Below, in pieces: positions 1-64,000 of a stretch of DNA of 64,000 bases. Position 1 is the stretch's first letter. The number at the start of each line of letters is the position of its first letter. Source of the DNA: Pedobacter segetis (GTDB lineage: Bacteria > Bacteroidota > Bacteroidia > Sphingobacteriales > Sphingobacteriaceae). A model generated the notes under the pieces. The model was given only the letters and a program-made list of their open reading frames with translations. It did no database searches and had not been told where the DNA came from. Position numbers and translations under genes: made by a program. The stretch is from assembly GCF_016623585.1 (NCBI RefSeq), contig NZ_JAEHFY010000003.1, positions 62,001-126,000 on the forward strand. Reading direction: 5' to 3'.

Positions 1-3000
1 CAGTTTTACTCTGTTCGCCTTTTGCCGATTTTGTTTTGTTCTTATTTTTAGTAACGACTTTGTTTTTAGCCTTTTGAGAAATCAGAACATTTTCCAAATG
101 TTTTTTAGCTTCTTCTCTAAAATTATTTAAAGGGCATTTGAATTTTCTTTGTTTATTACCTTCATCATCTTTAATAATAACGGTTTCTTTTTCTTCTATT
201 CCTTTAATATCATTTGAGATTTTATTTTCCTGATACCTTGCATTCAAATTATTCAAAAATTGAATGTGGCTATGCTTGGTAAAGGCAATGGTTAAAGCAT
301 CCATGGCATGATGCCTGTGGTCATTTCTTTTGGTCCAGTCGATTATTCTTTCTTTAAAACTGCCATCTTTCTTTTCAACCATTTCCGTAAGACCTAAAGA
401 TTTGTATTTACTGAAATTTAATTCCTGCATCACATTTATCAAGTCCCAATCTTCACGCAATCTGTCGGTAATACTGCCAGTTGTAGGCGTTACGGTTTTA
501 CAAATTTCTTGAAGCATATATCTCGCTTTCTTTGCGATATATTGGCTATCCCTTAAATCTCTATCAATAAAACCTTCTCCTATTTCTGAGCCTTTAAGTT
601 TTAGCTTTTTAAGCTTGGCCTTACTTATTCCTTCTTCATTATTTTTATAATTTTCTTGATGAAGCATTTCTATTCTTGCAGTAAATTCCAGTAATTTTTC
701 TTCGCCATATTTATCAAGGATATAATCAGCGGCAGTTTTATTTCCTTTATCTAAATTCACTAAACGTGGGACTAAAACTTTATTTGAAAAACTATCATCA
801 AATAATCTTGACTGGGGTATAATATGGTCAACATCATACAATTTCGAGAAAATCTGATTTTTCTGAACGTACTCGTTAGTATATAAATCCTTGTAGCCGT
901 TAAATTTCAACTCTTCGTAAAGTTTGTATCGGATAATATCATTACGAGTAGGGTTTGGAACGTTGAATTCAGTAACTAAAATTTCTCTTATTTTATCGTG
1001 TTTTAATTTTGCACTATTGATATTTGAGGTCATTTCCTCACGCTCCTTTGCATTTTTCTTTAACTCTCTCGCTAATTCTATCCTAATTTCATCGGGTTTC
1101 CCTAATGATGGTTCCGCAATAATTGCATTTACCACATTTACCATCTGATTAAGGATTTTTTCCACAACCGGATTTCTTAAACTGTTTTTTGGTAACAGTT
1201 CTAGTTTGTCTTTAAGAATTTTATTTTCAATTTCCTCTTTTGTTAAAGATGATGCCGAATGTCTATATTTTGCGGCTAAACAGGCTTTATCGTAGTGGAG
1301 TTCTTTAATAAACGGATATATATTTCTGATTGCCTTAGCACTTAAATTGCCGTAATCTGCCTGAAAAGTAACATTAGCCAATACTTTGGCAAACTCATTT
1401 TTGAAGCCAAATTTATATTCTAGTAATTTATAGAGTAGTTCATTGCCCGAAAAAGAATCGTCTTCAACATAAGAATACAAGAGGTGCCACAGTTGATAAG
1501 ATTCTTGTTTTTCAAAGCCCTTTCCATCTAATTCAGCATTGAAGTACAAAATTTTAGTGCTGATATTTTGAGATTGAAAAAAAGATGAAATGGTGTCTTT
1601 TATTTCTTTAGAAGACATATTTAACCATTCTATTTCATCATGCCCTTCTAACTCCATCATTTTAAAATAAGCTTTATAAAGAGCTTGATTTGTTCTGTTA
1701 CCTTCTAGTGTACTAAAGTTAAGTTCATAATCCCTTGGTTTGTATCCTAAAATCTCAAGACAGCTATCCTTAGACAGATTGCCTTTAATGTTTAGTTCAT
1801 TAAATAGCAATTGCTTAGAATCGCTATCAAAAAGTCGAATTTCTCCAGATAATTTATTTTTTATTTTTAAGTTGTTAAGGTTTTGCCAAATTTTAAACTC
1901 CTGAAAAAGGGGAGAGGATTTAGGTGCAACTTTTAACCCTATCTTTTTTTGTTTTCTTAGTCCTTCTGATTCTACTTCAATAATTTTGTTTTCAAATTCG
2001 CATAAACTCACTAAACCTTTTTGTGATTTTAGCTTACGCTGATAAAAGATTACTACATCTCTGATTTCGACTTTTAATTCAGGTGTTAATTCTTGATGAA
2101 ATTGAGCTTGCTTTTCCCAAATGGTTTCAAATTCATCTAAATAATCCTGACGGTAAAAAACCTGATTTTTGAGCTTATTGTGCTGGCTTTTTTGAAGTTG
2201 TTGATAAAGATATTCGCCAACAGTTTGCTTGTTGAAATAAAGTTCCTTGCTTCTGTCGCTAATTGCCCCCAAATACCCACTAGAACTATTGATGTTACTA
2301 TTGATTTCTGTAATCACAAAAGCCACTTCTTCTATTGAAAGTTGTTTGGTTAATCCCTCACATCTCCATTGATAAGCTTGTGATTTTTTGTCTTCTCTTG
2401 TTCCTTTGGCCTCTGCGGTATAAGTTTTTGCAATTGCTAAAAAACGCTTCCGTGTACCCTCTTTACCTTGTCCAGTTATCGCTTTTTTTAGGTCTTCAGT
2501 TAATATTTCAGGATAAAACTGCTTTTGAAACTCCCAAATTTTATCCAGCTCACTTTGCAAATCTGAACGATAGAAATCTGGTATATCTTTCTTCCCATTT
2601 TTTAAAAGCTTAAAAGCATACTCACCCGGGGTAATGTTTTCTTCATATAATTGTTTAGCCACGGTCATTCCATCAATTGCTTGTCCGTCATTCTCATCTT
2701 TATTATTGATTTTTCTACTGCTTTTATAACCTCTTTTTTTATTTATCATCAATAAAACACGACAGAACTCTTCTTTTGAAATTTCCTCAGTGGCAGCTTT
2801 TGCTCTTAGAGCATATGTTTCGTGGGTAGTGTTTTTACCGTCTTCGGCTAAAATGGAATCAGAATTCAATAGATGATGCTCTTTTAAGATTTGAATAAGA
2901 TTCTCTCTTCTTAGTTTATAGCGTTGTAAATTTCGTCTGGCACTTCTTTTTAAAGTTCTGTCTGCATTTGGTGACAGCCCTTTCCCAGAAGAAAAGTCAG

Positions 3001-3181
3001 ATTCAGGATTTTTAGATTCAGTAACTTTTCCGTTTTTGTCAACTTTTGAAAAGTTTTCATATTGTATTATCCTGGCACCTATTTTCTCAATAGAAGAAAC
3101 TTCAAATTCTGTTTCAGCTTCATTTACAAATGCCCAACCAATGGAAGTAGTACCCAAATCAAGTCCTAGGATTTTTTTCAT
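1..3181 (-). CDS. cas9: Type II-C CRISPR-associated endonuclease Cas9, 3' end cut by window edge
   Basis: RNA-guided DNA endonuclease of a type II CRISPR system. The minus-strand frame is open from an ATG at 3181 to base 1, giving 1,060 complete codons without a stop. RuvC-I is at the N-terminus (ILGLDLGTTSIGWAF, Asp8), followed by an arginine-rich bridge helix (RTLKRSARRNLQRYKLRR). RuvC-II is IRIELAREL with Glu702. The HNH motif is DVDHIIPQS with His786, followed by NKVLV. RuvC-III is HRHHAMDALTIAF with His958 and Asp961. All catalytic residues are intact, so an active nuclease is likely. The C-terminal PAM-interacting part, and presumably cas1, cas2 and the array, lie beyond the left edge. 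Large size and a neighbouring tracrRNA fit Bacteroidota subtype II-C; the subtype is inferred because the adaptation genes are not visible. Confidence 0.95.
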   Translation of the reverse strand, partial: MKKILGLDLGTTSIGWAFVNEAETEFEVSSIEKIGARIIQYENFSKVDKNGKVTESKNPESDFSSGKGLSPNADRTLKRSARRNLQRYKLRRENLIQILKEHHLLNSDSILAEDGKNTTHETYALRAKAATEEISKEEFCRVLLMINKKRGYKSSRKINNKDENDGQAIDGMTVAKQLYEENITPGEYAFKLLKNGKKDIPDFYRSDLQSELDKIWEFQKQFYPEILTEDLKKAITGQGKEGTRKRFLAIAKTYTAEAKGTREDKKSQAYQWRCEGLTKQLSIEEVAFVITEINSNINSSSGYLGAISDRSKELYFNKQTVGEYLYQQLQKSQHNKLKNQVFYRQDYLDEFETIWEKQAQFHQELTPELKVEIRDVVIFYQRKLKSQKGLVSLCEFENKIIEVESEGLRKQKKIGLKVAPKSSPLFQEFKIWQNLNNLKIKNKLSGEIRLFDSDSKQLLFNELNIKGNLSKDSCLEILGYKPRDYELNFSTLEGNRTNQALYKAYFKMMELEGHDEIEWLNMSSKEIKDTISSFFQSQNISTKILYFNAELDGKGFEKQESYQLWHLLYSYVEDDSFSGNELLYKLLEYKFGFKNEFAKVLANVTFQADYGNLSAKAIRNIYPFIKELHYDKACLAAKYRHSASSLTKEEIENKILKDKLELLPKNSLRNPVVEKILNQMVNVVNAIIAEPSLGKPDEIRIELARELKKNAKEREEMTSNINSAKLKHDKIREILVTEFNVPNPTRNDIIRYKLYEELKFNGYKDLYTNEYVQKNQIFSKLYDVDHIIPQSRLFDDSFSNKVLVPRLVNLDKGNKTAADYILDKYGEEKLLEFTARIEMLHQENYKNNEEGISKAKLKKLKLKGSEIGEGFIDRDLRDSQYIAKKARYMLQEICKTVTPTTGSITDRLREDWDLINVMQELNFSKYKSLGLTEMVEKKDGSFKERIIDWTKRNDHRHHAMDALTIAFTKHSHIQFLNNLNARYQENKISNDIKGIEEKETVIIKDDEGNKQRKFKCPLNNFREEAKKHLENVLISQKAKNKVVTKNKNKTKSAKGEQSKT

Positions 3182-3191
3182 ATTTGTATGC

Positions 3192-3229
3192 AATTACATT
3201 TCTTTAAAACTAAAAATAAAAATGTAATT
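3192..3229. repeat. Inverted repeat in the cas9 5' leader
   Basis: Perfect 10-bp arms AATTACATTT (3192-3201) and AAATGTAATT (3220-3229) are separated by 18 nt. The left arm begins 11 bp upstream of the cas9 start codon, and the element lies between cas9 and the tracrRNA promoter. It could be an operator or an mRNA hairpin. The region is very AT-rich, so chance is possible. Confidence 0.4.
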
Positions 3230-3249
3230 AATTTTACGGTTTCCCATAT

Positions 3250-3278
3250 TTGGTTTTTAAATTTATTTTCTATCTTTA
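3250..3278 (+). promoter_or_regulatory. Promoter of the tracrRNA
   Basis: A TTGG at 3250-3253 is followed after 17 nt by TATCTTTA at 3271-3278. This is close to the Bacteroidota housekeeping pattern TTG / TAnnTTTG. The predicted start is about 3283, exactly where the anti-repeat begins. Confidence 0.6.
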
Positions 3279-3283
3279 TTTTC

Positions 3284-3350
3284 GAAAGCAAATCACAATA
3301 AGGATTATTCCGTTGTGAAAACATTTAAGGCGGGGCAACTCGCCTTTTTT
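3284..3350 (+). ncRNA. tracrRNA of the type II CRISPR-Cas system
   Basis: Trans-activating RNA expected to pair with crRNA repeats and load Cas9. The order of parts is as expected. The anti-repeat GAAAGCAAATCACAAT is at 3284-3299, followed by a small GGA/TCC nexus hairpin (3302-3311) and a linker GTTGTGAAAACATTT. A Rho-independent terminator follows, with an 8-bp stem AAGGCGGG/CTCGCCTT closed by a GCAA tetraloop and then a run of six T (3345-3350). It is transcribed away from cas9. From memory, Bacteroidota type II-C repeats start GTTGTGATTTGCTTTC, which is complementary to this anti-repeat. The array itself is not in the window, so the pairing is a prediction. Confidence 0.85.
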
Positions 3351-3853
3351 CGTTTTAAAAATTTTGATAAGGGCTGTTTTCCATGGGGAGTCTGCTTTTT
3401 ATCATCAGCTTTTTAAAAGACTATAATTTCAATATTTTAGCTGTTGTGGCTCATAAAAAATACCTTAAAGGATATAGTAAATTTATTTGATGATGTTTGT
3501 GAAAGAAGTTTGACTTCCATAACTTTAAGAGCTATTTATTATCTTGATAATTTAAAAAAGAAGTATATTTTTTTAGTTATTATCACTAAAAAGAGAATGT
3601 TAAGTTAAGGGCACATCTTAAGGTGGTTCTATCAGTCAGAATAAACTCCTTAAAAAAGAAGAGTACTAATAAATATGGTTCAGAGATTTTTTACAAAGAA
3701 AAAAAGAGAATATAAATGGTTTAAAACTGGCCTATTTGATTGCCTAACCAGTTGCTAGGCATGTTACAGGACTTGGAAGCGTCAATCCCTCATTTGAAGT
3801 TTTAAGAATAATTACATACAAAAACCTAAAAAATTTACAGGCTAAAAATATTC
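3351..3853. other. About 500 bp with no recognisable gene
   Basis: This AT-rich stretch lies between the tracrRNA terminator and the tRNA-Lys terminator. I see no ATG-initiated frame with a recognisable product on either strand. A plus-strand open stretch of about 56 codons ending at the TAA at 3606-3608 lacks a start codon and resembles nothing I know. A short inverted repeat TGCCTA/TAGGCA sits near 3740-3761. It may be decayed sequence at the edge of the CRISPR locus. Confidence 0.5.
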
Positions 3854-3854
3854 C

Positions 3855-3883
3855 AAAAAAAAGACTGTCTTTTTGAGACAGCC
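3855..3883 (-). terminator. Rho-independent terminator after tRNA-Lys copy 1
   Basis: On the minus strand an 8-bp stem GGCTGTCT/AGACAGTC with loop CAAAA is followed by eight T. It lies 16 nt beyond the encoded CCA end of the tRNA. Confidence 0.8.
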
Positions 3884-3898
3884 TCATTTTAGTTTCAT

Positions 3899-3974
3899 TG
3901 GTGATCCCGCTGGGATTCGAACCCAGGACCACTACATTAAAAGTGTAATGCTCTACCAGCTGAGCTACGGAATC
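3899..3974 (-). tRNA. tRNA-Lys (anticodon TTT), copy 1
   Basis: A complete cloverleaf can be drawn. The acceptor arms are GATTCCG/CGGGATC, the D arm is GCTCAGCTGGTAGAGC, the anticodon loop is CTTTTAA with anticodon TTT, and the T-loop is GGTTCGAATCC. The discriminator base is A and CCA is encoded (3901-3899). It is identical to copy 2, which lies 52 bp upstream on the same strand. Each copy has its own downstream terminator. Confidence 0.97.
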
Positions 3975-3990
3975 GGTAATTTGAAAAGAT

Positions 3991-4016
3991 AAAAAAAGCC
4001 TCAATTGCTGAGGCTT
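3991..4016 (-). terminator. Terminator between the two tRNA-Lys genes
   Basis: On the minus strand the stem AAGCCTCA/TGAGGCTT with a 5-nt loop runs into a seven-T tract (the A run at 3991-3997). It lies 10 bp after copy 2, so copy 1 may depend on readthrough or on its own promoter. Confidence 0.75.
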
Positions 4017-4026
4017 CTAAAAATAC

Positions 4027-4102
4027 TGGTGATCCCGCTGGGATTCGAACCCAGGACCACTACATTAAAAGTGTAATGCTCTACCAGCTGAGCTACGGAA
4101 TC
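4027..4102 (-). tRNA. tRNA-Lys (anticodon TTT), copy 2
   Basis: Same 76-nt sequence as the copy at 3899-3974, including the TTT anticodon and the encoded CCA. A strong promoter lies just upstream (4140-4170). Tandem identical tRNA copies suggest gene duplication for dosage. Confidence 0.97.
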
Positions 4103-4139
4103 ATTACCTTAACAAAACGGTTGTTTTTGTAAAGTTGTG

Positions 4140-4170
4140 CAAAGATAGAGTTTCTGTTTAACCCTGCAAA
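4140..4170 (-). promoter_or_regulatory. Promoter of the tRNA-Lys genes
   Basis: Read on the minus strand: TTTG at 4170-4167, a 19-nt spacer, then TATCTTTG at 4147-4140. This is a full match to the Bacteroidota -33/-7 pattern. The predicted start is about 30 nt before the mature tRNA end. Confidence 0.75.
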
Positions 4171-4267
4171 TAGTTTTTCCGTTTTTTTAACTTCTAATAG
4201 GTTAAGCGTCTTAAACTCAACCTAAATAAATTTTATATCCCATTAACTTAGGTAAAACACCATGGTT

Positions 4268-5119
4268 TTATGTATAACTAATGGCAAAATTCTGTTCATG
4301 GTCGGCGTAAAATGGCTCTAAACTTTGATCTACCAAATCGCATGAAACTGCACTAGATACAAAATCTACATCGCCAAAAATATTTGCTACCGCCGCGTCT
4401 GCCGCATCCCTACCTGTAGCTATCTTTATCATCCCGTTTAACGGAACTAATTTAGTAGCATCAAATAAAAGCCATTGGCCATTGATGTAAGCCTCAAAGC
4501 AAGCGTGAAAATCTTGGGGTTGTAATAAATAAGCATAGCCCGTGAAATACCTTGCCGGGATGGTTAAGGCCCTGCACAATGCAATCCCCAGGTGGGCAAA
4601 ATCCCTGCAAACCCCCGCCTGCTCTGTAACGGTATCATAAGCAGATGTCTCTGAATCTGTGGAGCCGCTAAGGTATTCTACGTTTAGATAAATCCAATAC
4701 GTAAGGGCTTGTACTTTTTCAAAATCGTTCTTTTTGTAGCCAAACATATTGTTGGCCAAACGGTACAATTTATCAGATTGGCAATACCTGCTGGGATATA
4801 AATATGGCAAAACATCACTGGGTAATTTGGCGATATCAGCCTCTCTAACATTTCTAATCTCTTTGATCTTAAAACTATTGTTCACTATAGCTTTGTAGGT
4901 GATGGATAAATTTTCTGCAGGCTTTACCGCTAAACTGATCAATCGGTTACCTTCCCAGGCCGATTCCATTTCAGTGGCAACTATTTTTGGGGAGATGATC
5001 AATGTTTCATCTACGATCTTTTGATATTTATCCGAGGCATGGATGCTCAAAATAATGCTGCTATCAGACTTTACTTTATATTTTAATTTTGCTTTTACTT
5101 CAAATTCCATAAGATTCAT
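4268..5119 (-). CDS. Transglutaminase-like cysteine protease family protein
   Basis: 283 aa with a transglutaminase-like (papain-fold) core. The catalytic triad is visible: Cys171 in AGVCRDFAH, His205 in DFHACFEAY and Asp220 in LLFDATKL. The N-terminal half resembles the beta-rich region often found in bacterial transglutaminase-like proteins. No signal peptide or membrane segment is seen, so a cytoplasmic location is likely. Members act as proteases or amidases; the substrate cannot be told from sequence. A second start at Met4 (MEFEVKA) is equally plausible. It is monocistronic, divergent from the threonine aldolase gene and followed by the tRNA-Lys genes. Confidence 0.8.
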   Translation of the reverse strand: MNLMEFEVKAKLKYKVKSDSSIILSIHASDKYQKIVDETLIISPKIVATEMESAWEGNRLISLAVKPAENLSITYKAIVNNSFKIKEIRNVREADIAKLPSDVLPYLYPSRYCQSDKLYRLANNMFGYKKNDFEKVQALTYWIYLNVEYLSGSTDSETSAYDTVTEQAGVCRDFAHLGIALCRALTIPARYFTGYAYLLQPQDFHACFEAYINGQWLLFDATKLVPLNGMIKIATGRDAADAAVANIFGDVDFVSSAVSCDLVDQSLEPFYADHEQNFAISYT

Positions 5120-5286
5120 TAATCAGATTGTTATCTACAAACATCGTTCCCCACCCAACCTGCAAATGTATCATTAGATCAGTATGGTTTAATGGGATAT
5201 AAAAATTTCTTTTGCTGTTTTAAATCGATTAATTTGCGGGTCGGGATTTAGAACATTGTTTTAGATTTTGGTTTTTTAATAAGAAT

Positions 5287-6303
5287 ATGATAGATTTTAG
5301 AAGTGATACCGTAACCAAGCCCACCAAACCCATGCTAACTGCCATGATGAGCGCAAAAGTTGGTGATGATGTTTTTGGCGAAGACGGAACGGTAAAGACC
5401 TTGGAAGAAAAAACGGCAGCTCTGTTTGGTATGGAAGCTGGTTTGTTTTGCCCCTCTGGCACCATGAGTAACCAAATTGCCATAAAATGTTTTACCCAGC
5501 CTTTAGATGAGGTTATAGCCGATCAAACCGCACATGTTTATAGGTATGAAGGCGGAGGGATCATGTTTAATTCTGCGGCCTCTGTTAGGTTATTAAATGG
5601 CGATAGGGGGATAATCACCGCAGAAATGATTGAAAAGGAAATCAACCCGGTTGGGAACGTACATCATCCGCATACCAGTTTGGTGGTTTTAGAGAATACG
5701 GTTAACCGTGGTGGCGGGAGTTGTTATTTTTTAAGAGATATTGCGCCAATCTATAACTTATGCAAGCTTAAAAACCTGAAGTTGCATTTGGATGGTGCTA
5801 GGATATTTAATGCCTTAGCATACACCAAAGATGCTGCAAAAGACTATGGTAAATATTTTGATGGGATTTCCGTTTGCTTATCCAAAGGTTTAGGCGCACC
5901 GGTAGGTTCCGTTTTATTGGGGAGCAATGAAACCATCAAATATGCCAGGCGGATAAGAAAAGTTTTGGGCGGAGGGATGCGACAAGCAGGTTTTTTGGCT
6001 GCAGCAGGGATCTTCGCATTAGATCATCATGTAGAAAGGTTGGCAATAGACCATCGCCATGCAAAACTGCTAGAAGAGTGCTTGTTAAGCTTACCTTTTG
6101 TGAAACAGGTTTTACCGGTACAAACCAACATCGTTATCTTTGAATTGAACGAGCTAAAAGATGCGGAACATTTGCTTATCGAATTAAAAGGAAATGGGAT
6201 CTTGTGTGGCACATTTGGTGTGCAAACCATTAGGTTTGTAACCCATTTAGATGTTGATCAAGAACAGATTATGCAAACTATTGCTGTTTTAAAAAGCCTT
6301 TAA
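5287..6303 (+). CDS. ltaE: Low-specificity L-threonine aldolase
   Basis: 338 aa, PLP-dependent fold type I aldolase that cleaves L-threonine or L-allo-threonine to glycine and acetaldehyde. The N-terminus IDFRSDTVTKPT is the family signature. Other recognisable residues are His83 (stacks on PLP), Asp169 in LHLDGAR and the Schiff-base Lys200 in VCLSKGLGAPVGS. The length is normal for the family. It stands alone, with its 3' end overlapping the convergent histidine kinase gene by 4 bp. It probably supplies glycine or recycles threonine. Confidence 0.93.
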   Translation: MIDFRSDTVTKPTKPMLTAMMSAKVGDDVFGEDGTVKTLEEKTAALFGMEAGLFCPSGTMSNQIAIKCFTQPLDEVIADQTAHVYRYEGGGIMFNSAASVRLLNGDRGIITAEMIEKEINPVGNVHHPHTSLVVLENTVNRGGGSCYFLRDIAPIYNLCKLKNLKLHLDGARIFNALAYTKDAAKDYGKYFDGISVCLSKGLGAPVGSVLLGSNETIKYARRIRKVLGGGMRQAGFLAAAGIFALDHHVERLAIDHRHAKLLEECLLSLPFVKQVLPVQTNIVIFELNELKDAEHLLIELKGNGILCGTFGVQTIRFVTHLDVDQEQIMQTIAVLKSL

Positions 6304-7571
6304 ATACTTTTTGGGAGCGTTATCGTAAACGTACTGCCAACATCAACCTTGCTCTTTACCTTAATATCGCCTTTTAAATTCTTAAGCAATTCTTTAACGA
6401 TAAATAAACCTAGGCCAGAAGAGCTTTCGCTATTGGTTGGTTTGTTTTTAAGCTTGTTAAACTTATCAAAAAGTTTTTCTTGGTCTGCTGCCGTAATCCC
6501 AGGGCCTTCATCGATCACTTTTATCACAAAATTGTTTTTAACCAATTCTAGATCAACGGTTACCTTTTTGTTAAAAGGGCTAAATTTGATGGCATTAGAT
6601 ATTACGTTATGTGAAATCCTTTTCAGAAAATTCATATCGGTACTAATGGTGTTTTCTTTAACCTTAGAATTGTAAATCAGTTTAATGCCTTTGGCTTCTG
6701 CAACAGAGTTGAAAGATTTTACTGTTTCCGTTAAAAAACTATTGAGGTTAAATTGCTCTGCGTAAGCATTAAGCGGGAAATTCTCTACACTGTTCAAAGT
6801 TTCCATTTGCTCTATCAAATGGAAAACATAATCTAGGCTTTTGTTAAAGATGCCAATCAGTTCTTCACTTTCATCATTGGTTACAAACTCCTGGAAAAGA
6901 TAAGAAAGCATTTTGATATTGCTCAACGGCGATTTAAGATCATGTACCAATATTTGTAATAATTGGTTCTTTTCTTTCATGATTTGTTCTAGATCCTCGT
7001 TTTTCTTTTCTAATTCTTGGTTTAATTGTTCTAATTGAAGGTTTTTATTCTTTAAGCTTTTTTTAAATGATTTTCTATCTAAATACTGACTAACCCATTG
7101 CCCCAAATAGTTTACCAAATCTATATCTGCGGCAGAAAATTCTGTTTTTTTGGCTACTGATGATGAAAAATTAATGGCTCCTTTACCACCTTCGTTAAAA
7201 TGGATGGGTAAACCTATATAGCAGTTAATATTGTTTTTTAATCTGCCTTTATGGTTTTTATATGCCGAGTCAGAAAGATCATTGATCGCAATTAGCTTGT
7301 TTGCTTTTATGGCTATATCGCAAAATGTGTCTTTTAAATTTACCGTGGTATTTTTAACTATACCATCATCAATTTGGCAAAAATGTTCATAATAGGTTAT
7401 TTTTTCACCATCAATGATACAGATATTCCCGGTTTCTAAGTTCAAAAGAGAACAGGTTGATTCTAAGATATCTTTTAAAGAGTTTTCTTGCTCTACATTA
7501 TTGATTAGAATAGAGCTAAGCTTGTAAATTTCTTTTAAACGTAATCTGTATTCTTGTGTTGATAAGGTCAT
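6300..7571 (-). CDS. GAF-domain sensor histidine kinase
   Basis: Soluble sensor kinase, 423 aa from the ATG at 7571. The frame is open to a TTG at 7628, but the ATG copy (MTLSTQEYRLR) is the better start. A GAF domain covers about the first 170 residues, followed by a coiled coil rich in Leu, Gln, Glu and Lys. The HisKA motif LVHDLKSPLSNIKML carries the phospho-acceptor His (residue 229 of the long frame). The HATPase_c boxes are NVISNAIKFSP, DEGPGI and SSGLGLFIVKEL. There is no membrane segment and no response regulator next to it, so it is an orphan kinase that probably senses a cytoplasmic cue. Confidence 0.9.
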   Translation of the reverse strand: MTLSTQEYRLRLKEIYKLSSILINNVEQENSLKDILESTCSLLNLETGNICIIDGEKITYYEHFCQIDDGIVKNTTVNLKDTFCDIAIKANKLIAINDLSDSAYKNHKGRLKNNINCYIGLPIHFNEGGKGAINFSSSVAKKTEFSAADIDLVNYLGQWVSQYLDRKSFKKSLKNKNLQLEQLNQELEKKNEDLEQIMKEKNQLLQILVHDLKSPLSNIKMLSYLFQEFVTNDESEELIGIFNKSLDYVFHLIEQMETLNSVENFPLNAYAEQFNLNSFLTETVKSFNSVAEAKGIKLIYNSKVKENTISTDMNFLKRISHNVISNAIKFSPFNKKVTVDLELVKNNFVIKVIDEGPGITAADQEKLFDKFNKLKNKPTNSESSSGLGLFIVKELLKNLKGDIKVKSKVDVGSTFTITLPKSI

Positions 7572-7720
7572 AAAAAATTTAACAATTTGTTTGCGGCTCT
7601 TATTGTTAATTAAGATGCAATATATCAAATATTTTGATGGAATCTTTTAATAACCGTAAACATTGTGGCATAAAAGAACAAATTAGCAACAGTTTTAAAA
7701 TTACCTCTCAATTATTCTTT

Positions 7721-7728
7721 TACTTTTG
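7721..7728 (+). promoter_or_regulatory. Promoter -7 box of the biotin carboxylase gene
   Basis: TACTTTTG fits TAnnTTTG and ends only 5 bp before the ATG at 7734. This implies a leaderless or nearly leaderless mRNA. I see no clear TTG at the -33 distance. Confidence 0.45.
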
Positions 7729-7733
7729 TACTG

Positions 7734-9221
7734 ATGGATAAGATTTTAATTGCCAACCGTGGGGAAATAGCTTTAAGGATCATGCGTAGTGCCAAAGAAA
7801 TGGGCATTAAAACCGTTGCCGTGTTTTCTGAGGCCGATAGGAATGCCTTACATGTCCGTTATGCGGATGAAGCTGTTTTTATTGGTGCTGCAGCTTCCAA
7901 TCAGTCTTATTTGGTTATCGATAAAATTGTTGCCGCTTGTAAGCAAACGGGCGCAAAGGGCATTCATCCCGGCTACGGTTTTTTATCAGAGAACGCCGAG
8001 TTTGCCAAACAGGTTAAAAAAGCCGGATTAATCTTGATTGGCCCATCACCAGAAGCAATGGAGGTCATGGGCAATAAATTATCGGCGAAAGCGGCGGCAT
8101 TAAAATATAATATCCCCATGGTCCCCGGTACAGAAGAAGCCATATCTGATATTGCCGATGCAAAAAAAAGAGCCGTTGAAGTAGGTTTCCCCATATTGAT
8201 AAAAGCTGCGGCCGGTGGTGGGGGCAAAGGAATGCGTATTGTAGAAAAAGCAGCCGATTTTGAAGAACAAATGGATATGGCCGTTTCAGAGGCTGTTTCT
8301 GCCTTTGGCGATGGAGCAGTTTTTATAGAAAGATACGTTACCTCGCCAAGGCATATAGAAATTCAGGTTTTGGGCGATAACCATGGTAATATCGTCCACC
8401 TTTTCGAGCGGGAATGTTCTGTGCAACGTCGTCATCAAAAAGTAATCGAAGAAGCCCCATCATCTGTTTTAACCCAAGAAATTAGAGAAAAAATGGGTAA
8501 ATGCGCCGTTGATGTTGCCCGTTCTGTAAATTATACCGGTGCGGGTACGGTAGAGTTTATTTTAGATGAAAACCTTGATTTTTTCTTCTTGGAGATGAAT
8601 ACCAGGCTACAGGTAGAGCATCCCGTTAGCGAATTGATTACGGGTATAGATTTGGTAAAAGAACAAATTAAAATTGCTAGGGGAGAGGCCATTGGCTTTA
8701 AACAAGAAGACTTGAAAATAAACGGCCATGCCATTGAGCTAAGGGTTTATGCAGAAGACCCAAAGAATAATTTTTTACCAGATATTGGTACACTGCAAAC
8801 CTACATTACCCCAAAAGGAAACGGGGTGCGGGTTGATGATGGTTTTGAACAAGGTATGGAAATCCCGATCTATTACGACCCCATGATCGCAAAGTTGATC
8901 ACTTACGGCAAAGATAGGGAAGAAGCCATAGAAAGGATGATAAGGGCAATCGACGAGTACGAGATTACCGGGATAGAGACCACATTGGGCTTTGGGAAAT
9001 TTGTGATGCAGCATCCAGCTTTTACCTCTGGTAATTTTGACACCCATTTTGTGGGCAAATACTTTAAACCCGAGCTTTTGAACGCCCAAGATAAAGAAGA
9101 AGCCGAAATAGCGGCAATTTTGGCCACTCAATTATTATCCAAAAAAGAAAACAAAACGCTTAAAAATAAAGTTGAACCAACAAATTCTGCTTGGCAACAA
9201 AACAGAAAAACTTATTCATAA
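7734..9221 (+). CDS. accC: Acetyl-/acyl-CoA carboxylase biotin carboxylase subunit
   Basis: 495 aa. Carboxylates biotin on its carrier protein with ATP and bicarbonate, the first half-reaction of acetyl-CoA (or propionyl-CoA) carboxylase. The N-terminal domain starts KILIANRGEIALRIMRSA and the ATP-grasp glycine loop is AAAGGGGKGMRIV. The metal and bicarbonate site is FLEMNTRLQVEHPVSE, and the C-terminal domain begins HAIELRVYAEDP. It is about 45 residues longer than typical AccC, with a polar tail ending NRKTYS, as in acyl-CoA carboxylase-type subunits. No carrier protein or carboxyltransferase lies next to it. It is followed after 12 bp by riboflavin synthase, so the two are probably cotranscribed. 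Confidence 0.9.
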   Translation: MDKILIANRGEIALRIMRSAKEMGIKTVAVFSEADRNALHVRYADEAVFIGAAASNQSYLVIDKIVAACKQTGAKGIHPGYGFLSENAEFAKQVKKAGLILIGPSPEAMEVMGNKLSAKAAALKYNIPMVPGTEEAISDIADAKKRAVEVGFPILIKAAAGGGGKGMRIVEKAADFEEQMDMAVSEAVSAFGDGAVFIERYVTSPRHIEIQVLGDNHGNIVHLFERECSVQRRHQKVIEEAPSSVLTQEIREKMGKCAVDVARSVNYTGAGTVEFILDENLDFFFLEMNTRLQVEHPVSELITGIDLVKEQIKIARGEAIGFKQEDLKINGHAIELRVYAEDPKNNFLPDIGTLQTYITPKGNGVRVDDGFEQGMEIPIYYDPMIAKLITYGKDREEAIERMIRAIDEYEITGIETTLGFGKFVMQHPAFTSGNFDTHFVGKYFKPELLNAQDKEEAEIAAILATQLLSKKENKTLKNKVEPTNSAWQQNRKTYS

Positions 9222-9233
9222 AATCACCATATT

Positions 9234-9818
9234 TTGTTTACAGGAATTATAGAAACCTTGGGTACGGTTTCCCATTTAAAGAAAGACCAAAGCAATTTGC
9301 ACATCAGCATAAAATCTTCTATCTCCAAAGAATTAAAGATAGATCAATCTGTTGCCCATAATGGTGTTTGTTTAACTGTTGTGGCTACCGCCGATGATGA
9401 GCATACGGTTACAGCAATTGAAGAGACCCTACAAAAATCTAACATTGGCGATCTTGCCATTGGCGATTTGGTAAACTTAGAACGTTGCATGCAAATGAAT
9501 GGCAGGTTAGACGGCCATATTGTGCAGGGGCATGTAGATCAAACTGCAATTTGTAAAAAGTTGGAAGAAGTTAATGGAAGCTGGGTTTTTACTTTTGAAT
9601 ATGATGCTTCTAAAGGGAACCTAACCGTAGAAAAAGGTTCTGTTTGTGTAAACGGGATTAGTTTAACGGTGGTTAATTCTGGTAAGAACTTTTTTTCCGT
9701 TGCCATCATCCCCTATACTTATGAGCATACCAACCTCCAAAATATTAAAGTTGGCGATACCATAAACCTGGAGTTCGATATTATCGGGAAGTATGTAGCC
9801 AAGATGATGGGGAAATAA
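9234..9818 (+). CDS. ribE: Riboflavin synthase alpha subunit (TTG start)
   Basis: 194 aa. Dismutates two 6,7-dimethyl-8-ribityllumazine molecules to riboflavin, the last step of vitamin B2 synthesis. Two lumazine-binding repeats are visible. One starts at MFTGIIETLGTV and contains VAHNGVCLTVV. The second starts near GRLDGHIVQGHVD and contains VCVNGISLTVV. The start codon is TTG at 9234: the invariant MFTGII N-terminus begins exactly there, and no ATG precedes it in frame after the accC stop. It is the second gene of a likely operon with accC. No FMN riboswitch is visible upstream. Confidence 0.93.
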   Translation: MFTGIIETLGTVSHLKKDQSNLHISIKSSISKELKIDQSVAHNGVCLTVVATADDEHTVTAIEETLQKSNIGDLAIGDLVNLERCMQMNGRLDGHIVQGHVDQTAICKKLEEVNGSWVFTFEYDASKGNLTVEKGSVCVNGISLTVVNSGKNFFSVAIIPYTYEHTNLQNIKVGDTINLEFDIIGKYVAKMMGK

Positions 9819-10031
9819 AATTGATGATATCTAGTAATCTCAGATTTTTCAAACTAAATTATTGTGTAAACGATTTTTTTTCTTTGTCTTAGTTTCTAAC
9901 TAAAATCTCTTATAAAAAGAGCTGTAGAAAGCTTAAAAATATTACCAAAACAAGCTACCAATTAACCTTAATTTATTAACTTCGCATACAATTTTTTAAG
10001 GGCAATCCCTATATTTCGAATAAACTAAATT

Positions 10032-12638
10032 ATGGCAGAAGAAACCGATCAAAACGAAGAACAGTTCGATAAAATAATTAAAATAAATATTGAGGAAGAA
10101 ATGAAATCGGCATACATCGATTATTCGATGTCGGTTATTGTTTCTAGGGCTTTGCCCGATGTAAGGGACGGTTTAAAACCAGTACACCGTAGGGTTTTGT
10201 ATGGCATGTTGGATCTAGGTTTGGCAAGCAACAAGCCCTATAAAAAATCTGCCCGTATTGTTGGGGAGGTTTTGGGTAAGTATCACCCACATGGCGATAG
10301 CTCTGTTTATGATACCATGGTACGTATGGCACAACCTTGGAGCTTGCGCTACCCATTGGTTGATGGGCAGGGTAACTTTGGGTCTATCGATGGCGATTCG
10401 CCAGCGGCGATGCGTTACACAGAGGCTCGTTTCAAAAAAATGGCCGAAGAGATGTTGGCAGACATCAACAAAGATACTATCGATTATCGTTTAAACTTTG
10501 ATGATTCTTTACAAGAACCAACGGTTCTGCCTTCTAAATTTCCAAATCTTTTGGTTAACGGAGGTTCTGGTATTGCGGTAGGTATGGCCACCAACATGGC
10601 ACCGCATAATTTAACGGAGTGCATTGATGGCATAATGGCCTACATCGATAATAAAGAGATAGAGGTTCCAGAATTGATGCAATACATCAAGGCACCAGAT
10701 TTCCCAACAGGTGGTATCATCTATGGTTATGAAGGGGTAAAAGATGCTTTTGAAACCGGCCGTGGGCGTATTATGATGCGTGGCGTTGCAGAGATTGAAA
10801 CTTTAGCAAACGATAGGGAAAGGATTATTGTGAGTGAAATACCTTATCAGGTAAATAAAGCCATGATGATCGAGCGTACCGCGGAGTTGGTTAACGATAA
10901 AAAAATTGAAGGTATTTCTGAAATTAGGGACGAGAGCGACAGGGATGGGATGCGGGTTGTTTATGAGATCAAACGTGATGCCAATGCAGCCATCGTTTTA
11001 AACAACCTTTATAAATATACTGCCTTACAAACTTCTTTCAGCGTAAACAACATCGCCTTGGTGCATGGCCGCCCTATGATGTTGAACCTTAAAGATTTGA
11101 TCCGTCATTTTGTGGAACACCGACATGAGGTGGTGGTAAGGAGAACAAAATTTGAACTTGCAGAAGCAGAAAAGAGGGCCCATATTTTAGAAGGATTATT
11201 AATTGCTTTAGACCATATTGAAGAAGTTATTAAACTGATAAGGGCATCTCAAACGCCAGATGAAGCTAGGGAAGGGTTGATCACTCAGTTTGGCTTATCA
11301 GACATCCAGGCAAGGGCAATCTTGGATATGACGCTTCGTCGTTTAACAGGTTTGGAAAGAGACAAGATCAAAGACGAGTATGCCGAATTGATGAAAACCA
11401 TCGAGTATTTGAATTCTATCTTAAATGACGAAGGTTTAAGGATGCAGATCATTAAAGATGAGTTGCAAGAGATGAAAGATAAATATGGTGATGAGCGTAG
11501 GACCCAAATAGTCCACTCGGCAGCAGAGATGATGACCGAAGACTTTATCGAGGATGAAGACGTTGTAATTACCATTTCTAGGGAAGGCTATATCAAAAGA
11601 ACTGCCTTAACAGAATACCGCACACAAGGTAGGGGAGGCAAAGGGAGCTTAGGGTCAAACTCTAGGGACGAGGATTTTATAGAACATATCTTTATCGCTT
11701 CTAACCACAATTACTTGTTGTTTTTTACCGATAGGGGAAAATGTTACTGGTTAAGGGTTTTTGAAATTCCGGAAGGAACACGGACTAGCAAAGGACGGGC
11801 GCTCCAGAATATCATCAACATAGAAAAGGAAGAGAAAATAAGGGCATACATCAAAGTTGTAAACCTTAAAGACCAAGAATACTTAGAGAACAACTGTATT
11901 ATCATGTGTACCAAGAAAGGTACCATCAAAAAAACAACTCTACAAGCTTACAGCCGCCCACGTAGCAATGGTATAAACGCCATTAACATTAATGATGGTG
12001 ATGAATTATTAGAAGCAAACTTAACTTCTGGTACTTCAGAAATTGTAATGGCTTTACGTAGTGGAAGGGCCATTAGGTTTAATGAATCTAAAGTGCGCCC
12101 AATGGGCAGAACGGCAACTGGCGTAAGAGGAATAACCTTATCTGGCGCAGATGACGAGGTAGTTGGTATGATAAGTGTTGAGTCAAACGAAAGCACTATT
12201 TTGGTGGTTTCTGAAAACGGTTACGGAAAAAGAACCGATGTTGACGACTACCGTGTTACCAATAGGGGCGGGAAAGGTGTAAAAACCATTAACGTAACAG
12301 AAAAAACAGGTAAACTGGTTTCTATAAAAGATGTAACCGATAAAGACGATTTAATGATCATCAACCGTTCTGGTATTGTGATCAGGATTGCGATGAGCAG
12401 CCTAAGGGTAATGGGAAGGGCAACACAAGGTGTAAGATTGATCACACTTAAGGGAAATGATGCCATTGCTTCTGTTGCCAAGGTAGAGCATGACGATGAA
12501 GAAGCGATTGATGAAAGCGTTATCGTTACCGATGGCGAGATTTTGGATATTGTAGAAGAATCTTTAGAAGACATGAGCGATGAAACAGAACCGGATGAAG
12601 AGGATTCTGAAAACGAAGAAGATAACAATGAGGAATAA
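10032..12638 (+). CDS. gyrA: DNA gyrase subunit A
   Basis: 868 aa. Breakage-reunion subunit of gyrase, which introduces negative supercoils with GyrB. The catalytic Tyr129 is in [10 protein letters not shown]. The quinolone region [10 protein letters not shown] has Ser90 and Asp94 at the positions of E. coli Ser83 and Asp87, so no classical resistance change is present. The C-terminal pinwheel contains the GyrA box as QGRGGKGS and several RGGKG/RATGVRG-type repeats. The tail is very acidic (rich in Asp and Glu after about residue 825). The gene stands 27 bp before the TPR gene and is probably cotranscribed with it. An alternative -7-like box TATATTTC lies at 10010-10017. Confidence 0.97.
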
Positions 12639-12665
12639 ATAAATTAAGAACAAAAATTTTAAAGA

Positions 12666-13844
12666 ATGAAAAAGACGATTTTAAGTTTAATGATGCTTTC
12701 TTGCTTTTTTGTTGCCTTTGCGCAAAAAAGCGAGATAAACGCGGCGAAGCAGAACTACGCATTATATGAAGTAGGTTTACAAACAAAATCTCCGATGAAA
12801 AAACAATTGGAGCTTTTAAATTTAGCAAAAGAATCAACCGATAAGGCCATAACAAATGATAAAACAAAAGATAACCCAGAATTATGGGCCTATCGATCAA
12901 TTATTTATTCTTCAATTGCGGTAACAGATACCGTGAATAAAGAAAACGCCGAAGCCGCTTTTAAAACAGCACAAGAAGCGATCGCCAAAGCCAAAGAGTT
13001 GGATACGAAAAAAGAAAATACCAAATACATTGAAAGCTCTGAACAGAATTTAGCCATAATGATGCAAAACAAAGGGGTTGCAGCATTTAACAAGAAGGAT
13101 TATAAAGAAGCCTACAAATCTTTTAAGTTTATTGCAGATGTAAAGCCGCAAGATTCTTTATTTAATATGTACACTGCAATTGCCGCTAACAGCGCACAAA
13201 TGTATGATGAGGCTGCAAAATATTACCAAAAAACAATAGAGGTAAACCCAAAAAACCCAGCTTTGTACCATGAACTTGCTACAATTTATTTAACCAAAAC
13301 AGATACCGCTAACGCTTTAAAAGTAATAGAAGAAGGTAGGGCAAAACACCCAGAATTTATGACCTTGATCTATGATGAGTTAAATATATACATAAACAGG
13401 GGGCAAGCGGCACAGCAAATATCCAAAATAGAGAACGCCATTAGCAAAGACCCCAAAAACAAAACCTTATATTTTGTGGCGGGTATTGCTTATTCTGCCA
13501 ATAAAGATTTAGCCAAAGCAGAAGAATCTTATAAAAAAGCATTAGAAATTGATCCAAGTTATACCGATGCCATTTATAATTTGGCGGTAATCTATATCAA
13601 TAAAGGCAACGATTTTATTAACCAAGCTAACAAGTTACCCAATAATAAAGCCTCTGAAGCAAAGTATAATAGCCTAAAAAAGAGCTTTGAAACAGAACTT
13701 GCCAACGCATTGCCATTACTAGAAAAAGCTAGGGAACTTAACCCTAAAGATGTTAATGTTTTAACCACACTAAGAGAGGTTTACATTAAGCTTAATAAAT
13801 TAGATAAAGCGGCAGAAGTTAAGAAAGCTTTGGATCAGATGTAG
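12666..13844 (+). CDS. Exported tetratricopeptide repeat protein
   Basis: 392 aa. An N-terminal signal peptide (MKKTILSLMMLSCFFVAFAQ) suggests export to the periplasm. Several TPR units follow, with clear consensus pieces such as AAKYYQKTIEVNPKNPALYHELATIY (split over 13210-13290) and AEESYKKALEIDPSY. TPR domains form protein-binding scaffolds; the partner is unknown. The gene follows gyrA by 27 bp and is closed by a strong terminator at 13872-13899. It is a common Bacteroidota gyrA neighbour as I recall, which is not proof of shared function. Confidence 0.8.
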   Translation: MKKTILSLMMLSCFFVAFAQKSEINAAKQNYALYEVGLQTKSPMKKQLELLNLAKESTDKAITNDKTKDNPELWAYRSIIYSSIAVTDTVNKENAEAAFKTAQEAIAKAKELDTKKENTKYIESSEQNLAIMMQNKGVAAFNKKDYKEAYKSFKFIADVKPQDSLFNMYTAIAANSAQMYDEAAKYYQKTIEVNPKNPALYHELATIYLTKTDTANALKVIEEGRAKHPEFMTLIYDELNIYINRGQAAQQISKIENAISKDPKNKTLYFVAGIAYSANKDLAKAEESYKKALEIDPSYTDAIYNLAVIYINKGNDFINQANKLPNNKASEAKYNSLKKSFETELANALPLLEKARELNPKDVNVLTTLREVYIKLNKLDKAAEVKKALDQM

Positions 13845-13871
13845 ATTTTTAAGATAATCGTATTTAAAATA

Positions 13872-13899
13872 AGTCCCGGATCTATCTCGGGACTTTTTT
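13872..13899 (+). terminator. Rho-independent terminator after the TPR gene
   Basis: 7-bp perfect stem AGTCCCG/CGGGACT with a 9-nt loop and six T. The T tract overlaps the stop codon of the convergent BrkB-like gene. Confidence 0.85.
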
Positions 13900-14881
13900 A
13901 TTGCCCTAGTTTTTCTGTAGGTGCATTTTTAAAAGAATTGAACCTTGGCTTATGTATTTTTACGGTCCTTTTAGAAAGATCTAAACTTGCATTTAACTCA
14001 AAACCGATCAATAGTATCAAAGAATTTAAGTACAACCACAGCATAACCACCAATAAAGTACCAATAGAGCCATAAAGCTTGTTGTAAGTGCCAAAATTGT
14101 TGATGTAAAAAGAAAACCCTAATGATGTTAAAACCGCCAAGATAGTTGCAAACCATGATCCGGCACTAAAGAACCTCCATTTCTTAGAGTTTGCCGGCCC
14201 ATATCTGTATAACATTGAGGTGGTAACAAAGTAAACTATGATAATGATTAACCAACGGCTTATCATAATTAGGTAAATCCAAAAGGCACCATCTTTCAGG
14301 TGTAATTCGTTTCTGATAAAAGTGATCACAAACTCACCGATAACCATTACGGCAACCCCGATAATTAAAGAAAAAGCAGTAAGCAAAGTAAGGTTAAGGG
14401 CAACAAAACGCTGTTTAAACCAGCTACGGGTTTCAACAATTAAAGATGACTTGTTAAAAGCCCGCATTAAAGTGTTTATACCATTAGTGGCAAAAAATAG
14501 AGCCAATATAAAGCCCAAAGAAAGCAATTTAGAGTTTTGGTTCTTTACGATATCCTCTAAAGTAGATTCAAAGGCCAAATAAGCGTTTTCTGGCAATAAA
14601 AGCGAAATAAGTGCCATCAATTGGTTTTGGAAATTATCAATTGGGATGTAAGGGATAAGCGTAAACAAAAATATGATAGAAGGGAACAAGGCCATCATAA
14701 AATTATAGGCCAAGGAAGATGCCTTATTTACCAAAGAATCTTTCTGGATCTCTTGAAAGAAAAATGAAGCAACCGTATAAAGCGGTAGGGGGCTAAAGCC
14801 TGGCAAAACAATTATCTTTGTCCATGCTATAAAAGTTTGGTAAAACTTAAATCTTAACAGAAACTTATTTAACCACAACAT
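13898..14881 (-). CDS. YihY/BrkB family inner-membrane protein
   Basis: 327 aa integral membrane protein with about six hydrophobic helices. Family landmarks are SSLAYNFMMALFPSIIFLFTLIPYIP near the N-terminus (in pieces over residues 55-80), the ATNGINTLMRAFN segment and the C-terminal LYGSIGTLLVVMLWLYLNSLILLIG helix. The family was once called ribonuclease BN, but that activity belongs to another protein; a transport or envelope role is suspected. It is the last gene of a five-gene minus-strand run (PASTA, rhodanese, mltG, thioesterase, this gene), 9 bp after the thioesterase gene. Confidence 0.85.
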   Translation of the reverse strand: MLWLNKFLLRFKFYQTFIAWTKIIVLPGFSPLPLYTVASFFFQEIQKDSLVNKASSLAYNFMMALFPSIIFLFTLIPYIPIDNFQNQLMALISLLLPENAYLAFESTLEDIVKNQNSKLLSLGFILALFFATNGINTLMRAFNKSSLIVETRSWFKQRFVALNLTLLTAFSLIIGVAVMVIGEFVITFIRNELHLKDGAFWIYLIMISRWLIIIIVYFVTTSMLYRYGPANSKKWRFFSAGSWFATILAVLTSLGFSFYINNFGTYNKLYGSIGTLLVVMLWLYLNSLILLIGFELNASLDLSKRTVKIHKPRFNSFKNAPTEKLGQ

Positions 14882-14890
14882 TGATCTAAG

Positions 14891-15298
14891 TTAAGGAAAA
14901 TAAGTTTCAATCTTTTCCATAAAGTTTTTGGGGGGTAAACAAGGTTTGTTTTTTTCTATATTTACAAATACCAAGGTTGTTTCGCCCAGGTGAATCAAAT
15001 CATTTAAACCATTATAAAGCTCATAATTAAAAATTATTCTTACGCTAGGTTTCTGGTTGATGATAACCTTGATCTTGATCAGCTCATCATACAAGGCGGG
15101 CTTAATGTATTTGCATTTTAGCTCTAAAACAGGCATCATTATCCCTGTCTCTTCCATAGCTTTGTAAGATAAACCTAAGCTCCTTAGCATTTCTGTACGG
15201 GCTACTTCAAAAAAAGCGGCGTAATTGCCGTAATACATATAGCCCATTTGATCTGTATCGGCATATCTTACCCTTAAACTAGTTTCAAAAGCAAACAT
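14891..15298 (-). CDS. Acyl-CoA thioesterase, YbgC/FadM-like hotdog fold
   Basis: 135 aa, a normal length for a single hotdog domain. The active-site segment VRYADTDQMGYMYYGNYAAFFEVARTE (split, residues 9-35) carries the catalytic Asp of the 4-hydroxybenzoyl-CoA thioesterase family, and LGLSYKAMEE follows. It hydrolyses acyl-CoA thioesters; the chain length is not predictable. Its ATG overlaps the mltG stop by one base (TAATG), which indicates translational coupling. Confidence 0.88.
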   Translation of the reverse strand: MFAFETSLRVRYADTDQMGYMYYGNYAAFFEVARTEMLRSLGLSYKAMEETGIMMPVLELKCKYIKPALYDELIKIKVIINQKPSVRIIFNYELYNGLNDLIHLGETTLVFVNIEKNKPCLPPKNFMEKIETYFP

Positions 15299-16344
15299 TA
15301 TTTCTTGATATTCCTTTCATTTAAAGCTTTTTGAAATCTTTTTGCATTTGCTTGGTGATCTTTGATATTATCAGAAAAATTATGGTACCCAGAAAAATCT
15401 TCCTTGGCGCACATATAGATATAGTTATGGTTTTCATGATTTAATACCGCATCAATTGCAGCTATTGAAGGCATCATGATCGGCCCGGGCGGTAGGCCTT
15501 TGTACATATAAGTATTGTAAGGAGAATCTTTTCTTAAATGGCGATTTAGAACTCTCCTAATACTGAAATCATTATTGGCAAATATTACCGTTGGATCTGC
15601 CTCTAGTTTGATGCCTTTGTTTAAACGGTTTAGGTATAAGCCTGCAATTGTTGGCATTTCTTTATCCATTAAAGCCTCTGCATCTACAATAGATGCTAAA
15701 ATGGTAACTTCTTGTGGAGATAGCCCTATTTCCTTTGCCTTATTTTTTCTTTCATCCGTCCAAAAAGTTCTATATTCTTTATTCATCCTTTCAAAGAAAT
15801 CCTTTGCAGAAATATTCCAATACATTTGGTAAGAATTAGGAATAAACATGGTATAAACGTTGTCTTTCGTAAAACCATATTTTGCTACAAAATCAGCAGA
15901 ATCCAAAAGATGAATGAAAGATGAAGAATCGAACTCTAGCTTTTTAGAGGCTAGAGCGGCAAAGTTCTCTTTTAGTCTAATATTTCTAAAGCTCACATCA
16001 ACGGGTTCTTGGTTTCCAGCTATCAGCATATTTACAATCTGCCTGTTGTTCATCCCTTTTACAAACGGATATTTACCAGGTTTAAACTTTGTACTTAGTT
16101 GGCGATCTTTGGCAAGACTTAAAAAAGAACTTTGATCGATCAGTAACTCGTTTTTATCTAGAGAATCTAGAACTTGTTGATAGGTTGCGTTTGTGGGGAT
16201 ATATAAATAGGCTTTACCGCTTACTTTACTATTGGCCTTTAAGTATTTTTTATAGATCTTAGGCAGTATCAAAACAGCGGCCAACACCACCAACACTACT
16301 AAAATTAAAGCAACTACGCCACCTTTTTTCTTTTGATTATCCAT
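15298..16344 (-). CDS. mltG: Endolytic murein transglycosylase MltG
   Basis: 348 aa. Membrane-anchored enzyme that cuts nascent glycan strands and sets their length. It has an N-terminal membrane anchor (GGVVALILVVLVVLAAVLIL), a LysM-like part (LYIPTNATYQQVLDSLDKN) and the YceG core with LASIVDAEALMDKE and GLYLNRLNKGIKLEADPTVIF. The C-terminus has the family signature SPYNTYMYKGLPPGPIMMPS. The catalytic-loop motif reads IVDAE where I recall IVEKE in many relatives. It lies downstream of the rhodanese and PASTA genes and is coupled to the thioesterase gene. Confidence 0.93.
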   Translation of the reverse strand: MDNQKKKGGVVALILVVLVVLAAVLILPKIYKKYLKANSKVSGKAYLYIPTNATYQQVLDSLDKNELLIDQSSFLSLAKDRQLSTKFKPGKYPFVKGMNNRQIVNMLIAGNQEPVDVSFRNIRLKENFAALASKKLEFDSSSFIHLLDSADFVAKYGFTKDNVYTMFIPNSYQMYWNISAKDFFERMNKEYRTFWTDERKNKAKEIGLSPQEVTILASIVDAEALMDKEMPTIAGLYLNRLNKGIKLEADPTVIFANNDFSIRRVLNRHLRKDSPYNTYMYKGLPPGPIMMPSIAAIDAVLNHENHNYIYMCAKEDFSGYHNFSDNIKDHQANAKRFQKALNERNIKK

Positions 16345-16395
16345 TAAATAATTAATAAATTTTAAAACGATCTTTCTTTGGTAAACGATATAAAA

Positions 16396-16701
16396 TTAAG
16401 AGACACTTTGTAGCTTTATTAGGCCCCCTATTAAGTTTTTAGCTTTTCTAAAACCAGCATTTTGTAAAATTACTTTTGCTGTTTTGCTACGTAAGCCTTT
16501 TTGGCAAATTACGATGATAGTTTTGTTGGGGTCTATATCTAAATCATCCTCTTTTATGGCATTTGGTAAATCTCCTAACGGGATATTGGTACCGCCGATG
16601 TTGAATGTATGAAATTCTAATTTTTCCCTCACATCAATAATTTGGATGTTCGGGTTTTCTTGCCTCAACCTTATAAAATCCTCTGCAAAAATATCTTCCA
16701 T
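16396..16701 (-). CDS. Single-domain rhodanese-like protein
   Basis: 101 aa, one rhodanese domain. It starts with IQIIDVREKLEFHTFNIGGTNIPL and ends GGLIKLQ. The active-site loop CQKGLRSKTA keeps the persulfide-carrying Cys. It probably transfers sulfane sulfur in the cytoplasm. It starts 2 bp after the PASTA gene stop and precedes mltG by 51 bp. Its place in an envelope operon does not reveal its substrate. Confidence 0.88.
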   Translation of the reverse strand: MEDIFAEDFIRLRQENPNIQIIDVREKLEFHTFNIGGTNIPLGDLPNAIKEDDLDIDPNKTIIVICQKGLRSKTAKVILQNAGFRKAKNLIGGLIKLQSVS

Positions 16702-16703
16702 AA

Positions 16704-17471
16704 TTACGGGTTAGATAAAACAACATTTATGTTGGTGCCAATATTAACTTTTATTAAAGAGTCTGGGCTGTAAGCAGGGGTTTGAAATTTAATAACTGCG
16801 CTTAAACTATCGGTAATGGCCCCTTGGTAACTGATGGTGCCCAATCTTAAAGAAGCGCCCTTTATAGAAAACATTGCCTCGCTTAAAGTTAAGCCCACAA
16901 GGTTTGGTAATTCTACTTCGCTTGCCCCGTACCCATCTCCTAATATCAAGTTGATCTTAGAGCCTTTTGGCACCTTTTGTCCAATTTTTATGGGTTGCCC
17001 TGCAAATGTGAACCCCAAAACGGCATCCCTTGCTATATCAGAATGATAGGTGGTATCACCAACCTTAAGCCCATAATTACTTAGCATGGCCTGTGCTTCA
17101 ATAAAAGTTTTATTTTCTATATCGGGGAAATTTACATCAGGGGTTTGTGAACTCACAATGGTTAGGTAAATCATCCGGTTATCCTTTACGTTGGTATTTG
17201 CATCTGGATCTTGCTCTGTTACAAGCCCGGGGGCTTTATCCAAAACAAAAACAGAATCTATCTGGTACCTAAAGCCTTCGTTCTCTAGGGTCTCAACAGC
17301 TTTCTCAACAGATAAACCTTTTAAATTAGGCACAGGCTTGCCTTGGCCATGGCGTGTGTAAAAGCGTAAACTTATAAATAATGAAAATATTAAAATACTG
17401 AATACAGCAAAAGCAATGATCAGGTTTTTGCGGAAGGTTGGTGTTGCTAAATATTTAAAGAATTTACTCAT
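16704..17471 (-). CDS. Membrane-anchored PASTA-domain protein
   Basis: 255 aa. A short cytoplasmic N-terminus precedes one transmembrane helix (about residues 15-36), then three PASTA domains (about 40-107, 110-180 and 183-255) each with a PxLxGLS/T-like start, for example VPNLKGLSVEKAVETLENEGF and LPNLVGLTLSEAMFSIKGA. PASTA domains bind peptidoglycan or muropeptides. Unlike Firmicutes homologues there is no kinase or transpeptidase domain. This is the first gene of the envelope operon with mltG, so a peptidoglycan-sensing or scaffold role is a reasonable inference. Confidence 0.85.
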   Translation of the reverse strand: MSKFFKYLATPTFRKNLIIAFAVFSILIFSLFISLRFYTRHGQGKPVPNLKGLSVEKAVETLENEGFRYQIDSVFVLDKAPGLVTEQDPDANTNVKDNRMIYLTIVSSQTPDVNFPDIENKTFIEAQAMLSNYGLKVGDTTYHSDIARDAVLGFTFAGQPIKIGQKVPKGSKINLILGDGYGASEVELPNLVGLTLSEAMFSIKGASLRLGTISYQGAITDSLSAVIKFQTPAYSPDSLIKVNIGTNINVVLSNP

Positions 17472-17573
17472 TTACAATTAGGTATAATCATTTGTGCAAA
17501 CTTAACCAATTTAAAGAAATTGATTGAATTTAATTATCTACAAAAATGGGCGCATAAAAGATAAAATTTATAT

Positions 17574-17603
17574 TTGACAAACATTAATTATCCGATTCTT
17601 TTG
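17574..17603 (+). promoter_or_regulatory. Promoter of ddl
   Basis: TTG at 17574-17576 (within TTGACA), a 19-nt spacer, then TTCTTTTG at 17596-17603, one base off TAnnTTTG. The leader to the ATG is about 16-20 nt. Confidence 0.55.
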
Positions 17604-17624
17604 CCGGGTTTAAACTAAAATGAG

Positions 17625-18611
17625 ATGAAAAAAAAAGTAGCCTTGCTTGCAGGAGGTTTTACAGGCGAATACGAGGTTTCAATAAAAGGAGCAGAACAAA
17701 TTGAAAGCCAGTTAGGTATAAATATTTATCAAGTTTATAGGATAATAATCAATAGAGAAGAATGGTATCATCAAACAAAAAACAATGAAAAGGTATTGAT
17801 CGATAAAAATGATTTCAGCATACAAATTGATGGGGAAAAAATAAAGTTTGATGTTGTTTTTATAGTGGTACATGGCACTCCCGGCGAAGACGGCAAAATG
17901 CAAAGTTATTTTGATCTGTTGAAAATACCTTACACCACTTGCGATGCCACTACATCTGCCTTAACCATGAATAAAGGTTATACAAAAGCAGTTGTTAAAG
18001 ATATAAATGCCCTAAATACCGCTAATTCTATCCAACTGTTTAAACAAGAGAGCTCTAACGTTAAGGAAATCGAGAGCCAATTAAAACTCCCGTTGTTTAT
18101 TAAACCAAACAATGGTGGCAGTAGCATCGGGATGTCTAAAGTAAACCATTGGGATCAATTACAATTAGCATTAAATAAGGCTTTCGCCGAGGATGATCAG
18201 ATTCTAATAGAAGAATTTATAAAAGGAAGGGAATTTACCGTTGGGGCATACAAAAGAAACGGTGATATTTTGGTGCTACCCATCACAGAGATAAGATCAT
18301 CAAAAGAATTTTTTGATTATGAGGCCAAATATACAAGCGGCGTTACTGAAGAAATTACGCCGGCTAAAATTTTGGCAGAACAAACATTAAAAATAAATGA
18401 AATTGTAATTGCTATTTATGCCAAATTAAATTGCAGGGGCATGGTTAGGATAGATTTTATTCTGCAAGATTACACAGAAGAGTTCTTTTTCATCGAAATC
18501 AATACCGTTCCTGGGCAGTCTGAAAACAGTATTATCCCCCAACAAGTTAAAGCCACAGGGATGAAAATGAAAGATTTTTATTCATTATTGATAGAAGAAG
18601 CCTTCAAATAA
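17625..18611 (+). CDS. ddl: D-alanine--D-alanine ligase
   Basis: 328 aa ATP-grasp ligase that makes D-Ala-D-Ala for peptidoglycan precursors. The start KKVALLAGGFTGEYEVSIKGA and the motif HGTPGEDGKMQSYFDLLKIPYTT are diagnostic. PLFIKPNNGGSSIGMSK and the C-terminal ATP/Mg segment EFFFIEINTVPGQSENSIIPQQ complete the active site. It is monocistronic with its own promoter, divergent from the PASTA/mltG envelope operon. Its 3' end is followed at once by the tandem palindrome array. Confidence 0.95.
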   Translation: MKKKVALLAGGFTGEYEVSIKGAEQIESQLGINIYQVYRIIINREEWYHQTKNNEKVLIDKNDFSIQIDGEKIKFDVVFIVVHGTPGEDGKMQSYFDLLKIPYTTCDATTSALTMNKGYTKAVVKDINALNTANSIQLFKQESSNVKEIESQLKLPLFIKPNNGGSSIGMSKVNHWDQLQLALNKAFAEDDQILIEEFIKGREFTVGAYKRNGDILVLPITEIRSSKEFFDYEAKYTSGVTEEITPAKILAEQTLKINEIVIAIYAKLNCRGMVRIDFILQDYTEEFFFIEINTVPGQSENSIIPQQVKATGMKMKDFYSLLIEEAFK

Positions 18612-18616
18612 TTATA

Positions 18617-18790
18617 GCCCACGGTTTCAACCGTGGGGTTTTTAAAATGATTTTTGCCCACGGTTTCAACCGTGGGGTTTTTAAAATGATTTTTGCCCAT
18701 GGTTTCAACCATGTGGTTTTTGAAATAATTATAGCCCACGGTTTCAACCGTAGGCTTTTAAATTTTTGCCCACGGTTTCAGCCGTGGGGC
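18617..18790. repeat. Five-unit tandem palindrome array, 39-bp period
   Basis: Five palindromes of the type GCCCACGGTTTCAACCGTGGG lie at 18617-18638, 18656-18677, 18695-18716, 18734-18755 and 18768-18790. They are joined by AT-rich TTTTTAAAATGATTTTT-like spacers. The start-to-start distances are 39, 39, 39 and 34. Unit 3 has CATGG/CCATG instead of CACGG/CCGTG, a paired change that keeps the stem. A decayed sixth unit may lie at about 18807-18828. The array sits between ddl and the convergent pseudouridine synthase gene. It resembles REP/RAYT-type palindromes; no transposase is nearby. Confidence 0.85.
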
Positions 18791-18834
18791 TTTTAAAATA
18801 ATTATAGCCATGATCTATACCATTGGCCATAAGA

Positions 18835-20307
18835 TTATCCTTTTGTAAAATGCTTTAATTGGATGATCTCTTGTTCTGTTAAATACCTCCAACGCCCACG
18901 GGTAAGGTCTTTTTTGGTAAGATTGGCATAAATAACACGATCAAGTTTTACAACCTCATAGCCTAAACTTTCAAAAATTCTTCTTACGATCCGGTTTTTG
19001 CCGCTATGTATTTGTATCCCGATTTCATTTTTGCTGCCACCGCTTACATATCTTATATCGTCGGGTTTTATAAAGCCATCTTCCAGCTCAATACCAAAGG
19101 CTATCTTATTGAAATCTCCTTGAGAAAGATTTTTATCTAGCTCTACGTTATATATTTTAGAGATACTGTTTTTTGGATGCGAAAGTTTATCCGCCAAATC
19201 ACCGTCGTTGGTTAACAATAATAATCCGGTTGTGTTTCTATCTAACCGCCCAACAGGATAAATACGGTCATTAGTGGCTTTATCCACCAAATCCATTACC
19301 GTTTTTCGTTCTTGTGGATCATCGGTTGTGGTGATATAATCTTTCGGTTTGTTTAGTAAAACATAAACCATTTTTCCTCTTTTTAAGAGTTCGCCATTAT
19401 ATCTCACTTGATCTGTTGCTGGGTTTATCTTAGTCCCCAATTCTGTTATAGGTTCGCCGTTAACAGAAACAACGCCAGCGGCAATTAATTCATCTGCTTT
19501 TCTTCTACTGCAAATGCCTGCATTAGAGATAAACCTGTTCAATCTAATAAGGTCATCCTCTTTTTTAAAGCTTTTGTTGCTACTTCTGCTCTTTAATTTT
19601 ATTTGATCATCATTAATAAACTCATGCCCGTAATTTCTGTTCTCTTCTGGTTTATCATTTCTTTTTCTTAAAGAAGAACCATCCTTTTTGGCATAAGTAT
19701 CTCTATTGCCAAAATGTTTTCTTTCTCCATCAAAACTCTTTTTCCTGTCTATAGAAGGTTTTCTATCATCATTATCGGTAGCACCGCCAAAAGGTCTCTT
19801 TTCTCCGTATGCTTTCCTGCCCTCAAAAGAATGGTCTTTTTTTTGGAAGCTTTTTTTACGGTCGTTTACTTCTCTTTTATCATCCCAAGGTTTTCTATCT
19901 CCATAAGAGGTGCCTTCTTTTTTGCCAAAAGGTTTTCTATCCCCATAATTTTCTCTTCTATCCCCGTAAGGTTTCCCATCACCCTCGCTTCGTGTTCCGT
20001 AAGGCCTTTTATCGCCATAAGCTCCTTCGCTGCGAGAGCCATAAGGTTTTTTATTGCCATAAGAACTACTGCTCCCTTCCCTAGAGCCATAGGGTGTTTT
20101 TCTTTCCCCTGTAGAGTTTCTGTCGCCATATGGCTTTCTTTCTCTATTGAAGCTAGAATCGTCTTTCTTTTTATAGCCCGACGAGGAGGTTGAGGAGGTT
20201 GAAGAATTTCTATCAGTTTTAAACCTGTCGGTAGATTCAGGTCTATCAGATTTATAGTTTTTTTTGGATTTGTCATCCCGACTGTTCCTGTCTTTATTAA
20301 ATGGCAT
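18835..20307 (-). CDS. 23S rRNA pseudouridine synthase (RluB/RsuA family) with long disordered N-terminal tail
   Basis: 490 aa. The C-terminal 240 residues are a standard synthase: an S4 RNA-binding domain (IRLNRFISNAGICSRRKADELI), then the catalytic core with Asp356 in GRLDRNTTGLLLLTNDG and the closing GKNRIVRRIFESLGYEV. It probably converts a uridine in 23S rRNA to pseudouridine. The N-terminal 230 residues are low-complexity and basic, made of near-repeats of KPYGDR/RPYGTR/KPFGKK with Ser, Asp and Gly. This tail is likely disordered and RNA-binding. A -7 box lies upstream at 20342-20349. Confidence 0.92.
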   Translation of the reverse strand: MPFNKDRNSRDDKSKKNYKSDRPESTDRFKTDRNSSTSSTSSSGYKKKDDSSFNRERKPYGDRNSTGERKTPYGSREGSSSSYGNKKPYGSRSEGAYGDKRPYGTRSEGDGKPYGDRRENYGDRKPFGKKEGTSYGDRKPWDDKREVNDRKKSFQKKDHSFEGRKAYGEKRPFGGATDNDDRKPSIDRKKSFDGERKHFGNRDTYAKKDGSSLRKRNDKPEENRNYGHEFINDDQIKLKSRSSNKSFKKEDDLIRLNRFISNAGICSRRKADELIAAGVVSVNGEPITELGTKINPATDQVRYNGELLKRGKMVYVLLNKPKDYITTTDDPQERKTVMDLVDKATNDRIYPVGRLDRNTTGLLLLTNDGDLADKLSHPKNSISKIYNVELDKNLSQGDFNKIAFGIELEDGFIKPDDIRYVSGGSKNEIGIQIHSGKNRIVRRIFESLGYEVVKLDRVIYANLTKKDLTRGRWRYLTEQEIIQLKHFTKG

Positions 20308-20341
20308 GGTCTGTTTTTTAATATACCTCTTTTAAGGGGTG

Positions 20342-20349
20342 CAAAGATA
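20342..20349 (-). promoter_or_regulatory. Promoter -7 box of the pseudouridine synthase gene
   Basis: TATCTTTG on the minus strand, a perfect TAnnTTTG match 35 bp before the ATG. The -33 element is not clear. Confidence 0.5.
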
Positions 20350-20456
20350 CAAAAATCTTTATAAATCAGAAGTTTATGATTGGGTTGATAAAGGTGGTTT
20401 TAAAGCGGCTCTAGGCTGTTTTTTGACACCCCAAAAACAGTAAATTTTATAACTAT

Positions 20457-20487
20457 TTGAAAATGTGGTATATAAAAGCTACCTTTG
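20457..20487 (+). promoter_or_regulatory. Promoter of the lytic transglycosylase gene
   Basis: TTG at 20457-20459, a 20-nt spacer, then TACCTTTG at 20480-20487, matching the Bacteroidota pattern. The ATG follows 39 bp later. Confidence 0.65.
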
Positions 20488-20526
20488 CGCAGCTTTTTGT
20501 TAAAATGAATAATTAAACAAGAAATT

Positions 20527-21282
20527 ATGAAAAAGAAAATCATGATAACTTGTGGCCTAGTGTTGGTGTTTTTTACACTAACAAAAATATTTGGTTACAG
20601 TTACCCAGCCATACATCAACCTGTTGTAAAAGCAGATTTAGACTCTATCAAAAGCAATTTAGAAAGCAATGATGAGAATACTTTGAGCTTTGCCAATGAA
20701 TTGGTACCTACCGGAAATAAGCATATAGATCATAAAATGGAACAAGCCCTAAAAGCAAATTCTTATAAAAATATGCAAACCTACCAGCTTCACCAAAACG
20801 CAGAAGTTTGGTTTCCCATTATCGAGCCTATTTTAAAGAAATATGGTATCCCAGAAGATTTCAAGTACATCCCATTGATAGAAAGTGGAATGAAACGTGG
20901 ACAGTACTCGCCAAAAGGCGCTGCAGGTTTATGGCAATTTATGCCCCAAACAGGTAGAGATTATGGTTTAACGGTAAACGATAAGATCGATGAGCGTATG
21001 AATGTACGTTTAGCAACCGTTGCTGCCGCCAAATACATTAAGGATTTATACAAACAGTTTGATAGCTGGACATTGGCAGCGGCAGCATACAATGGCGGCG
21101 AAGGTAGAATGTGGCGGCAGATTAAATCCCAAAAGCAAGATGATTACTTTAAAATGAAGTTAAACCATGAAACAGGGAAATATGTTTACAGTTTAATCTC
21201 TATGAAAGAAGTGATTGAGCATCCACAAGATTATGGTTATAAAATAAGAAATGCCAGAAAATTGTTGGCCTTACAAAATTAA
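20527..21282 (+). CDS. Lytic transglycosylase, SLT domain (MltD-like)
   Basis: 251 aa. Cleaves the glycan backbone of peptidoglycan. An N-terminal hydrophobic segment (about residues 5-24) acts as signal or anchor. The SLT core begins at KYGIPEDFKYIPLIESGM, with catalytic Glu119, then SPKGAAGLWQFMP, the AAAAYNGGEGRM motif and a C-terminal YVYSLISMKEV. No LysM repeats are present, so it is shorter than MltD of E. coli. It has its own promoter and a bidirectional terminator. Confidence 0.9.
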   Translation: MKKKIMITCGLVLVFFTLTKIFGYSYPAIHQPVVKADLDSIKSNLESNDENTLSFANELVPTGNKHIDHKMEQALKANSYKNMQTYQLHQNAEVWFPIIEPILKKYGIPEDFKYIPLIESGMKRGQYSPKGAAGLWQFMPQTGRDYGLTVNDKIDERMNVRLATVAAAKYIKDLYKQFDSWTLAAAAYNGGEGRMWRQIKSQKQDDYFKMKLNHETGKYVYSLISMKEVIEHPQDYGYKIRNARKLLALQN

Positions 21283-21303
21283 AAAATACTTCAAAAAGCG
21301 ATA

Positions 21304-21337
21304 AAAAGCTCTTTATGGAAACATAAGGGGCTTTTTT
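21304..21337. terminator. Bidirectional terminator
   Basis: 14-bp stem (21304-21317 with 21322-21335, two G-T wobbles) closed by a GAAA tetraloop and flanked by A and T runs on both sides. It serves the lytic transglycosylase gene and the convergent DUF72 gene. Confidence 0.85.
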
Positions 21338-21338
21338 G

Positions 21339-22229
21339 TTAAAATAAGGTAGGCTGGTCTATTGCCATAACGGGTACATGCAAATTGATACCCAAAGCTT
21401 TATTCAATTTCTCGATAAAATAAGCGGATAATAAGGGAGATGCTTTTTCTATATTCTGGTGGACAAAAAAGTTAAGTTCTTGTAATCCTTCACTTTTCCA
21501 TTTTACGACCCTTTCTATCCAATCGTCTAGCCTTTTATAATCACTATCGTGATTTGCACCAACATAGCGAACAAATGCCCGAGGGGTAGTTAGTTTCATG
21601 TGCAACATATCTCTTCTGCCAGCAGTATCAACAATGATATTTGAAACATGATTTTTATGAAACAGGTGGAATATTTCCTCAGCTATTTTCTCATCTGTAA
21701 ACCATTCTTCGTTTCTTAATTCAATTGCCAATGGTAGTGCCTTAGGAAATTCTGTTACAAAGGTTTGTAAACGATCAAAATCTTTTGGTTTAAAATTATC
21801 ATGCAATTGCAAAAACACCATCCCTAGTTTTTCCTCAAAGTTGCTAATGGCATCGCAATATGCCGTCAATGGTTCGCTTATGTTACTTAACCTTTTAAAA
21901 TGACTAATGGTGTTTGATATTTTAGGGAAAAACTTAAAGTCTTTAGGTGTTTTTTCTTTCCAAGTTATCACTTGTTCCCTATCGGGGATTTTGTAAAAAG
22001 TGGCGTTTAATTCTATGGAATTAAACTGTGTAGAATAATACGCTAACTCATCTCTGGTTTTCTTTGGGTAAAAACCTTTTAAATCGGTTTTATTCCATTT
22101 GGCGCAACCTACATAAACCTCAAAGTTTTTTTTCCGTTTATTTCCTTTTAAAACCTCTACTGTTTTTTTATCATCTGCCGGAAGGCTAAAATCTATTTCT
22201 GAAGGATTGTTTACTTTACCAAACTGCAT
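21339..22229 (-). CDS. DUF72 (YecE-like) family protein
   Basis: 296 aa. The TIM-barrel-like DUF72 family is recognised from YVGCAKWNKTDLKGFYPK, STQFNSIELNATFYKIP, TPKDFKFFPKISNTISHFKRL (in part) and LGMVFLQLHDNFKPKDF. The C-terminal part has FVRYVGANHDSDYKRLDDW. No biochemical function is firmly known to me. No signal peptide is present. It follows the beta-galactosidase gene by 20 bp and may be cotranscribed with it, although the two have no evident functional link. Confidence 0.85.
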   Translation of the reverse strand: MQFGKVNNPSEIDFSLPADDKKTVEVLKGNKRKKNFEVYVGCAKWNKTDLKGFYPKKTRDELAYYSTQFNSIELNATFYKIPDREQVITWKEKTPKDFKFFPKISNTISHFKRLSNISEPLTAYCDAISNFEEKLGMVFLQLHDNFKPKDFDRLQTFVTEFPKALPLAIELRNEEWFTDEKIAEEIFHLFHKNHVSNIIVDTAGRRDMLHMKLTTPRAFVRYVGANHDSDYKRLDDWIERVVKWKSEGLQELNFFVHQNIEKASPLLSAYFIEKLNKALGINLHVPVMAIDQPTLF

Positions 22230-22249
22230 TTTTTTATTTTAAAGGATAT

Positions 22250-25408
<3,159 letters not shown>

Positions 25409-25557
25409 TTAGTATTTCCACCCGAACGAAAAATCATTTTTTTTCAGGATCCTTAACATTTCCCAACTTTCTAGTAATTTATTTTGAACAGAATTTTGGT
25501 CTTTAGCATTTTCTCTGTAAAGTTTGAAAAAAAATATTTCTTAAAAAGAATCTTAAA

Positions 25558-25980
25558 TTACCTATTTATAAAATATTTATCTGCATATCCTTTACAGTCC
25601 AATACCTCAATCTCAGAAAAATAAAAATCTTTGATATTCTCAGTTACTATACAATCACAATCGTTTTCTAAGGCAGCATAATACTCGATCCCGTCTTCAA
25701 AATCTTCTGCTTTTTTATTGTCGATAGTTTTTAAAATTGCACTTCTTAAGTTTTCTGCTATTTGTATGTGCTCTAGCAAAATTCTGATTTTTTCTTTGGC
25801 AACTTTAGAAGAAGTTTTCTTTTCGGCAAAATAAAAAGCTATTGCCAAACAAACAGGAGAGGTGTATAAGGTAAAATTTGGTTTATCGGCCAAGCTTAAG
25901 ATACGAGAAGCGTAGGTAAAAACAGGGTATTCTTTATTTAAAACAGCAACTAGAACATTGGCATCTAAAAAAATCCTCAT
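25558..25980 (-). CDS. PIN-domain toxin (VapC-like)
   Basis: 140 aa PIN-fold ribonuclease of a type II toxin-antitoxin pair. The acidic residues are visible: Asp6 in IFLDANVLVAVL, Glu/Asp residues in KAEDFEDGIEYYAAL and Asp in CDCIVTENIKDF. These would coordinate Mg2+ for RNA cleavage. Its ATG overlaps the antitoxin stop by 4 bp (ATGA). The target RNA is unknown. Confidence 0.87.
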   Translation of the reverse strand: MRIFLDANVLVAVLNKEYPVFTYASRILSLADKPNFTLYTSPVCLAIAFYFAEKKTSSKVAKEKIRILLEHIQIAENLRSAILKTIDNKKAEDFEDGIEYYAALENDCDCIVTENIKDFYFSEIEVLDCKGYADKYFINR

Positions 25981-26231
25981 TTTTTTGATGCGAAAAAATC
26001 CTCTTTATCTATTTTTTTTGATTTTTTTGTTTTATACTCTGCAGGCCCCTCGGCAACCATACCCACCCAATCAGAAACGGGGAAATCTTCTAAAGATTGA
26101 TAAGGCTTTTCTATAACTTGTGTTAACAAATGCTCGATCATCCTAGAAAGGCTAATATTATTGCGTTCTGCATATCTTTTAGCCTTTAAGATAATCTGCT
26201 CATCAAAGCTTAATGTTAATTTAGCATCCAT
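25977..26231 (-). CDS. Antitoxin of the PIN toxin (DUF6364-like)
   Basis: 84 aa from the ATG at 26231. The frame is open to a TTG at 26255, but that lies at or before the predicted transcription start and the ATG has AAGAGTAAGG just upstream. The N-terminal segment AKLTLSFDEQIILKAKRYAERNNISLSRMI looks like a ribbon-helix-helix DNA-binding fold. The C-terminal lysine-rich part (KTKKSKKIDKEDFF) probably wraps the toxin. The pair should autoregulate through the operator at 26253-26287. Confidence 0.85.
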   Translation of the reverse strand: MDAKLTLSFDEQIILKAKRYAERNNISLSRMIEHLLTQVIEKPYQSLEDFPVSDWVGMVAEGPAEYKTKKSKKIDKEDFFASKK

Positions 26232-26252
26232 AACCTTACTCTTTAAATTTCT

Positions 26253-26287
26253 CAAAGATAATTATTTTTACGTGAACAAAAAATAAT
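26253..26287 (-). promoter_or_regulatory. Promoter and likely operator of the toxin-antitoxin pair
   Basis: On the minus strand a TTG (26279-26277) is followed by about 16 nt and then TATCTTTG (26260-26253). An inverted repeat ATTATTTTT/AAAAATAAT (26261-26269 and 26279-26287, 9-nt spacer) fills the space between the boxes. This is the expected place for an RHH antitoxin to repress its own promoter. Confidence 0.6.
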
Positions 26288-26296
26288 CTTTACGTA

Positions 26297-27178
26297 TTAA
26301 TTGTAGAATTCTTTTTTAGCGGCAGAAAGCGTGTTTCTTAACAAACTTACAATAGTCATTAAGCCAACCCCACCTGGTACAGGGGTAATGTAAGAGCATT
26401 TTGGGGCCACATTATCAAAATCAACATCTCCAAAAAGTTTATAACCAGATTTGGTTTTATCAGAAAGTTCTCTGTTCATGCCTACATCAATAACAATGGC
26501 ACCATTTTTAACCATATCGGCGGTAACGAAATTCTTTTTACCAATTGCCGCAATGATAATATCCGCTTTAAGCGTAATTTCTTTTAAATTTTGGGTCTTG
26601 CTGTGCGTTAAGGTTACGGTACAATTTCCGGGGTTTGCGTTGCGGGCCATTAAAATGCTCATAGGGCTGCCAACAATGTTGCTTCTGCCAATAACCACAC
26701 AATTTTTACCAGCGGTTTCAATTCCATAAAACTCAAGCATCAGCATAATACCAAAAGGTGTTGCCGGTAAAAAACAAGGCAAATTTCTTTGCATTCTGCC
26801 TAAATTGATAGGGTGGAAACCATCCACATCCTTTTTATGGTCAATGGTTTCGGTAACTTTTTCTGGATCGATATGCTTTGGAAGAGGGAGTTGAACAATA
26901 AACCCATCTATAGATTTATCCCTATTCAATTCTTCAATTTTGTTTAACAATTCTGCTTCGGTAACGGTTTCATCGTACCTGATCAATGAAGATTTAAAAC
27001 CAACTTTTTCACAGTTGCGCATTTTGCTTGCCACATAGGTTTCGCTACCGCCATCGTTACCAACCAAAACAGCAACCAAATGTGGCTTTCTGCCTGTTTT
27101 CTCCAACATTTCTGCTGCTTCAACCGCAATCTGCTTTTTTAATTCTTCCGATACGTGTTTTCCGTCTAGTAATTTCAT
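26297..27178 (-). CDS. folD: Bifunctional methylenetetrahydrofolate dehydrogenase/cyclohydrolase
   Basis: 293 aa from the internal ATG ([14 protein letters not shown]); a start 15 bp upstream (MQYNNM) is also possible. It interconverts 5,10-methylene-THF and 10-formyl-THF with NADP. Signatures are [17 protein letters not shown] with the catalytic Lys, [28 protein letters not shown] and the Rossmann loop [13 protein letters not shown]. The C-terminus has [19 protein letters not shown]. It lies 50-65 bp after lepA on the same strand, with a 15-bp hairpin in the gap. Confidence 0.95.
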
Positions 27179-27197
27179 GTTATTGTATTGCATAATG

Positions 27198-27239
27198 AGT
27201 ATTGAGTATAGCGAAACTCAATATGCTATACTCAATACT
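27198..27239. repeat. 15-bp perfect inverted repeat between lepA and folD
   Basis: Arms AGTATTGAGTATAGC (27198-27212) and GCTATACTCAATACT (27225-27239) enclose a 12-nt loop GAAACTCAATAT, whose CTCAATA repeats part of the right arm. No T tract follows on either strand, so it is not a standard terminator. It may be a small repeat element or an mRNA-stabilising hairpin. Confidence 0.75.
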
Positions 27240-27244
27240 TTGTA

Positions 27245-29029
27245 CTAATCTAATTTCAAAACTGCCATAAACGCCGATTGTGGGATTTCTACATTACCCA
27301 CTTGGCGCATACGCTTTTTACCTTTTTTCTGCTTTTCTAACAATTTGCGCTTACGTGAAATATCTCCACCATAACATTTGGCTGTTACATCTTTACGTAA
27401 AGCCCTCACGTTTTCACGGGCTATGATTTTTGCGCCTATAGATGCCTGGATAGCGATCTCAAACTGTTGTCTCGGAATTAATTCCCTCAGCTTTTCGCAA
27501 ATGCGTTTACCAAAATCGTAAGAATTGCTCCGGTGGATCAACGATGAAAGCGCATCTACGTGTTCTCCGTTCAGCATAATATCTAATTTTACCAGATCAG
27601 ATTGTTTGAAACCTGTTTGGTGATAATCAAAAGAGGCATAACCTTTTGAAATTGTTTTCAATTTATCGTAAAAATCAAAAACGATTTCACCCATCGGCAT
27701 CTCAAATATCAATTCTACCCTATCGGCAGTTAAATAATGTTGGTTAACTATGGTTCCCCTTTTTTGGATGCAAAGCGACATTACCGGCCCAACAAATTCT
27801 GCTTTGGTAATGATGTTGGCTTTGATGTAAGGTTCTTCAACAAATTCCAACTTAGAGGGGTCTGGTAGTTCTGAAGGGTTATTTACCGTAAAAGGATCTC
27901 CTTTTGTAGTATGTGCGATATAAGAAACGTTGGGTACGGTTGTAATTACCGTCATGTCGAATTCACGCTCTAAACGCTCTTGGATAATTTCCATGTGCAG
28001 CATCCCCAAAAAGCCACAACGAAAACCGAAACCCAATGCCGCAGAAGATTCTGGCTCAAAAACCAAAGAAGCATCGTTCAATTGCAGTTTGTGCATCGCC
28101 TCTCGCAACTCTTCAAACTCATCGGTATCAACAGGGTAAATACCCGCAAAAACCATCGGTTTAACCTCTTCAAAGCCTTGTATGCCAACAACCTGACGGT
28201 CTTTTAATACAATGGTATCGCCAACTTTAACCTCCCTTGCTTCTTTGATCCCAGAAATAATGTATCCAACATCACCAGTTTTCACAGCATCTTTGGGTGT
28301 GGGGTTCAATTTTAAAATCCCAACTTCGTCTGCAATGTATTCTTTACCGGTAGCAACAAACTTAACTTTGTCGTTCTTTTTAATCTGTCCGTTTACCACT
28401 TTAAAATAAGCAATGATCCCACGGAAAGAATTAAAAACAGAATCAAAGATCAAAGCTTGTAAAGGCGCATCGGGATCGCCAACCGGAGCCGGCACTCTTT
28501 CTATTACGGCAGTTAAAATATCTTGGATGCCTAGGCCGGTTTTGCCAGATGCGGGGATAATATCAGAGCGCTCGCCACCGATCAAATCAATGATCTGGTC
28601 TTTCACTTCTTCGGGCATTGCCCCCGGCAGATCCATTTTATTTAAAATGGGGATAATGTGCAGGTCTTGTTCTAAGGCCAAATAAAGGTTAGAAATTGTT
28701 TGCGCCTGAATACCTTGAGAAGCATCTACGATCAATAAAGCACCCTCACAAGCGGCAATAGACCTAGAAACCTCGTAAGAAAAATCTACGTGTCCCGGTG
28801 TATCGATCAGGTTCAGAATATATTCTTGCCCCTCATGGATATAGTTCATCTGGATGGCATGGCTTTTTATGGTAATGCCGCGTTCACGCTCCAGATCCAT
28901 ATTATCCAACAACTGTGCTTGCGATTCGCGTTGGGTAACCGTAGAAGTAAACTCCAACAATCTATCGGCAAGGGTACTCTTACCGTGATCTATATGTGCA
29001 ATAATGCAAAAATTACGTATATGCTTCAT
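27245..29029 (-). CDS. lepA: Elongation factor 4 (LepA), back-translocating GTPase
   Basis: 594 aa, the normal length. The G motifs are [14 protein letters not shown], the switch region [15 protein letters not shown] and NKMDLPGA. The unique C-terminal domain is present, with [21 protein letters not shown] and [24 protein letters not shown], which separates it from EF-G. It acts on stalled ribosomes or assembly. A TATCTTTG box (29045-29038, minus) ends only 8 bp before the ATG, suggesting a very short leader. Confidence 0.97.
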
Positions 29030-29037
29030 CTGAAACG

Positions 29038-29045
29038 CAAAGATA
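29038..29045 (-). promoter_or_regulatory. Promoter -7 box of lepA
   Basis: TATCTTTG on the minus strand, a perfect match to TAnnTTTG, 8 bp from the start codon. This would give a near-leaderless transcript. Confidence 0.5.
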
Positions 29046-29343
29046 GATTTTTAAGGAGAATAATTGGGATGTTTTTGATGTAGATAATATTGATTTTTTT
29101 AATTAAAATTCTTTTTGATTAGAATAATTGAAATAAAATAATTTGGGCGTTTTAAAACTCCGCCAACTGGCGGATATATCTTTTTTCTTATCCTTCGACT
29201 CCCTTTTCGACTCCGCTCAGAGTGACAATGCTCAGGATGACAAAAAAAGCCTTCCCGAATTACAGGCGGGGATGCCACTTCAATCCTTAACGCAAAAAAC
29301 CTTTGTTTCTTTGTGAAAATCTTTGTGTCCTCTGTGGTTATAT
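29046..29343. other. Intergenic region of decayed dispersed repeats between the helicase gene and lepA
   Basis: About 300 bp with no gene. It contains a hairpin TCCGCC/GGCGGA (29159-29174) and a TTCGACTCC / TTCGACTCCGCTCAG duplication with TGACAATGCTCAGGATGACA near 29193-29242. A CTTTGTGTCCTCTGTGGTTA-like tract lies near 29322-29341. From memory these phrases recur in intergenic DNA of many Bacteroidota; that is recollection, not a search result. Confidence 0.5.
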
Positions 29344-31641
29344 TTAATTTTCCACTATCCTCAACTTCGCATATTTTAACAATAGCTGCTTTTGCCCGAT
29401 CTCCTTAAAAAAAACGGTTGCTTTAAGATCACCTTTGCTGCCTTCTAAATTGATCACTTTGCCAAACCCAAAGCGTTCATGCTCTACTTCTTGCCCGGTT
29501 TGTAGCTTTGAGGTATCGCTTGGTGCAAAACCCGCAGTTGGTACGTGGGCTTTCGCCAATAATGAAGTTGTTAAAACTGCTTTGGTGGCGGGTTTTGGTT
29601 TAGAGAAAAAATCGCCTTGAATAGGTTTTTCTGCAGTTTTGCTTTGCCATTTATTGCGCTCATCGCCAAAGCCCGTACTTTCCCTTGGTGCTTTTTGCGT
29701 AAATTCTAGTTCTAAATATTTCGGCTCGATCTCATCCAAAAAACGGGAAGGCTCACAATTGATCAATGTGCCAAACCTGAAACGTGATGTAGCATAACTT
29801 AAATGGAGTTTTTTTTCTGCCCTTGTAACGGCAACATAAAACAAACGGCGCTCTTCTTCTAGATCTGCCCTAGAATTTAATGCCATTTGAGACGGAAACA
29901 GGTTCTCTTCTAAACCCACAATGTAAACCTGTGGAAATTCTAAACCTTTAGAAGAATGGATGGTCATCAATGAAACGGTGTCTTTATTGGGGTCTTTATC
30001 ATTATCATCATTGGTTAACAGGGCAATATCTTGCATAAATATATCTAAGCCGCGTTCTTCTAGATCTTCCCTTTCAGAAAACTCTTTGATCCCGTTCAAA
30101 AGTTCTTGGATGTTTTCATAACGATTTAAACCTTCTACAGATTTATCGGCATATAGATCTTTTAATAAGCCAGATTGTTGGGCAATATGTAAAGCTGCAT
30201 CGTAAGCAGTGCTGTTTTTTGCCACCACCATAAAGCTTTGGATAGAAGCGGCAAAATCTGCAACAGCTAAAGCAGCCCTGTTTTCCAGATACTTTGGGGC
30301 ATCGCAGATGATCTCGAACAAGGTTTTTTCGTTTTGGTCTGCGGCCAAAATAACCCTATCTAACGTGGTTTTACCGATCCCTCTTGCGGGATAATTGATT
30401 ACCCTTTTAAAGGCTTCCTCATCGCTTGGGTTAAAAGTTAGGCGGAAGTAAGCGATCAAATCTTTTATTTCTTTTCTTTGGTAAAAAGAAAGCCCACCAT
30501 AAATTTTATAGGGAACGTTTAGTTTGCGCAAGCCTTCTTCCATTGATCTTGATTGTGCGTTTGTACGGTACAAGATGGCAAAACTCTTCCATTCTAAATT
30601 GTTGTTCCCTCGCTCTTGGATGATAGATTCTGCCACAGATTTCCCTTCTTCATTGTCAGAAAAAGAACGTGTGATTTTTATTTTCTCGCCGGTTTCGTTT
30701 GCAGAAAAAACATTTTTCTCTAACTGGTTTTTATTGTTAGAAATGATGCTGTTGGCAACATTTACGATATTTTGCGTAGATCTGTAATTCTGCTCTAGTT
30801 TAAAAACCTTAACATCGGGGTAATCTTTTTGAAAGTTGAGTATGTTTTGGATGCTGGCACCCCTAAAAGCGTAGATGCTCTGTGCATCATCACCCACCAC
30901 ACATAGGTTTTCATTAATGGCGGCTAGTTTTTTCACGATCAAATATTGCGAAAAGTTGGTATCCTGGTACTCATCAACCATTAAATATTTAAACTTGTTC
31001 TGGTACTTATAAAGCACATCTGGATGCTCTTTTAACAAAACGTTTGTTTTAAAAAGGAGGTCGTCAAAATCCATGGCCCCGGCCTTAAAGCAACGGTTTA
31101 CGTAGGTTTCATAAATTTTGCCTAAAAAACCACGCCCATTACTAAAATCCTCGGCTTGTATGGCCTCATTCTGTTGATATTCTTGGGCAGAAATCAGGTT
31201 GTTTTTGGCATTTGATATACGCCCGTAAACGAAATTGTGATGATAGAGTTTATCATCGAGGCTCATTTCTTTTAATATGGTTTTGATCAAGCTTTTGCTA
31301 TCATCTGTATCATAAATGGTAAAATTATTTGGATAGCCTATTTTATTGGCCTCAACCCTTAATATTTTTGCAAATACAGAGTGAAAAGTACCCATCCAAA
31401 TGTTTTTAGCCTCCCCTCCAACAACGGTGGTAATACGGTTACGCATTTCTTTTGCTGCCTTATTGGTAAAAGTTAGCACCAAAATATTAAACGGATCAAT
31501 GCCTTTTTGGATAAGGTGGGCAACCCGGTATGTGATTACCCTGGTTTTTCCCGATCCCGCACCCGCAATGATCATTACAGGGCCCACTATTTGTTGTACC
31601 GCTTGTTTTTGTGATGTATTTAATCCTGCTAAAAAATCCAA
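29344..31641 (-). CDS. uvrD: UvrD/PcrA-type superfamily 1 DNA helicase (TTG start)
   Basis: 765 aa 3'-5' helicase for nucleotide excision and replication-fork repair. Motifs in order: LNTSQKQAV (Q motif), AGAGSGKTRVIT (Walker A), VDEYQDTN (Walker B), VVGDDAQSIYAFRGA, LEQNYRST, TIHSSKGLEFPQVYIVGLEE and YVAVTRAEKKL. The C-terminal tail ends with a Tudor-like HERFGFGKVINLEG segment typical of PcrA. A TAG stop lies two codons upstream in frame, so TTG at 31641 is the only plausible start; AGGA lies 5 nt before it. Confidence 0.95.
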   Translation of the reverse strand: MDFLAGLNTSQKQAVQQIVGPVMIIAGAGSGKTRVITYRVAHLIQKGIDPFNILVLTFTNKAAKEMRNRITTVVGGEAKNIWMGTFHSVFAKILRVEANKIGYPNNFTIYDTDDSKSLIKTILKEMSLDDKLYHHNFVYGRISNAKNNLISAQEYQQNEAIQAEDFSNGRGFLGKIYETYVNRCFKAGAMDFDDLLFKTNVLLKEHPDVLYKYQNKFKYLMVDEYQDTNFSQYLIVKKLAAINENLCVVGDDAQSIYAFRGASIQNILNFQKDYPDVKVFKLEQNYRSTQNIVNVANSIISNNKNQLEKNVFSANETGEKIKITRSFSDNEEGKSVAESIIQERGNNNLEWKSFAILYRTNAQSRSMEEGLRKLNVPYKIYGGLSFYQRKEIKDLIAYFRLTFNPSDEEAFKRVINYPARGIGKTTLDRVILAADQNEKTLFEIICDAPKYLENRAALAVADFAASIQSFMVVAKNSTAYDAALHIAQQSGLLKDLYADKSVEGLNRYENIQELLNGIKEFSEREDLEERGLDIFMQDIALLTNDDNDKDPNKDTVSLMTIHSSKGLEFPQVYIVGLEENLFPSQMALNSRADLEEERRLFYVAVTRAEKKLHLSYATSRFRFGTLINCEPSRFLDEIEPKYLELEFTQKAPRESTGFGDERNKWQSKTAEKPIQGDFFSKPKPATKAVLTTSLLAKAHVPTAGFAPSDTSKLQTGQEVEHERFGFGKVINLEGSKGDLKATVFFKEIGQKQLLLKYAKLRIVEN

Positions 31642-31670
31642 ATCCTAAAGTTTATGAGAAATGCGAAAAT

Positions 31671-31708
31671 AAAAAAAATGGGGCAGAGATTTTAGCCTTG
31701 CCCCATTT
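31671..31708 (-). terminator. Terminator after the TPR/DHp gene
   Basis: On the minus strand a 10-bp stem AAATGGGGCA/TGCCCCATTT with a 13-nt loop runs into a T tract (A run 31671-31678). Confidence 0.8.
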
Positions 31709-31725
31709 AAAGATTTCCACCATGT

Positions 31726-33171
31726 TTATTTTCTGTTTAAATGATACCTTGTTGGATCGTTTAAAGCCTCATTGATATCCATGATCTGCTCATCAATTTT
31801 ATTAACGCATTTTATTATTTGGGGCGATATTTCATTGCTATCTACCATATCGTCCTCCACCAAAAGCATTAAACCTTTAAGCGTAGCAACAGGCCCACGT
31901 ATCTGGTGTGATAAATGGCTAGAGTATTCTGAAAGTTTTTGATTTTTAATGATCAGGTCTTTGGTGCGTTCTGCAATTAGTTCTTCTAAACGATGGTTGA
32001 TCCTATCTACATTGTTTTTTTGCCTTATCACCTCATCGTTTAAGGTTTTTAGCTCTAAATTAGATTTCTTTGATTTTTTGTTGGTTTTTATCAATAGAAA
32101 AATAACGAAGAAAGAAAGTATGGTAACAATACCTGTGGCAATTGAAAGTTTTTTAGCGTTTTTTTGTTGTTGGATAGTTAATTCATTCTCTTTTTGCTGT
32201 TGTTGTTGTTTTAGGGTTTGCTGTATTAAATTAATGTTAGAGGTTATGTTTTTATTATAATTAACGCTATCCAGTACATTTATCTCTTTTAAATAACCTA
32301 AAGCTTTCTCATAATTTTTTCTTTTATATTCTAACTGATAATTGGTGTATATGTAGTCATAAATAATCTTACTGTCATTAACTAATTTTGCAAAAGCCAT
32401 TCCTTCATTTAAGAATTTAGAAGCATCTTCAAATTTATTTTCAGCAATATAAATAGCAGACAAGCTTAAATTGATTGAAGAAACTGCACTATTTAGTTCA
32501 TGTTCTTTAGATTTTCTATTTGCTTCTAGAAGTAATTTTTCTGCTTTATCAAATTGATTCGTTTTAAAATAAATTACTCCCCTATTTTGTAAACTTTGAG
32601 TGATACCAATTGGATTATTAATTTCATTGAATAATTCGCTGCTTTTTTCATAATTTTTAAGGGCAACTGAGTAATTTTTTTTACGAAGAAAAGTATTTCC
32701 TATATTTAAATAAGAACCTGCTATCAAATCTTTTTTATTGTGTTTTTGAGCTATTTGTAATGTTTTTTTAAAATATTCTAAGCTTTTATCGTAATCAATA
32801 TCTATCCAAAGGTTGCCTATATTGTTAGCTACTTTTGCTTCTCCAAGATCATCCTTGAGGAATTTAAACTGATTTAAAGCTAATAGATAATAATTTAATG
32901 CAGAATCTCTTTGGTTAAGATAATAGTATCCAATACCAATAATCCTATTAGATTCTGCTTCGCCTTCTTTGAATTTTATGGCTAAGGCCATTTTATTAGC
33001 CCTTTTTGCCATCAAAATAGTTTGATCTGGATCGGTTAATCTGTTTTGATAGCTAGCTTTGTTTATTTTATTAACCGCAGACGAATCTTCATTTTCTTTT
33101 ATACCATTTATTTGAAATGCGTAGGTATTCAAATTATTTATGATTAATAAGAAAAATAAAAACCTTTTCAT
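31726..33171 (-). CDS. TPR sensor protein with a DHp domain but no kinase ATPase domain
   Basis: 481 aa. A signal peptide (about 1-19) precedes a block of TPR units (about 30-310), a Gln-rich coiled coil and one membrane helix (about 345-365). A cytoplasmic coiled coil follows, then a HisKA/DHp-like helix pair with His422 in SHLSHQIRGPVATLKGLMLL. The protein ends 60 residues after this His at HLNRK. No N, G1 or G2 boxes of a HATPase_c domain are present, and none is encoded downstream (a terminator follows). It may dimerise with, or be phosphorylated by, another kinase. Monocistronic. Confidence 0.8.
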   Translation of the reverse strand: MKRFLFFLLIINNLNTYAFQINGIKENEDSSAVNKINKASYQNRLTDPDQTILMAKRANKMALAIKFKEGEAESNRIIGIGYYYLNQRDSALNYYLLALNQFKFLKDDLGEAKVANNIGNLWIDIDYDKSLEYFKKTLQIAQKHNKKDLIAGSYLNIGNTFLRKKNYSVALKNYEKSSELFNEINNPIGITQSLQNRGVIYFKTNQFDKAEKLLLEANRKSKEHELNSAVSSINLSLSAIYIAENKFEDASKFLNEGMAFAKLVNDSKIIYDYIYTNYQLEYKRKNYEKALGYLKEINVLDSVNYNKNITSNINLIQQTLKQQQQQKENELTIQQQKNAKKLSIATGIVTILSFFVIFLLIKTNKKSKKSNLELKTLNDEVIRQKNNVDRINHRLEELIAERTKDLIIKNQKLSEYSSHLSHQIRGPVATLKGLMLLVEDDMVDSNEISPQIIKCVNKIDEQIMDINEALNDPTRYHLNRK

Positions 33172-33384
33172 TAAAATCGAAGCGTTAAGTTAAAAAGCCG
33201 AAATATTTTTTCATGTAAAGTTTTAATCCTGTATGAAAAAAAAAATCTTTATAAAATAAAAATAAAAATAAAAATAATTGTAATAAAATTTATTCTTTTA
33301 AGAAATAAATTTTTCATTTAAAATTATAGTCCCAACATATTTGTACTGTAATTAACATTTAAAGGTTACATAAAATTTAAAATT

Positions 33385-33534
33385 ATGAAAAAAATATTAA
33401 TAGCATTGGTATTGGTATCTGCAATGGCAGCAACTTCTTGTAAAAAAGATAATGAATTAACTCCAGCAAAAGCAAATAAAGTTCAAACCATGGATGGTTC
33501 ATTGCCTAAAAAAGATCTAGGCACTTGGGATTAA
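33385..33534 (+). CDS. Small lipoprotein, 49 aa
   Basis: Short gene with a clear lipoprotein signal peptide: MKKILIALVLVSAMAATSC, with lipobox ATSC and acceptor Cys19. The mature part is about 30 residues, begins CKKDNE, contains the MDGSLPKKDLGTWD tail and ends with TAA. There is no recognisable domain. It lies between the divergent TPR/DHp gene and the M20 dipeptidase gene; a possible -7-like box CATATTTG lies near 33339. The lipobox, Lys-rich start and codon use support a real gene. Function unknown. Confidence 0.7.
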   Translation: MKKILIALVLVSAMAATSCKKDNELTPAKANKVQTMDGSLPKKDLGTWD

Positions 33535-33577
33535 CCCATCACTAAATTCTTTAGCTAAAGGCTAAAGTATAAATTGG

Positions 33578-33585
33578 TATATTTG
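33578..33585 (+). promoter_or_regulatory. Promoter -7 box of the M20 dipeptidase gene
   Basis: TATATTTG fits TAnnTTTG, 16 bp before the ATG. A small inverted repeat CTTTAGC/GCTAAAG (33549-33567) lies just upstream. Confidence 0.45.
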
Positions 33586-33601
33586 CGTAAATCTATATTT
33601 T

Positions 33602-34972
33602 ATGCAAATTATTAAGGAGTACGTAGAAGAAAACCGCCAGCGTTTTCTTCACGAATTATTTGAACTGTTAAGATTTCAGTCTGTTAGTGCCGATCCTAAA
33701 TATAAGGATGAAGTACTAAAAACGGCAGATTTTGTTGCAGATAAATTGAAGAATTCGGGGGCAAACCATGTTGAAGTTTGCCCTACGGAGGGTTACCCTA
33801 TAGTTTACGGAGAGAAAATCATTGATAGCTCTTTGCCAACGGTATTGGTGTATGGCCATTATGATGTACAGCCGCCAGACCCGATAGAGCTTTGGGAAAC
33901 TCCGCCTTTTGAGCCTACCTTGCGTGATGGAAAGATTTACGCCAGAGGTGCTTGCGATGATAAAGGTCAGTTTTATATGCATGTGAAAGCTTTCGAGCTG
34001 ATGGTGCATACCAATACTTTGCCTTGTAACATCAAATTTATGATCGAGGGTGAAGAGGAGGTGGGTTCTGATAACTTGGGTAAATTTGTTGCCCAAAATA
34101 AGGAGCGATTAAAAGCCGATGTGGTTTTGATATCCGATACTTCTATGATTAGCATGGAAAACCCAAGTATAGAAACTGGGTTACGCGGTTTGGCTTACAT
34201 GGAAGTAGAAGTTCAGGGGCCAATAAAAGACCTTCATTCTGGGGTTTACGGTGGTGCGGTTGCCAACCCAGCAACCATTCTTTGCCAAATGATCGCATCC
34301 TTGCATGACGAGCATAACCACATTACTATTCCCGGGTTTTATGATGGAGTAATCAACCTTTCTGAAGAGGAAAGAAAGTCATTAAATGATGCTCCTTTTG
34401 ATTTAGAGGAGTATAAAAAAGAACTTTCTATTGATGATGTTTGGGGAGAGGCGGGATACTCTACAATTGAAAGAACGGGGATTAGGCCAACATTAGAGGT
34501 AAACGGAATTTGGGGCGGTTATACCGGCCCTGGGGCAAAAACCGTTCTCCCGGCAAAGGCAAATGCCAAAATATCTATGAGACTTGTTCCTGGACAAGAT
34601 TGGCGTAAAATTTCAGAATTATTTAAAAATCATTTCGAGAGTATCGCCCCCAAATCAGTAAAGGTAAAAGTTATTGCCCATCACGGTGGCACCCCTTATG
34701 TAACCCCTACAAATTCAATTGCTTTTAAAGCGGCCTATAAAGCCATAAAAGATTCTTTTGGTAAAGAACCCGTACCAACTAGGGGCGGTGGAAGTATCCC
34801 AATTGTGGCTTTGTTTGAAGAAGAGTTAGGTATTAAAACCGTACTAATGGGCTTTGGTTTAGACAGCGATAGCCTACACTCACCAAACGAAAAATATGAT
34901 GTTTTCAATTATTACAAAGGCATAGAAACCATCCCCCTATTTCACAAATATTTTGCCGAAATGAGTAAATAA
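33602..34972 (+). CDS. M20 family metallodipeptidase
   Basis: 456 aa di-zinc peptidase related to carnosinase/CNDP-type dipeptidases. Metal ligands are visible: His86 and Asp88 in VYGHYDVQPPDP, Asp119 in ARGACDDKGQ, Glu in EGEEEVGSDN, Asp in ISDTSM and the late His in SLHSPNEKYD. A lid domain contains LHSGVYGGAVANP. No signal peptide, so it is cytoplasmic and probably cleaves small peptides for nutrition. The gene is closed by the hairpin at 34981-35018. Confidence 0.92.
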   Translation: MQIIKEYVEENRQRFLHELFELLRFQSVSADPKYKDEVLKTADFVADKLKNSGANHVEVCPTEGYPIVYGEKIIDSSLPTVLVYGHYDVQPPDPIELWETPPFEPTLRDGKIYARGACDDKGQFYMHVKAFELMVHTNTLPCNIKFMIEGEEEVGSDNLGKFVAQNKERLKADVVLISDTSMISMENPSIETGLRGLAYMEVEVQGPIKDLHSGVYGGAVANPATILCQMIASLHDEHNHITIPGFYDGVINLSEEERKSLNDAPFDLEEYKKELSIDDVWGEAGYSTIERTGIRPTLEVNGIWGGYTGPGAKTVLPAKANAKISMRLVPGQDWRKISELFKNHFESIAPKSVKVKVIAHHGGTPYVTPTNSIAFKAAYKAIKDSFGKEPVPTRGGGSIPIVALFEEELGIKTVLMGFGLDSDSLHSPNEKYDVFNYYKGIETIPLFHKYFAEMSK

Positions 34973-34980
34973 GTTTAAAG

Positions 34981-35018
34981 GTTTGGCAGATTTCTGATTT
35001 TTCAAAAATCAGCCAAAC
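34981..35018. terminator. Bidirectional terminator-like nested hairpin
   Basis: Outer stem GTTTGGC/GCCAAAC encloses an inner palindrome TGATTTTT-C-AAAAATCA. T-rich sequence follows on the plus strand. It lies between the convergent M20 and SGNH genes. Confidence 0.65.
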
Positions 35019-35022
35019 TTGT

Positions 35023-35979
35023 TTATTTTTGAATAAAAGGTTTAATGTCTTTTATAAAAATAGTTGTTCTTCTTTCTCTCCCTTCTCTGTTTAGATGATA
35101 AACGGTATCATAAAATAGGCTATCATCAAATATGTAATTTTCTGGTTTATTTATAAAAGGTACGTTCTCAATTTTCTGATGCAGTAGTTGATTTAGATCA
35201 TCTATTGCTTTTTTGTTTTTTTTGTATTCTGATTTTGGATAGGATACATAAGAAATCAATAACTTGGCTCCTTTCTGTTTACATACGCTATTAAACTGAT
35301 TGATCAATCTGGCACTTTTATCTACCTCTAATTTCCCAATATGTTCTTTATCCCTCAATTCTATTAAACCGGGCAAACCTAAATGCCCTATATCATCACC
35401 ATATTTATCAAATTTCTGACGGTTAAAAACAGGGTCGATTTTAATGGTTTGGGCTTCAAAACGCTTTTTAAATTTGGCAAAGTTTGCCAAAAACATTTCT
35501 TCTAAATTAAAATGGTAATAATTTCTGGAAGGCGGGTATAAATGCTGCGTAAAGCTGATCAGGTCAATATCTGGCTCAAAATCATCCAAATAAAGAGGAT
35601 ATTCTAGGCAAAGTACAATTAAGTCTCCTTTTTTTACAGATGGTTTTACCTCATTAAGCATAAACGCTAAGCCCAAACCGGCATGTAAACCCATATTTAT
35701 TACATTAACTTTTAAATTATCTTCTATTAATGGGCTATTGATGCCAAAGGCGAGGTTTGATCCACCAATTAAAATGAGCCTATTACTGTCTATTTGTTCT
35801 AAGCGTTGGTGTTTATCTATAATTGCGCCTAAATAGTCTGTTTTAGGATTGTATTTTCTTTTAAAAGTTAAAGACAAGCTAAAGAACACCACACTTAAAA
35901 TGGCTAAAAAAACCGTTGATTTTATGATGAATTTCTTCAAACCTTTAAAATTGAAAATATATAAATTGCCTGTTGTCAA
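35023..35979 (-). CDS. SGNH/DltD-like partner of the MBOAT acyltransferase (non-ATG start)
   Basis: Up to 318 aa. One N-terminal membrane helix (about residues 15-40) is followed by an extracytoplasmic SGNH-like domain. The nucleophile block is LILIGGSNLAFGINSPL and the C-terminal Asp/His pair is in FYDTVYHLNREG. Proteins of this kind work with MBOAT enzymes to pass acyl groups to cell-surface polymers. No ATG exists before about residue 100. The start must be TTG, either at 35979 (overlapping the MBOAT gene by 35 bp) or at 35940 (MKKFIIKSTVFL, no overlap), and I favour the latter biologically. Confidence 0.75.
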   Translation of the reverse strand: MTTGNLYIFNFKGLKKFIIKSTVFLAILSVVFFSLSLTFKRKYNPKTDYLGAIIDKHQRLEQIDSNRLILIGGSNLAFGINSPLIEDNLKVNVINMGLHAGLGLAFMLNEVKPSVKKGDLIVLCLEYPLYLDDFEPDIDLISFTQHLYPPSRNYYHFNLEEMFLANFAKFKKRFEAQTIKIDPVFNRQKFDKYGDDIGHLGLPGLIELRDKEHIGKLEVDKSARLINQFNSVCKQKGAKLLISYVSYPKSEYKKNKKAIDDLNQLLHQKIENVPFINKPENYIFDDSLFYDTVYHLNREGRERRTTIFIKDIKPFIQK

Positions 35980-37390
35980 AAACGCCGCATACCATAATGA
36001 TCAACACTACTGCAAAATAAGTAGCCCATCTAAATGCAAAAGGTTTGGATGTAAACCATAAAGCAATGTTGTGTTTGTTCTTGAAATAATTAATGGTTTC
36101 TAAAAATATGATTAAACCAAGCGCAAAGAATTTAGAAATCCCTAAATATTCAAATACAGGCAAATTGTGGTAGATATTATAAAAAATCTCTTTTAAGCCG
36201 CCCCACAAATGACTGATGATATAATATGCAACAGTAAAATTATCTGATCTAAAAAATATCCATGCAAATGCAACTAAAATAAAAGTGATGATTGTTGGCA
36301 AAAACGTAATCTTATCTAATAAGAATACTTTACTATAATTTTTGCGAAACTTAGAAGTAAGGGTTCCAAATATGATGTAGAAACCATGTAAAGCTCCCCA
36401 GATAACAAAAGTCCAACTTGCGCCATGCCATAAACCGCTTACTAAAAAAACGATAAAAATATTAAAATACCACCTTGGGATGGCTACTCGATTTCCTCCC
36501 AAAGGAATATATAGATAATCTTTAAACCAGGTTGAAAGAGAGATATGCCACCTTGTCCAGAATTCTTGCACACTTTTAGCTTGGTACGGACTTCTAAAGT
36601 TGGTCATTAAGTTAAATCCCATAACCCTTGCTGCGCCTATTGCCATATCAGAATAACCAGAAAAATCGCAAAAAATTTGAAAAGAGAAAAAGACCGTTGC
36701 GATGATCAGGCTAGAGTCTTGGTGTTTTTGAGGGTTGTTATAAACGGTATCTACTAAAATAGCGAGCCTATCTGCGATTACTACTTTTTGGAACAAGCCC
36801 CAGATCATCAGCCTTAAACCGCTTGTTACACGGGCATAATCAAAATCAAATTTTTGCCTAAATTGATGTAATAGGTTTTGCGGTCTTTCAATTGGCCCGG
36901 CAACCAACTGAGGGTAAAACATTACATAAAGCGAATAAATGCCAAAGTGCCTTTCTGCTTTTTGATGCCCGCGGTAAACCTCTATGGTGTAACTCATGGC
37001 TTGGAAAGTATGAAATGACAAGCCTATGGGCAGCAGGATAGATAAATAGGGAAGTGGGTCTTTAAGTCCGAAACCGGACAATAGAAATGAAAAGTTTTGG
37101 TTTAAAAAATTGAAGTATTTAAAAATGGCCAAAACACCAATATTGGCAACCAAACTCATGATCAAGAATTTTTTTCTTCTTTTACCTTCAGAATTTTCTA
37201 TATAAATACCTGCAAAATAATCTATAATGATAGTAAAACCCAGTATCAGAATGTATATGGGCACAAAAGCCATGTAAAAATAGCAGCTACTTAACAACAA
37301 TAAAACCCATCTTTTACCATAGGGGAGCGCAAAATAAAGAGAAGTAACAATTATGAAAAAGAATAAGAAATGAAAAGAATTAAAAAGCAT
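35945..37390 (-). CDS. MBOAT family O-acyltransferase (AlgI/DltB-like)
   Basis: 481 aa polytopic membrane enzyme. Family signatures: LLPIGLSFHTFQAMSYTIEVYRG, FYPQLVAGPIERP, CDFSGYSDMAIGAARVMGF, FWTRWHISLSTWFKDYLYIPLGGNR and the catalytic His in VSGLWHGASWTFVIWG. It moves acyl (often acetyl) groups across the membrane to decorate a surface polysaccharide or other polymer. The next gene encodes the SGNH partner. No alginate or teichoic acid genes are nearby, so the acceptor is unknown. Confidence 0.92.
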   Translation of the reverse strand: MLFNSFHFLFFFIIVTSLYFALPYGKRWVLLLLSSCYFYMAFVPIYILILGFTIIIDYFAGIYIENSEGKRRKKFLIMSLVANIGVLAIFKYFNFLNQNFSFLLSGFGLKDPLPYLSILLPIGLSFHTFQAMSYTIEVYRGHQKAERHFGIYSLYVMFYPQLVAGPIERPQNLLHQFRQKFDFDYARVTSGLRLMIWGLFQKVVIADRLAILVDTVYNNPQKHQDSSLIIATVFFSFQIFCDFSGYSDMAIGAARVMGFNLMTNFRSPYQAKSVQEFWTRWHISLSTWFKDYLYIPLGGNRVAIPRWYFNIFIVFLVSGLWHGASWTFVIWGALHGFYIIFGTLTSKFRKNYSKVFLLDKITFLPTIITFILVAFAWIFFRSDNFTVAYYIISHLWGGLKEIFYNIYHNLPVFEYLGISKFFALGLIIFLETINYFKNKHNIALWFTSKPFAFRWATYFAVVLIIMVCGVFDNRQFIYFQF

Positions 37391-37496
37391 ATTCTTTTTT
37401 ACTTGTAAAGGCCAGGTTTTATAAGATTTGATTCAAATATATTAAATAAACAGTTAAACTAAATTTTAATTATTTATTACATAAATTAAGACAAAC

Positions 37497-37524
37497 AAAA
37501 AAAGTCTCGCCAAATAGCGAGACT
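37497..37524 (-). terminator. Terminator after the one-piece transketolase gene
   Basis: On the minus strand the perfect 8-bp stem AGTCTCGC/GCGAGACT with a 6-nt loop runs into seven T. It lies 20 bp beyond the stop codon. Confidence 0.85.
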
Positions 37525-37544
37525 TGATACCTCAATTGTTCTCC

Positions 37545-39386
37545 TTATTTCAAAAGCTTTTTTACTGTTTTTATAATATGCGCCGCATCTATTTGGGCTG
37601 CACTCAACAATTGCGATTTCTCGCCAGATGAGGATATTTTTGAAACTGCTAATTTTACAACTTCTAAGTTCTCTTTAGCTAAAGCTGATGAAACGAAATC
37701 GCCAAAACCACCATGTTCATAATGATCTTCTACGGTAATGATGATCGGTTTTTCGGTTTCTGAAACACATTCTTTTAATGTAGCTGCATCAACCGGATTT
37801 ATGGAGTAACAATCTACAACTCTAATATTTATATTTTCTTTTTTCAATTCTTCGGCAGCTGTAATGGCTTCTATCACAGTAATACCGGTTGCCGCCACAG
37901 TTAAACCATCTTTCTTGGATTTTCGTAATGTTTTAGATCCACCGATTTTGAAAACCTCGCTTTCATCATAAAAAATTGGGGTTTTTGGGCGTAGCGTTCT
38001 CATATAGCTGATCCCTTGATGATTTATCATCAATGGAACCAATTTACTTGTTGATACAGCATCAGAAGGTTGTAGTATAATGATGTCTGGTTCGGCACCA
38101 AAAAAGGCAATATCCTCTAAACCCATTTGTGAAGGGCCATCTTCGCCAATAGAAACACCAACATGGGAACCAATAAATTTGATGTTAGATTCTGATACCC
38201 TAGCCATTCTTATTTGATCTGCTGCCCTGGTAAAAAAAGCCGCAAAAGTGGCTACAAAGGGTATTTTACCAATTCTTGATAATCCTGCGGCTACAGAAAC
38301 CATATTTTGTTCGGCAATAAAACATTCTACAAACCTTTCTGGATAGGCTTTATAAAAATCTAAGGTGTAAGTAGAATTTTTAACATCGCCATCTAGGCCG
38401 TACAGATTTAGGTTTGATTTTCCTAATTCCGTAAAAACCTCCCCAAAAACCTCTCTGGTAGCATATTCTTTATTTTTATCGAATTTTAGCTTAGAAAATG
38501 TTTGTTCTAAAGGGTTTTTTGTAACCTCGGTCTTTTCTGTCATTTTTAGCTCGAAACGTAAACTATCGTCAACCTCTCCCAACTCTTTTAAAGCGGTTTT
38601 TAATTGATCGGTATTTAACGGTTTGCCATGCCAGCCTTCTTTATCTTCTAAAAATGAAACTCCTTTTCCTTTAATGGTCTCTGCAACAATGGCAACAGGT
38701 TTTCCATTGGTATTGCTATGTGCTTTTTGTAGTGCTTTATCTATTTCTTCTAAATCATGGCCATCAATTTCAATCACCTCAAAACCAAAAGCTTTAAAGC
38801 GGTCAGCATATTCTTTTAAATGATGCCCAAACATGGTTTCGCCACTCTGCGCCAAACGATTGATGTCTAAAATTGCGATCAAATTATCTAAATGATGATA
38901 GGAAGCAAAGTTTGCCGCCTCCCAAACCTGGCCTTCTGCAAGCTCGCCATCACCCAAAACAACGTAAGTTTTATAAGGAAGTTTTTCCCTTTTCCCTATT
39001 AAGGCCAAACCAGCCCCAACGGATAAACCCTGGCCCAAAGAGCCGGTTGCTGCTTCTGTAAACTTAAATTTTGGTACGGGATGACCTTCAAATTGGCTCC
39101 CAAATTTTCTGAGTGTTCTTAAGCTCTCTAAGGGATAAGCTCCTGCAATGCCAAACAATGTATAAAGCAATGGGGCCGCGTGGCCCTTGGAAAGCACAAA
39201 ACGATCGTTGTACTTATTTAATGGTGCTGATAAATCGTATTTTAGATATTTATCAAATAAAACGGTGGTTACATCGGCAATTGATAGGCAAGATGTAGGG
39301 TGGCCAGAGCCGGCCTCGGTAGTAGAGACCATGCACCATTTACGCACTAACTTTGCTTTTTCTTTTATGGATTCTATGTTTTTCAT
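37545..39386 (-). CDS. tkt: Transketolase, single-chain form
   Basis: 613 aa from the ATG at 39386; the frame also has a TTG two codons earlier. Thiamine-diphosphate enzyme that moves two-carbon units in the pentose phosphate pathway. The N-terminal ThDP motif is VVLGDGELAEGQVWEAANFASYHHLDNLIAILDIN (in pieces), with GHPTSCLSIAD and SKGHAAPLLY. The middle Pyr domain has the catalytic Glu in CFIAEQNMVSVAAGLSR, and a C-terminal domain follows. It is the shorter, animal/archaeal-like type. A second, split transketolase lies at 51383-53282, so the genome has two. Confidence 0.92.
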   Translation of the reverse strand: MKNIESIKEKAKLVRKWCMVSTTEAGSGHPTSCLSIADVTTVLFDKYLKYDLSAPLNKYNDRFVLSKGHAAPLLYTLFGIAGAYPLESLRTLRKFGSQFEGHPVPKFKFTEAATGSLGQGLSVGAGLALIGKREKLPYKTYVVLGDGELAEGQVWEAANFASYHHLDNLIAILDINRLAQSGETMFGHHLKEYADRFKAFGFEVIEIDGHDLEEIDKALQKAHSNTNGKPVAIVAETIKGKGVSFLEDKEGWHGKPLNTDQLKTALKELGEVDDSLRFELKMTEKTEVTKNPLEQTFSKLKFDKNKEYATREVFGEVFTELGKSNLNLYGLDGDVKNSTYTLDFYKAYPERFVECFIAEQNMVSVAAGLSRIGKIPFVATFAAFFTRAADQIRMARVSESNIKFIGSHVGVSIGEDGPSQMGLEDIAFFGAEPDIIILQPSDAVSTSKLVPLMINHQGISYMRTLRPKTPIFYDESEVFKIGGSKTLRKSKKDGLTVAATGITVIEAITAAEELKKENINIRVVDCYSINPVDAATLKECVSETEKPIIITVEDHYEHGGFGDFVSSALAKENLEVVKLAVSKISSSGEKSQLLSAAQIDAAHIIKTVKKLLK

Positions 39387-39482
39387 ATTCAAAAATGCTC
39401 AAGAAAGATGCCACTTGGTGTTCTATGATAAATTTTGCAATTATCGAGTGTTTTTTTTGATAAGGTCGCTTTTCAAAAGCAA

Positions 39483-39513
39483 TTTGTAGGATAGAGTTTA
39501 ATCCCTATTTTTG
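39483..39513 (+). promoter_or_regulatory. Promoter of efp
   Basis: TTTG at 39483-39486, a 19-nt spacer, then TATTTTTG at 39506-39513: a full match to the Bacteroidota pattern, 20 bp before the ATG. Confidence 0.75.
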
Positions 39514-39533
39514 CAATCCAAGATAAAATAATT

Positions 39534-40094
39534 ATGGCTAAGGCAGGAGACTTAAAAACAGGCAATATTATCCGTTTTAACGGAGATTTGGTAACTATCG
39601 ATGAATTGATACATCGTACGCCAGGAAAGGGAGGTGCATTTTATACAGGTAAAATGCGGAGTATTAAAACCGGCAAAATAATAGAACTACGTATGCGTAC
39701 AGATGAGGAGGTGGATATTGCAAGGGTTGAGACCAAAGATTATCAATATTTATATGATGATGGGGATTATTTTGTGGTGATGGACAATATTACGTTTGAA
39801 CAATTTAACGTACCCAAAGAATTATTTGGTAGTTCTGCAAGGTTTTTAAAAGAGGGGATGAATGTTTTGATTTCTATGGAGAGTGAAGAGCCGATTATTG
39901 CAAAAGCACCCAATAATGTTGAGTTAGAGATTGTTTATACAGAGCCAGCTGTTAAAGGCGATACCTCTACAAATGCTTTAAAAAATGCTACTGTTGAAAC
40001 AGGAATTGAAATAAAAGTACCATTGTTTGTAAACCAAGGCGATAAAGTAAGGGTTGATACCGCAACAGGTGCTTATATTGAGAGAGTGAAATAA
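39534..40094 (+). CDS. efp: Translation elongation factor P
   Basis: 186 aa, three-domain EF-P that relieves ribosome stalling at polyproline stretches. The tip loop reads HRTPGKGGAFY with Lys32 at the position that is modified in many bacteria. The N-terminal KOW-like domain (ADLKTGNIIRF-type start), the middle OB domain (DNITFEQFNVPKELFG) and the C-terminal signature GDTSTNALKNATVETG are complete. It has its own strong promoter and a bidirectional terminator. No EpmA-like modifying enzyme is next to it. Confidence 0.97.
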   Translation: MAKAGDLKTGNIIRFNGDLVTIDELIHRTPGKGGAFYTGKMRSIKTGKIIELRMRTDEEVDIARVETKDYQYLYDDGDYFVVMDNITFEQFNVPKELFGSSARFLKEGMNVLISMESEEPIIAKAPNNVELEIVYTEPAVKGDTSTNALKNATVETGIEIKVPLFVNQGDKVRVDTATGAYIERVK

Positions 40095-40157
40095 TAGATG
40101 CTTAAAGCTTGAAGTAAAATGCCCAAAGCAAATATCCAGTACCAATTACAGTGTAAA

Positions 40158-40194
40158 AAAATTGGCTTCCGAAAAATTCTCGGAAGCCAATTTT
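40158..40194. terminator. Bidirectional terminator between efp and msrB
   Basis: 15-bp perfect stem (40158-40172 with 40080+100 to 40194, i.e. 40180-40194) with core TTGGCTTCCGA/TCGGAAGCCAA and a 7-nt loop. A run of A on the left gives a T tract on the minus strand, and TTTTATTT follows on the plus strand. Confidence 0.88.
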
Positions 40195-40215
40195 ATTTGG
40201 ATAAAATTTTAGGAT

Positions 40216-40725
40216 TTACTTTGAAGGAATAAATTTTAGAGCAGCAGAATTGATGCAATATCTTAAACCAGTAGGAGCAGGCCCATCATTAAAAACATGG
40301 CCTAAATGTAAACCTGTTTTAGCCTCTACAACTTCATCCCTTGTCATCCCGAAAGAAGTATCTTTTGCCCAAATAACAGCTTTATCGTTAATTGGTTTTG
40401 TGAAACTTGGCCATCCTGTACCAGAATCAAATTTATCGTCAGAGCTAAACAATGGTTCTCCGGTGGCAGCGCTTACATAAATTCCTTTTTTATGGTTGTT
40501 ATAATATTCGTTTTTGAAAGGTGTCTCTGTGCCTTCTTTTACCATAATCTCATAAGTAGCTGGGCTTAAGATTGCCCTCCATTCTGCATCTGTTTTAGCC
40601 ATAGGGAATTTTCCCTTTTTGGTTTCAACGTTTTCAGTAGAAGTTTTATCTTTTGTTTTGTTTTGTCCACAAGCGGTTAAAGTTGAAGCCGCAATGATTA
40701 TGGCAAATAATATATTCTTTTTCAT
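40216..40725 (-). CDS. msrB: Peptide-methionine (R)-S-oxide reductase, lipoprotein form
   Basis: 169 aa from the ATG at 40725; the longer frame begins only with TTG. Reduces methionine-R-sulfoxide in proteins. The signal peptide has lipobox LTAC, so the enzyme is predicted to be anchored in the periplasm or outer membrane. Core motifs are [18 protein letters not shown] and the catalytic Cys in [11 protein letters not shown]. The two CxxC zinc motifs of many MsrB proteins are absent (the first site reads SAATG), so this is a zinc-free form. It probably repairs envelope proteins after oxidative damage. Confidence 0.93.
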
Positions 40726-40820
40726 GATTAAATATTTTATAGTTTTTAATTTATTTACGGCATTTTGCAGCAACAAGATGTTTTGAATTTGTTAAATTCT
40801 GTTAAACTAACTCTACTATA

Positions 40821-43613
40821 CTACCAGCCTGGTGAGAATGCTAGGCCAAAAACTGGCTTTGTAACATCTTTTCTATTAAATGGAAAAGCCAAATAAGGTT
40901 CTAACACAAAATAACCAAACACATTTACCCTAGTAGAAATACCGGCACTTAGGGCGGGTACCTTAACATTGGTTGCATAAACCGGTGTATTTGTTGGCCC
41001 AGCTGTTCCAATTTGATCAGGGCCTTTTTGGTTAAGTTTAATCACATCGCCTTTATCCCAAGCCAAGCCGGCATCAAAAAACAAGTTTAGCTCAGAAAAT
41101 AAAAACTTAGACGGAATTACAGAAAGTTTTTTTGGCCCGGTAAATGGTAAACGCACTTCAAAATTAGCAACGGCAATTCTGTTGCCAATTAGTTGGTTAA
41201 TATCAAAGCCGTTTGATGAAGTACCAGAACCGCCGTTGTTTTTATAAAAACTGTTTGCCTCATAACCTCTGATCAAATATGGGTAACCTATAAATAAAGG
41301 ATAAAGTTGTTGGTTATTAGTGTTTCCTAATCGGCCATAGCCATATAACCTACCTGCAAATGTTACTGGTTTTGCCCTAACGTATTTTCTTAAATCTATG
41401 GTTGGTGCAGTGTATTGAAACGTACCAAAATTTTGCTCTATACCAATTCTATATCTATATCCATTTAAAGGGGAGGCAACACCTTGGAAAGAATTATCGC
41501 CCACTAAAGCTGTATTTAATTGCAAAATACTGTAAGGAGTAAGTTGATAACCAAAACCGTTATTTTGATTATATTCTGCTAGGCTGATTTTTTTTCTATC
41601 CTGATAAAAAGGGCTTCCTACAAAACCGCCCCCCAAATCTTGATAGTAAGTGCTATACCTATCAACACGGTAAGAGTAGTGTGAGACTCCGGCACCAAAT
41701 TCTGCCCTTATAATTTTAGAGAAAGGGTAAGAGGTAAATCCTTGTGCCGATTCTTCAAAAACCCTAATGATATCATAATATTGATTATAGGCCGGTATTG
41801 TGCCGCCTCCTTGGGCGGGCAAACTGGTTTGCTCTATACCATAAGTGCCAAATTGATAAGGTATGTGTGAAATAGCACCGCCCCAATTCCATCTGCTTTG
41901 TTGGTTTACATAAGCTATCTGAGCGCCAAAATCATAAATTTCTCCATTAACATTGGCTGCTGCAAAAATTTGGTCCCTACTTAAAATATCGCTAAAAATT
42001 GCTTGCACACCACCAGATAAACCTGTGCCAAACCTACTTGTAGAAACTCCGGCACCGGTGTTTGCTATATAATCTAATTTGAATTTTGGCCTAAACGGAA
42101 TTGATTTTACGGAATCTGTTGGGAGATCATTATAAACCTGGAAGTTTTCTAAATTTTTGTTAATGATGTTAACCCCAACAGAATTTGGAGGTGGAAGTGT
42201 AGCTGCAGCTAAGTTTACATACTCTGGATCAACAACTTTACCTTTAAAAGCTGTATCTTTTGCATTATAAAGTATATATTTTTGATGTCTATAATAAGAA
42301 TATACGACATCATTATCGTTAGAAATACTTAATGCCGGCGAGTTTTCTGTGATGCCACTTATCCCTGTAAAATAATCTGTTAATTGTTCCACTTTACCAG
42401 TTGCAATTGTATATCTGTAAAGATTTCTAAACCCATCTCTGTTAGAAAGGAAATATATCTTAGAGTCGTTTTCTGCGAAAAGCGGATTATAGTTATTTGC
42501 TGCCTCAAACAGATCAATCCTTTTGGTAGATTTATCTTTTAAATCCATAATGGCCATTCCCATGGGGATTGCGGCAGCAACATTATCGCTTTGTTCGCTA
42601 TATTTATCAGTAGAGAAAACTATTTTAGTTCCGTCTGCAGAGTAAGATGGTTGGTATTCTGTGTATTTATCATTAGTTAGCTGCGTAACTTCTTGCGAAG
42701 TAAAATTATAAGAGAACATATCGCTTTGGCCATTCTTTAAACCTGTAAAGGCAACATTATCCCCATCCGGGGACCAGGTTAGATTTCCAAATTGTTCTAC
42801 GTCTCCCATGCCTTTTTCTAGCAAAGTTTTCCCGTTAGAAACATCAACAACAACCAATTTATTTCTTCCTTCGGCAAAAACACTAAAGGCAAACTTTTTA
42901 CTATCAGGAGACCAAGCACCTGCGGACTCTATAAAATTAAATTCATCTATGTGGGAATCGCTTATTTTTGAAGTTAACTTCCTAATCGTAGTCCCTGTAT
43001 GGGCATCTGCCAAGTATAAATCGATAGAAAACAAATCCCTTTCAGAAAGATAGGCCAAATAATTGCCATCGGGGCTAATTGCCGGTGCCACATTCATTTC
43101 CCCACCATTTGTCTCATCAACAATTTTTGTACCTATCGGTGTTTGGGTGGTGTCTTTTAGATAAGGCTTGTAAGCATTTTCTAAAGAACTTTTCCATAAA
43201 CCAGACAAGGTTTTATCATCATAGCCAAAAGTTCTTCTTATGGCAATTTGATAGCCGTACTTGGCTGTTGATTTAAAGAAGGGAAAAATTGTGGTATCAC
43301 CATAGGTAGAGCCTATAAAGGCCCAAAATGCCTGCCCGTAACGATAGGGGAAATACTTGCTATTGGTGGTTAAATCTTCTAAAGTTGGGACATCGTTATT
43401 CAAAACTGCATCCCTCATCCACATTGCTGTGTTTGCATCTATTTTACCCAAAGATAAATATTCTGCCATACCTTCTACCATCCAAAGGGGCAAATTTCCT
43501 AAGTTTTCTAATTGGGTAGAATCTCCTTCTATTAATGAATGATATTGAAAAGCATGTACCAATTCATGACCCAAGACATGGCGTGTTTGGGCATTGATCT
43601 CTTGTAAAGGCAT
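40821..43613 (-). CDS. Outer-membrane protease/TolB-propeller/barrel protein, 3' part of a frameshifted gene
   Basis: 930 aa downstream part of one gene broken from its 5' part (43628-44023). It opens with a gluzincin motif HVLGHELVHAFQYH and WMVEGMAEYLS (zinc Glu). A TolB/PD40 beta-propeller follows (repeats such as PAISPDGNYLAYLSE, GAWSPDSKKFAF, LTWSPDGDNVAF and PSYSADGTKIVFS). The last 420 or so residues form a probable BamA-like outer-membrane barrel ending FGLAFSPGW. The whole would be an exported surface metallopeptidase or a biogenesis factor. The annotated ATG is probably internal, not the real start. Confidence 0.8.
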   Translation of the reverse strand: MPLQEINAQTRHVLGHELVHAFQYHSLIEGDSTQLENLGNLPLWMVEGMAEYLSLGKIDANTAMWMRDAVLNNDVPTLEDLTTNSKYFPYRYGQAFWAFIGSTYGDTTIFPFFKSTAKYGYQIAIRRTFGYDDKTLSGLWKSSLENAYKPYLKDTTQTPIGTKIVDETNGGEMNVAPAISPDGNYLAYLSERDLFSIDLYLADAHTGTTIRKLTSKISDSHIDEFNFIESAGAWSPDSKKFAFSVFAEGRNKLVVVDVSNGKTLLEKGMGDVEQFGNLTWSPDGDNVAFTGLKNGQSDMFSYNFTSQEVTQLTNDKYTEYQPSYSADGTKIVFSTDKYSEQSDNVAAAIPMGMAIMDLKDKSTKRIDLFEAANNYNPLFAENDSKIYFLSNRDGFRNLYRYTIATGKVEQLTDYFTGISGITENSPALSISNDNDVVYSYYRHQKYILYNAKDTAFKGKVVDPEYVNLAAATLPPPNSVGVNIINKNLENFQVYNDLPTDSVKSIPFRPKFKLDYIANTGAGVSTSRFGTGLSGGVQAIFSDILSRDQIFAAANVNGEIYDFGAQIAYVNQQSRWNWGGAISHIPYQFGTYGIEQTSLPAQGGGTIPAYNQYYDIIRVFEESAQGFTSYPFSKIIRAEFGAGVSHYSYRVDRYSTYYQDLGGGFVGSPFYQDRKKISLAEYNQNNGFGYQLTPYSILQLNTALVGDNSFQGVASPLNGYRYRIGIEQNFGTFQYTAPTIDLRKYVRAKPVTFAGRLYGYGRLGNTNNQQLYPLFIGYPYLIRGYEANSFYKNNGGSGTSSNGFDINQLIGNRIAVANFEVRLPFTGPKKLSVIPSKFLFSELNLFFDAGLAWDKGDVIKLNQKGPDQIGTAGPTNTPVYATNVKVPALSAGISTRVNVFGYFVLEPYLAFPFNRKDVTKPVFGLAFSPGW

Positions 43614-43627
43614 TACAACTCTATTTT

Positions 43628-44023
43628 TTAAGCCTTCTGTAACGCCCCTGTTCCAACACCAATTTCTCCGCCTATGGCTGTTGTTTGCTGAAACTCTGGG
43701 GAGTTACCGTACAAAATGATAGGGTTTGGTTTTTTAAAGGTATCTCTAAAAATTTGTTGATGCAGGGCATACCAAGCTTCACTTTCTTTTGCAAATTCTT
43801 TAATTAAGCTATCGTTTTTAGTGTAATAATAAAGATCAAAGTGTGGGGTTTCGTAAACTTTAAATTTTAAGTTTTTATACCTTACTTTATTTTGCCCAAA
43901 ATATTGCGCTTGTGCGCCAAGGGAGCAAAACAAAATCAGTATCACTAAAAAACCCAAAGATTTTTTAGGATTAAAGGCAGTTACAATTTTTTTCATATCG
44001 TACATTTTAGATTGCAATTTCAT
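43628..44023 (-). CDS. 5' fragment of the frameshifted protease/propeller/barrel gene
   Basis: 131 aa. A signal peptide (hydrophobic FLVILILFCSLGAQAQ) is followed by a peptidase-MA-like N-terminal region (VRYKNLKFKVYETPHFDLYYY) that ends abruptly in ALQKA. After the G run at 43645-43648 the other frame reads VTEGLKNRVVMPLQEIN without a break into the next fragment. One missing G (four where five would restore GTGGVTEG) explains the split. The better start within the fragment is Met10 (MKKIVTAF). It may be a sequencing error, a mutation or a phase-variable tract. Confidence 0.8.
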   Translation of the reverse strand: MKLQSKMYDMKKIVTAFNPKKSLGFLVILILFCSLGAQAQYFGQNKVRYKNLKFKVYETPHFDLYYYTKNDSLIKEFAKESEAWYALHQQIFRDTFKKPNPIILYGNSPEFQQTTAIGGEIGVGTGALQKA

Positions 44024-44090
44024 TAACGGAAAAAATATAGTTTAAACTTTAATATTTGAAAACGTTTACATTAAAAAGATAAACTAACCA

Positions 44091-46562
44091 TTAATTATTT
44101 TGTTCGTTTTTTCTTTCTTCACGTTTTAATTTTCTTTCTTCTTTTTTGGTAATTTCTTGTTTTATTGGTTGGCTTTGCTTGTTCTCTTCTTTATTTTGAG
44201 TTGGATTTAAGGGCTTTACCTGTTCTTTCTTTTGCGTTGTATTTTCTTTGGTAACATTGTTATCTGGTAATTGGTTTTCTTCTGGTTGTGGCAACGGATC
44301 ATCTGTTTTAAGGGAGTCGGTAAAAATGCTATCCACAGAAAACGTATCTGCTACAATGCGTGGCGAAACACAATAATAAGAACGAGTGATTGGCACTTCT
44401 GGTTTTGGGAATGGCCCTTCTGTTATACCGGTAGAGGGGTCTTTATAAACTTTCTCCATAAATTTTGCGAAGATGGGCAAGGCGGTTCTTGATCCCTCGC
44501 CGGTTTGCATGGTTTTAAAATGAACGCTACGATCATCTGCACCAACCCAAACTCCGGTTACCAAATCTTTTGTGATCCCCATATACCATCCATCCACATA
44601 ATCCGATGAAGTACCGGTTTTCCCTCCGATTTGATTGTTTTTTTTCCACAAATCCCATTCCCATAAAGCTTGTGAAGTACCACCGGGTTCTTCCATCCCG
44701 CCCCTGAACATATAAAGCATTAACCAAGCAATTTCTTTGCTTAATACTGGAGTTTGTTTCGCTTTAAAATCTTCGATCAGATTACCATCTTGATCGGTTA
44801 TCTTTTCTACCAAAATAGGGTCCACTTTGTTCCCTTTGTTTAAAAACGTACCATAAGCTTTTACCATTTCATATACAGAAACATCATTAGGCCCTAAACT
44901 AACAGACGGTACGGATTTAAGTGGACTTTCGATACCGCACTTGTGCGCATATTCTACCACTTTATCCCAGCCAACTTTTTCTGTAACCTGTGCCGTTATA
45001 GAATTTACAGATTTTGCCATTGCCCATCTTAAAGACATCTCGCGATACGTAAAATTATAATCTGCATTTTTAGGCTCCCATACTTTGGTTTGGTCTCCGT
45101 CTTTGTAACTGATGCTCACAGGTTTATCTGTCATTTTATCGCATGGGCTCATCCCGCTTTCTAATGCGGCCAAATAAGCAAATGGTTTAAATGTAGAGCC
45201 AGCTTGTCTTTTAGATTGTATTACATGGTCGTATTTAAAATAAGTATGGTCATCGCCACCTACCCAAACTTTAATTTTTCCAGAGAATGGGTCTAAAGTC
45301 ATCATTCCGGTATTCAGTATCTTGGCGTAGTACTTTATAGAATCTATGGTAGAAAATTGTACTTGCTTATCTCCGTCCCAAGAAAACACGGTCATTGTTT
45401 TTTTCTTGTTTAATATTACGTCTATAGAATCAGGATCGTTAACATATTTTCTTTTAAAGTTATTGTACCACGGCAAACGCTCTATGCTGTTTTCAATAAA
45501 ATCTGGTATGGTTACGCCTTCTGAGTTTTGCCAAGCGTCTTGGTTGCCCCAAGTGTTATCAAATCTTTTTTGTAAGATATTCATTTGCTCATGAACGGCT
45601 TCCTCGGCATATTTTTGCAATTTAGAATCAATTGTGGTATAAATCTTTAAACCATCTTCATAGAGGTTATAATCATTATCTTTACACCATTTTTCTAACC
45701 ATTTTGCAACTTCAGAACGCAGGTAAGAATCACCATCGTTTTTGCCGGTATCTTTTCCTAAATCTAATTTTATTGGTTTTTTAATTGCCAATTGATACTG
45801 GCTGTTAGATAGAAATTTGTACTTGTTCATCTGCGCAAGCACCACGTTTCTTCTTTTAATTGCGTTCTCGGGGTTTTTTATCGGGTTATAGGTAGATGTT
45901 GCTTTCAACATCCCAACTAACATTGCTGCCTCATCAACATCAAGGTTAGAAACCGGTTTATTAAAATAATGCTTTGCGGCGGTGTTTATCCCATAAGAAT
46001 TGTTACCAAACGGTACTGTATTTAGGTACATGGTAATAATATCGTTCTTTTTGTAATTTGCTTCTAATTTAAAGGCGGTTAACCATTCTTTGAATTTAGA
46101 GACCAGTGTTCTTATTACCGGTATTTTTCTTAATAAGCCTTGTGATTTATTTAAACGCGTACGATAGAGGTTTTTTGCCAATTGCTGCGTAATGGTGCTT
46201 CCACCTCTTGTATCTCCACCAGCAGTTGATACAATGCCCGATGCCAAGGAGTAAAAATCTACTCCGCTATGCTTATAAAATCTTACATCTTCGGTTGCGA
46301 TAAGGGCATTGATCACATTACTGTCTATCTCGTTAAAGTCAACAGGGGTACGGTTTTCTGTGTAGTATTTGCCTATTAGTACGCTATCAGCGGTATAAAC
46401 TTCTGATGATACATTTAACGTGGGTAATTTTATGTCTTTTTTTGTGGGCGAATATCCAAATAAACCTAAAAAGTTAAGTTCTACGGCACATACAAAAATT
46501 ATGATGAAATAAATGACAATGGTTAAGTATCTGATTGGTTTATTGGGTATTTCCTTAAACAT
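44091..46562 (-). CDS. Class A penicillin-binding protein 1A
   Basis: 823 aa bifunctional peptidoglycan glycosyltransferase/transpeptidase. A membrane anchor (about residues 10-32) precedes the GT51 domain with TEDVRFYKHSGVDFYSL and GGSTITQQLAKNLYRTR. The transpeptidase domain has SxxK in RQAGSTFKPFAYLAALESG, SxN in AKSVNSITAQ and KTG in IGGKTGTSSDYVDGWYMG. The C-terminal tail is long, charged and disordered (Lys, Glu, Gln, Asn-rich). Monocistronic, with a -7 box at 46630-46637. It is the main cell-wall polymerase of the window. Confidence 0.95.
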   Translation of the reverse strand: MFKEIPNKPIRYLTIVIYFIIIFVCAVELNFLGLFGYSPTKKDIKLPTLNVSSEVYTADSVLIGKYYTENRTPVDFNEIDSNVINALIATEDVRFYKHSGVDFYSLASGIVSTAGGDTRGGSTITQQLAKNLYRTRLNKSQGLLRKIPVIRTLVSKFKEWLTAFKLEANYKKNDIITMYLNTVPFGNNSYGINTAAKHYFNKPVSNLDVDEAAMLVGMLKATSTYNPIKNPENAIKRRNVVLAQMNKYKFLSNSQYQLAIKKPIKLDLGKDTGKNDGDSYLRSEVAKWLEKWCKDNDYNLYEDGLKIYTTIDSKLQKYAEEAVHEQMNILQKRFDNTWGNQDAWQNSEGVTIPDFIENSIERLPWYNNFKRKYVNDPDSIDVILNKKKTMTVFSWDGDKQVQFSTIDSIKYYAKILNTGMMTLDPFSGKIKVWVGGDDHTYFKYDHVIQSKRQAGSTFKPFAYLAALESGMSPCDKMTDKPVSISYKDGDQTKVWEPKNADYNFTYREMSLRWAMAKSVNSITAQVTEKVGWDKVVEYAHKCGIESPLKSVPSVSLGPNDVSVYEMVKAYGTFLNKGNKVDPILVEKITDQDGNLIEDFKAKQTPVLSKEIAWLMLYMFRGGMEEPGGTSQALWEWDLWKKNNQIGGKTGTSSDYVDGWYMGITKDLVTGVWVGADDRSVHFKTMQTGEGSRTALPIFAKFMEKVYKDPSTGITEGPFPKPEVPITRSYYCVSPRIVADTFSVDSIFTDSLKTDDPLPQPEENQLPDNNVTKENTTQKKEQVKPLNPTQNKEENKQSQPIKQEITKKEERKLKREERKNEQNN

Positions 46563-46629
46563 ATAAATAATGATAGAGTATGTTACGTATTAATTAATAG
46601 ATTATTATCAATAATTTTTAAAGCAAGGG

Positions 46630-46637
46630 CAAAGGTA
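46630..46637 (-). promoter_or_regulatory. Promoter -7 box of the PBP1A gene
   Basis: TACCTTTG on the minus strand, 67 bp before the ATG. The -33 element is not evident. Confidence 0.4.
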
Positions 46638-46840
46638 AATTTAGTTTTTAAATGATATTGTAAAAAAGCACTTAATAGGGGGTTTAAAGCTATTGTTGGT
46701 CAATTTTTTTTATATAAAGGTTTAAATTTTAACAGTATTTAACAATTATTATAATGCCGATTTAATTATTGTGGGCCTAGGGATTATTTTAGTCAATATT
46801 TAATATTTTCTACTCCCGATCCTCAACTTTTAACTTAAAA

Positions 46841-47620
46841 TTAGTCTATGATCTTAAACCTATCGGCATCTTTTAAAAAGGGCATTTCATTTCTGGTTTT
46901 CTCTACCTCATCATGCTGGATGGTAAAAGTGTAAAGGTCTTCTTCGTCTTTTTTATAATAGATAACCTTTCCTTGCGGATCAAGGCATGTTGTGTCTCCG
47001 CTGTAATAGATTTCGTTTCCATCATGCCCAACCCTGTTTAATGCAATAATATAAGATTGGTTTTCTATTGCCCTAGCAGGTATTAATTTTTGCCAATGAT
47101 GGCTGCGTTTTTCTGGCCAGTTTGCAACTACTAAAAGCAGATCATATAGCTCGTGGTGGTTTCTAAGCCAAACAGGGAAACGCAGATCATAACAAATAAC
47201 TGGCATAATTTTCCAGCCGTTCAAATCAACAATTAATCTTTTGCTGCCCGCTGTGAAAACCTCGTCTTCTTTTGCCATCGCAAAAAGATGTTTCTTGTCG
47301 TATTTTTCATAGGTACCGTCTGGTCTCATCCAAATTAGCCTGTTGTAATATTTCTCATTTTCTTTGATAATTAAAGAACCTGTGAGCACCGCATCAAAAC
47401 GTTGTGCTTTTTCATGCATCCATTTCATGGTTTTGCCGTCCATTTCTTGGGCCAGCTCTTTGGCGCTCATGGTAAAGCCAGTATTAAACATTTCTGGCAG
47501 AATGATCAGATCTGTTTTTTCTCTTATCGTATCTAATTTTAATCCTAAGTTTTGTAAATTTTTATCTATGTTTTCCCAAAACAGATAGGTTTGCAAAAGC
47601 GTGATTTTTAGTGGATTCAT
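46841..47620 (-). CDS. Omega-amidase / nitrilase family hydrolase (YafV/Nit2-like)
   Basis: 259 aa C-N hydrolase with the Glu-Lys-Cys triad: Glu43 in LPEMFNTGF, Lys109 in YDKKHLF and Cys143 in VICYDLRFPVW. The family hydrolyses alpha-keto acid amides such as alpha-ketoglutaramate and 2-oxosuccinamate. It lies 18 bp downstream of a methionine/glutamine-type aminotransferase. That enzyme makes alpha-ketoglutaramate when glutamine is the amino donor, which the amidase then removes. The context supports an omega-amidase role. Confidence 0.9.
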   Translation of the reverse strand: MNPLKITLLQTYLFWENIDKNLQNLGLKLDTIREKTDLIILPEMFNTGFTMSAKELAQEMDGKTMKWMHEKAQRFDAVLTGSLIIKENEKYYNRLIWMRPDGTYEKYDKKHLFAMAKEDEVFTAGSKRLIVDLNGWKIMPVICYDLRFPVWLRNHHELYDLLLVVANWPEKRSHHWQKLIPARAIENQSYIIALNRVGHDGNEIYYSGDTTCLDPQGKVIYYKKDEEDLYTFTIQHDEVEKTRNEMPFLKDADRFKIID

Positions 47621-47638
47621 GGTTTTGGTTTTGCTGTT

Positions 47639-48784
47639 TCATATTTTTTTCAAAAGATTGGCTGCTTGTTCTAAAGTTTCGTCTTTTTTAGCGAAACAAA
47701 ACCTTAAGGTTTTAAAATCTGTGTTTCTGCTGTAAAAGCTAGAGTTTGGGATGCTTGCAACTTTAAAATCTTTTACCATTCTCATAGCTAACTCAACGTC
47801 TTTTTCATCACTTATATTTTGATAGCTTACATTCTGAAAGTAAGAACCCTCACAAGGTAAAAGGCTAAAATTGGTTTGTTTTAATAAAGTTCTAAACAGG
47901 TCTCTTTTATTTTGATAAAATTCTGATAGGTTTAACCGTAGATCATGTTTATTGAGGTAGCTATCAATGGCATATTGCATGGGGGTATTAACGCTAAAAA
48001 CCAAAAATTGATGAATTTTTCTAAACTCCTTCATCAGGTTTTCTGGGGCCAGGCAATAACCAATTTTCCAACCGGTACAATGCAAAACTTTCCCGAAACT
48101 GGCGGTAATAAAAGTTCTCTCTTTTAGTTCTGGATATTTAGCTAAGCTTAAATGTTCTTTTTGATCAAAGGTTATTTGCCCGTAAACCTCATCGCTGATA
48201 ATAAATATATCGGTATTATGAGTAATTATTTTCAGTTGCTCAATATCTTCTTTTTTTAATAGCCTACCCGTTGGGTTCTGGGGCGAATTGATGATGATCA
48301 ATTTTGTATTTGCCGTTACCAATTTTTTTACCATGTCCCAATCAATATCAAAAAAGGGAGGTTGCATCTCAAAATATTTTACCAAGCCACCAAATACTTT
48401 AACTGTTGGCGCATAACAATCATAAGCAGGTTCAAAAATTATAGCTTCATCATTGGGTTTAATGATAGTGGCAATTGCGGTGTAAATGGCCTGCGTACCG
48501 CCTGCAGTAACGGTAATTTCTTCTTGTGGCGAGTAATAAGAATCAAACTGGTTTTCTATGAGTTTAGATATGGTTTCCCTGAGGCATAATATGCCAGGCA
48601 TTGGGGCATACTGGTTATTCCCGTTTTTCATTTCTTTGGTTACCATCTTGATCAATTCTGGGTCTATATCAAAATCTGGGAAGCCTTGCGATAGGTTAAT
48701 GGCGTTGTTTTTAACCGCAAGAGCGGTCATTTTAGAAAAAATGGAGTTAGAAGTTTGAGGGAGTTTAGAAGATATTTGGATCAC
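47639..48784 (-). CDS. Methionine aminotransferase (YbdL-like), GTG start
   Basis: 381 aa fold-type I PLP aminotransferase. Key pieces: NLSQGFPDFDID, VTAGGTQAIYTAI, NSPQNPTGRLL (binding Asn), ISDEVYGQITF and the Schiff-base Lys in TASFGKVLHCTGWKIGY. The C-terminus has LRFCFAKKDETLEQA. It uses methionine or its keto acid KMTB, often with glutamine as donor. The start is GTG at 48784, since the family N-terminus MIQISSKLP begins there and the next Met is residue 19. It forms an operon with the omega-amidase, which would pull the transamination forward and help recover methionine. Confidence 0.9.
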   Translation of the reverse strand: MIQISSKLPQTSNSIFSKMTALAVKNNAINLSQGFPDFDIDPELIKMVTKEMKNGNNQYAPMPGILCLRETISKLIENQFDSYYSPQEEITVTAGGTQAIYTAIATIIKPNDEAIIFEPAYDCYAPTVKVFGGLVKYFEMQPPFFDIDWDMVKKLVTANTKLIIINSPQNPTGRLLKKEDIEQLKIITHNTDIFIISDEVYGQITFDQKEHLSLAKYPELKERTFITASFGKVLHCTGWKIGYCLAPENLMKEFRKIHQFLVFSVNTPMQYAIDSYLNKHDLRLNLSEFYQNKRDLFRTLLKQTNFSLLPCEGSYFQNVSYQNISDEKDVELAMRMVKDFKVASIPNSSFYSRNTDFKTLRFCFAKKDETLEQAANLLKKI

Positions 48785-48904
48785 GTAAAGATTTTGGTTG
48801 ATTTGTTTTTCAAAATAAACGTAATTTTTAGCAAAGTGAAACTATTTGCCAAAACATTTGTAAATTTATTTCAAAAGTATTAGAAATTTATCTCGTTTTT
48901 TTTC

Positions 48905-49678
48905 ATGAACCATCAATCAAAAGAAAGTAAGCTCTTTGTAATATTGGGAAGTTTTTTAATTGCCAATGCCATTTTAGCCGAATTTATTGGAGTAAAAATA
49001 TTCTCTGTAGAAGAATCTTTAGGTTTCGCAAAATTTAACCTCAATTTGTTTGGCGTTAACGGGCTTTCTTTCAATATGTCTGCAGGGGTTGTTACTTGGC
49101 CTATCGTTTTCATCATGACAGATATCATCAATGAATATTATGGAACAAAGGGAGTGAAATTTCTATCTTATTTAGCGGCTATTTTAATAGCGTTCGCATT
49201 TTTTGTGGTTTTTGCCGCCATGAGGTTGGTAGGGGCAGATTTTTGGGTTAACCAAACCATTAATGGTGCAAATTTGAACATGAATAATGCTTTTAGCGGT
49301 ATTTTTGGGCAAGGCATGTGGATCATAGCCGGTTCCATTACCGCTTTCCTAATCGGCCAAATTGCAGACGTAAAGATTTTTCATAATATCAAAAATGTAA
49401 CCGGAGACGATAAATTGTGGCTGAGGGCAACAGGATCCACCTTGGTATCTCAGTTAATAGATAGTTTTGTGGTAATTTTTATCGCTTTTTATTTAAACCC
49501 GCAATACCATTGGAGCTGGCAGATGGTTGCTGCAATTGGTTTGGTAAACTATACCTATAAATTTATCGTAGCGTTATTAATGACCCCGATCCTTTACTTG
49601 GTACATGGCATTATTGATAAGTATTTGGGTAAAGAACTTGCCCACCGATTAATGGAAAGTGCAGCAACTGAAAAATAA
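48905..49678 (+). CDS. Queuosine precursor transporter (YhhQ/VUT family)
   Basis: 257 aa membrane protein with about six helices. Family landmarks are LIANAILAEFIGVKIF, WPIVFIMTDIINEYYG, FGQGMWIIAGSITAFLIGQIADV and a late SQLIDSFVVIFIAFY. It imports queuine or preQ1-type precursors for the queuosine modification of tRNA. It is monocistronic; I saw no preQ1 riboswitch in the 120-bp leader and no queuosine biosynthesis gene beside it. Confidence 0.9.
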   Translation: MNHQSKESKLFVILGSFLIANAILAEFIGVKIFSVEESLGFAKFNLNLFGVNGLSFNMSAGVVTWPIVFIMTDIINEYYGTKGVKFLSYLAAILIAFAFFVVFAAMRLVGADFWVNQTINGANLNMNNAFSGIFGQGMWIIAGSITAFLIGQIADVKIFHNIKNVTGDDKLWLRATGSTLVSQLIDSFVVIFIAFYLNPQYHWSWQMVAAIGLVNYTYKFIVALLMTPILYLVHGIIDKYLGKELAHRLMESAATEK

Positions 49679-49695
49679 GGAGCCTTTGTTTTTTA

Positions 49696-50127
49696 CTAGT
49701 TTTCTGATCTTCTGTTTTTTAATTGTTTGATCAACTCTTCCCTAAAATCTCTTTCTGCGGCATAAAGCTCCTTTACCTTTTCTGGTGATAGGATTTCATT
49801 AAACTTGTAGCGGTATTTTTTTTTGAGGTCTAATATTTTGCCATCAAATTTAAAATCATCATCCACGGTTTTGCTAGCATCATCAATATTTTGTGATCTA
49901 GCTTCTTTCTTTTGGCGATTAATGGCCGAAAGATCATCTTGATATTGATTATAAACGGGCCAAAATTTTTGGGACTCTTCTGGTGATAAATCTAGCCTAC
50001 GTGTTAAATATCCTATTTTAATGCTCTCTATATGCCTAGCTTTTTTTTGGTTCCCATTTTGGGCAAAAGTTAAAGAGCTAGAAAGCAGTCCAAAACTCAA
50101 AAGAATGATCCAAAAGTAATATTTCAT
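49696..50127 (-). CDS. Spy/CpxP-like periplasmic protein of an ECF sigma operon
   Basis: 143 aa with a signal peptide (cleavage after SLTFAQ). The mature part is helical and charged. It contains a LTXXQ-like segment LDLSPEESQKFWPVYNQYQDDL and ends with RDFREELIKQLKNRR. Such proteins are annotated in Bacteroidota as sensors of ECF-type sigma factors. It is the last gene of the operon sigma factor, anti-sigma candidate, this gene, separated by 1 bp from the middle gene. It probably senses envelope misfolding. Confidence 0.78.
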   Translation of the reverse strand: MKYYFWIILLSFGLLSSSLTFAQNGNQKKARHIESIKIGYLTRRLDLSPEESQKFWPVYNQYQDDLSAINRQKKEARSQNIDDASKTVDDDFKFDGKILDLKKKYRYKFNEILSPEKVKELYAAERDFREELIKQLKNRRSEN

Positions 50128-50128
50128 T

Positions 50129-50740
50129 TTATGGGGTGTTATTTATTAGTTCCAATATTTCCTCGTCTGTTAAGTTTGATTTATCTGAAGAAAAAGATGG
50201 TTTTTCTGGTAAGTTTTCTATGATTAAAGGAACATCTGCATTATCTGTATGTTGTTTTAAGTAAGATTCAATCTCTTCATCTGGCACCTGCGATAATTGG
50301 TAGCTTAAATTTTTTGTTTGGTGGATGTTCAAATATATCCCGGCAGAAGTCATCAATAAAATACAGGCAGCTGCGGCATATCTAATAAAACTAAACCTAA
50401 TTACTTTAGAAAAACTTTTCTTTTGAGGTTTTACAGCATTTAGGATTTTTAATTTAGCATCTTCAAAATAGCCATCAGGAACCGCAAAATCGGTACTGTT
50501 ATTTTTGATTTTTTCTAGATTTATTTGATTGATGATCTGATTGCTCAAATCGTCAAAATAATTGTGAGGGGTTATAAAGGTATTGATTTTACTTAAGGCG
50601 CTAATTTTTATTTCGCCAATAATTTTGTTGGATAAATCATCAAAATAATTTTCAGGTACTTTAAAAGGGTTTGTTTGATCAATTGCAGCTAAGAGAGGTG
50701 CGCCATTTTCCCGTTCCATATTTTTATCCTCTGTGTTCAT
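50129..50740 (-). CDS. Probable membrane anti-sigma factor with triplicated YFDD motif
   Basis: 203 aa. Three near-repeats in the cytoplasmic N-terminus, about 30 residues apart: FKVPENYFDDLSNKI (26-40), FITPHNYFDDLSNQI (55-69) and FAVPDGYFEDAKLKI (85-99). One membrane helix follows (about 118-138), then a short acidic periplasmic tail. It sits between the ECF sigma gene (33 bp) and the Spy-like gene (1 bp), the usual place for an anti-sigma factor. It has no zinc-binding HxxxCxxC motif, so the assignment rests on context and topology. Confidence 0.7.
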   Translation of the reverse strand: MNTEDKNMERENGAPLLAAIDQTNPFKVPENYFDDLSNKIIGEIKISALSKINTFITPHNYFDDLSNQIINQINLEKIKNNSTDFAVPDGYFEDAKLKILNAVKPQKKSFSKVIRFSFIRYAAAACILLMTSAGIYLNIHQTKNLSYQLSQVPDEEIESYLKQHTDNADVPLIIENLPEKPSFSSDKSNLTDEEILELINNTP

Positions 50741-50773
50741 TTGCTTTTATTGATAGATTATTTGATAAAAGGT

Positions 50774-51322
50774 TTAATCATTAGAAAGTAAATGATGCTC
50801 TATTTTTTTAACAGCTAAATGGTACGAAGCCTTTAAAGCCCCCACACTTGTTCCTAAGATATCAGAAATCTCTTGGAATTTTAAATCGTCGTAATACTTC
50901 ATGTTAAAAACCAACTTTTGTTTTTCTGGTAAGGTAAGTAATGCTTCCTGTAGTTTCTTTTGGATGGCATCTCCGCTAAAATAGTTCTCTTCGTTTAGGT
51001 TCTCGCTTAATTGTTCTCCCAAATCATCAATCGAGATGTTGTTCTTAGCTCTTTTTTTCTTTAAAAAAGTAATACATTCGTTAGTTGCGATGCGGTATAT
51101 CCAGGTATATAGTTGGGAATCTTGCCTAAAATTGATCAAGTTTTTCCAAACTTTTATAAAAACATCTTGAACCAGGTCATCGGCATCATCATGGTTTAAA
51201 ACCATCCTTCTAATATGCCAATAAACTTTCTGTTGATATTTTTCCAATAATAATGAGAAAGACTCATTTCTGGTCTTCTCGTTTTCAAATTTTTGAAGTA
51301 TAAGCGAGTCTTCCACGATCAT
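50774..51322 (-). CDS. ECF RNA polymerase sigma factor (sigma-70 family)
   Basis: 182 aa. Region 2 contains HDDADDLVQDVFIKVWKN and SQLYTWIYRIATNECITFLKKKR, which contact core polymerase and the -10 element. Region 4 is LPEKQKLVFNMKYYDDLKFQEISDILGTSVGALKASYHLAVKKIEHH (in pieces), a helix-turn-helix for the -35. The first gene of a three-gene operon with a probable anti-sigma factor and a Spy-like sensor. The regulon cannot be read from this window. Confidence 0.93.
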   Translation of the reverse strand: MIVEDSLILQKFENEKTRNESFSLLLEKYQQKVYWHIRRMVLNHDDADDLVQDVFIKVWKNLINFRQDSQLYTWIYRIATNECITFLKKKRAKNNISIDDLGEQLSENLNEENYFSGDAIQKKLQEALLTLPEKQKLVFNMKYYDDLKFQEISDILGTSVGALKASYHLAVKKIEHHLLSND

Positions 51323-51382
51323 TTTAAACAGATAAGCCGAAGTTTTAAATACTTCGGCTTAAATTACGCTATGCTGAGCAAA

Positions 51383-52336
51383 TTATTTTCTTTTCATTAC
51401 TTTTTTAACAGCATCAACAATATTGCTGCTATCCAAACCATATTTTTTCATCAACTCTTCTGGTTTCCCGCTTTCGCCAAAACTATCGTTTACGGCAACA
51501 AATTCCATTGGGGTGGGTGTATGGGTTGATAATAACTGAGCAATGCTTTCGCCTAAGCCACCATATCTGTTGTGCTCTTCGCAGGTTACCACACATCCTG
51601 TTTTCTTGGCTGATTTTAAAACAGCCTCTTCATCCAAAGGTTTTATGGTATGTATATTGATGATTTCTACGTTAATCCCCTCTTCTGCTAGTTTTTCGCC
51701 AGCTAATATCGCTTCCCAAACTAAATGGCCTGTAGCAAAAATACTTACATCGGTACCTTCATTAACCATCCACGCTTTACCTATCTCAAATTTTTGATCG
51801 GCAGGAGTAAAAACTGGCACAACAGGGCGACCGAAACGCAAGTAAACAGGGCCGTGAAATTCGGCAATTGCTTCAGTTGCTGCCTTGGTTTGGTTGTAAT
51901 CACAAGGATTGATCACTGTCATGCCGGGAAGCATTTTCATTAAACCTATATCTTCTAAAATTTGGTGGGTGGCACCATCCTCGCCTAGCGTTAAACCGGC
52001 ATGCGACGCACAAATTTTAACGTTCTTATCAGAATAAGCAACAGACTGGCGTATTTGATCGTAAACCCTACCTGTAGAGAAGTTAGCGAAGGTACCAGTG
52101 AAAGGGATTTTCCCGCCAATGGTTAATCCGGCCGCCATACCGATCATATTCGCTTCTGCAATACCCACTTGGATAAAACGATCGGGAAATTCATTAATAA
52201 AATCTTGCATCTTTAATGATCCCACTAAATCTGCACAAAGGGCAACCACTTCTTTATTTTTTTTGCCCGCTGCCAATAAACCGGCACCAAAACCAGAACG
52301 GGTATCTTTTTTTTCTGTATATGTGTATTTTTTCAT
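51383..52336 (-). CDS. Transketolase, C-terminal subunit
   Basis: 317 aa, carrying the Pyr-binding and C-terminal domains of a split transketolase. The conserved catalytic Glu lies in FIQVGIAEANMIGMAAGL, and LTLGEDGATHQILEDIGLM and CEEHNRYGGLGESIA are family landmarks. It works with the N-terminal subunit encoded 100 bp upstream (52437-53282). A weak hairpin AAGCCGAAGT/ACTTCGGCTT (51334-51360) lies beyond its 3' end. Confidence 0.92.
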   Translation of the reverse strand: MKKYTYTEKKDTRSGFGAGLLAAGKKNKEVVALCADLVGSLKMQDFINEFPDRFIQVGIAEANMIGMAAGLTIGGKIPFTGTFANFSTGRVYDQIRQSVAYSDKNVKICASHAGLTLGEDGATHQILEDIGLMKMLPGMTVINPCDYNQTKAATEAIAEFHGPVYLRFGRPVVPVFTPADQKFEIGKAWMVNEGTDVSIFATGHLVWEAILAGEKLAEEGINVEIINIHTIKPLDEEAVLKSAKKTGCVVTCEEHNRYGGLGESIAQLLSTHTPTPMEFVAVNDSFGESGKPEELMKKYGLDSSNIVDAVKKVMKRK

Positions 52337-52436
52337 TATCTATATTTTATGTTAAGACATTAAAGAATGCTTTACAGTTTTTTGTATCTCTTTTTTTTTA
52401 ATTTTTTTGTTAGAGAATGTTTTGCGGTTTGTAAAA

Positions 52437-53282
52437 TTAAAAATCACCGTAGGTTTCTTCTAATTGGCTTAAAGCCTCTCCCAATTGTTTTTCATTAGGG
52501 GCAACGCCATGCCATTTATGTGAGCCTTCCATAAAATCCACACCCTTGCCCATTACTGTTTTCATCAATATCATCACGGGTTTTCCTTTACCAGTTCTTG
52601 TTTTGGCTTCTTCTAAAGCGGTTACTATACCATCCATGTCGTTACCATCAGCATGCATTACGTCCCAGCCAAAAGCAGAGAATTTTTGATGTAGATCTGC
52701 CAAGCCTAAAACCTTATCTGTTGGGCCATCAATCTGTTGGCCATTAACATCTACCGCAGAAATTAAATTATCCACTTTGTTAAACGGGGCAAACATGGCA
52801 GCTTCCCAATTTTGGCCTTCTTGTAATTCGCCATCGCCATGCAAAGAGAAAACCAGAGAATGATCTTTGTTCATTTTTTTTGCTAGGGCAGCTCCAATTG
52901 CAACAGACATTCCCTGGCCTAAAGACCCGGATGCAATCCTTATGCCCGGTAAACCTTCATGAGTGGTTGGGTGGCCTTGTACCCTAGAATTTATTTTTCT
53001 AAATGTTTTTAATTCTTCAACATCGAAATAACCAGATCTAGCCAAAACGCTATAAAAAACCGGCGAGATATGCCCGTTTGATAAAAAGAAAATATCTTCG
53101 CCCTTACCATCCATATTAAATGATGGATCATGTTTCATTATTTTAAAATATAAGGCTACAAAGTAATCTGTACAGCCTAAAGAACCTCCAGGGTGGCCCG
53201 ATTGGCATTCGTAAACCATGCGCAAAATGTCTCTCCTTACTTGTGAGGCCATGCGTTTTAAATCATTGTTATTAAGTGTCAT
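52437..53282 (-). CDS. Transketolase, N-terminal subunit
   Basis: 281 aa, the PP-binding half of a split transketolase. GHPGGSLGCTDYFVALYF, LSNGHISPVFYSVLA, the ThDP/Mg motif LHGDGELQEGQNWEAAMFA and AVDVNGQQIDG are diagnostic. It forms an alpha2beta2 enzyme with the downstream C-terminal subunit. Together with the single-chain enzyme at 37545-39386 the genome has two distinct transketolases. Confidence 0.93.
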   Translation of the reverse strand: MTLNNNDLKRMASQVRRDILRMVYECQSGHPGGSLGCTDYFVALYFKIMKHDPSFNMDGKGEDIFFLSNGHISPVFYSVLARSGYFDVEELKTFRKINSRVQGHPTTHEGLPGIRIASGSLGQGMSVAIGAALAKKMNKDHSLVFSLHGDGELQEGQNWEAAMFAPFNKVDNLISAVDVNGQQIDGPTDKVLGLADLHQKFSAFGWDVMHADGNDMDGIVTALEEAKTRTGKGKPVMILMKTVMGKGVDFMEGSHKWHGVAPNEKQLGEALSQLEETYGDF

Positions 53283-53488
53283 AATTGATAATTGTTAATC
53301 GGACACTAAAGTAATTAATTATGTGGAAAACCCTAATCGCTCGTTAACTTTATGATGTTAACAACATAATGTGGAAAACTTTTGCGATTGTTTATATTTT
53401 TATAAATAATCTTTGTTTATTCGATAGAAAGCATAATTTTTTATTGTTGATAATGTTTATAACTCTACGTTGATAACTTTTTAAACCA

Positions 53489-54253
53489 ATGGAAAAAAAA
53501 TCACAAGAAAATAAGTTCCCAAAGTTTTTTCAAAAAATGAAAATAATAGGTATGGTAACTGGTTTTTTAATGGTGTCTCATTTAGTGCAGGCGCAAACCA
53601 ACGGTTCGGTTGGTATTGGCACTACTGCCCCATATCCTAATGCTGCTTTAGATGTTTCATCTACTACAAAAGGTGTTTTATTCCCTAGGCTATCAGCAAC
53701 GCAAAGAGCAACACTAACGCCGCTTTTAAGTAGTGCAACTGCTTCTGCAGGATTATTAATTTATAATACCGATACTAAAAGATTTAATTACTGGGACGGC
53801 ACTCAATGGAATGATGTTGGTGCAGGTGCAACTGGTGCAGATGGCACTATTTGGTATGCAGGGCAAGGTGTACCTTCTAACACCACTTTGGGCAAGCCAA
53901 ATGATTTTTACTTAGACGGGTTTACAGGTGATGTTTATGCTAAAGATTTCTCTAATACTTGGGTAAGGTTTGGAGGTTCTAACCCTGTAAATCTAAAAAA
54001 CATAAACAGACAAGAAATTAATAAAACCACTTTTAATAGTGTACCTGTTGGGTTTAGCACCCAAACTTTTACCTATATGGGTGCTGCCGTAACCAATGCG
54101 GTGGTGTTTTCGCCAAAAGCTGGTTTCCCTAACGGGGTTATTGTTGCTTATGCTAGGGTTAGTGCGGCAAATACTGTCGAGGTTAAATTCTACAATCCAA
54201 CTGCTGCTGCAATCCCGTTAACTTCATTTGATTACGAAATCGCAATTTTTTAA
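53489..54253 (+). CDS. Exported tail-fibre/collagen-like surface protein
   Basis: 254 aa. A hydrophobic segment with cleavage after HLVQAQ suggests export. The body has NGSVGIGTTAPYPNAALDVSSTTKGVLFPRL, LLIYNTDTKRFNYWDGTQW (both in part) and a short collagen-like GADGTIWYAGQGVPS stretch. These phrases are common in Bacteroidota proteins described as tail-fibre-like or adhesin. No C-terminal type IX sorting domain is visible. It is the first gene of a four-gene plus-strand operon with the CHU_C protein, PorP/SprF and PorE-like proteins, so a surface complex is likely. Confidence 0.75.
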   Translation: MEKKSQENKFPKFFQKMKIIGMVTGFLMVSHLVQAQTNGSVGIGTTAPYPNAALDVSSTTKGVLFPRLSATQRATLTPLLSSATASAGLLIYNTDTKRFNYWDGTQWNDVGAGATGADGTIWYAGQGVPSNTTLGKPNDFYLDGFTGDVYAKDFSNTWVRFGGSNPVNLKNINRQEINKTTFNSVPVGFSTQTFTYMGAAVTNAVVFSPKAGFPNGVIVAYARVSAANTVEVKFYNPTAAAIPLTSFDYEIAIF

Positions 54254-54262
54254 ACCTTACGG

Positions 54263-55477
54263 ATGAAAATAAAGTTTACCTATTCTTTTTTCTCATTCTT
54301 GGTGCTGATTTTTATCGGTAAAGCTGGGCATGCCCAATTTGTGAATAATGGCAGCCCTTTAATTATCCAAAACGGTGCTGTTTTATTTGTTTCTGGAGAT
54401 TTTGTAAACCAATCTAATGCAAGTATCATCAACTTGGGCGATATCACTTTAACCGGTAATTGGATAAATAACGATTCGCAAGGTGCGTTTAATGTTGTTT
54501 CATCGGGCAATGTTAATTTTTTAGGTGCCGATCAAAGCATCGGCGGAAGCCAAAAAACAAATTTTCCCAATGTAGTTTTAGGCGGTACAGGCGTAAAAAA
54601 ATTATTGTTTAGTACCGATATTTTGGGAACGTTAAACTTAACCGATAGAGAATTGGCGGTTGATGCCCAAAATTTATCAATTCTTAAAAACGATGTAGCG
54701 GCCATAACTTTTACTTCTGGGTTTATAAGTACAGATGGCAAAGGTTTTTTGTATAGAAATACCAATATTTCTGATAGTTATGTTTTTCCGCTAGGCTCTA
54801 ATTTAAAAGGATCGTTTATTTACAGGCCTGTAAACATTAAGCCCTTAGATAATGCCAATAATAGTTTTGGTGTTAGTTTTATCAACAACGACCCAACTAC
54901 CGAAGGGTATAACAGACAGCAGAAAAGGTTTGATGTAAATGAGGTTAATCCTAATTATTTTCACATTCTAAACCAAAGGCAAGGTGCTAGTTTAGCCAAT
55001 TTCGACTTTTTTTACAGCACAACAGACGGTAACGTAAATCAATTAGTGAATTGGATCCCGTTTAATTTATGGGAAAAAGCAGGTATTTCTAATCCAAGGC
55101 CGTTTTCTGGTGGTAATGCGCAACTTAATCAAGTAATGACATTTTCATCCCTAAAAAGGGTAAACAATTTGCCAATGTCTTTGGCCAATATTTTAGCCAA
55201 TAACGATCCCATTACTTTCTTTAATAGTTTTTCTCCGGATGGGGATGGCAGAAACGATAGGTGGGAAATCAAAAACATCGATCTTTTCCCAGATAATGAA
55301 TTAACAATTATAAACAGATGGGGGAGCGAGGTATTTAAAGCTAAGAACTATAAAAATAGTGAGGCTTGGGATGGTGCCGGTTTAAATAATGGCACTTATT
55401 TTTATCTGTTAAAAGTTACCGTAAATAGCGAACCGAAAGTTTATAAAGGCTTTATAACCCTATTAAGACATGATTAA
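54263..55477 (+). CDS. Secreted protein with gliding motility-associated (CHU_C, type B) C-terminal sorting domain
   Basis: 404 aa. A signal peptide (ends near GHAQ) is followed by a beta-rich passenger with repeated GNWINND/GSNLKGSFIYRP-type strands. The C-terminal 85 residues hold the CHU_C/T9SS type B signature FFNSFSPDGDGRNDRWEI, then IINRWGSEVFKAKNY and GTYFYLLKV, ending in a GFITLLRHD strand. The domain sends it through the type IX secretion system. It overlaps the next gene (PorP/SprF) by 8 bp, as is usual for type B substrates and their PorP partner. Confidence 0.9.
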   Translation: MKIKFTYSFFSFLVLIFIGKAGHAQFVNNGSPLIIQNGAVLFVSGDFVNQSNASIINLGDITLTGNWINNDSQGAFNVVSSGNVNFLGADQSIGGSQKTNFPNVVLGGTGVKKLLFSTDILGTLNLTDRELAVDAQNLSILKNDVAAITFTSGFISTDGKGFLYRNTNISDSYVFPLGSNLKGSFIYRPVNIKPLDNANNSFGVSFINNDPTTEGYNRQQKRFDVNEVNPNYFHILNQRQGASLANFDFFYSTTDGNVNQLVNWIPFNLWEKAGISNPRPFSGGNAQLNQVMTFSSLKRVNNLPMSLANILANNDPITFFNSFSPDGDGRNDRWEIKNIDLFPDNELTIINRWGSEVFKAKNYKNSEAWDGAGLNNGTYFYLLKVTVNSEPKVYKGFITLLRHD

Positions 55478-56450
55478 GATAAAGAAAAGTTTATTAGTAG
55501 GCTTCGCTTTATTAGCAAGTACTTTTTATGCCGAGGCACAGCAAGATGCCCAGTATAGCCAGTATATGTTTAATAGTTTGGTTATCAACCCGGCTTATGC
55601 AGGCTATAAGGGAACTTTAAATGCAAGCGGTTTGTACCGTATCCAATATGTGGATGTTCCAGGTGGGCCCGTTACCCAGTCTATTGTTTTAGATGGTAGT
55701 TTTTTTGATGATAAGGTTGGCTTGGGCTTAACCGTAGTTAAAGATAAAATCGGTTTACAAGAGCAATCATCGGCTTTCTTAAACTTTGCTTATAAATTAA
55801 CCGTGGGAGATGGTGCCACATTGGCTTTTGGGCTAGGTGCGGGTGTTGGCCAATACAAATACAACGGAGGGCAGGCAGAGTACGACGACCCGAACGATCC
55901 CACTTTAGGGCTCGGGACGGCTTCCTATATCAGCCCAGATTTAAGGGCGGGAATACATTACAGTACAGATAAGTTTTATGCCGGTTTATCATCTACCAAT
56001 TTAATATCATCATTCATAAACAACGGTTCTACCGCAAAAGATGAGATAGTTAAACAAGGCAGGCATATATTTTTAACTGCTGGTTATTTGTTAGATTTTG
56101 GAAGCTTTGTAAAGTATAAACCTTCTTTTTTAATCAAAGAAGATACTAAAGCACCTACCAATTTAGACATCAATAATTTTTTCTTATTTGGAGAAAAGGT
56201 TTGGTTGGGGGTTTCTTACCGTACATCTGTAAATGTATTTAAGAAAGGAACGGTTGGTAATGTGAAATATTCTGATGCTTTGGTTGGTTTGATAGAAATT
56301 TATGCATCACCCGGTGTACGCATAGGATATGCCTATGACCATAGTTTAAATGCCCTTAAGGGTTTTGATAATGGATCGCATGAAATTTCACTGGGGATAA
56401 CATTTGGGCCAAAAGCGAGGCCGGTAATACTTTCACCTCGATATTTTTAA
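55470..56450 (+). CDS. PorP/SprF family type IX secretion membrane protein
   Basis: 326 aa. Signal peptide (MIKIKKSLLVGFALLASTFYAEAQ, split at 20), then the family opening QDAQYSQYMFNSLVINPAYAGYKG. The rest is an outer-membrane beta barrel with alternating strands, ending SLGITFGPKARPVIL. Members pair with a neighbouring type B substrate and help attach it to the cell surface. Translationally coupled to the upstream CHU_C gene and 3 bp before the PorE-like gene. Confidence 0.93.
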   Translation: MIKIKKSLLVGFALLASTFYAEAQQDAQYSQYMFNSLVINPAYAGYKGTLNASGLYRIQYVDVPGGPVTQSIVLDGSFFDDKVGLGLTVVKDKIGLQEQSSAFLNFAYKLTVGDGATLAFGLGAGVGQYKYNGGQAEYDDPNDPTLGLGTASYISPDLRAGIHYSTDKFYAGLSSTNLISSFINNGSTAKDEIVKQGRHIFLTAGYLLDFGSFVKYKPSFLIKEDTKAPTNLDINNFFLFGEKVWLGVSYRTSVNVFKKGTVGNVKYSDALVGLIEIYASPGVRIGYAYDHSLNALKGFDNGSHEISLGITFGPKARPVILSPRYF

Positions 56451-56453
56451 GCC

Positions 56454-58487
56454 ATGAAAATAAAAAAGATATTCTTCATCATTATATCATTGGGGGTAGT
56501 CATTTATTTATTGCCTCTTAGATTATTGTCTGATGATTTGGACAAAGCCAATAAATATTATGAACGCTATGATTATAAATATGCGATAGAAATTTATGAA
56601 AGGCTGTTAAATGATAAGCCAACTTTAGAAGTTGCACAAAAATTGGCAAACTGTTACCGTTTTATCAACAATACGGTAGAGGCAGAAAAAGCCTACGCAA
56701 CCGTACTTACTTTTCCGGGTTTTGATCCCATCAACTACGTTTATTATGCAGAAATGCTAAAGCAGAACGCAAAATTTGATCAAGCCAAAAGAAATTATCT
56801 AATATATGCAGAACGTGTTCCTGCAAAGGCAGATGAAGCCGTAAAATTAGCAAATGGGTGTGATGCGGCCAGATTGTGGTTAGAAAATCCCGATTTGAAC
56901 GTGAAATTGGTTAATGAAAGTGGGATGAATACAGAATATTCTGACTTTTCTCCTATTCCTTACGATAAAGGATTCATTTTTGTTTCTGATAGGGAATTTT
57001 TAAAACCAATAGTTAATAAGGATAATAAATCAAAAAAAATATACGGTTGGACGGGCAATCCCTATTTGAAATTATACCAGGCAGAAAACCAAAACGATAC
57101 TTTAGATGGCAATCTAAAGCTTACCTTAATGCCAGAGCAAATTAACGATCAATTTCATTCGGGGCCGGCTACCTTATCTGCCGATGGCAGGGTAATGTAT
57201 TTTACAAAGGCGGGCGTAACAAACGACCCTGACGTAAATACCCGGAAGATCAAAAATCTGGTAATGAGAAAAACCATTTACTACTCTGTAAAGCAAAATG
57301 GAGTTTGGACCCAAGCGTTGCCTTTCCCTTATAACAAACCTTACGAATATTCCATTGAACACCCTGCTTTAAGCCCCGATGGGAAAATTTTGTATTTCGC
57401 TTCGGATATGCCGGGTACTTTAGGAGGTATGGATTTGTTTTATTCAGAAAACACAGGGTCTGGATGGTCGAAACCTAAAAACTGCGGCCCAGAAATCAAT
57501 ACACCGCAAGACGAAGTTTTCCCTTATGTAAGAAAAGACGGAAAGCTGTTTTTCTCTTCGCGTGGGCATATTACCATTGGTGGATTGGACATTTTTTCTG
57601 CCAAAGGGGAAAAATCTAATTGGACAGAACCCGAAAACCTAAAAGCTCCTTTAAACTCACCAAAAGACGATTTTGGCATCTATTATTTTGATGATAATTT
57701 AACCGGCTTTATCTCTTCTAACCGGTTTGGGGGTAAAGGTTCTGATGATATTTATCTATTTGATACCAAGCCAAAAGCGGTATTTTTTGCCGTACAGGGC
57801 GAAGTGGTTGAAAAAGGAACGGATAACCCAATTAGTGGTGTTAAGATATTTTTAGTAAACAAAAGCACTGGTAAAGAAACCAGCTTGCTTTCTGATGCCG
57901 ATGGTTCTTTCAAATTTAATTTAGATAAAGAAACAGATTACGTAGTGCGTGGCGATCTGGATAAGTATTTTAGCAGGCAACAAGGAGAAATCACTACCAA
58001 AGGCGCAAAAGAATCAACCGTTTACAATGTGAAGTTTGAGGTAGAGAAAGGCGAGGATGCTTATTTGGTTAGGCTTAATAACATCTATTATGATTTTGAT
58101 AAATATAATATCCGTAAAGATGCCGAACCAGAATTAAACAAGGTCCTTAATTTTATGAGTACCACTCCAAACGTAAACATTGAGTTAAGATCGCATACAG
58201 ATTCTAGGGGCAGTGCCGCTTACAACCTGGTTTTATCGCAAAAGAGGGCACTATCTGCAGAAAATTATCTTTTGAAAAAGGGAGCTAACAAAGAAAGGCT
58301 GAGTGCAAAAGGTTTTGGCGAAACCCAGTTATTGAACAAATGTAGCGATGGTGTTAAATGCACTAAAGAAGAACATCAGTTAAATAGGAGAACAGAATTT
58401 AAAGTGGTAAAAGTTACACCAACCATATCTTATGCACCAGCTTATAAATTAGAACCTTTATTTCCGTCCATAAGCGGTACTAAATAG
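56454..58487 (+). CDS. PorE-like OmpA-family envelope protein
   Basis: 677 aa with four parts in order: TPR-like repeats (about 25-135), a PD40/WD40-type propeller with SADGRVMYFTKAG and HPALSPDGKILYFASDMPGTLGGMDLFYS (in pieces), a carboxypeptidase-regulatory-like domain (about 445-535) and an OmpA peptidoglycan-binding domain (about 545-660) with RSHTDSRGSAAYNLVLSQKRA and AKGFGETQLL. This layout matches PorE of the type IX system, which anchors the complex to peptidoglycan. Last gene of the operon, closed by the terminator at 58520-58548. Confidence 0.92.
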   Translation: MKIKKIFFIIISLGVVIYLLPLRLLSDDLDKANKYYERYDYKYAIEIYERLLNDKPTLEVAQKLANCYRFINNTVEAEKAYATVLTFPGFDPINYVYYAEMLKQNAKFDQAKRNYLIYAERVPAKADEAVKLANGCDAARLWLENPDLNVKLVNESGMNTEYSDFSPIPYDKGFIFVSDREFLKPIVNKDNKSKKIYGWTGNPYLKLYQAENQNDTLDGNLKLTLMPEQINDQFHSGPATLSADGRVMYFTKAGVTNDPDVNTRKIKNLVMRKTIYYSVKQNGVWTQALPFPYNKPYEYSIEHPALSPDGKILYFASDMPGTLGGMDLFYSENTGSGWSKPKNCGPEINTPQDEVFPYVRKDGKLFFSSRGHITIGGLDIFSAKGEKSNWTEPENLKAPLNSPKDDFGIYYFDDNLTGFISSNRFGGKGSDDIYLFDTKPKAVFFAVQGEVVEKGTDNPISGVKIFLVNKSTGKETSLLSDADGSFKFNLDKETDYVVRGDLDKYFSRQQGEITTKGAKESTVYNVKFEVEKGEDAYLVRLNNIYYDFDKYNIRKDAEPELNKVLNFMSTTPNVNIELRSHTDSRGSAAYNLVLSQKRALSAENYLLKKGANKERLSAKGFGETQLLNKCSDGVKCTKEEHQLNRRTEFKVVKVTPTISYAPAYKLEPLFPSISGTK

Positions 58488-58519
58488 AAGAAACACAACA
58501 ATAAAACTTAGATTAACCC

Positions 58520-58548
58520 AAGGGCAGCATTTAATGTTGCCCTTTTTT
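58520..58548 (+). terminator. Terminator of the type IX surface operon
   Basis: 11-bp stem AAGGGCAGCAT/ATGTTGCCCTT with one G-T wobble and a short loop, followed by six T. Confidence 0.85.
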
Positions 58549-58739
58549 GGTTTAAGGAATTTTTTTATTAGTTGAAATAGTTAATCAATATTTATGATAT
58601 GGAGAATTAATTTAATTATGAAAGCATGAAAGATATAAAGCGACCGCTAATAACCTGCATTAATCGGCGAGATTTGCGGAAAGTATTTTATAAAGAACTG
58701 TTTTTTAACTTTGAAATGATGAGAAGAAGAATGAAGATT

Positions 58740-59465
58740 TTAGTTCAAAACCTCTTCTAATATCAAATTGGACTTTACCTGCCCAAAATCCTCGATATGC
58801 AAAGTGTAGTAATCTATTATTTTTTGAAGGAGGTATTTTCTTGAGTGTGCATTTAACCGCAGATTATAAAAATTATCTATAGAGCTGTTGAGTAAAGAAA
58901 CCCAAATGTTAATGTATTTTTCTTCTATAAAATGAATATGTGGAGGTTGCTTGGCCACAAAATTTCCCGCAACTAAATCGAAAAAATGAAATCGCGAAGC
59001 ATCGCTCAAATCTGGATAAAAACCCAAAAAGCGGGTTAGTTTTACCAAAAAGATGAGATGGAAATTGGCAAACCCTTTTTTGCTTTCGTCTAATAGCTCG
59101 ATACTTTTTTCTATAAAATGGAACATCACCTCGTCTTCATGTTGTTGTTTTATAGATTTGTAGATCATCTCGTTCATAAAAATGATAATGGCACTTTTGG
59201 CTATATCATAAGGGATACTTTGTAAAATGGGTTCGCTACGGGCATCAGAAATACGTTGTATATTACCGTTTGGTTTATGGTAAACCACCAAATCTAAAAG
59301 GTGCAATGGTTGCAACATATTGGATCTGATCTTTGCTTTAGGCTTTTTTACGCCGTTGATCAAATAAGATTGCAACCCAAATTTAGAGGTGTAAATCTTA
59401 GCGATCACGCTATTCTCAGAATAATCCGTTACCCTTAAAACTATACCACGGCTTTTATGTAGCAT
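58740..59465 (-). CDS. recO: DNA repair protein RecO
   Basis: 241 aa. Loads RecA with RecR at gaps and anneals single strands. N-terminal OB fold: KSRGIVLRVTDYSENSVIAKIYTSKFGLQSYLINGVKK (in pieces). A helical C-terminal part follows, without the CxxC zinc pairs seen in some homologues. Its ATG overlaps the stop of the PorZ-like gene by one base, so the two are coupled. Confidence 0.92.
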   Translation of the reverse strand: MLHKSRGIVLRVTDYSENSVIAKIYTSKFGLQSYLINGVKKPKAKIRSNMLQPLHLLDLVVYHKPNGNIQRISDARSEPILQSIPYDIAKSAIIIFMNEMIYKSIKQQHEDEVMFHFIEKSIELLDESKKGFANFHLIFLVKLTRFLGFYPDLSDASRFHFFDLVAGNFVAKQPPHIHFIEEKYINIWVSLLNSSIDNFYNLRLNAHSRKYLLQKIIDYYTLHIEDFGQVKSNLILEEVLN

Positions 59466-61723
59466 TATCTTACGATCAAGATTTTAGAAACGGCAGTATC
59501 ACTCCCGTCTTTGTTCACAACCAATATTAAATACACCCCAGTTGAAGCAGCTTGGCCATTAAAGTTTTTACCATTCCATGTTGCAGTGCCTCCATTTGCA
59601 GTTGTTTCATAAACTAGGTTTCCGTTAATATCGGTAATCTTAACAGAGACATTGTTTGCTAAACCCTTAATACCGATTGTCCCTGTATATCCCGGCCTTA
59701 CGGGGTTTGGGTAAGCGATTACCTTTTTCATTTTAGAAACAGGCTCTGTAGCATCCCCACGATAAGAAATAATACCGCTTGCCGTCCCCATAAAAACTTC
59801 TCCTGTTTCATCATTGATCGCTATGCTTAAAACGGCATTGTTTAATAGCGGACTGTTATTGGTGTTAAAATTTAAAATTTGTTTAGAACCATCTGCACTA
59901 AAGAGCCAAACCCCGTTATTAGTACCTATCCATTTTCTGTTTGCACCATCAACGCTAATGCAGTTCACATTTTCTGTTGCTAACAGCGGTTTTAGAAACT
60001 TCCCATCAATTAAATTTGGTATTTCTACATTTTGCCCATTAAAAGCATTATCGGGGTTGTAAACTACCGCTACGCCTTGATCTGTGCCTATCCAAATTGC
60101 GCCGTCTTTATCTAAAGTTAAAGCGTTAACGTTGGACCCAGGGATGCCGCCATTATTTAGGTTGAAACCTAGTTTTTTAGAAATACTTCCGTTAAAAATC
60201 AATAATCCGGCATTTCTTATACTTAACCATTTATTATCCTCTTGATCGATCAATAATTTAGTAACACTTGCAAAAGGATCTGGGATTTCGTTTGGGAAAC
60301 CATAAGCCGTCCATTGGTTATCTTTGGTTTTAACCGATAAAGGTTTTGAGACACCATATTGAGTTACCCATAGTTTACCATCGCTATCAAAAGCTAAACC
60401 GCTAATGCGGATGGTTGATGGATCGCCGATCGTTGTTTGTAAAGAACTGTTGTTTTGATCATAGATTTTCAAAGTCGAATTTTCTGTGTTAAAATCTAAA
60501 ACCCCGTTTAAAAAAGAGCCTAAAAAGATATTTTTTGATGAGGCTAAAGGCGCAGAAATAACCAAATCTCTTATCGGGTTAAAAGCCGGCGTATTCGTAG
60601 AGCTATAACTTTTCCATGTTTCATTTTCAAAAATCGAAAAACCATCGTTATTAAAACCTGGCGAAATGTTTTGTGAAATAGTACCGGGAGATAAAACCAC
60701 CCTTCCGTTATTGAAATTCAAATTTTGTACGCTGGTGGTATTTGGCCCGTTGGGTAAAACAAAATCAAAAGAATTACCATCTGTTGTTTTAACCAATCCT
60801 TTATTGCCATCGGCTATTAAAAACTCATTTTCTTGGTTGATGATCGCATCATTGGCATTTGAGAAATTAGCTGTATTTTGGATGTTTTTATTGATGTTCT
60901 CATTATCGTCATAACTGATGATCCTAAACTTAGCAATGCTTAAAAGTTGGTTTTTACAGGTTTTTAATTTATAAACGTTTGGTGCAAAAATATTGGTAGG
61001 TTGCCAAGCGTTATTTTTGAATTTATAAATCCCCTTATCAAAAACACCATAAATAGATCCGTTAAAGCTTGTGATAGATTTACTTATGCCACCCGGGTAA
61101 CCTTGCGAAACCCCTTGCTTAAACCATGTTGAAGCATCGGTTATTGCAGCGTTATCTAATCTGTTAACGTAAATGCCATCGGCGGTAGCTGCATAAATAT
61201 TTTGATCATCAATGGCAATTTCAAATATTTCTAAATTGCTGGCAAGGCTCCCTATAAAATAGGTGTCTTTTACTTCCTTTCGCTCTAAATCGTAAACAAC
61301 GATCCCGAAACCGCAACTTAAATAAGCAAACTGATCTTTAAAAGTTACGGCATTAATAGTTTTATTACCCAGTCCTTTTTTATCAAAAATTTCATTTAGG
61401 TGGGTAATCTCATTATTTTTTAAAAGGTCTATTTTGCTGTTTTGATAAGCTATTAGTGTTTGTTGCGTGGCGGTATTATAAGCCAATAAAGTAGATTTTA
61501 CATCAGATAAACCATCTATGGTTGATAGTTTCCTTAGCTCTCCGGTTTTGTTATCTACACTAAAAATGCCGCCCGTTGTAGCGCAAAATGTTTGGGTAGC
61601 ACTTTCAGCAACACTTAAAACCTGATTATAAGGTAAATGTGTTCGCCATTGCCCCAAAGGAACTTGCTGAGCATTACAAATACTTGAGTATAGTAATATA
61701 AAATAGCATAAAATCTTTTTCAT
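59465..61723 (-). CDS. porZ: PorZ-like type IX secretion protein
   Basis: 752 aa. Signal peptide, two beta-propeller-like regions rich in GIFSVDNKTGEL, DGKLWVTQYGVSK and GAIWIGTDQGVAVVY (regulator-propeller repeats), and a C-terminal type A sorting domain with AYPNPVRPGYTGTIGIKG and STGVYLILVVN. The opening QQVPLGQWRTHLPYNQVLSVAES is the family start as I know it. PorZ belongs to the attachment complex that handles A-LPS and anchors secreted cargo. Adjacent to recO, as seen in several Bacteroidota. Divergent from the MMPL gene. Confidence 0.88.
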   Translation of the reverse strand: MKKILCYFILLYSSICNAQQVPLGQWRTHLPYNQVLSVAESATQTFCATTGGIFSVDNKTGELRKLSTIDGLSDVKSTLLAYNTATQQTLIAYQNSKIDLLKNNEITHLNEIFDKKGLGNKTINAVTFKDQFAYLSCGFGIVVYDLERKEVKDTYFIGSLASNLEIFEIAIDDQNIYAATADGIYVNRLDNAAITDASTWFKQGVSQGYPGGISKSITSFNGSIYGVFDKGIYKFKNNAWQPTNIFAPNVYKLKTCKNQLLSIAKFRIISYDDNENINKNIQNTANFSNANDAIINQENEFLIADGNKGLVKTTDGNSFDFVLPNGPNTTSVQNLNFNNGRVVLSPGTISQNISPGFNNDGFSIFENETWKSYSSTNTPAFNPIRDLVISAPLASSKNIFLGSFLNGVLDFNTENSTLKIYDQNNSSLQTTIGDPSTIRISGLAFDSDGKLWVTQYGVSKPLSVKTKDNQWTAYGFPNEIPDPFASVTKLLIDQEDNKWLSIRNAGLLIFNGSISKKLGFNLNNGGIPGSNVNALTLDKDGAIWIGTDQGVAVVYNPDNAFNGQNVEIPNLIDGKFLKPLLATENVNCISVDGANRKWIGTNNGVWLFSADGSKQILNFNTNNSPLLNNAVLSIAINDETGEVFMGTASGIISYRGDATEPVSKMKKVIAYPNPVRPGYTGTIGIKGLANNVSVKITDINGNLVYETTANGGTATWNGKNFNGQAASTGVYLILVVNKDGSDTAVSKILIVR

Positions 61724-61777
61724 CTATCGCCAACTAAAATACGTAATTCAATTACAAAGCACATCAAGCAATTTATG

Positions 61778-61785
61778 TAGTTTTG
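61778..61785 (+). promoter_or_regulatory. Promoter -7 box of the MMPL/RND gene
   Basis: TAGTTTTG fits TAnnTTTG, 24 bp before the ATG at 61810. No clear TTG at the -33 distance. Confidence 0.4.
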
Positions 61786-61809
61786 ATCTTTATCCTAAAA
61801 AAAAATTCT

Positions 61810-64000
61810 ATGTGGACCAATTTGGCCAAATTTATCCTTTCAAAAAAACAATTTCTACCAGCAACCTTCATTTTAATTACTTTTTTTTTAGGGTATAAAG
61901 CCACAAATGTAAAACTGGCCTTTAACCCAGGTAAAATTTTACCAACAACAGATAGCACTTATATCGCCTATCAAAAATTTGAGCAAAAATTTGGAGAAGA
62001 TGGAAACGCCATGGTTTTGGGTGTAAAAAGTCCACGGCTTTTTAAAAAGGATTTTTTTAATAATTGGCAATTCTTAAACAATGAACTGCAAAAATTAAAA
62101 GGCATAAAGAAAGTGCTTTCAATTACCAATTTACCGCTTTTAGCCAAAGATACCATTCACAGAAAGTTTAAATTTAATCCCATTAGTGATCATCCGATCC
62201 AAAACCAAAGTGATCTGGATAGCATTAAAAATATACTTTCTCAACAACCATTTTATGAAGGTTTGTTATTTAATCTCGATAAAGATGCCACCATTATAGC
62301 CATTACTTTTGATGATGGCGTAATGCAAACCCCCGCTAGAAATAAACTGATAAACAAAATTCAAAATCTGGTAAAAAACTTTGAGAATGTGGAGAATGTG
62401 AAAATCCATTTATCAGGCTTGCCTTATATTAAATCTGTGGTGAGTGCTTTGGTTGCCAAAGAATTTATTTTGTTTTTGGGTTTGTCTATCTTGATATCGG
62501 CGATCATTTTGTTTTTATTTTATCGCTCTTGGGCTATGATTTTTTACCCCATTCTTTTGGTGCTTTTTGGTGTTATTTGGAGCGTTGGTTTTATGGCGAG
62601 CTGCGGTTATGAGATTACCTTGTTAACAGGCGTTATTCCTCCATTGATGGTAATTATCGGCATCCCTAACAGTATTTTAATCATCAATAAATACAAAGGG
62701 GAACTACAAAATGGTCAGGATAAAATTGAAGCATTAAGGATAACCATCCAAAAAATTTCACTGACTACATTTATCGCCAACTTAACCACGGCGATAGGTT
62801 TTGGCGTACTTTATTTTACCAATAGCGATGTTTTAAAAGAATTTGGGATAACGGCGGCGATAGGGGTAATGTTGACATGGATGATCTTTTTGGTAATGTT
62901 GCCTATCATCCTCGGCTATCTAAAAATCGAAAAAGAATCTAAAGAAGTTAAAACAAATATTTTTGATGGGTTTTTAAACAAAATAATTGAAATAGTTATA
63001 CGCAAGAGAAAATGGGTTTACATAGGAGTTCTATTTTTATTGATTTTTGGGGCAATAGGCGTTTCTAAAATTAGTACAAACGGTTTTGTTGTAGATGATT
63101 TACCTAAAAACGACCCAGTTTATCAAGATTTGAAGTTTTTTGAAGCTACTTTTAAGGGGGTTTTGCCTTTAGAATTCAGTATTGATGCAAAGCGAAAAAA
63201 CGGGATCATCAAACTATATAACCTAAAAAAAATAGAGAAATTAGACCAGTTGATTCATCAATATCCAGAGTTCGGCAAATCTTTTTCGATAAATAATGTT
63301 CTTAAATATACTTCACAAACATTTTATAACGGTAAACCGGCTTTTTACAGGTTACCAAACGAGATGGAAAAAGATTTCATTTTACTTTACGTTGCAAATA
63401 CAGGCAAACAAAACAATTTAATGAATAACTTTTTGGATGAGGATAAACAAACTACAAGGATAACTTTCCAAATGAAAGATGTAGGTTCTGAAAAAGTGAA
63501 CCAATTATTGGTGGATCTAAAACCAAAAGTAAATGCAATTTTTAATCCGGCCAAATACAATGTTAATATTACTGGGCCAGTGGTAATGTATGTTAAGGGC
63601 ACAAATTACCTTTTAAAAAATTTAAGGCAAAGCTTGCTTTTGGCGGTGTTTTTAATCGCTATGATTATGCTTGTTTTATTCAGAAGCTTTAAAATGATCA
63701 TCATTTCCTTGGTTCCCAATTTAATCCCTTTGTTTATTACGGCAGGTTTAATGGGGTACTTTGGTTTAGCTTTAAAACCATCAACCGTATTGATCTTTAG
63801 CATTGCTTTGGGTATTGCATCCGATCAAACCATTTATTTTTTAACACGGTACCAGCAAGAATTGTTAAGTGGTTTTTCTGTACAACAAATAGTTTCAAAA
63901 ACAATTAAAGAAACAGGTTTGAGCATGATTTATACCGCAATTATTTTATTTTTTGGGTTTGGGGTGTTTGCCTTTTCAACATTTGGTGGTACAGTAGCAT
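61810..64000 (+). CDS. MMPL/RND-family exporter, 3' end cut by window edge
   Basis: Open frame from ATG 61810 to the last base, 730 codons without a stop. Proton-driven exporter with two repeats. Each has one N-terminal helix, a large periplasmic loop and a helix bundle. The first bundle has LLVLFGVIWSVGFMASCGYEITLLTGVIPPLMVIIGIPNSILIINKY (in part), the second SLVPNLIPLFITAGLMGYFGLALKPSTVLIFSIALGIASDQTIYFLTRY (in part). The helix charge Asp is in IASDQTIYFL. Substrate unknown; similar proteins move lipids or hydrophobic compounds. The remaining part, probably about 60 residues, lies beyond the right edge. Confidence 0.88.
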   Translation, partial: MWTNLAKFILSKKQFLPATFILITFFLGYKATNVKLAFNPGKILPTTDSTYIAYQKFEQKFGEDGNAMVLGVKSPRLFKKDFFNNWQFLNNELQKLKGIKKVLSITNLPLLAKDTIHRKFKFNPISDHPIQNQSDLDSIKNILSQQPFYEGLLFNLDKDATIIAITFDDGVMQTPARNKLINKIQNLVKNFENVENVKIHLSGLPYIKSVVSALVAKEFILFLGLSILISAIILFLFYRSWAMIFYPILLVLFGVIWSVGFMASCGYEITLLTGVIPPLMVIIGIPNSILIINKYKGELQNGQDKIEALRITIQKISLTTFIANLTTAIGFGVLYFTNSDVLKEFGITAAIGVMLTWMIFLVMLPIILGYLKIEKESKEVKTNIFDGFLNKIIEIVIRKRKWVYIGVLFLLIFGAIGVSKISTNGFVVDDLPKNDPVYQDLKFFEATFKGVLPLEFSIDAKRKNGIIKLYNLKKIEKLDQLIHQYPEFGKSFSINNVLKYTSQTFYNGKPAFYRLPNEMEKDFILLYVANTGKQNNLMNNFLDEDKQTTRITFQMKDVGSEKVNQLLVDLKPKVNAIFNPAKYNVNITGPVVMYVKGTNYLLKNLRQSLLLAVFLIAMIMLVLFRSFKMIIISLVPNLIPLFITAGLMGYFGLALKPSTVLIFSIALGIASDQTIYFLTRYQQELLSGFSVQQIVSKTIKETGLSMIYTAIILFFGFGVFAFSTFGGTVA

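Follow-up and report, generated by a model that had tools for sequence, protein, structure and literature searches.

Does the locus described here hold two neighbouring genes or a single gene broken in two and, if broken, is the break a mutation of the living cell, an error of the assembly or a device by which the protein is switched on and off? Within the window, by which we mean the whole stretch of 64,000 nucleotides that was analysed, the gene lies on the minus strand, which the earlier note had left unstated, and its features are collected in Table 1. Its two open frames differ by a net shift of -1 at a run of four G, which reads CCCC on the plus strand. The first frame has GVGTGALQKA as its C-terminal end and the second part begins with MPLQEIN, and the other frame reads GVTEGLKNRVVMPLQEIN across the junction and continues into the HELVH motif. 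Translation, together with a codon comparison with relatives, bears out the earlier note, which had proposed a one-base frameshift at the G run, a frame ending in ALQKA, another frame entering HELVH and a clean frame of 930 codons downstream, in which indeed no stop was found.

Table 1. Features of the broken gene, in positions of the window
Feature	Position	Strand	Basis and remarks
First part of the broken gene, with the signal segment and the start of the peptidase domain	43628..44023	(-)	131 codons; list of open reading frames
Run of four G where the frame changes by -1, within the codons for GTGGVTEG	43645..43648	(-)	Sequence and codon comparison with relatives
Second part of the broken gene	40821..43613	(-)	930 codons from the first ATG, without a stop; list of open reading frames
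HELVH zinc-binding motif of the peptidase domain	43554..43568	(-)	Translation; about 26 codons past the break
TolB-like beta-propeller	42228..43130	(-)	Limits approximate, carried over from the L041 model; PD40/DPPIV_N, TolB profile match, model and Foldseek
BamA-like (Omp85-type) outer-membrane barrel	40833..41972	(-)	Limits approximate, from strands 676-1055 of the L041 model; Foldseek

The comparison with relatives indicates that both frames are parts of one ancestral gene, as had been claimed. In Pedobacter psychrophilus (G040, locus L041) both parts lie in one frame and encode one protein of 1,057 aa, and a tblastn search of the window with this protein gives a match divided over the two frames, with identities of 88% and 84%. 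The first part is 83-84% identical to the N-terminal ends of the relatives' proteins, and by comparison with L041 it is likely to start at 43996 rather than at 44023; the second part is covered over its residues 1-930 in the relatives listed. In the relatives a single frame of 1,021-1,103 codons comprises a signal segment, a zinc-peptidase domain with HELVH, a TolB-like propeller and a BamA-like barrel. The break in the window falls inside the peptidase domain and leaves the signal segment on one side, with the catalytic motif, propeller and barrel on the other.

The protein is predicted to be a zinc peptidase with a HELVH domain and to sit in the outer membrane. The HExxH signature expected of a Peptidase MA domain is present as HELVH, and Peptidase_MA_2 gives a match of 29.8 bits to residues 87-273 of L041, an intact relative, the cut-off being 32.4, and one above that cut-off, of 35.1 bits, to residues 90-274 of L120. 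Searching Pfam, the second part matched PD40 and DPPIV_N propeller repeats and also BSP, the first part had no match, and no Omp85 family HMM was matched, so that the barrel assignment rests on the fold. TolB-related models of NCBIfam were matched below their cut-offs, and among the structures of the PDB a profile built from 24 relatives finds TolB chains, with an E value of 4e-16. The model that AlphaFold gives for L041 has a mean pLDDT of 63, with low values over residues 26-142, and displays a propeller and a C-terminal barrel; in Foldseek the former matches TolB folds and the latter BamA structures, with a best E value of 5e-10.

This architecture recalls WD40-Omp85, a subfamily of the Omp85/TpsB superfamily (Heinz and Lithgow 2014, PMC4104836), which likewise carries a propeller most like TolB ahead of an Omp85-type barrel. 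Both features, the C-terminal barrel (in the model, at a mean pLDDT of 63) and the N-terminal TolB-like propeller, were found here. However, the present protein has in addition a HELVH peptidase domain before the propeller, of which the accessible part of that paper makes no mention for the group, its 'Metallo' group carrying another domain (PF00149); furthermore, the copy in the window is broken. HELVH is shared with the Peptidase MA and BSP families (PF13485, PF04450), Peptidase_MA_2 matching L041 and L120, and BSP the region of the motif, although the scores are near the cut-offs and the domain is here fused to a propeller and a barrel.

The distribution of breaks was explored in a search of the family, in which 349 of 399 genomes had a match at E values up to 1e-12 and the rows of every matched genome were inspected. 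In the genus the gene is present in 16 of 18 genomes, and 13 of these 16 (G113 and G133 among them) keep GTGGVTEG in one frame. The other three are broken at this motif by three different lesions lying within 12 bp, namely the loss of one base in the window, the loss of seven bases in Pedobacter cryophilus AR-3-17 (G084), a species on which a literature search found no paper, and a change of GAA to TAA in OSS_A.mb.40, a MAG of the same genus (G065). Outside the genus one further lesion was found, in Desertivirga xinjiangensis (G006; L103 / L126), where a TAG stop falls late in the barrel and is unrelated to the break site. Thus, once contig ends and one gap of N are set aside, lesions inside the gene amount to four genomes among the 349 matched. 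Excluded from this count were G113, with a gap of N and a duplicated piece in the gene, G133, with the gene on two contigs, 11 genomes from outside the genus in which a contig end cuts the gene to a piece, and 8 whose matches were no more than distant (23-26% identity, E values of 1e-22 to 1e-27). The repeated piece in G113 (L038 / L040) belongs to the propeller region, stands beside the run of N inside the gene and is probably a scaffolding artefact.

Counted by hand, 313 of the 314 full-length copies outside the genus are intact. In one batch all 80 genomes had a full-length match free of stops, and in another 69 of 79 did, the remaining ten comprising 2 genomes with a piece cut by a contig end and the 8 whose matches are distant; a frame of more than 1,020 codons was found in 77 of 80 named loci, which do not include this genome, the exceptions being P. 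cryophilus, the MAG and Desertivirga. Broken full-length copies are therefore 3 of 14 in the genus against 1 of 314 outside it (p 2.4e-4, if lesions are independent), and the placement of three of the four lesions within 12 bp has a p of about 1.6e-4, assuming independent lesions placed uniformly at random. The earlier note had pointed to homologues naturally encoded as two proteins with this junction as the finding that would speak against it. The single frame of 13 of the 16 genus genomes disagrees with such an arrangement, whereas the two other species broken within 12 bp partly resemble it; given three unlike lesions and an intact gene in close relatives, we consider this a break that recurs rather than a junction natural to two genes.

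As regards the age of the break, the second part has a dN/dS of 0.040 when the window is compared with P. psychrophilus, a rough value in view of a synonymous distance as high as 1.8; G065 compared with G138, its intact sister, gives 0.032. At sites that are otherwise invariant the second part in the window has 2 unusual residues in 443, the intact G040 having 4 in 445 and the intact G143 5 in 446. With dN/dS as low as about 0.04 the breaks are of recent date or else, as regards this genome, erroneous, in agreement with two of the possibilities that the earlier note had left side by side.

We propose, at a probability of roughly one half, that the gene in the window has recently become a null allele, at a site where breaks recur, and that the break is real in this genome. 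According to this proposal the ancestor encoded one exported protein consisting of a signal segment, a zinc peptidase, a TolB-like propeller and an Omp85-type barrel. Provided that the assembly is right, one base was lost in the codons for GTGGVTEG, and the exported part terminates inside the peptidase domain, the HELVH motif, the propeller and the barrel being left in a frame without a signal segment. If translated from an internal ATG, this second frame would stay in the cell, with the consequent loss of function. Breaks recur at this site in the genus, two other species having different lesions within 12 bp of it. We lean towards a mutational hotspot in a G+C-rich stretch, combined with tolerance of the loss, over selection for the loss, and the whole looks like a repeated loss of the gene rather than a built-in switch. 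The base composition is consistent with this: in five intact relatives the best 30-base window at the site ranks by its G+C within the top 0.1-4.3%, and in three of the five the folding of 60-base windows of the sense strand is in the lowest 5%. These values, each being that of the best of several windows, lend mild support to a mutational or sequencing hotspot. In having a single lesion, frames otherwise clean and intact relatives, the locus resembles an ordinary recent pseudogene or frameshift error, from which it differs by the different lesions of two other species within 12 bp.

The alternative that survives best, somewhat less probable than a real mutation and yet a serious contender, is an error of base calling or assembly in this genome, the gene of the living cell being intact and the coincidence with the other lesions being due to luck or to a sequencing difficulty shared by the G+C-rich stretch. 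The change is of one base in a short homopolymer, and the second part, with fewer unusual residues than its intact counterparts in G040 and G143, looks like that of a working gene. A generally poor assembly as the cause was considered and found to be unsupported. The gene is the only one split in the window among 45 P. psychrophilus open reading frames with a counterpart there, three of the rows with stops there being on examination differences at starts or ends that were not counted as breaks. When the comparison is extended along the contig, no other of the 112 frames compared is split, from which it follows that this assembly is not generally poor. Rows with internal stops on this extended part come from short frames, of 60-125 aa, and 3 frames besides the split one, of 63-91 aa, showed an internal stop; these were presumed to be shadow frames and left out of the count of breaks.

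In the reverse direction 2 of 135 frames of this genome are split in P. psychrophilus, both by one-base breaks, so that breaks of this size, whether errors or young mutations, are not uncommon in genomes of this sort, a point on the side of an error. One of them is the counterpart of the gene at 51386-52336 (-) of the window, which we take to be a transketolase subunit; it has lost one base shortly before its end, the window copy being intact. The other is the counterpart of G000:C33:126353-127606 (-), with a one-base loss about 88 codons into the gene. A motif GGTGG...GAA common to the first four breaks seen, that of the presumed transketolase included, was dropped as another break in P. psychrophilus is without it. 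Against an error in this genome stands, apart from the single break in 112 frames, the nature of the lesions that two other data sets show there, a loss of seven bases and a nonsense change, which are untypical of homopolymer errors.

It is improbable, though less so than the readings that follow, that the DNA for GTGGVTEG is a true hot spot in the strict sense, at which the gene would be broken time after time with a different scar, either because a mobile element not seen in these assemblies has a guided or homing nuclease that recognises it, or because a stop exactly there is selected. More doubtful still is the proposal that a nuclease, through CRISPR self-targeting or as another guided or homing enzyme, has cut the site repeatedly and that the lesions are scars of repair or escape mutations. 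The three different lesions, crowded into 12 bp at a conserved motif, would agree with it, and Cas1 (Pfam) occurs in 8 of the 18 genus genomes, among them all three broken ones, being absent from G040 and G143, the intact relatives of this genome, and from G138, the intact sister of G065. However, the remaining five genomes with Cas1, G054 among them, have an intact motif, and the association of Cas1 with a broken gene reaches a p of 0.10. The arrays adjoining Cas1 yielded 70 spacers in this genome (one of them from a small separate repeat cluster), 55 in G084, 13 in G054, 121 in G075, 13 in G091 and 16 in G128; G065 gave 9 from an array cut by the contig end, and G018 has no array on the stretch examined. 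None of the spacers extracted fits the break site, neither the 70 of this genome, nor the 55 of G084, nor the 9 of the incomplete G065 array. Four matches of spacers to loci of the gene or their flanks, with 7 mismatches, are away from the break site.

A degenerate search of the 18 genus genomes, with up to 3 mismatches, likewise gave no second copy of the motif. A BLAST search with 111 bases of the site found, besides the gene, only short chance-like matches and no spacer-like second copy, the best other match in this genome being of 24 bases (E 0.03) and the best in any genome having an E value of 0.002, in G075, where the gene is intact. CRISPR self-targeting, which was raised after Cas1 had been seen in all three broken genomes, was rejected on the ground that none of the spacers of this genome and of G084 fits the site, the array of G065 being covered as far as the contig end, with 9 spacers.

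A long frame at 2-3193 (-), at the very beginning of the window, presumably encodes a Cas9-like protein, and Cas1 (Pfam) and an array with a 46-bp repeat are found just beyond the window on the same contig (G000:C33:53113-59862), near a frame that we assume to be Cas2-like. The repeat of this genome (L157 13113-18390) is identical to that of G075 (L182), other versions being present in G084 and G065. G075 is a more distant species, with a dN of about 0.21 in the counterpart of the broken gene, and the CRISPR system may have moved between species.

Phase-variable genes are known in which single-base shifts occur at a homopolymer in genes for surface proteins, and a switchable tract had been among the possibilities of the earlier note. 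A G run, or a slip in translation, would in that case turn the protein on and off, and the present shift, of a single base in a homopolymer, is of this kind, as is the presumed surface location of the protein, predicted in the outer membrane. The tract differs from those genes in being short, at just four bases, and unconserved, the codon comparison finding no G4 run at the break position in intact relatives of the genus. The gene in the window moreover holds 13 other G/C runs of at least 4, one of them a G6 (41634-41629), and also an A8 at 41595, all of them intact. With the run unconserved and longer runs intact a switch is unlikely, and the seven-base loss and the stop codon at the same spot are no changes of tract length, so that we give this possibility very little credence and do not uphold that part of the note. 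Just as little is to be said for a gene that now works as two proteins, the second begun at an internal ATG: the junction is common to three species, an in-frame ATG follows shortly downstream and the dN/dS of the second part is low, but the second part carries an outer-membrane barrel without a signal segment, the junction cuts the peptidase domain, and the sister of G065 (G138) and the nearest relative of this genome (G040) are intact, the low dN/dS therefore reflecting mostly the time before the break.

That one gene is broken would be ordinary; the unusual point is that, within one genus, three species carry three mutations in 12 bp of a gene that is otherwise clean, and these three different lesions are the sole surprising fact of the locus. 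If reads do not confirm the break in this genome, the case would serve as a warning about assembly errors. If they do confirm it, the recent null allele that we favour would offer a small and testable case of the repeated, position-specific loss of a conserved outer-membrane protein.
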